IMG/VR virus record: IMGVR_UViG_3300041964_000040
Span: 1-20,047 of that record
Reading direction: 5' to 3' (one strand)
From: a virus
Length of the DNA: 20,047 nucleotides
The position numbers and the translations under genes were made by a program. The notes below the pieces were generated by a model that saw only the letters and a list, made by a program, of their open reading frames with translations, made no database searches and was not told the DNA's origin. This document shows, piece by piece, positions 1 to 20,047 of the stretch (position 1 is its first letter; each line of letters opens with the position of its first letter).

Positions 1-1009
1 GGATGCCTTTGACGAGGAAGCCGCCGCCATCGGGCGCTGGCTTGATGTGCTTCTCCTCGATGTGGGCGCGGCGGGAATCCGGCGCGCGCGTCGTCGTCTT
101 GTTGCTGGTGCGTAGCGCGATCGCTTCGACGGCAAAGAGCGGATCGTCAGCGGCGACGCGGATCCACTTGTCCGGGTCGGCGGCTTCCTTCCAGAAGGTG
201 AGGCGCTGGTAACCGTGACACTCCGGGCAGGGCACGTAGCAATGCTCCTGACTGCCGGCGAGGAATTCGCCCCACGTCAGGCCGCTCTGCCGAAACGGCG
301 TGGAGTTCCGGACGATCTTTCGCGTGTCTTCGAACTGCGACGATCGCGCCTCGGCTTCTTCTGTGGGCGTTGGCCCGTCGGCGCCGCCGTTCGGGATACG
401 GTCCTGCTCGTTGATCTGGACCAGCTCGCCCTGGCGGCCGCCGAAGTCGGTGATGCTGCCGGCGCCGAGGATCGAGAAGACGCAGGTCTTGAAGGTCTTC
501 TCGAGGACGGTCCAAAGCTCCTTGCTCTTATGCAGCGCGACTTCGCGAACGGCCACGCACGCGAGCAGGTAAGGATTGATCTCGCGGTGACTGACGCTCT
601 TCGCCGTCTTGTTCGTGGGATCGATCCAAAGGATGGGCCCGGGCCAGCGCGCGATCTTCTCGAGGACCAGGCAGATGCCGAAGAAGAGCGTGCCGCCGAT
701 ACGCGCCGACTTGCAGATGGTGACGAAGTGAACGCGGGGGTCGGCGTACTTCTCGAGGAGGCCGCGCCACTGCGGCATGACGCCGGTATCGAGCGGACCG
801 GGGAAGCGGCTGCCGACGGACACCGGAACGATGACGTTCTGGTCGAGCCATTCCCAGATCGGCTGGATCGAGCGCGGCTTCAGGGTCGCGCGAATGAGCG
901 ACGTGAAAAGCTTGTGAGCTTTGCGGCTGACTAAAGTGGGAGGGGCCTGAGTGCCCCGATCGATCGCCGCACCGAGGCGGCTCCCACCTTCCGTGGGCTC
1001 ACTGTTCAT
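1..1009 (-). CDS. terL: Phage terminase large subunit, lambda GpA family (partial, runs off left edge)
   Basis: This encodes the ATPase/nuclease motor that cuts concatemeric phage DNA and packages it into proheads. 336 residues are visible and the C-terminal nuclease part lies beyond the window. Residues 100-107 read KSARIGGT, matching the deviant Walker A of lambda gpA (KSARVGYS) rather than a classical GxxxxGKT. INEQDRIP at about 199-206 takes the place of the usual DE-x-DR acidic motif. Near residue 250 a VPCPEC segment followed by LTFW is the conserved Cys-pair region of GpA proteins. The frame is open from an ATG at 1009, which overlaps the stop of the small-subunit frame by 11 bases, the usual terS-terL arrangement. 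Family assignment is strong; the gene is partial only because the window ends. Confidence 0.9.
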   Translation of the reverse strand, partial: MNSEPTEGGSRLGAAIDRGTQAPPTLVSRKAHKLFTSLIRATLKPRSIQPIWEWLDQNVIVPVSVGSRFPGPLDTGVMPQWRGLLEKYADPRVHFVTICKSARIGGTLFFGICLVLEKIARWPGPILWIDPTNKTAKSVSHREINPYLLACVAVREVALHKSKELWTVLEKTFKTCVFSILGAGSITDFGGRQGELVQINEQDRIPNGGADGPTPTEEAEARSSQFEDTRKIVRNSTPFRQSGLTWGEFLAGSQEHCYVPCPECHGYQRLTFWKEAADPDKWIRVAADDPLFAVEAIALRTSNKTTTRAPDSRRAHIEEKHIKPAPDGGGFLVKGI

Positions 1010-1526
1010 CGTCGGCGACCTGCAGGTAATCGCACTGCTCGAGCGTGCGCAGAACGAGATCCACTTCCGACTGCAGCGTTTGCTCGATGTCGAAGTACTC
1101 GACGGATGCTGTCTTCGCGTCCGACATGGCCCGCTCGACTGCGGCGAACTGCTTCTCGGTAAGCTGCGATCGCAGCATGTTGAGAACGGCCGTGCGCGCG
1201 CGGCTCAGGATCTTGCCGGCGCCGCGGCTTGGCAGCGCATTCAGCGAACTCCGGAACTGGACAAACGTGGGACCAAGCGCGGCCTCGAACTCCGCAATCG
1301 GCAGCTGCAGCTTCTTCGCTTCGGCGAGCTTGAACTTTGCGGTCTCGAGCTTGTGCCGTCGCTCCTCGAGATCGAGTTGGCGCGCGTCTAACGAGTTAGC
1401 GTCGGCGTTGTTTGCACCGCGGCCTCTGACGCCGCAGTCGCTGATGAGCTGACGCCACTCGGAAACACACTTGCGACCGTCGCTCCGGAGAGCGCGGCCT
1501 TGTTCTCCTTGATGAGATCCGCGTGT
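999..1526 (-). pseudogene. terS: Terminase small subunit, C-terminal half (shifted frame)
   Basis: This open frame follows a TGA at 1529-1527 and ends inside the terL start. It has no ATG, GTG or TTG before an internal ATG well into the protein (NMLRSQ). From about 1390 downward it is clearly protein-like: a charged helix (LDLEERRHKLETAKFKL) and then a helical domain ending LEQCDYLQVADDEQ, the layout of the C-terminal, large-subunit-binding part of Nu1-like small terminases. It is in the -1 frame relative to the upstream gene at 1388-1837, which carries the expected DNA-binding half. The two most likely form one protein of roughly 270 residues interrupted by a one-base deletion, or made by frameshifting. 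Confidence 0.65.
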
Positions 1527-1837
1527 TCATCGCGGAAGTTCTGGAGCGTGCGTCGATCGAGCGGGATGGCATCAGCGAGCTCGTTCCAATTCTGCACGAA
1601 CGTGAGCCCAGCGGCGCCGTCATCCAGTTCTGACGAAAGCCGCGCGCGCTGCGCGCCGGTAAGCGTGCCGCCACCGAGTGCTTTCTTCCGGATGTTCTGC
1701 TTTTCGCTTTTGAGCGCAACGAGATCGAGGAAACGCTCGTCGTCTTCCGTTAGATCAACCGCCGATCCGCTCGAGGTCGCCGCGGCAAGTTTCGCCTGCA
1801 GGATCTTGAGCCGAGATTTCTCCTGGGCGTTGAGCAC
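1388..1837 (-). CDS. terS: Terminase small subunit, N-terminal DNA-binding half
   Basis: 149 residues from a GTG at 1837; no ATG is available after the in-frame TAA upstream. The part around residues 82-103 (ELADAIPLDRRTLQNFRDE) looks like the winged-helix recognition region of Nu1-type small terminase subunits, which bind cos/pac DNA and recruit the large subunit. Residues 1-60 are charged and helical. The last 30 residues become low-complexity Ser/Ala/Thr and end abruptly, which suggests that the reading has left the true frame; the C-terminal domain continues in the -1 frame just downstream. Just upstream of 1837 a different frame also reads plausibly (KRTKTGAKAV), so the N-terminus may be disturbed too. 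Confidence 0.6.
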   Translation of the reverse strand: MLNAQEKSRLKILQAKLAAATSSGSAVDLTEDDERFLDLVALKSEKQNIRKKALGGGTLTGAQRARLSSELDDGAAGLTFVQNWNELADAIPLDRRTLQNFRDEHADLIKENKAALSGATVASVFPSGVSSSATAASEAAVQTTPTLTR

Positions 1838-1947
1838 GCCGGAGCGCCGGTAGTCAACGCCGGAGCCGGCGGGTGAACCGCTTTAGCGCCCGTCTTTGTG
1901 CGTTTTCTGATGGCTAACACTCTCGTCTCTGCCTCAGACTGGGCTCC

Positions 1948-2232
1948 ATGAGAATCTCCGAGATGGACTTCAACGATCAGGACGTGGATCTCGACTTTCA
2001 CGAGTTCGACCACTGCAAATTCACTAACTGCAGGCTGATCATTCACGGCCACGGGCCGGTGAACCTTTCGGTCTGCCACTTTGACGGCTGCTCGGTGGTC
2101 GCTGCAGACGCGGCGATGCAGACCTTGGTATTACTGTCGATGATGTATCAAGGCGGGTTTACCAATGCTGTGGACGGATTCATCGATAGCGTCCGGACCG
2201 GAAGGTTCCCGAGAATAGAGCCTAAGAAGTAG
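1948..2232 (+). CDS. Small hypothetical protein with pentapeptide-like Phe/Cys pattern
   Basis: 94 residues on the plus strand, against the direction of the surrounding operon. The first 55 residues are rich in alternating F, C and N (FDHCKFTNCRLI, then VCHFDGCSVV), giving a short beta-ladder look similar to pentapeptide-repeat proteins. The second half (QTLVLLSMMYQGGF) is helical. I associate this pattern with a small family of hypothetical bacterial proteins, but its function is unknown to me. It sits between the terminase and the radical SAM gene with its own orientation, so it is probably a moron (an independently transcribed cargo gene). It starts at an ATG with a weak ribosome-binding site. 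Confidence 0.7.
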   Translation: MRISEMDFNDQDVDLDFHEFDHCKFTNCRLIIHGHGPVNLSVCHFDGCSVVAADAAMQTLVLLSMMYQGGFTNAVDGFIDSVRTGRFPRIEPKK

Positions 2233-2271
2233 CGGGACTTTTCGCCTCGGCCGGCCCTACAATGAGGGACC

Positions 2272-2473
2272 ATGGAAATACGCTCATTCTTCGATACGAA
2301 TCTGGAGATCCTTAACCGCGAGGCGAACAAGGATACAGGTCCCAACGACCTCAATAAATCGGACCCAATCCAATCCAATCTTTACAGCGGGCTGGCAATG
2401 CTGGCCGTCGAGCTGCATGCGCAAAGAAATTGCAGAGATCAAAGCCGCAGTAACAAAGCGAGAATTCCCGTAG
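2272..2473 (+). CDS. Small hypothetical protein, probably one frame change near 2415
   Basis: The ATG at 2272 is preceded by GAGGGACC. The first ~50 residues (MEIRSFFDTNLEIL onward) are well formed. The uninterrupted frame then runs on to 2583, becoming Cys/Arg-rich and overlapping the convergent radical SAM gene by over 100 bases. If one base is skipped near 2415, the protein instead ends MRKEIAEIKAAVTKREFP with a TAG at 2471-2473, two bases before the end of the neighbouring gene. That ending is a clean charged helix and gives a sensible gene boundary, so I take it as the true product (about 66 residues). TACAAT at 2258-2263 resembles a -10 box. Function unknown; moron-like, as for the gene before it. 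Confidence 0.55.
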
Positions 2474-2474
2474 G

Positions 2475-3494
2475 TTACAGCACCACCGCGCCTGCGTGTT
2501 GCTGCGACTCCCACCAGGCGCGCGTGCGTGGTGTCACGTATTGCAGGAAGCGAAGCTTGCCGCCTGAATCGTGGGTGAAGTGAGCGAGGAATGTGTGGCG
2601 TGCATACTGTTCCCACTGCTCGCGATCGCGCACCGAGTTCAGCATATCGGCTTCCTGTTCGAACCCGCCCCTGTGCAGCGCGTTGACCGTGCGCGTCATG
2701 GATTCACCCCGGACGTTCAGCACTTCCGCCCAAACGTGCTCGCAGCGATCAGCACGGATCGCTTCGTTCATCTGCCGCGCGAACTTGTAGTAGTCAGGTT
2801 GCGGCAAGCTGGGGCAGATCATCCCGAACGTGCGGTAGCCGTGGTCCTGTAACCAATGCAGCGAGGCCAGGCGTTTCGAGACAAGCGCGGTGCCTTCCTC
2901 GAAGACCTTCGCGAGCTGGTCATCAAGCGTGCCTGTGCTGACGCCATATATCATCCGATCACGATGCGTTGATAACTGCTCCGCGATCTTTGGCAGCAGG
3001 TTCGATTTCGAGAGCAAGCGAATGTCCCAGTTGGTCAGCTCGAGGATGACGCGACACGCTTCAACCGTCTCGCGGACCAACTCCATGTTCGCGGCGACGT
3101 CGACGAGCGGTGAGCTGTAGATCACCCGGGTGTCTGCCGGGTCTTTGAACTTCGGCCGGCCGGCGCGATCGGTGAGCTCCGCCCGCAAGCGCGCGATCGC
3201 GCCGCTGCGACGGATGACGATATCCTCGTGCGGCGCCGTGATGCCGTGCTTCGCGAGATACGGCTTCTGCTTGTCCATCATGTCGGGGACGTAGCAGAAG
3301 CTGCAGGTGTAAGCGCACGCGGTGCCGGTGCTGAAGGTGAGGCCGTCGCAGAGAAGCTTGTGACCGAACTTCGACTCGAAGTTGATGACGGTCTTCGCGG
3401 GGATCTCGTGCACGGGTTTGCCGTTCATCGTGGCGCGAGGACTACCGTAAATGTTTACGGTATCGGGACCGTTGAAGAGATCGGGCTGGTTCAT
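2475..3494 (-). CDS. Radical SAM protein, spore-photoproduct-lyase-like (COG1533 type)
   Basis: 339 residues. Cys60, Cys64 and Cys67 form the CxxxCxxC motif (CAYTCSFC followed by Tyr) that holds the SAM-binding 4Fe-4S cluster. The spacing and the rest of the barrel (VIYSSPLVD, VILELTNWDI, RMIYGVSTGT) recall the DNA repair photolyase/SplB-like group. Enzymes of this group use a 5'-deoxyadenosyl radical; the substrate here is unknown and could be DNA, RNA or a protein. I chose the ATG at 3494: it overlaps the upstream ATPase stop as ATGA and has AAAGG before it. A GTG at 3524 would add ten residues. Tight coupling to the AAA+ gene suggests a shared task. Family confident, role open. Confidence 0.85.
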   Translation of the reverse strand: MNQPDLFNGPDTVNIYGSPRATMNGKPVHEIPAKTVINFESKFGHKLLCDGLTFSTGTACAYTCSFCYVPDMMDKQKPYLAKHGITAPHEDIVIRRSGAIARLRAELTDRAGRPKFKDPADTRVIYSSPLVDVAANMELVRETVEACRVILELTNWDIRLLSKSNLLPKIAEQLSTHRDRMIYGVSTGTLDDQLAKVFEEGTALVSKRLASLHWLQDHGYRTFGMICPSLPQPDYYKFARQMNEAIRADRCEHVWAEVLNVRGESMTRTVNALHRGGFEQEADMLNSVRDREQWEQYARHTFLAHFTHDSGGKLRFLQYVTPRTRAWWESQQHAGAVVL

Positions 3495-4219
3495 GCTGCC
3501 TTTCTTCCGCGCATCGTTTGCCACGCGCGCTTCGACGCTTCGCTCTTCGTAGGATCGATGACGACGGTCGGTGTCTTCGGCCGGCGCCGAACGCTGCCGA
3601 AGGTGCGGAAGCTGTTAGCATCGAGCAGCGCGGCGCGCACGTTTCCACAACTGCCGGCGGCGATGAAGTTCGCGGTGGCGCGTGGGACCTTCCATTTGCT
3701 GACGAGCCAGGCGGCGAGCTCGTCGGCTTCCGGTGGATCCACTTGTGCCAGCTCGAACCGAGTCTGGAATCGCTCGGTGAGTGTGGCCAGGTCAAGATTG
3801 CTCGAGCCGATGACGGCTGTGCGCTCGGGCAACTCGTCCAGATAGGTGAGCATCAGGTCCTGTGCGAGCTGCGGGATGAGGTCGGCTTCCTCGATGAGCT
3901 TAACCTTCCAGCCGCCGAAGAGTGAGCCGTAGCAGCTCGACTGCTGCCATTGCCTAACGACTTCAATGGTGAGGTTGCGGCCGTTGACCTTCTCGATGTC
4001 GATCGCTCCGGCCGCGAGCTGGCGCGCGATCATCTGCGCGATCGTGGTCTTACCGGCGCCGAACGTTCCGCAGAGGAGAAGCTTAAGCCGCTTATAATGC
4101 GGCAAGCTGGCGATGAGGGACTGCGCGATCGCGCGCGCTGGTCCGATGAGATCAGCCGGTGTTTCCGGCCGGTAGTCGTCAGGCGTTCCCTGACTTTTTG
4201 CGTGTCTGCTTTTTTGCAT
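3491..4219 (-). CDS. AAA+ ATPase, clamp-loader-like
   Basis: 242 residues with a complete AAA+ core. Walker A is GTFGAGKT at 51-58, Walker B is KVKLIEEAD at 105-113 (EE in place of DE), sensor 1 is Asn141 in VIGSSN, and QTRF with Arg154 fits the arginine-finger region. After the core, a helical lid (DELAAWLVSKWKVP, then CGNVRAALLDA) resembles RFC/DnaX clamp-loader subunits. It could load or remodel a protein on phage DNA, or drive the neighbouring radical SAM enzyme. The ATG at 4219 is preceded by AAGAGTAACCC, one of three copies of a shared leader, and lies inside the 3' end of the HTH gene (41-base overlap). The stop overlaps the next start as ATGA. Confidence 0.85.
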   Translation of the reverse strand: MQKSRHAKSQGTPDDYRPETPADLIGPARAIAQSLIASLPHYKRLKLLLCGTFGAGKTTIAQMIARQLAAGAIDIEKVNGRNLTIEVVRQWQQSSCYGSLFGGWKVKLIEEADLIPQLAQDLMLTYLDELPERTAVIGSSNLDLATLTERFQTRFELAQVDPPEADELAAWLVSKWKVPRATANFIAAGSCGNVRAALLDANSFRTFGSVRRRPKTPTVVIDPTKSEASKRAWQTMRGRKAA

Positions 4220-4541
4220 GGGTTACTCTTTTGGCTCTGGCCCCGATTGCAGTCGGTGAAGGTAATTGAGCCTTCGGGCGCGTTTCCTTTCGGTTACTCG
4301 GGAGCGATGCGCCGGCCGGATTTTTCTTTCCGCTCCCGAGGTTGAGATCAATCCGCTGCGCGACCGTGGCGAGCGCCAGGCCACGCGGGCCGTGGCGACC
4401 TTGCTCCCAATCGATGTAGGTCTTCAGCGGCACGCCCAGGCGCGCAGCTGCATCGGATTGGGTGAAGTCGCCGCGGCCGTCGTTCGCGTCGTCGACGCGT
4501 CGCCAGGCTTTCAGCTGAGCGGAGATGATCACGGTTTGCAT
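4179..4541 (-). CDS. XRE-type helix-turn-helix protein
   Basis: 120 residues from an ATG at 4541. Residues about 27-60 form the helix-turn-helix: FTQSDAAARLGVPLKTYIDW followed by EQGRHGPRG, a typical XRE/Cro layout in which a recognition helix precedes a W-E-x-G segment. The remaining 55 residues are Lys/Arg-rich and look disordered, so this half may bind DNA non-specifically or be an extended tail. Likely a phage transcription regulator acting inside the early operon. It starts 12 bases after the small zinc-ribbon gene and overlaps the AAA+ gene start by 41 bases. Confidence 0.75.
   Translation of the reverse strand: MQTVIISAQLKAWRRVDDANDGRGDFTQSDAAARLGVPLKTYIDWEQGRHGPRGLALATVAQRIDLNLGSGKKNPAGASLPSNRKETRPKAQLPSPTAIGARAKRVTHAKKQTRKKSGNA
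4220..4256 (-). promoter_or_regulatory. Shared leader element, copy A
   Basis: In transcript direction a small hairpin CCGA-CTGCAA-TCGG (4256-4243) is followed 23 bases later by the ATG of the AAA+ gene, with AAGAGTAACCC immediately before that ATG. The stem is only 4 bp, but the 6-base loop is identical to the loops of copies B and C. This copy lies within the 3' coding part of the HTH gene. Confidence 0.5.
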
Positions 4542-4553
4542 AGATACGGAACT

Positions 4554-4802
4554 TCAGTGCGTCTGACCACGATTGTTTCGGTCGCAGGAATCGCACACTC
4601 CGGATTTGTCTTCTGACGGCTGGCCGCAGAAGCGGCAGCGGATATCGAGCAGCGTTTCGATACAGCACTCGACGCACACGACGGAGTCGCTGTCGTCGAA
4701 CGCGCTGGCGTCGTGAAGCGTTCCGACTACAGGCGCGTCGGGATCTTCTTGCTGCAGGAGCTCGATCAACTCGCGCACCGTCGGCAGGTCGGTCGTGATC
4801 AT
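4554..4802 (-). CDS. Small protein with C-terminal zinc ribbon
   Basis: 82 residues. The start is the ATG at 4802, chosen because it overlaps the previous stop as ATGA and has AAAGGCG upstream. The first 45 residues (TVRELIELLQQEDPDAPVVG) match the small phage-protein pattern of an ELIELLQ-type helix followed by a short beta strand. The C-terminus has two Cys pairs, CRFC and CDSC, spaced as a zinc ribbon, plus an extra VECC segment. Biochemical role unknown; it may be a nucleic-acid or protein adaptor. Confidence 0.7.
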   Translation of the reverse strand: MITTDLPTVRELIELLQQEDPDAPVVGTLHDASAFDDSDSVVCVECCIETLLDIRCRFCGQPSEDKSGVCDSCDRNNRGQTH

Positions 4803-5032
4803 GACGCATCGCCTTTCGATTGCGCACGGCGCGTGGCTGCGGCTTTGAGCGCGGCTGCTCGTCGCGGGTTGATTGTGGCGGGCGCAGGATCGGGCGCGGT
4901 GGTGGCGATAGTGGCGCGTGGAATGGGCTGCGTGGCGCGCGGTGCTTTGATGCACCGCACGCCGAACGCTTCCCACGCCGCGAGACTGCGCGCCGGTGCG
5001 ACCGGCGGAAGTGGCGTGCGTGAGGATTTCAT
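4799..5032 (-). CDS. Hypothetical small Ala/Pro-rich protein
   Basis: 77 residues from an ATG at 5032 with GAG upstream; a GTG at 5038 overlapping the preceding stop as GTGA is an equal alternative. Composition is Ala/Pro/Arg-rich, with an ordered patch SLAAWEAFGVRCIKAPRATQ and a basic tail. I do not recognise it. Its place within a chain of overlapping genes, and the ATGA overlap with the zinc-ribbon gene, support it being translated. Confidence 0.5.
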   Translation of the reverse strand: MKSSRTPLPPVAPARSLAAWEAFGVRCIKAPRATQPIPRATIATTAPDPAPATINPRRAAALKAAATRRAQSKGDAS

Positions 5033-5034
5033 TT

Positions 5035-5178
5035 TCACTCGAGCCAAAGAACCGCCAGCAGCATCGCGGCGCCGATCAGCTTGCCGAGCTGGTGCGCGAA
5101 GGTGCGGCGCTCCTGGCGGCAGCGATCGCGCTGCAGCTGCTCGCCGATAGTGAGGAGGACGCGCGGGCGTGTGCTCAT
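5035..5178 (-). CDS. Very small single-pass membrane protein
   Basis: 47 residues. It starts at an ATG at 5178 with a good Shine-Dalgarno site (GGAG in AAAGGAGACGC), overlapping the preceding stop as ATGA. The N-terminal half is highly charged (GEQLQRDRCRQERRTF) and the C-terminus is hydrophobic (KLIGAAMLLAVLWLE), giving one short membrane helix with a basic N-terminal side. Function unknown. The size and topology would fit a small phage membrane modulator. Confidence 0.6.
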   Translation of the reverse strand: MSTRPRVLLTIGEQLQRDRCRQERRTFAHQLGKLIGAAMLLAVLWLE

Positions 5179-5423
5179 GCGTCTCCTTTCTCTTCGATCG
5201 TTTCCGCTACGACGGAGAAGGTCACGCGGCCGATGCCGGTGATTCCCCTCGCCCATTCCTTTAGCTTCGTCTCGGCTGCTGCCTGACTCTTCATGAACGG
5301 CGTGCGGTGAATGATGCCGTTCCCATCCGTGTACGAGACCGCGACTTCGCGGCTGTGCTTCAGCTTGTGAGCTGTGATGCGGAGCCGCAGATGCTCCGTC
5401 TTTGGTTTGCCTGATAGCGGCAT
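5175..5423 (-). CDS. Hypothetical small beta-rich protein
   Basis: 82 residues from an ATG at 5423, preceded by AGAAGGAGTAACC (leader copy B). Alternating strands are visible (EHLRLRITAH, REVAVSYTDGNG, VTFSVVAETIEE) with a helix between (AAAETKLKEWARG). I do not recognise a family. The strong leader hairpin and good ribosome-binding site suggest it is well and separately regulated; downstream small genes are coupled to it through ATGA overlaps. Confidence 0.65.
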   Translation of the reverse strand: MPLSGKPKTEHLRLRITAHKLKHSREVAVSYTDGNGIIHRTPFMKSQAAAETKLKEWARGITGIGRVTFSVVAETIEEKGDA

Positions 5424-5471
5424 GGTTACTCCTTCTGGTTAGGCGCGGCCCCGTTGCAGCGAGGCCGCGCC
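5424..5471 (-). promoter_or_regulatory. Shared leader element, copy B
   Basis: The strongest copy. A perfect 9-bp stem, GGCGCGGCC (5442-5450) with GGCCGCGCC (5463-5471), encloses a loop in which CG pairs present the same six bases as copies A and C (TTGCAG on the plus strand, CUGCAA in the RNA). The stem ends 18 bases before the ATG at 5423, and GGAGTAACC precedes that ATG. It is intergenic, after the DUF932 gene. It could also act as a transcription attenuator, but no T-run follows the stem. Confidence 0.6.
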
Positions 5472-5486
5472 GTGGTGGTTTGCTGG

Positions 5487-6458
5487 TTAGTTTGCGCCGA
5501 CGCCTTTGGCGAGGTCCTGGGCGATGGTGAAGGCGCGTTGCTTCACTTCCGCGCCGCGGCCGCTGACGAGGAACCCGAGGTTCTCGCCGGTCTTGTCGTG
5601 ATCGACGTACTCGGTGACCGCGTTGTATGCGCCCCATAGGGAACCGCGCACGCCTTTGATGTCGTGACCGCGTCCGGTGTCGTGCAGCTCGAGCACGCGG
5701 TTTACGGCCTTCGCGGTGATCGGCGCGAGGTCTTCGGCTTTCACGCCGTCGCCCGCGATGACGCGGAGCGTGTAGGAGCGCAGCGCCTTCTCGGTGAGCT
5801 GCTTCTTCACGAATCCGCGGAATGTCTGCTGAATGTCGGTGTAGTAGATGCCCGCCTGCTTCAGCAGTTTGCCGGCGATCTCCAGCTTTCCGGAGACGTC
5901 GCCGATGTGTTGCACGCGCACTTCCGACTGGGTGCCACGCAGCGCCGCATTGAGCGTGTTCTGGCAGACAACGCGGATCGGGGTGAACCGTGCGCGCACT
6001 GCTTCGCTCGTGTCGTGGCCGTTTGTCAGCAGCAGGTACTTGCCGACCACGTCGTCACCGATGATGCGGAAGTCGCCCGGCAGCTTCGCGAGCAACCAGA
6101 CGCGCTCCCCTTTGCCGAGCACGCCCGCGACTTCGTAACGCGCTTTGTCTTTTCCGAAGATGCCGTCAAAGAATGCGAAGGCCTCGCGGTTCTGCAGCGG
6201 CTGGTAGAAGTCGGTCACAATGCCGAGCACGTCCTGCGTGTCGGTGCGTCGGATCGCGAACCGGTTCGGGATGATCACCTTTGAATCGGCGACGGCGATC
6301 GGCGTCTTCTCGACGGTGAAGTCGAGCCCGCCCTTTTTCAGCGCGGTCTTTGAATCGAAGGCGCCGTCAACTTTGGTGCCGAGGCGATGCCACGGGGTCT
6401 CCCCCGCGTAGACGATCGCTGCGGTTCCATCTGCTTTTGTGTTTAGATTATGTGCCAT
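5487..6458 (-). CDS. DUF932 phage/plasmid-like protein
   Basis: 323 residues, the usual full length for DUF932 (TIGR03299) proteins, which are common on phages and plasmids and whose biochemical role is not established. Diagnostic features are the N-terminal ETPWHRLGT segment (residues 20-28), the long beta-rich core, and an RVVCQNTL motif near residue 163 typical of the family. The C-terminus carries SLWGAYNAVTEYVDH, also conserved in these proteins. The start is the ATG at 6458 within GAGTAACCATGG, behind leader copy C. It stands alone between two leaders, so it may be translated independently of its neighbours. Confidence 0.88.
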   Translation of the reverse strand: MAHNLNTKADGTAAIVYAGETPWHRLGTKVDGAFDSKTALKKGGLDFTVEKTPIAVADSKVIIPNRFAIRRTDTQDVLGIVTDFYQPLQNREAFAFFDGIFGKDKARYEVAGVLGKGERVWLLAKLPGDFRIIGDDVVGKYLLLTNGHDTSEAVRARFTPIRVVCQNTLNAALRGTQSEVRVQHIGDVSGKLEIAGKLLKQAGIYYTDIQQTFRGFVKKQLTEKALRSYTLRVIAGDGVKAEDLAPITAKAVNRVLELHDTGRGHDIKGVRGSLWGAYNAVTEYVDHDKTGENLGFLVSGRGAEVKQRAFTIAQDLAKGVGAN

Positions 6459-6496
6459 GGTTACTCTGTTTTGATTGTGCGCCGTTGCAGCGGCGC
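6459..6496 (-). promoter_or_regulatory. Shared leader element, copy C
   Basis: Hairpin with a perfect 6-bp stem GCGCCG (6479-6484) and CGGCGC (6491-6496) around the loop TTGCAG (CUGCAA in the transcript). It ends 20 bases before the DUF932 ATG, and AGAGTAACC immediately precedes the start codon. It lies in a 168-base gap between the Rossmann-protein stop (6627) and the DUF932 start. The rest of that gap shows no gene that I can support. Confidence 0.6.
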
Positions 6497-6626
6497 GGGT
6501 TTGTTTTGGTTGCCCCGATGTTCTCTCGGGATGTGGTGAAGATACGGGACTTCAGTATCTCGCGCGAGTCTTTTCCGCAGGAAATTTTCGCGAGGGAAGA
6601 CGGCGGAAAGACGCCGCCGGAGCGGA

Positions 6627-7202
6627 TCAGATTCGCTCGAGACGGACGCCGATGTATCGCGCGTTGCCGCCGGCGTTCGGCGCTTCGCGACACTCGATGA
6701 TCTCGAACCCGAAGTCGCGCGCCTGCGCGATGCAGGCCACCACCGATGTCTCGGCGATGCGTGCGCCGATCGTGTTCGGAATCTTCAGCCGCTCGAACTT
6801 CAGCCCAAGCGCATTCAGCAGCGCGGAATCCGCATTGCCGCCGCCGATCTTCACCAGGCCGATCGTCAGGAAGACGGTGACGCTGTGCTTTACGTTCTGG
6901 AGGAGCGCGAACCAGTGCTTGAACGGTGACCCGTAGGTGTCGATATCGATCACGTTCTGCTCGACTCCTGGCTGCTCGAGGATGCGAACGCTGTCGATCT
7001 TCAGTCGGCCCTTCTTCGGGTTTAGGTCCACGCCCCAATACGCGACGCCGTCGAACTCGCGCCGGAGTACTCCCCACAAGCGGCCGCTCGCTTGGCAGCA
7101 GTCGAGGACCATTATCATGCCCTCGGTGTGATACTTCCGGAGGAAGTGGCGCCGCAACGCGAGCTTCGCGTCGGGATTATGATTGTCTGTCTTCTTCGAC
7201 AT
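6627..7202 (-). CDS. Small Rossmann-fold protein, possible Trm1-like methyltransferase
   Basis: 191 residues from an ATG at 7202, overlapping the ParB-like gene by 26 bases. Around residues 29-45, MVLDCCQASGRLWG occupies the place of SAM-binding motif I. It is followed by WGVDLNP (the acidic end of strand 2) and, near 93-103, by DIDTYGSPFKHW, which resembles the DPFGSP motif of Trm1-type tRNA guanine N2-methyltransferases. A later strand-helix part (FGFEIIECREAP) completes a class I fold. Motif I is degenerate, so activity and substrate (RNA, DNA or none) are uncertain. The placement beside a ParB-fold protein is a common phage nucleic-acid-modification pairing. Confidence 0.6.
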   Translation of the reverse strand: MSKKTDNHNPDAKLALRRHFLRKYHTEGMIMVLDCCQASGRLWGVLRREFDGVAYWGVDLNPKKGRLKIDSVRILEQPGVEQNVIDIDTYGSPFKHWFALLQNVKHSVTVFLTIGLVKIGGGNADSALLNALGLKFERLKIPNTIGARIAETSVVACIAQARDFGFEIIECREAPNAGGNARYIGVRLERI

Positions 7203-7818
7203 CTGGCTCCGTGTTGTTCACTGCGGTCTCGACGACTGTCTCCGGGATCCGCGCGATCTTCTCGATGAGCGGGCTGATCTTTCCGAACTGCACGGTCGGG
7301 ATGCCGACGAGCACCCACGACATTCTTGGTGCTGGCGGGATTGCTACCTCGCGCAACAGATCCTCCGTCGACGACGCTTCGAGTTCGGCCATGACGCCGG
7401 CAAGTTCCATGTCCATGCCGGCGCCCTTCAGTTCACTCATCAGCTCGACAAGCAGGTCCTGGTCATAGTCGACCGTGCTCTCGGCAAGCCAGTTGTCCGC
7501 GAGCATCGCGGCTTTCTCTTCGGCCTCGCTTGCGAAGTCCTGGCGATCGATCGGCACGAGGGCGACGCCCAAGACGTTCACGGCCGCGAGCTGCGCGCCA
7601 TGTCCGGCGATGATGAGGCCGGACAGGTTCGAGACGACGATGGCCTTGCGCCACGCGCCAAGCTGGTTCGGCGGCCGGATCACCTTCGCATACAGCCGCT
7701 GCTTCGCGGCTGAGTGCTTCTTCGGGTTTTGCGGGTGAGGCCGCAGCGTGTTCGGATCGGCGAGTTCGCTGTGGGCGCACAGGACGGGGATGCCGTCGGC
7801 GAGGATCGGTTTTTTCAT
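7177..7818 (-). CDS. ParB-fold (ParB/Srx superfamily) phage protein
   Basis: 213 residues from an ATG at 7818. The N-terminal ParB domain spans about 20-105: LRPHPQNPKKH, then AIVVSNLSGLIIAGHG and AAMLADNWLAE, matching the NPnkH, pivv, GHg and DN signatures of phage ParB-like proteins. Where GHGR is usual the sequence reads GHGAQLAA, so the expected Arg is missing; ParB-type CTPase or nuclease activity may be altered. The rest is mostly helical. It is followed by the Rossmann protein with a 26-base overlap. ParB-fold proteins in such contexts are often linked to DNA modification; a partition role is unlikely because no ParA is seen. Confidence 0.82.
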   Translation of the reverse strand: MKKPILADGIPVLCAHSELADPNTLRPHPQNPKKHSAAKQRLYAKVIRPPNQLGAWRKAIVVSNLSGLIIAGHGAQLAAVNVLGVALVPIDRQDFASEAEEKAAMLADNWLAESTVDYDQDLLVELMSELKGAGMDMELAGVMAELEASSTEDLLREVAIPPAPRMSWVLVGIPTVQFGKISPLIEKIARIPETVVETAVNNTEPDVEEDRQS

Positions 7819-7917
7819 GGGAACAAGGTTTGACGGTGTCGCATGCGCGAATGACGTGGGTTTGGAAAACTGGCTAGGGGGTGGGGTGAGTAGAAGACTC
7901 CCTACTAGGGGGGCCTA

Positions 7918-7951
7918 AACGTTCAGCTCAGCGGCTCAACGTTCAGCTCAG
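7918..7951. repeat. Tandem direct repeat in intergenic gap
   Basis: AACGTTCAGCTCAG occurs at 7918-7931 and again at 7938-7951, 20 bases apart (about two helical turns). The copies lie in the 143-base gap between the DUF3102-like stop (7962) and the ParB-like start (7818), a plausible place for a regulator binding pair. The rest of the gap is G-rich (GGGGTGGGG near 7880) with no supported gene. Confidence 0.6.
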
Positions 7952-7961
7952 GCCTGAAGGT

Positions 7962-8483
7962 TCAAGCATCGCCGAAGAGCTTGCGCAGCCAGTCGTATGC
8001 TGGACGGAAGTCGCGCCGCAGCTCGTCTTCATCAGCATCGTCTTGCCCTGCTTCGATGCGTTGGATCATGCGAGCGAGGTCGTTCACAACCGCACTGTGA
8101 TGCGTCGATTTGCTGAACGATTCGTCGCCAGCTTGTGGCGGATGAGTCTTCTTCGGCACGTTCGCGATCGCGTACTTACGGATCGAGTCGTGCTTCAAAT
8201 CGCCAACGCGTTGGCAATTTGGATTGTCGTTGTCGATCTTCATGTAGAGCCGACGCGTAGAGCCAGCTAGCTCGGGCCAATTGCTGGAGATCCACGTCTC
8301 CCATTCGCCATGCGGCAGCTGATCCTTCAGGAAGTTGAGCCGCTTGCCGCATTGCCAAGCTTTCTCCAACTCAGTGCGGTCGGCGACTTCGATCGTCGCG
8401 CGTGCCTGCTCTGCTTCAGCATGCAGCAGCTTTGCCTCGGTTAGCTGCTTCCGGATGATCTCTAACTCTGTGCTTTTCGGCAT
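7962..8483 (-). CDS. DUF3102-like phage protein
   Basis: 173 residues from an ATG at 8483, overlapping the previous gene by 22 bases. A long N-terminal helix (residues 1-45) leads into GKRLNFLKDQLPHGEWETW (about 47-65). This is the typical DUF3102 pattern, in which a helix with GxxLxxxK is followed by HGxWxxWL. After that come STRRLYMKI and a DSIRKYAIANVP segment. DUF3102 proteins occur in phages and mobile elements, and their role is not established; the pattern suggests DNA binding. The C-terminal 60 residues are acidic and helical. Confidence 0.7.
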   Translation of the reverse strand: MPKSTELEIIRKQLTEAKLLHAEAEQARATIEVADRTELEKAWQCGKRLNFLKDQLPHGEWETWISSNWPELAGSTRRLYMKIDNDNPNCQRVGDLKHDSIRKYAIANVPKKTHPPQAGDESFSKSTHHSAVVNDLARMIQRIEAGQDDADEDELRRDFRPAYDWLRKLFGDA

Positions 8484-9031
8484 TTGATTCGTGTCCCCTC
8501 ACCGCGCATCACTCCGTTGCGAAAGCCGCGAAACGTATCGCGGAAGTTCTGCACGGTGCGATTGAACGCCTGGCGTGTTTTGTTCTGCAGACTTGCGATC
8601 GCAGCGTTTGTATTGCGACCACCCAGAAGATCTCGGCGCAGCACGTAGATCATGGCGAACGTCCGTGTCCCCATCTGAGAGAGTGATGTGCAATCGCGGC
8701 ACCACGCGAGCAACGGCCAGTAGTTAGCGCCGATCAGCAAAGGATCAGTTCCGCTCAGCGCTTCGCGCAATCCCTTCTCGAGATCCCGTGGAACCCCGGG
8801 CATCATGCCGGCGAACAGCGCCGGCCGCATCACCTTGAGCATCGTGGCGAGATGCCAGCCCATATCGACCAGCGTCGTCGCCTCGGTCGCCCACACGAGC
8901 GCGGACGAGAACGCATCGCTGATCAGCTGCAGCTCGTCGACGATGACCGGCTCGCTGTGAACCGGCGTCAGGTCGATCGCATGGTCAGCCGCGTCCGAGA
9001 ATTCATCCTCGTCATCACCAATCTTGCGCAC
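8462..9031 (-). CDS. Unrecognised helical protein; true start probably upstream
   Basis: 189 residues from a GTG at 9031, the only usual start codon in this frame. However, the frame is open and strongly protein-like for another 190 bases upstream, back to a TAA just after the histidine-kinase stop near 9230 (segments GTYLSEKRSDWNQYQLAKAEYE and ELQQLKELGLDEFPAWDRGFGP). The GTG also lacks a ribosome-binding site. Either the start is non-standard or one base has been gained or lost near 9200. The body is helical, with ATEATTLVDMGWHLATMLKV in the middle and a TRQAFNRTVQNFRDTF segment near the end that could be a small HTH. Function unknown. Confidence 0.6.
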   Translation of the reverse strand: MRKIGDDEDEFSDAADHAIDLTPVHSEPVIVDELQLISDAFSSALVWATEATTLVDMGWHLATMLKVMRPALFAGMMPGVPRDLEKGLREALSGTDPLLIGANYWPLLAWCRDCTSLSQMGTRTFAMIYVLRRDLLGGRNTNAAIASLQNKTRQAFNRTVQNFRDTFRGFRNGVMRGEGTRIKCRKAQS

Positions 9032-9225
9032 TGGACCAAAGCCGCGGTCCCAGGCGGGAAACTCGTCCAGACCGAGTTCTTTTAGTTGCTGCAGCTCCTC
9101 AGGCGATTTTGAAGCGACGAATGCTTCGTACTCTGCCTTGGCTAATTGATATTGGTTCCAGTCGGATCGCTTTTCGCTCAGATACGTTCCGAGCGGAGGG
9201 ATAGAACTTCCGGCCGGACGTTCTT

Positions 9226-9852
9226 CTACTTAGCACCTGCCATGCCGCACGCCGGCAGCAGGATTGTGAACGTCGAGCCGACGTCTTCGGAACTCTGCAC
9301 TTCGACGCGGCCGCCCAGCTCTTCCACCGTCGATCGCACGATCGACAACCCGCGGCCGTGCTCGTTGTCGGCGCTGAGAGTCCCATCCCATAACGTCAGC
9401 AGTTTCTCGGGCGTCATCCCACAGCCAGTGTCGCCGATCGTCACGCCCACCGCGCCAGTCGCCGCAAACGTCGCTAACCGCAGCGTCCCTCCCTTGGGCA
9501 TCGCTTTGCACGCATTGAGGCACAGATTGAACAGCGCCCCGAAAAGCACCGTCGCGTCCCCGATCGGCCCCGCCGGCAGATCATTCGCGCACAACACCTT
9601 CAGCTCGACCGTCGGTCCGGGTAACGCTGCCAGCGCGCTCGCCAGCTGGCCCACCACTAGGTTCAGATCCAGCGGGCCATGACCTGACCGCGATTGCTCG
9701 AACAGCAGCTTCAGCACCTTCTCGATCCGCCCCGCAGCGTCGATGATCTGTCGGAAGCAGTCGGCCGCAGGCTTGCGCTCTTCGAGCCCGCAGTCTGCAA
9801 ACCCGAGGATCACCGTCAGGTGGTTCCGTATCTCATGTGCTGTGTCGAGCAT
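9226..9852 (-). CDS. Minimal histidine kinase (HisKA plus HATPase_c, no sensor domain)
   Basis: 208 residues with a complete kinase core and almost nothing before it. The phospho-acceptor is His6 in AHEIRNHLTVILGFAD, followed by the second dimerisation helix to about residue 55. N-box Asn109 and Asn113 sit in NLCLNACKAMPKGG, the G1 box is DTGCGM at 141-146, and the G2 region is HGRGLSIVR at 165-173. It ends with the usual GSTFTILLPA strand. The codon before the ATG at 9852 is an in-frame TAG, so no sensory or transmembrane region is attached. It lies 67 bases after the replication gene. No response regulator is present in the window. It would autophosphorylate on His6 if active; the partner is unknown. 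Confidence 0.88.
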   Translation of the reverse strand: MLDTAHEIRNHLTVILGFADCGLEERKPAADCFRQIIDAAGRIEKVLKLLFEQSRSGHGPLDLNLVVGQLASALAALPGPTVELKVLCANDLPAGPIGDATVLFGALFNLCLNACKAMPKGGTLRLATFAATGAVGVTIGDTGCGMTPEKLLTLWDGTLSADNEHGRGLSIVRSTVEELGGRVEVQSSEDVGSTFTILLPACGMAGAK

Positions 9853-9919
9853 CTACGGGCCACCATTTACCACGACCGCTCGGACATTACGAGTTCCGCA
9901 TACTTGCGGATCGTGGAAG

Positions 9920-10909
9920 TCACCACAGGTGGAAAGTGCGGCCGAGCTGCTGCGCGATCTTCTGGCACTCCCTGAACAACACAGCGCCGAGTGGCTGCTT
10001 GCGCTTGTTCTTCGGGTTCAGCTCCAGGAGCTTCACGTTCCCTGCTGCCTCACGAACGATCGCTGGGTTGTCGCGCACCCTCCGGATCCAGTTAAACCGG
10101 TTCCGCTCGTGGAAGTCATCGCGATCGCGCGCCGACTTGTGCATCAGCGTCTCCACCAGGCCGAACACATATTCGCGTTCCGGACAGTTGAAGCTCTTCT
10201 TCCGCTCGGACCCGGCGGCAGCCGGCGTCTGCATTGGTGGATCACCAACGGTCACGTATTGCTGTACGTGCAGTGTACGGCTGTTTTGCAATACGTCGCC
10301 CGCACGCGCGTACGCGCGACTCGTTAGGCTGGGCTTTTCGCAGATTGGCGAATCACCAACGCCCCCCGTCGTTGGTGGTTTACCAATTGGTGATTCACCA
10401 ATCCGCCAGTCCGGCTCGGACGCCGCGTCTCTCGCAGCCATTGCGATCCCCTCATTCAAACCCGGCGCCTCGGCCGGCAATGGCAGCTTCCCCTGCCCGG
10501 TAGTCGGCTCGCATCCGGCCGACGCATTCTCATTCAGCTGTTCCAGCTGGTGAGCCCGCTCTATCGCACGTTCCACATCGAACAATGGCTTCCGCTCAGT
10601 CCAGAACGCCGCTGACGGGATGAACGAATACACCCTGCCCTCTTCCTGGACGATGCCCTTGTCCTTCAGCCGCTGCAGCGTGCGTGAGACATCGCCCTTG
10701 TCGATACCCGTCAGATCGACAAACGCCTGCAGCTCCGGAATCACCGCCGACACGCGGCCGCGCGCGAACGAATAATCGATGATCACGTTCGCGATCCGCC
10801 GCTCCCGCTCCGTCACATCGTACATCCGAAGTGAGAGACGGCTCATCTGCTCGAGCTGTTGATAGTAGGCCTCGGTCAAAGCTGGCTTGGACCTCCATCC
10901 CACTCCCAC
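9920..10909 (-). CDS. Phage replication initiator-like protein, winged helix (lambda O-like arrangement)
   Basis: 329 residues. Residues about 20-105 are a MarR/winged-helix DNA-binding domain (ERERRIANVIIDYSFA, LTGIDKGDVSRTLQRLKDKG, VYSFIPSAAFW), typical of the N-terminus of phage replication proteins that recruit the host helicase. The middle (about 130-235) is low-complexity and Pro/Gly-rich because it is encoded by iteron repeats. The C-terminal domain (CPEREYVFGLVETL, FNWIRRVRDNP) is probably the partner-binding part. An origin inside the initiator gene is the lambda O design. The start is uncertain: a GTG at 10909, or a TTG at 10879 that overlaps the ASCH stop as TTGA with GGAGG upstream. 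Confidence 0.75.
   Translation of the reverse strand: MGVGWRSKPALTEAYYQQLEQMSRLSLRMYDVTERERRIANVIIDYSFARGRVSAVIPELQAFVDLTGIDKGDVSRTLQRLKDKGIVQEEGRVYSFIPSAAFWTERKPLFDVERAIERAHQLEQLNENASAGCEPTTGQGKLPLPAEAPGLNEGIAMAARDAASEPDWRIGESPIGKPPTTGGVGDSPICEKPSLTSRAYARAGDVLQNSRTLHVQQYVTVGDPPMQTPAAAGSERKKSFNCPEREYVFGLVETLMHKSARDRDDFHERNRFNWIRRVRDNPAIVREAAGNVKLLELNPKNKRKQPLGAVLFRECQKIAQQLGRTFHLW
10233..10402. repeat. Four dyad-symmetric iterons, candidate replication origin
   Basis: Four related 17-mers built on TTGGTG-N3-CACCAA lie at 10233-10249, 10344-10360, 10371-10387 and 10386-10402 (the last two overlap by two bases). Copies 1 and 4 are perfect dyads; copies 2 and 3 each have one arm mismatch. They lie in the middle of the initiator gene, as lambda iterons lie in gene O, and are the obvious binding sites for its winged-helix domain. 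I see no long AT-rich tract beside them. Confidence 0.72.
10254..10296. repeat. 9-bp inverted repeat between iterons
   Basis: ACGTATTGC (10254-10262) pairs perfectly with GCAATACGT (10288-10296) across 25 bases that themselves contain TGTACGTGCAGTGTACG. Just after it, CGCGCGTACGCGCG at 10305-10318 is a 14-base perfect palindrome. Both lie between the first iteron and the other three. They may be part of the origin (cruciform, or binding of a second protein), although the sequence is also coding. Confidence 0.55.
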
Positions 10910-11331
10910 AATGAAAGCGCGCCCTTCGCAGGGATTGGCACTGGAAGCATCCGGATCTCGGCAAGCTTCCAGGCGAAACGACCAGGCGAGTAAGCACCGA
11001 AGCTTCGCTCAGGCTCACCCGGCGCGTTTGCGTCGGTAATCCTGAAGCAGTCGACCAGCTCGCACGTCGCGAGCACGAAACCTCGCGGAAGACCCTCGCG
11101 CAGCACCAAGTCGTCGTCGCGATGACCGGCAAGATTCTGCCGGAGCGCCAGCATCAAGGTGCGGTAGTACGGCTCGTCAAAACAAAGCTCGTAGCAGTCG
11201 CGCGGCAATCCTTTGGCCGCGTGGATCGCCAGCGGCCCACGATAACGCGTCGACCAGCTGCGCGTCTCGATACGCTTTGCTCCGATCGCGACCAGCGTTG
11301 CCCATGGTTGGGTGAGCGTCAGAGCCTTCAT
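10876..11331 (-). CDS. ASCH-domain protein
   Basis: 151 residues from an ATG at 11331 that overlaps the previous stop as ATGA. The N-terminus is diagnostic: LTLTQPWATLVAIGAKRIETRSW (residues 4-26), then YRGPLAIHAAKG, the beta-barrel of the ASCH (PUA-like) superfamily with the G-x-K-x-IETR signature. A later strand, GFVLATCELVDC (about 84-95), and the C-terminal WKLAEIRML also fit. ASCH proteins bind RNA or modified nucleosides, and some are RNases or N4-acetylcytidine amidohydrolases. In a phage operon it probably recognises RNA. Family confident; activity not shown. Confidence 0.85.
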   Translation of the reverse strand: MKALTLTQPWATLVAIGAKRIETRSWSTRYRGPLAIHAAKGLPRDCYELCFDEPYYRTLMLALRQNLAGHRDDDLVLREGLPRGFVLATCELVDCFRITDANAPGEPERSFGAYSPGRFAWKLAEIRMLPVPIPAKGALSLWEWDGGPSQL

Positions 11332-11816
11332 AGCAGCTGAGCCTGACTCTCCCCTTGGCCAATTTGCTCACGGATAGCGCGCAGCGCAGCAAGCTTCCGG
11401 CTCGCGTCGTTAAACGGCGCAGGACCGTGACTGCCGTTCGTTAAACGCGGTGGACCAGAGCCGTTGTGGAGCTGCGGACGATGTGAACCATTCGCGAGCT
11501 TCAACGCCTTCTTCGCCGTCGCGACCAGCGTCTTCGATGGCTTAGCGACCGGCGTTACGATCTCCGCTTCCCCGGTCTTGCGTTTCCGCTTCCACACTAC
11601 CCCGCGTGGAATCGGGGTGAGCGATACACGAGTCAGAGCACCCACCATCCATTGCTCCTCCGCGTCGGTGTAATCCAGCGTGATTTCGTTCGAGTGCAGA
11701 TCCACGTCTACCGGGACTGCATCAGCCATTAGCGTCATCAGCGCCGAGAGCCCGCGGTTATCCGGGATTACGAAATCGCGGCCGGCGACTCGCAGGATGA
11801 ACTTCGGCATCTTCAT
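11328..11816 (-). CDS. Hypothetical protein with repeated NGSH-type linker
   Basis: 162 residues from an ATG at 11816, coupled by ATGA to both neighbours. Residues 1-65 form a compact beta-rich domain (FILRVAGRDFVIPDNRGLSALM, EITLDYTDAEEQWMVG). From about 75 it turns into a basic linker (KRKRKTGEAEIV, ATAKKALKL) and then a short repeat carrying NGSHRP, NGSGPP and NGSHGP before a final helix (KLAALRAIREQIGQ). Unrecognised. The repeat looks like a flexible spacer, perhaps between a binding head and a helical tail. Confidence 0.65.
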   Translation of the reverse strand: MKMPKFILRVAGRDFVIPDNRGLSALMTLMADAVPVDVDLHSNEITLDYTDAEEQWMVGALTRVSLTPIPRGVVWKRKRKTGEAEIVTPVAKPSKTLVATAKKALKLANGSHRPQLHNGSGPPRLTNGSHGPAPFNDASRKLAALRAIREQIGQGESQAQLL

Positions 11817-12127
11817 AGGAACAACCCCAGCGGCGCCGAAGCACCGCGCGTCTGGCTAACTCGGATCGGCAGCTCGCCGCCGCTAGCCATGTGAGTGAAG
11901 AACTCATCCGCCGTTCCGCCGCGGAGCTCCGTCATCGTCTGCGCGATTGCGACCTTCTGATCATCGGTGCATCCGCTCCAAGCCACCACGTAGGCTTCCG
12001 TCTCCTCTGAACCGACCAGAGAAACCTTGCTCGGTAGCAGGCTCTTGATCGGCACCCCGTGTTCGAAGATCGCGTAGAACGGCGACTCCTGGAGAAGACT
12101 AGCTGTGCAGCCGCGCCACTTGCTCAT
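11813..12127 (-). CDS. Hypothetical small protein
   Basis: 104 residues. The start at the ATG at 12127 is chosen because it overlaps the zinc-protein stop as ATGA; a longer in-frame start exists but would run deep into that gene. It reads as a mixed alpha/beta protein (SPFYAIFEHGVPIKSLL, EAYVVAWSGCTDDQKVAIAQ, ADEFFTHMASG). No family recognised. Being held between coupled genes in the same operon supports expression. Confidence 0.65.
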   Translation of the reverse strand: MSKWRGCTASLLQESPFYAIFEHGVPIKSLLPSKVSLVGSEETEAYVVAWSGCTDDQKVAIAQTMTELRGGTADEFFTHMASGGELPIRVSQTRGASAPLGLFL

Positions 12128-12345
12128 GACGGTTGCACCGCGATCGCGGTGATTGGATGCCGGCACTCGCTGCAGAACAACACCAGGCGGCCGCCCTTCT
12201 CGTAACCCGCTACGACTTTGTCGGTCTGAGGATGGCAGCGCGATCGCAAGACCATCCGATCAGTCATGCCGCACTTGCACCCGGGCTTCGCGCAGCCACC
12301 GGACGCCATCACATCGAGCTGAAGAGCGGTCAGGGCGTTGCTCAT
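12124..12345 (-). CDS. Small zinc-finger protein
   Basis: 73 residues, ATG at 12345 overlapping the HerA-like gene's stop as ATGA. Cys residues come in CAKPGCKCG near residues 18-25 and CSEC near 58-61, with a Cys-His pair (RCHPQ) between, so it probably folds around one or two zinc ions. Small zinc fingers of this kind often act as DNA, RNA or protein adaptors in phages. No specific family is recognised. Confidence 0.7.
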   Translation of the reverse strand: MSNALTALQLDVMASGGCAKPGCKCGMTDRMVLRSRCHPQTDKVVAGYEKGGRLVLFCSECRHPITAIAVQPS

Positions 12346-14240
12346 GACAGCCCAGGCGGAAACAGAATCTCAGTTGGCCTAACGACACCATGCGATCGCT
12401 CGATGAACCCGAGCGTGCTCAGCGGTCCGATCATGTTGCTGAAGTGGCCACCGGTCGGATCGATGCCGACTTCCTCGCCGATCTCCTGTGTCGTGATCTC
12501 AGCACCGCGGCGGCCAATCACCGCATTGAGGATCTCCACCGTCTTGCCGCCGGCGTTCTTCACCTTGCGCACACGCGAGCGCAGCACTTCGTGATAATCA
12601 GCCAGGCTCGCGACATTCTCCGGCACGCGCGCGAGCTCGCGTCCCGCCGGCGTCAGCGACATGGATCCACCGCCGCGCTGCACCAGGCCATTGCTCGATA
12701 GCGGACCGACTACATTCGAGAAGTGGCCACCGCTCGCATCAATCAATGCGACGGCGCCGATCTGCAGCGTCGACGGCGACGGAATGCCGATCGATTCGAA
12801 CCAGGCTAACGCATCGAGAATCTGCTGCTGCTTCGGCGTGGGAGTGAATTGAACGCCGGTCGCAGGCGGCTGAGCTTTGCCCGCTGTGGTTACATTCCCC
12901 TCGTTCCGGCTGAGGCGGGAAGGCTGCTCGCGTGTTCCACTCGCACGCCCCGGTGCTCCTACCCGGGGGATAGCCCCGTCGCCGACGTCCAAAGCTTTCG
13001 GAGCAAGCATCTCGGCCTGCTTCACACCGATTAGAGAGTGCGTGCGGCGGAGTAACACGCGCAGATCCGCATGCAGCGCTTCGATCGGCTGGCTGACGCG
13101 CTCGACGCGATCGCAAAGCTTTTCCAGTCGCGCGATCTCATTCGCTGCGAGCACCGGCACTTCGACCCTCTTGATTTCGGTCTTACCTTTTTCAAGATCA
13201 CGCTTCGCTTTGCGGATCCACTCGAGCGCCTCGAGCTCGTCTTCGACGCCGGCTGCATCGACCAGCCGATTAAGGTAAGAGTCGCCCGTTTGGACCTGAC
13301 GCTTCAGCAGGTCAATCGTCTTCCGCAGCTCCTTCGGATCATCCGCCTTCGCGCGCTCGATCGTCGCCAGCATCTTCTCGCTCAGATCCTCGAGCTCGAT
13401 CTGCGACAGCTGCTTCGGCTCTACCACCTTCGCGCCTGGCTTCGGCGTCGACGACACATCAGCCGTCGTCTTCTTCGCGATCCGGATCGTCTCGCTGATC
13501 TGCAGCCACTGCGGGCTCCAGACATGCGCGTCGCCCACCTTCAGGTGCGGCAGCACGCTCCCGATATCCTCGTTCACGCCCTTCTCTGCCACCCAGCTCT
13601 CGATCGCCTTGCGCTCTTGCGGCCCCGTCATCTGAAACGCGAACAAGCATTCCGTCTGGTTCAGCACGTCCTTGTTCACCGCCTGCGGCCGCTGCGAGAT
13701 CAACGTCGCGCCGATGCCGAAATTGCGGCCCAGCTTGATCAGCCGCTCAAACGCGCCCACCATCCGCGCCACGTCGCCGCGCACCTGTTGCGGCACGAAT
13801 TCCTGCGCCTCCTCGAAGAACACGTGCATCGCCGAGCGCTGCGTCTTCTTCTTCTGGAAAAGCTGCGTCGCGAAATCCGTCGCAAACTTCCGCTGCTCGC
13901 TCATGAGGAAGTTCGAGACATCGAGCACCGCCGAGATATTCCGATCGACGATCAGGTCGGCGATCAACGCGCCCGCGCCTGGCTCGAGCGGAATGTCGCC
14001 GTGCAATCCGCCGAAGACCGGGATCGAGTAAGCCTCGCGCCCATCCGCGCCGACGCGTAGCCCCCACCACACGCCGACGGGATCGAGCGCGACGACTTGC
14101 GCCTTCGCATCGAGCATCAACTCACAAAGCTTCGTCGACCCATAGCTCTTGCCGCTCCCCGTCCGGCCGAGGAACGCAAACTTTTGCGTCACCGCATCGA
14201 GCGGCAGCGAGAGGGACTCGGAGATCCACAGCTTGCTCAT
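12342..14240 (-). CDS. HerA/FtsK-like ATPase (DUF87 type) with duplicated C-terminal winged helix
   Basis: 632 residues from an ATG at 14240 that overlaps the upstream stop as ATGA with no separate gap; a longer frame begins at 14363 but would overlap the small gene. Walker A is GRTGSGKS at 25-32 and Walker B is VFFEEAQEF at 140-148, where EE-x-Q is the HerA signature; ISQRPQAVNKDVL near 192 is also typical. Residues 270-450 are helical and charged. The C-terminus holds two copies of a motif (GGHFSNVVGPLSSNG and GGHFSNMIGPLSTLG), each with a helix before it and an Arg soon after it, apparently a duplicated winged helix. It is probably a hexameric DNA translocase. Whether it serves replication, packaging or recombination is not shown. 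Confidence 0.87.
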   Translation of the reverse strand: MSKLWISESLSLPLDAVTQKFAFLGRTGSGKSYGSTKLCELMLDAKAQVVALDPVGVWWGLRVGADGREAYSIPVFGGLHGDIPLEPGAGALIADLIVDRNISAVLDVSNFLMSEQRKFATDFATQLFQKKKTQRSAMHVFFEEAQEFVPQQVRGDVARMVGAFERLIKLGRNFGIGATLISQRPQAVNKDVLNQTECLFAFQMTGPQERKAIESWVAEKGVNEDIGSVLPHLKVGDAHVWSPQWLQISETIRIAKKTTADVSSTPKPGAKVVEPKQLSQIELEDLSEKMLATIERAKADDPKELRKTIDLLKRQVQTGDSYLNRLVDAAGVEDELEALEWIRKAKRDLEKGKTEIKRVEVPVLAANEIARLEKLCDRVERVSQPIEALHADLRVLLRRTHSLIGVKQAEMLAPKALDVGDGAIPRVGAPGRASGTREQPSRLSRNEGNVTTAGKAQPPATGVQFTPTPKQQQILDALAWFESIGIPSPSTLQIGAVALIDASGGHFSNVVGPLSSNGLVQRGGGSMSLTPAGRELARVPENVASLADYHEVLRSRVRKVKNAGGKTVEILNAVIGRRGAEITTQEIGEEVGIDPTGGHFSNMIGPLSTLGFIERSHGVVRPTEILFPPGLS

Positions 14241-14461
14241 TTGCAGGTGCACTTCCCTCGGCCTTTGATCGCCTGGCACGTTGCCGGTTTGTGAACGCGG
14301 GTCGCAGGCCGTCGCTTGCCCTTCACTTCGGTCATCATGAATGACCCAATCTGCAGCGACCACTTGAAGCCTTTGCCGGAGCCGGAAAGCGAAACCGGCT
14401 GCCCTTTAGCCGCCTGCACTTGGCGGAACGCATCGTCGAGCTGTTCGGTTAGCTCGCTCAT
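14237..14461 (-). CDS. Hypothetical small basic protein
   Basis: 74 residues from an ATG at 14461. It begins with an acidic helix (SELTEQLDDAFRQVQAAKG), then a Gly/Ser-rich strand segment (SLSGSGKGFKWSLQIGSFMM), and ends in a basic stretch with CQAIKGRGKCTCK. The three Cys near the end could bind metal. It is ATGA-coupled to the genes on both sides, including the HerA-like ATPase, so it may be that protein's accessory factor, but nothing in its sequence proves this. Confidence 0.65.
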   Translation of the reverse strand: MSELTEQLDDAFRQVQAAKGQPVSLSGSGKGFKWSLQIGSFMMTEVKGKRRPATRVHKPATCQAIKGRGKCTCK

Positions 14462-14695
14462 AACAGCACCACGCTTTCTCCTGGCTCGCGTGGCGCCTCA
14501 TCGCAGCGGGTGTGAGCATGGAGCCGCCGTTTACGTTCTCGGCCTCGGGCCTTGGCAAGTGTGGCAACACGCACGCCACGCTGAGGAATAACGGCCCCCG
14601 TCACGCCCGACATCAGATCCTGCCTGTAAACATCCAGGTTGCCCGTGGCCCTTCCGAAAGACCCTCAGAATGGAGATCAGCTCGTCGAGCTTCAT
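14458..14695 (-). CDS. Small phage protein, interrupted by one inserted base
   Basis: The ATG at 14695 (GAGGATGGCGCT upstream) starts MKLDELISILRVFRKGHG. Removing one G of the GGG near 14640 continues NLDVYRQDLMSGVTGAV and ends ESVVLL at a TGA that overlaps the next start as ATGA. Read without correction, the frame stops at 14531 after 54 residues that turn Cys-rich. The corrected protein (about 78 residues) has the layout of a common small phage family: an ELIxxLxxx helix, then H-G-x-L-x-V-Y and a strand. Without correction an ATG at 14613 gives 51 residues. Function unknown. Confidence 0.5.
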
Positions 14696-14754
14696 AGCGC
14701 CATCCTCATCGAGTTACCCACACACGCCGTGCAAAGCGTCCGTTCGTCGTTCGC

Positions 14755-15012
14755 CTAGGAACAGCCGCGGCCGGCCGTCTTCTCCATGCACTGGCTGCAA
14801 TCTTCCTCAGTGCAGCCGCAGAGACGGCACACGCCCGGCAGCGGACGATCAGGACCTTGCGCGCGGAACTCGTCAAACAGCCGCGACTCGCGTGGGCCGA
14901 ACTGGCCTGCGATCGACTTCAGGTACTCCATCCAACCCGGCCGGCTGACCGCCAGCTTCGCCAGCGCCAACACCACGGCATCGCGCTCTGGACCTGCCAG
15001 TTCCACGCTCAT
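14755..15012 (-). CDS. Small zinc-binding protein (CxxC-TEEDC pattern)
   Basis: 85 residues from an ATG at 15012, ATGA-coupled to the previous gene. A helical N-terminal half (ERDAVVLALAKLAVSRPG) is followed by a Cys-rich C-terminus (VCRLCGCTEEDCSQC, then GRGCS). I have seen this CRxCGCTEED pattern in small phage and bacterial hypothetical proteins; it should bind zinc. The usual ending GCSW is cut at GCS by a TAG, so the last residues may be affected by a sequence error. Function unknown. A 59-base gap to the next gene follows, with no separate feature seen. Confidence 0.65.
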   Translation of the reverse strand: MSVELAGPERDAVVLALAKLAVSRPGWMEYLKSIAGQFGPRESRLFDEFRAQGPDRPLPGVCRLCGCTEEDCSQCMEKTAGRGCS

Positions 15013-15215
15013 CGTGCTGCGTAGCCTCTCGCGTTGCGACGCTCACGGAGCGTCTTCGTCATCTCCACCACGCTGTTCACGTTGTAGCGCGTGCCGTCGA
15101 TGAAGATGGCCTTGTCGATCACCCGCACGTTGATGCGACGCGTCCCTGTCGCGAGCAGCGCATTGGTGTAGCTAGCGGCGATCTCCTCCACCGTGCGCGC
15201 GAACTGCTTCTTCAT
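15009..15215 (-). CDS. Hypothetical small basic protein
   Basis: 68 residues from an ATG at 15215, ATGA-coupled on both sides. The first helix (QFARTVEEIAASYTNALL) is followed by two strands (RRINVRVIDKAIFIDGTRYNV) and an arginine-rich last helix (MTKTLRERRNARGYAAR). The fold looks like a small beta-hairpin with flanking helices, possibly nucleic-acid binding because of its charge. No family recognised. Confidence 0.65.
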   Translation of the reverse strand: MKKQFARTVEEIAASYTNALLATGTRRINVRVIDKAIFIDGTRYNVNSVVEMTKTLRERRNARGYAAR

Positions 15216-15484
15216 GCGCCTCCCGGGAGGATGATGGTAGATGGGCTAGCCTGCGCGACGTGCAGAGAAGTCGTGCGAACCGGCATCGCATCGCGTGCGC
15301 AGTTCAGTTGATCGATCGCGCTCTCGATCGCCGCGATGATGTAATCACCGCGCGGCCCTTTTTCTAACGCAGGATCACCATTCGCAATCTGCAGCGCGAC
15401 AAAGCAGGCGATCCGCGCGCCATCGAGCGCGACTGACGTCAGGCTCTCCTGGTGAACTGGTAACTCTTCAGCTGGATCGCTCAT
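15212..15484 (-). CDS. Hypothetical small protein
   Basis: 90 residues from an ATG at 15484. Two helices are visible (GARIACFVALQIANGD and GDYIIAAIESAIDQLNCARDA), with short polar ends. I do not recognise it. It is ATGA-coupled to the downstream gene, and to the upstream gene once that gene's frame is corrected, which supports its start. Confidence 0.6.
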   Translation of the reverse strand: MSDPAEELPVHQESLTSVALDGARIACFVALQIANGDPALEKGPRGDYIIAAIESAIDQLNCARDAMPVRTTSLHVAQASPSTIILPGGA

Positions 15485-15856
15485 GCCGCGTTCGCTAAGA
15501 CCTTGAAGGTCGGGTTCGTGTTGCGCTTCGATGTGGACCTGACGACGTGGTTGTCGATCAGCTCCTCAATGCTGGGCCCCCGCGCCCTTCTTCGGAACCT
15601 GCCGCTTGCTCCAGCGATACCGCACCATCAGCCCGAGCTTCAGCGTCTCGACGCCGTAGTCGTTCATCAGCCGGCGGAACGTTCGCTGCGGGTCCTTGCC
15701 CTCGATCTCCAGCATCTTCACCGCGGTCTCTTCGGTGACCCACTTGAACGACTCGATGATCTCCGCGCGGATGAGCGGCCGCTCGCGTTCCACCGCCGCG
15801 GCGATCTCCGTGCGTAACAGCTCGAGCATCTGCTCCTCGGTGATCGTCAGGCTCAT
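15481..15856 (-). CDS. Excisionase/MerR-like HTH protein, interrupted at a G5 run
   Basis: The ATG at 15856 starts an acidic helix (TEEQMLELLRTEIAAAVERE) followed by a helix-turn-helix-like segment: FKWVTEETAVKMLEIEGKDPQ, then RTFRRLMNDYG and LMVRYRW. The order (helix, variable linker, RxL-xxDYG, then a strand reading x-VRYRW) is that of small excisionase-type winged helices. In the straight frame the protein ends at 15566 (96 residues). Removing one G of GCGCGGGGGCCC near 15575 continues PSIEELIDNHVVRSTSKRNT and ends at a TGA that makes the ATGA overlap with the next gene, about 125 residues. The corrected ending looks real. Likely DNA-binding. Confidence 0.6.
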
Positions 15857-16098
15857 ATCGGTGCCGACAATGATGTGACGGTGCGCGAGAGACGCGGGCC
15901 GCCTGGGACACGCTCCGGCTTCTCCTCGCGTTGCTTCGGGTCGCGGCGCGGGTACTCGCCGTCGTAGACAAAGCAGCCGTTCGTCGCGCGCAGCTCCGCG
16001 ATCCGCGCCGGCAACTCCATTGGATCGGCATCGTGAATGCCGGCGGCATCAAGCGACGCCTGCAGGATCTCCGCCGCTGTCTTCAAACGCGGGTCCAT
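15853..16098 (-). CDS. Hypothetical small protein
   Basis: 81 residues from an ATG at 16098, within the few bases after the membrane-protein stop. A longer frame exists, but its N-terminal stretch is Gly-rich and overlaps the previous gene. A helix (RLKTAAEILQASLDAAG) and a short Asp-rich turn (DADPMELPARIAELRATNG) precede a charged tail (DPKQREEKPERVPGG). It is ATGA-coupled to the HTH gene. No family recognised. Confidence 0.6.
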   Translation of the reverse strand: MDPRLKTAAEILQASLDAAGIHDADPMELPARIAELRATNGCFVYDGEYPRRDPKQREEKPERVPGGPRLSRTVTSLSAPI

Positions 16099-16106
16099 AT
16101 CGAGGG

Positions 16107-16526
16107 TCAAGGCTCCTCCTCCCAAACCGACACCGCCTCGGCCGCCTTCAGCTTCCGCGACCAAAGCTGCCGCCAGTATGCCTCGTTCGCCGAGTCGTTA
16201 GACTTCAGCGTGTAGCCGAGCCGCAGGCATTCGCGATTCACCGCTTCCATCCACTGCTCGAAGGACGCCTCGTTGCGCACGTGCTCGAGCGCCGATCGCT
16301 GCGCGTGAGCCATCGCTGCCTGACGCCGTTTCGTTAGGCAGCTGCCGATCAACTGCCACCCGATGAACAGGAGCACGCCAGCTCCGATTGCGGTCGCGGA
16401 GAAGAGAATCGGCTTCGTCAGGAACAACCAGGCGACGAACGCAATTGCCAGCAGCGGCCGCAGGAAATGCCAATGCGCGACTGGCCCCCGTTCTTCCGGG
16501 ACCTCCAGGAAGATCGGGCGCTTCAT
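16107..16526 (-). CDS. Small membrane protein with two membrane helices
   Basis: 139 residues from an ATG at 16526 that overlaps the previous stop as ATGA. Hydrophobic segments at about 23-35 (PLLAIAFVAWLFL) and 42-60 (FSATAIGAGVLLFIGWQLIG) give two membrane helices, so both ends probably face the cytoplasm. The following 80 residues are soluble and charged, with a Trp-rich ending (YWRQLWSRKL). It sits at the start of the leftward operon. Candidate roles include a superinfection or membrane modulator, but this is inference only. Confidence 0.65.
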   Translation of the reverse strand: MKRPIFLEVPEERGPVAHWHFLRPLLAIAFVAWLFLTKPILFSATAIGAGVLLFIGWQLIGSCLTKRRQAAMAHAQRSALEHVRNEASFEQWMEAVNRECLRLGYTLKSNDSANEAYWRQLWSRKLKAAEAVSVWEEEP

Positions 16527-16807
16527 GCCGCTCGCGCTCCCTTCCGTTCATCGATGATCGCCTGCAGTCGATCGATCTCACGCGCGATCGCGTCCACATC
16601 TGCGCAGATCGGCCCCAGCTCATCGCAGGCAGCGCGCAGCGCGTGCAGCAACCCCTCGCGCAAACGCTCACCGGCCGAGCTCAGCGCCACGCCGGCGTGA
16701 TGTTTCTCCGAGAAGCTGATCGCGAACTCGAGCACGCGCGCAAGCTCGACAGTCTGCCTCAGCTCCTCTTCGCGGCTCAGCCGCGGCATCGGGATCGTGC
16801 GCGCCAT
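16523..16807 (-). CDS. Hypothetical helical protein
   Basis: 94 residues. The ATG at 16807 is chosen for its strong ribosome-binding site (GGGAGGAACTG); an in-frame GTG at 16837 is less likely. The sequence is nearly all helix (EEELRQTVELARVLEFAISF, REGLLHALRAACDELG, VDAIAREIDRLQAIIDE) and could form a small helical bundle or coiled-coil dimer. Its strong start site and place suggest a well-expressed early protein. No family recognised. Confidence 0.65.
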   Translation of the reverse strand: MARTIPMPRLSREEELRQTVELARVLEFAISFSEKHHAGVALSSAGERLREGLLHALRAACDELGPICADVDAIAREIDRLQAIIDERKGARAA

Positions 16808-16855
16808 CAGTTCCTCCCGTGGTTCTTCGATCTCCACGACGTCCCTTTCAGAGTC

Positions 16856-17005
16856 TCACATCGGCAGCCAGTCCCGCGGCCGTCGTGGGAAAGGATCATC
16901 AGCGCAGCGGTGGCGAGGGACGTCGCCATCCTTCTGCAGCCGGCCGATCAAAAGCGGAGCGCTCCGGGCAACATCCGCTCGCGGTAAAACTCCAGCGCCG
17001 TTCAC
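16856..17005 (-). CDS. Tiny basic protein, possible first gene of the leftward operon
   Basis: 49 residues from a GTG at 17005, with a strong ribosome-binding site (GGAGGCGCACG). The sequence is basic and Pro-rich (DVARSAPLLIGRLQ, then DDPFPRRPRDWLP). It lies 20 bases after a 13-bp inverted repeat and just before the next strong start at 16807. Size and composition alone do not prove coding, but the start site is much better than expected by chance. A different frame also runs through this segment from the putative gene above it. Confidence 0.4.
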   Translation of the reverse strand: MNGAGVLPRADVARSAPLLIGRLQKDGDVPRHRCADDPFPRRPRDWLPM

Positions 17006-17326
17006 CGTGCGCCTCCGGAAAAGTTAGAGCTGCGCAGCGAGTCGACCCGCAAACGCTGCGCAGCTCAGCAACATGATTGGTCGAATTGGGAAGCCATTGC
17101 AGTGGCCCAGGAAGGTCAGGGTCGGTGTTAGACGCCGGGTGGGTTTCTAGCTGCCAGCGCGGGCCGGTGATTTCCGGTCCCTGCTGTTTCTTCAACTGCT
17201 CGAGCTCTGCGCGGAGACGAATCTCCCCACTTTGCCGCCGCGATGCGTTTCCTCAGGATCGGGGCTCTTCTTCAACATCCGAGCCTGACCCAGCAGGTTT
17301 TCGGTGATTTTGATTTCGGCTTCCAT
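16899..17326 (-). pseudogene. Putative early gene with frame change near 17232
   Basis: A good start is at 17326 (AGCAGGAC before ATG), reading MEAEIKITENLLGQARML and then KKSPDPEETHRGGK; in this frame it stops soon after. One frame change near 17232 (a GGGG run) leads into GEIRLRAELEQLKKQQGPEI, a convincing charged helix, and on to WQLETHPASNTDPDLPGPLQ. That frame stays open to 16899, but beyond about 17070 it crosses an inverted repeat and no longer looks coding. Probably a small protein of 80-90 residues, broken or mis-sequenced. No family recognised. Confidence 0.35.
17027..17066. repeat. 13-bp perfect inverted repeat
   Basis: GAGCTGCGCAGCG (17027-17039) and CGCTGCGCAGCTC (17054-17066) form a strong hairpin with a 14-base loop. 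In the leftward direction it is followed by TAACTTTTCC, a weak T-run, so it could be a transcription terminator or attenuator in the early leader. As DNA it could also be an operator. It lies just upstream of the tiny gene at 16856-17005. Confidence 0.6.
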
Positions 17327-17466
17327 GTCCTGCTAAACGCTCTCGCGCCCTCCGGTTACCTGCTTGTTTACCGCTCGATCCACAACTACGAAATATTCGC
17401 CATGTGGAACAATCGGCAAGAAAAATGATTGAAGTATTTTCATTTATTCACTATCTGGATTGATCT
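17327..17466. promoter_or_regulatory. Divergent control region between repressor and leftward genes
   Basis: This AT-richer gap separates the plus-strand repressor-like gene from the leftward genes, the classic immunity position. CGAAATATTCG (17389-17399) is a perfect 11-base dyad, flanked by TCCACA (17379-17384) and TGTGGA (17403-17408), an outer inverted repeat with nearly the same centre. These are candidate operator half-sites. A weak rightward promoter candidate is TTGAAG at 17430-17435 with TATCTG 17 bases downstream. Promoter strength and binding are not shown. Confidence 0.45.
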
Positions 17467-17892
17467 GTGAGCCAGTTCTCTAACCAACTTCAAGCGTCGA
17501 TCGAGGCAGCGGCGCTGACGCAAAAATGCCGTCTGCCGAAAAGGCGGGAGTGTCCCAAGGACGCGCTTAGCCGTTACGTAAGACGGGAGAACCGGCCACC
17601 GCCTGACGTGCTCGAGAAACTGCTGAAGGCGTTTCCTGACAAACAACGCACGTCGCTCGGTCTCGCCTATCTCGCCGACGATCTCACACCGACACTGCGC
17701 GACCTCATCCAGCATCGGTCCAAAAGCAGGCACTGCTCGCGTAGCGGAGGACGTCGCCGTTTATCGCTCCCGGATGCCGAGCGGAGTTGCGCGAGGCGTA
17801 CGAACGGCATTGGCTTTGCCGCACTCGAAGATGCCGACGTCGCCAGTCAGATGATCAGCAATTGGCGCATTCTTCAGTCGCGCAAAAAATGA
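17467..17892 (+). pseudogene. CI-like XRE repressor, internal frame disturbances
   Basis: A single frame from GTG at 17467 to TGA at 17892 (141 residues) exists but is scrambled inside. It begins MSQFSNQLQASIEAAALTQ as a phage repressor would. The next segment makes sense only in another frame (EKAGVSQG), then returns to the original frame as LSRYVRRENRPPPDVLEKLL. Together these read as an XRE helix-turn-helix whose recognition helix is SQG-x-LSRYVRREN. So there are two roughly compensating indels inside the HTH. After about residue 80 (RDLIQHRS) another frame again looks more natural (AVYRSRMPSGV), until ADVASQMISNWRILQ near the end. Position and orientation fit the lysogeny repressor. Sequence error or decay cannot be told apart here. 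Confidence 0.55.
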
Positions 17893-17971
17893 ATCGAGGC
17901 CCGCGGGGCAGCGTGCGAGATGCATGGTCATGCCGGCGCAGGTAGCCCGGTGGCGAGGCGGGAGCTGAGCC

Positions 17972-19272
17972 ATGAAGAAGAAGGGCGGGCCGGTCGCGAT
18001 CCTTCGCGAAGGCAGCGTTGCAGTGCCCATCTATCAGCTGGGCGACGGGCGCTTTCAGGTTCGCTAACCGCGAGCTCGGCGAGACTGCTGTCACAAAGCG
18101 GCCGCGCATCGATCTCGGCGACGCCAAGCGCTTCGCGAAAGAGACAGCCATCCGGCTCGCCAACGCGCAGCTCCCCATCACCGCGTCGCAACCGCGAGCA
18201 GCTGCTGCCACATCGAGAAAGTCGTCGAGCCATTCGCCGTCTCGCCGGTCACCGCGATCGAGCAGTGGGCTGAGTGGCGGCGTTCGTTAGTCGTCACCCA
18301 CACGCGAGACGGTTCCCCGCGATTCACGCGCAGCTCCTGCAGTCGAAAGCCGATCACAAACTTTCCGCACGTTACTTCCGCTCGCTGCGCGACGACGGCA
18401 AGGCATTCGCGAAGGCGTTCCACGGGGCCCATCGATGAGGTCCGCGCGCAGCAGATCGAGAACTACCTGCGCGAACTGAACGTCCAGGACCGGCGCCGCA
18501 ACAACATCCGCGACGTCATCGTCACCATCTTCCTCTACGCGAAGAATCACGAGAAGCTGCCGGCCGACAAAATAACGGAGGCCGAAAAGGTAAAGCGGAT
18601 CGAGCTCGAGGATAAGAACCCCGAGGTCTACACGCCGGCGCAGCTGCGCGTCATCTTGCATCAGGTCGCTCCAGAATGGCGGGACTGGATCTGCTGCCAG
18701 GCCTTCCCTCGGTATTCGACCGGAAGAAGCGGGCCTGCCTCACATCAGTAAAAAAGACGGCGCCAATCGCAAGCTCATGTGGGCCGACTTTCTGTGGGAT
18801 GAACGTCAGGTCCGGATCAGCGCGCTCATCGCGAAGCGTACGGGCAAGATCGCGCGCGATCGCTTCGTTGATCTCAACGACACCTTCCTCGCGTGGTGCG
18901 GTCATAACCGCGACAACACCGGGCCCGTCGCAACGTTAGACCGTCCCGATCGGGAGACCGGACGGCTCGCTAACATCATCGGCAAGCGCGACGAACACGG
19001 CCGCATCGAGATGGTGTGGGACGGGCACGCGCATGGTCCCTGGCTTCGACTGGATCCCCGACGGTCTCCGTCACTCGTACGCGACCTACTGGAACTCGCT
19101 GCACAAAGACATGGCGCGTCTCAAAGAGATGATGGGCAACAGCGAGCGGGTGAACCGGAAGTTCTACTACCACCCGCAGCCCACCAGCATCGCAAAGAAG
19201 TACTGGGCCAGCCATTCCCGACACCGCCGGCAAGATCACGCAGCTCCCGCTTTTTCGGATGATCTGAAGTGA
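17972..19272 (+). pseudogene. int: Tyrosine recombinase (phage integrase), frame changes at least seven times
   Basis: Site-specific integrase of about 430 residues if repaired. The ATG at 17972 has GGGAG upstream. Segments in order, each clean in its own frame: arm-binding N-terminus (MKKKGGPVAILREGSVAV); DLGDAKRFAKETAIRLANAQ; core-binding part (AIEQWAEWRRSLVV, LSARYFRSLRDDGKAFAKAF, IENYLRELNVQDRRRNNIRD); catalytic part with the first Arg in GIRPEEAGL, a strand-turn Lys region (IAKRTGKIARDR), DGLRHSYATYW (the second Arg box) and NRKFYYHP (nucleophile Tyr). Frames (start mod 3) go 2, 0, 2, 1, 2, 0, 1, 2. No in-frame stop lies inside any segment, which favours indel errors. The corrected stop is about 19267. 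Confidence 0.8.
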
Positions 19273-19286
19273 CCAAAAAGTGACCA
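19267..19286. repeat. Arm-type integrase site pair 1
   Basis: AAGTGACCA at 19267-19275 and again at 19278-19286, 11 bases apart, i.e. one helical turn. The pair begins at the very end of the integrase gene. The same 9-mer recurs as a second pair with identical spacing at 19453-19472, on the other side of the tRNA-like core. Confidence 0.6.
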
Positions 19287-19309
19287 GAATCAAAGGCGGA
19301 GTTTTGTAA

Positions 19310-19336
19310 GCCGTTGTCTTGAAAACAGGCAACGGC
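19310..19336. repeat. 7-bp hairpin between arm sites
   Basis: GCCGTTG (19310-19316) pairs with CAACGGC (19330-19336) around a 13-base loop. GCAACGGC at 19329-19336 is repeated at 19359-19366. This may be an integrase or excisionase site or a terminator for the integrase gene, although no T-run follows. Confidence 0.4.
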
Positions 19337-19399
19337 AGCGCAATCTCCTATGAAGCGCGCAACGGCTGACAATCCGGCCGATCTAACTTTTCAAAACCT

Positions 19400-19427
19400 A
19401 CGGGTTCAAGTCCCCCCCCGAGCACCA
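19400..19427 (+). other. tRNA 3'-end-like sequence, candidate attachment core
   Basis: ACGGG, then the T-loop TTCAAGT (19405-19411), then exactly 16 bases ending in CCA at 19425-19427: five for the T-stem, seven for the acceptor (CCCGAGC), one discriminator A and CCA. That spacing is exact for a tRNA 3' end. The T-stem has only three clean pairs, perhaps because of the C8 run (19412-19419). No matching 5' half (GCTCGGG) lies just upstream, so this is only the 3' end, as expected of an integration core left beside an integrase gene. Confidence 0.6.
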
Positions 19428-19452
19428 CTGACGGGCCTCTGTATCGAGGCCA

Positions 19453-19472
19453 AAGTGACCAGAAAGTGACCT
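19453..19472. repeat. Arm-type integrase site pair 2
   Basis: AAGTGACCA at 19453-19461 and AAGTGACCT at 19464-19472, again 11 bases apart. Same orientation and spacing as pair 1, about 186 bases away across the tRNA-like core. Confidence 0.6.
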
Positions 19473-19492
19473 CCGACCTGGGATCAACGTTC

Positions 19493-19822
19493 ATGAAAAC
19501 AATCCTTCTGATTGGCCTCACCTGCTTGTGTCGACTTCCGCGGCTTTGCTAGACTGGCGAGAACTCGGAGGAAATCACTGCACGCTATGGCGCCGTGGTA
19601 GAAACAGTGGCTCACGAATCTGGCAACGCAGAGCTGACGAGGTACGTATTTCGCGTCGACCATTGGCCGTCTCCGTTCAGTTCATCGAGGGAGTCTCTGC
19701 CCGCGAAATGTTCGACGCGCCCAGATCGCTCTACCGGGCTCACGGCGCACGAGGTCGAAGAAATTGTCAGCGCGAACCGCCAGGGTTCATCATGGCGCTT
19801 CGTCTCGAGCGACAAATACTGA
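19493..19822 (+). pseudogene. Small secreted protein, frame-disturbed
   Basis: The ATG at 19493 starts a signal-peptide-like segment (MKTILLIGLTCL), and the next frame continues STSAALLDW. Another frame then reads EEITARYGAVVETVAHESGN, then YVFRVDHW, and the first again gives LAVSVQFIEGVSAREMF, before LTAHEVEEIVSANRQGSSWR and FVSSDKY at a TGA at 19820-19822. Together this is one protein of about 110 residues with at least three frame changes. The layout (signal peptide, x-x-RYG, hydrophobic strand, EIVSANRQGS-x-W) resembles a short family that I associate with Verrucomicrobia. It lies beyond the att region, so it is host DNA or cargo. Confidence 0.5.
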
Positions 19823-19839
19823 CGAATTATCACCTCCTC

Positions 19840-20047
19840 CGCACCAAACAGGAGCCAACCATATTTCGCACCGGAAAAGTAACTCTCGACTCCCCTCTTA
19901 AACTCCCCCTTTTTACAACTTTTCCTAAACACCTCTGTTTTTCTGTCATTTAATTCACATTCCCCCTCTCTCACCACTCCCACACCCACTCAAGCACACA
20001 CACACCCACCAGCCCACCACACACCCACCACCCACCCCACCCCACTC
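19840..20047. other. G-poor, C/A/T low-complexity contig end
   Basis: Composition changes sharply after about 19840: G becomes rare, C-runs dominate, and the last 70 bases are CACACA/CCCACC repeats. No gene can be supported here. Together with the rising number of frame changes toward this end, it looks like poor-quality terminal sequence rather than biology. Confidence 0.6.

Follow-up and report, generated by a model that had tools for sequence, protein, structure and literature searches.

Why should three genes on one strand of a viral genome carry, close ahead of their start codons, hairpins that differ in their stems and yet present the same loop? The question is raised by a 20,047-bp virus record, a genome fragment that was analyzed at its full length and is called the window here. 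On its minus strand, an AAA+ gene, an orphan gene of 82 amino acids (82-aa gene), and a DUF932 gene each have the hexaloop CUGCAA on a stem of different sequence, followed by GAGUAACC and the AUG. Contigs related to the window by a radical-SAM alignment include some binned to Opitutae and other Verrucomicrobiota metagenome-assembled genomes (MAGs), so the host of this virus probably belongs to the Verrucomicrobiota.

Two of the three genes can be assigned to a family. The AAA+ ATPase gene (3491 to 4219) is clamp-loader-like, with a match to the PHROG clamp loader at an E value of 1e-13, and the DUF932 gene (5487 to 6458; E value, 2e-50) belongs to a family that is large in phages. The 82-aa gene (5175 to 5423) fell into no family: a protein search returned no relative, and a single-sequence fold model with a beta-beta-beta-alpha-beta arrangement, at a mean pLDDT of 71 a low-confidence model, gave no confident match in a structural search. 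When the AAA+ and radical-SAM proteins were searched against an annotated phage collection, no match was found. Elsewhere in the window, a short open reading frame (9226 to 9852) matches HATPase_c (E value, 2e-17) and HisKA with no evident sensor domain, an unusual finding for a phage, and a gene at 9920 to 10909 has a weak match to phage replication protein O. Inside the O-like gene, at 10233 to 10403, are repeats of the form ATTGGTGNNTCACCAAC, which resemble the iterons of an in-gene origin, by analogy with lambda O.

An earlier note on this DNA had described three CTGCAA hairpin leaders upstream of three ATGs, and all of them were found as described, on the minus strand. The AAA+ hairpin, CCGA(CTGCAA)TCGG, is a 4-bp stem at 4243 to 4256 with its loop at 4247 to 4252, and the start motif GAGTAACC that follows (4221 to 4228) is set off from the ATG at 4219 by the one extra C that had been reported. 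At the other two genes GAGTAACC stands directly before the ATG, at 5424 to 5431 for the 82-aa gene (ATG at 5423) and at 6459 to 6466 for DUF932 (ATG at 6458). The DUF932 hairpin, GCGCCG(CTGCAA)CGGCGC, has 6 bp (6479 to 6496, loop at 6485 to 6490), and the same leader has a second hairpin further upstream, TCCCGA(GAGAACA)TCGGGG, at 6513 to 6531. Read on the plus strand, the first of these hairpins together with a T-rich stretch (6478 to 6497) scores terminator-like. In the 82-aa gene leader, GGCGCGGCCTCG-CTGCAA-CGGGGCCGCGCC (5442 to 5471, loop at 5454 to 5459) forms 12 bp including one G-U; of the stem lengths of 4, 9, and 6 bp given previously, the first and last stand, and the 9 bp proved to be the outer uninterrupted part of the longer stem.

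Spacing is similar in the three leaders, and stability is not. From the end of the hairpin to the ATG there are 23 nt (AAA+), 18 nt (82-aa gene), and 20 nt (DUF932), and from the loop to GAGTAACC there are 18, 22, and 18 nt, respectively. The 82-aa gene leader folds at -28.3 kcal/mol, with a z score of -3.5 against shuffled sequences, and the whole DUF932 leader reaches a z score of -2.6; the AAA+ leader with its 4-bp hairpin is no stabler than shuffles (z score, -0.18), a result that we count against recognition by a trans-acting factor. Only in the AAA+ leader, UUACCUU can pair, weakly, with AAGAGUAA in a fold that encloses the hairpin and covers the start motif. If the hairpins were intergenic intrinsic terminators or attenuators, the T-rich stretch that follows the DUF932 hairpin in the plus direction would fit, but no plus-strand gene is evident there and a U run follows none of the three hairpins in the sense direction, making this explanation very improbable.

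The three copies exceed chance expectation far and by wide margins, and loop and pre-ATG block coincide at the same genes. CTGCAA followed within 8 to 38 nt by GAGTAACC occurs at exactly three places in the window, which are the three leaders, and a reversed control pattern occurs at none. For 25 plausible minus-strand gene starts, hand-picked after the fact and with a motif chosen after being seen, no hexaloop was common to three genes in 3,000 dinucleotide shuffles (49 shuffles had one common to two genes), and the same was true of pre-ATG 8-mers (0 of 3,000 for three genes and 99 for two). Searches of the window with Rfam covariance models gave no match at the gathering score, and relaxing the E value to 5 in the region from 4150 to 6700 gave chance-level matches only.

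Outside the window lineage, the exact combination of loop and motif was found only at chance level. An IMG/VR pattern scan for the loop plus GAGTAACCATG returned 105 stretches, and among the loci kept, stems longer than 4 bp were confined to the window copies. When sets of 388 and 384 genomes of Verrucomicrobiota were scanned with the pattern, three places were located in total, a chance-level number, with no paired stem seen by eye. In a screen of 18 contigs for shared hexaloops, the window and one other contig, G008, were alone credible, and the remainder look like chance. An AAA+ profile search of Verrucomicrobiota genomes recovered about 30 chromosomal homologues, none with a comparable leader. 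Four equal-scoring AAA+ homologues in one of the genomes (G626, C1:4506869-4614622; L317, L328, and L333) recur at intervals of about 35.72 kb, a pattern suggestive of four near-identical prophages in tandem or of an artefact of assembly.

One close relative, L195, allows selection on the AAA+ leader to be examined. Its AAA+ protein is 75% identical to that of the window, and the orthologous gene keeps the CTGCAA loop, GAGTAACCC, and their position, with the hairpin CCGC(CTGCAA)GCGG. Between the two, an A-U pair of the window stem is replaced by C-G, a compensatory change that maintains the pair. The AAA+ leader (4220 to 4289; 62 of 70 nt identical in L195) sits within the 3' end of the upstream helix-turn-helix (HTH) open reading frame (4541 to 4179, minus strand), an overlap that had gone unmentioned before, and both stem substitutions alter HTH amino acids (T to P and I to S) with pairing retained. 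In the HTH tail upstream of the AAA+ ATG, all 20 testable conserved codons are identical, compared with 17 of 30 codons of the HTH core and 109 of 171 codons of AAA+ (Fisher P values of 6e-4 and 3e-4), and synonymous changes reappear downstream of the AAA+ ATG. Because synonymous sites are frozen in the overlapped HTH tail, the nucleotide sequence itself is constrained over about 70 nt; judged by this comparison, the AAA+ leader is a functional nucleotide element. The L195 hairpin is missing from its centroid structure, which again counts against a trans-acting factor.

These data bear on whether the leaders could reflect descent or coincidence without function, as remnants of old leader duplications combined with a preferred Shine-Dalgarno sequence. 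Such an origin would suit the presence of three copies, one of them structurally weak, in a single 20-kb fragment, but it has to contend with the absence of triple sharing from 3,000 shuffles, with the synonymous freeze of the AAA+ leader, and with the compensatory change in L195. We consider it quite unlikely.

Does the element act as RNA or as DNA? Across four copies, the three of the window and that of L195, every one of the 16 stem cells is paired, and double changes occur at three of the four pair positions; sliding the pairing by 1 to 3 columns leaves at most 50% paired. With four short sequences and four pairs, this covariation test is supportive, not decisive. A constant loop on changing paired stems, along with the frozen synonymous sites, supports action at the RNA level, or at least at the nucleotide level. 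To that extent the translational operator proposed in the earlier note gains partial support, with a regulator and a direction of control that we can only infer. Copies with compensatory stems in related phages had also been named there as a test, and the AAA+ gene of L195 supplies one; the loop occurs in no more than these two phages.

At the DNA level, the near-palindromes would serve a DNA-binding regulator, the HTH protein for example, as operators or as parts of promoters, in the way proposed for the ESAS elements of Cluster K mycobacteriophages, in which putative promoters were later placed (PMC11373665; see also PMC12699233). GCCGCTGCAACGGC is indeed nearly palindromic as DNA. Operators, however, are expected to have conserved half-sites around a free center, whereas the leaders have differing arms around a constant center. 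All leader copies also lie in one orientation, one stem pair is G-U, a promoter scan of 4100 to 6800 detected no promoter-like site, and a better HTH operator candidate, GATACGG(G/A)ACTTCAGT, is found elsewhere, at 4543 to 4558 and 6541 to 6556. We therefore regard a DNA-level element as unlikely. The two GATACGG(G/A)ACTTCAGT copies, one closely preceding the HTH gene and the other the DUF932 leader, are identical at 15 of 16 positions, and similar ACTTCA..GAAGTATC sequences lie at matching places in a more distant relative, G001; seen by eye, this sequence is a candidate operator or promoter of the HTH repressor. Strong promoter-like hexamers were also seen by eye in two relatives, TTGCAA-17-TATAGT in G003 and TTGACA-17-TATTCT in G008, each just upstream of a hairpin of this sort. 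The hairpins would then lie in the 5' untranslated region, which we count in favor of an RNA leader.

More distant phages show which parts of the module persist. The CTGCAA loop was found in two phages only, and in syntenic, more distant phages what is retained is GAGTAA or no more than a hairpin. G001 has the same gene order as the window, with DUF932 and AAA+ proteins that are 76% and 53% identical, and four copies of AGAGTAA in 37 kb, three of which stand directly before starts (DUF932, AAA+, and one small gene), without a CTGCAA loop at these genes. Two G001 genes have a duplicated, longer hairpin leader in which the stems are conserved and the loops differ, and hairpins with unrelated loops lie 20 to 35 nt before the DUF932 ATG in G001, G002, and G003. 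In G008, TGACAG is the loop and AGAATCC the block of both RadC and AAA+, and the G015 orthologues of these two genes have TGTCAG and AATCC. The UGUCAG hairpin of G015 RadC is weak (4 bp, with an A-G mismatch beside the loop), and in both UGACAG and UGUCAG the outer U and G are paired by RNAfold, so these may be GNCA tetraloops instead of hexaloops. We propose that each phage has its own combination of loop and start block and that the two evolve together.

AAA+ leaders share a further feature, a duplicated start block. An extra GAGTAACC at 4292 to 4299, which the earlier note did not include, precedes the one at the AAA+ start by 71 nt and is followed by no start codon; it is also present in L195, and L196 has a GAGTAA pair. 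Overall, five AAA+ leaders (window, L195, L196, L219, and L227; G000, G004, G001, G008, and G015) repeat the start block peculiar to their phage about 59 to 76 nt upstream of the one at the AAA+ start, and most of them have a hairpin between the two copies.

The changing loops of these relatives are what a constitutive expression leader would allow. Here, the hairpin would protect the 5' part of the mRNA, the unpaired stretch would offer ribosomes a landing strip, GAGUAA would be a preferred Shine-Dalgarno block, and modules would be copied between genes with no dedicated factor. The unrelated loops of the DUF932 hairpins, the duplicated leaders of G001 with their differing loops, and the normal Shine-Dalgarno spacing of GAG all agree with this explanation, which we hold to be a serious possibility. 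A stabilizing hairpin needs no constant loop, however, and recent copying should leave stems and spacers alike, whereas in the window both differ and it is the loop and start block that are constant.

Known phage elements come close to this arrangement. The earlier note knew of no such element in the literature, a remark that calls for qualification, since Cluster K SAS/ESAS elements are nearly the same (PMC3203893) and the T4 gp43 operator pairs a hairpin-loop with the ribosome binding site (PMC3014915). SAS is a block built around a Shine-Dalgarno core and located before the starts of non-structural genes, with an inverted repeat upstream in half of cases, for which its authors saw little support for RNA pairing (PMC3203893). 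Like the window block, SAS extends beyond 16S rRNA pairing and is repeated in one orientation directly ahead of the ATG in several non-structural genes (here three genes on the minus strand, with a fourth copy lacking an ATG), a subset has the inverted repeat upstream, and the consensus of that repeat varies between subclusters. Unlike the window block, GAGTAACC, it has the consensus GGGATAGGAGCCC located 3 to 9 bp from the start codon, a different host, and 11 to 19 copies per genome versus three in the window fragment. ESAS is an imperfect inverted repeat of 17 bp whose arms are conserved and whose spacer varies, whereas the window arms vary yet pair and the center is constant.

The gene 43 operator of T4 and RB69 is similar in layout only: a hairpin with a specific loop closely precedes the ribosome binding site, and the loop has variants among related phages (PMC3014915). 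It serves one gene, autoregulated by the DNA polymerase gp43 through the loop UAAC, whereas the window has three genes and CUGCAA, which differs from the gp43-type loops UAAC, UAAA, and CAAC. RegA, which has about 30 target genes with clamp-loader gene 44 among them, acts at the AUG or immediately ahead of it (PMC3014915), and thus provides a case of one factor controlling many early genes at the Shine-Dalgarno-AUG region; the window, too, has a clamp-loader-like gene, and its block contains GAGUAA where RB69 RegA selects UAA triplets. RegA sites, however, are unstructured and A+U rich, whereas the window has an upstream hairpin and a GC-containing block, and no RegA family match was obtained among the proteins scanned in this fragment. 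We do not claim membership in the SAS/ESAS, gp43 operator, or RegA families.

Our preferred explanation, to which we give a probability of roughly 45%, is a phage-specific translational leader module recognized by a postulated trans-acting factor; we rank it ahead of the constitutive leader, followed by a DNA-level element, descent or coincidence, and terminators. Besides the two structural results noted above, we weigh against it the restriction of the CTGCAA loop to two phages, the weak G015 RadC hairpin, the possible tetraloops of G008 and G015, and the about 30 chromosomal AAA+ homologues with no comparable leader. Each of the three genes would have a cis-acting RNA leader composed of a short hairpin presenting CUGCAA, a mostly unpaired spacer, and GAGUAACC against the AUG as a fixed Shine-Dalgarno/spacer block, and transcription would start upstream of the hairpins. 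Together, the three modules would tie these early genes into a small regulon. The loop, probably along with the GAGUAA block, would be recognized by an RNA-binding factor of phage or host origin or by a small RNA, and this binding would alter the access of ribosomes to the start codon next to it. The existence and identity of this factor and the choice between repression and activation are the parts that we infer. Two guesses at a candidate within the window are the HTH protein, which has a basic tail, and a protein with an ASCH domain (11331 to 10876). A wider and more doubtful extension is that phages of Verrucomicrobiota use phage-specific RNA "addresses" (CUGCAA/GAGUAACC, UGACAG/AGAAUCC, and UGUCAG/AAUCC), each read by a coevolving cognate RNA-binding factor, so that the early replication genes of every phage would form a translational regulon of its own.

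Detailed knowledge of post-transcriptional control in phages comes from few systems, such as T4 and the RNA phages. Start-site elements are known in phages; what sets this one apart from SAS/ESAS, in the copies compared, is that the arms change and still pair. A regulatory role for these leaders is plausible, and most likely they switch or tag three early genes, setting the timing or strength of their translation. If the proposed module is real, it would represent a regulon of start-site elements whose loop is specific to the phage, in a group of phages that has hardly been studied, and it would add a second line of evidence on SAS-type elements, which have been unexplained since 2011. It would also point to a new RNA-binding factor and offer an orthogonal part for translation control.
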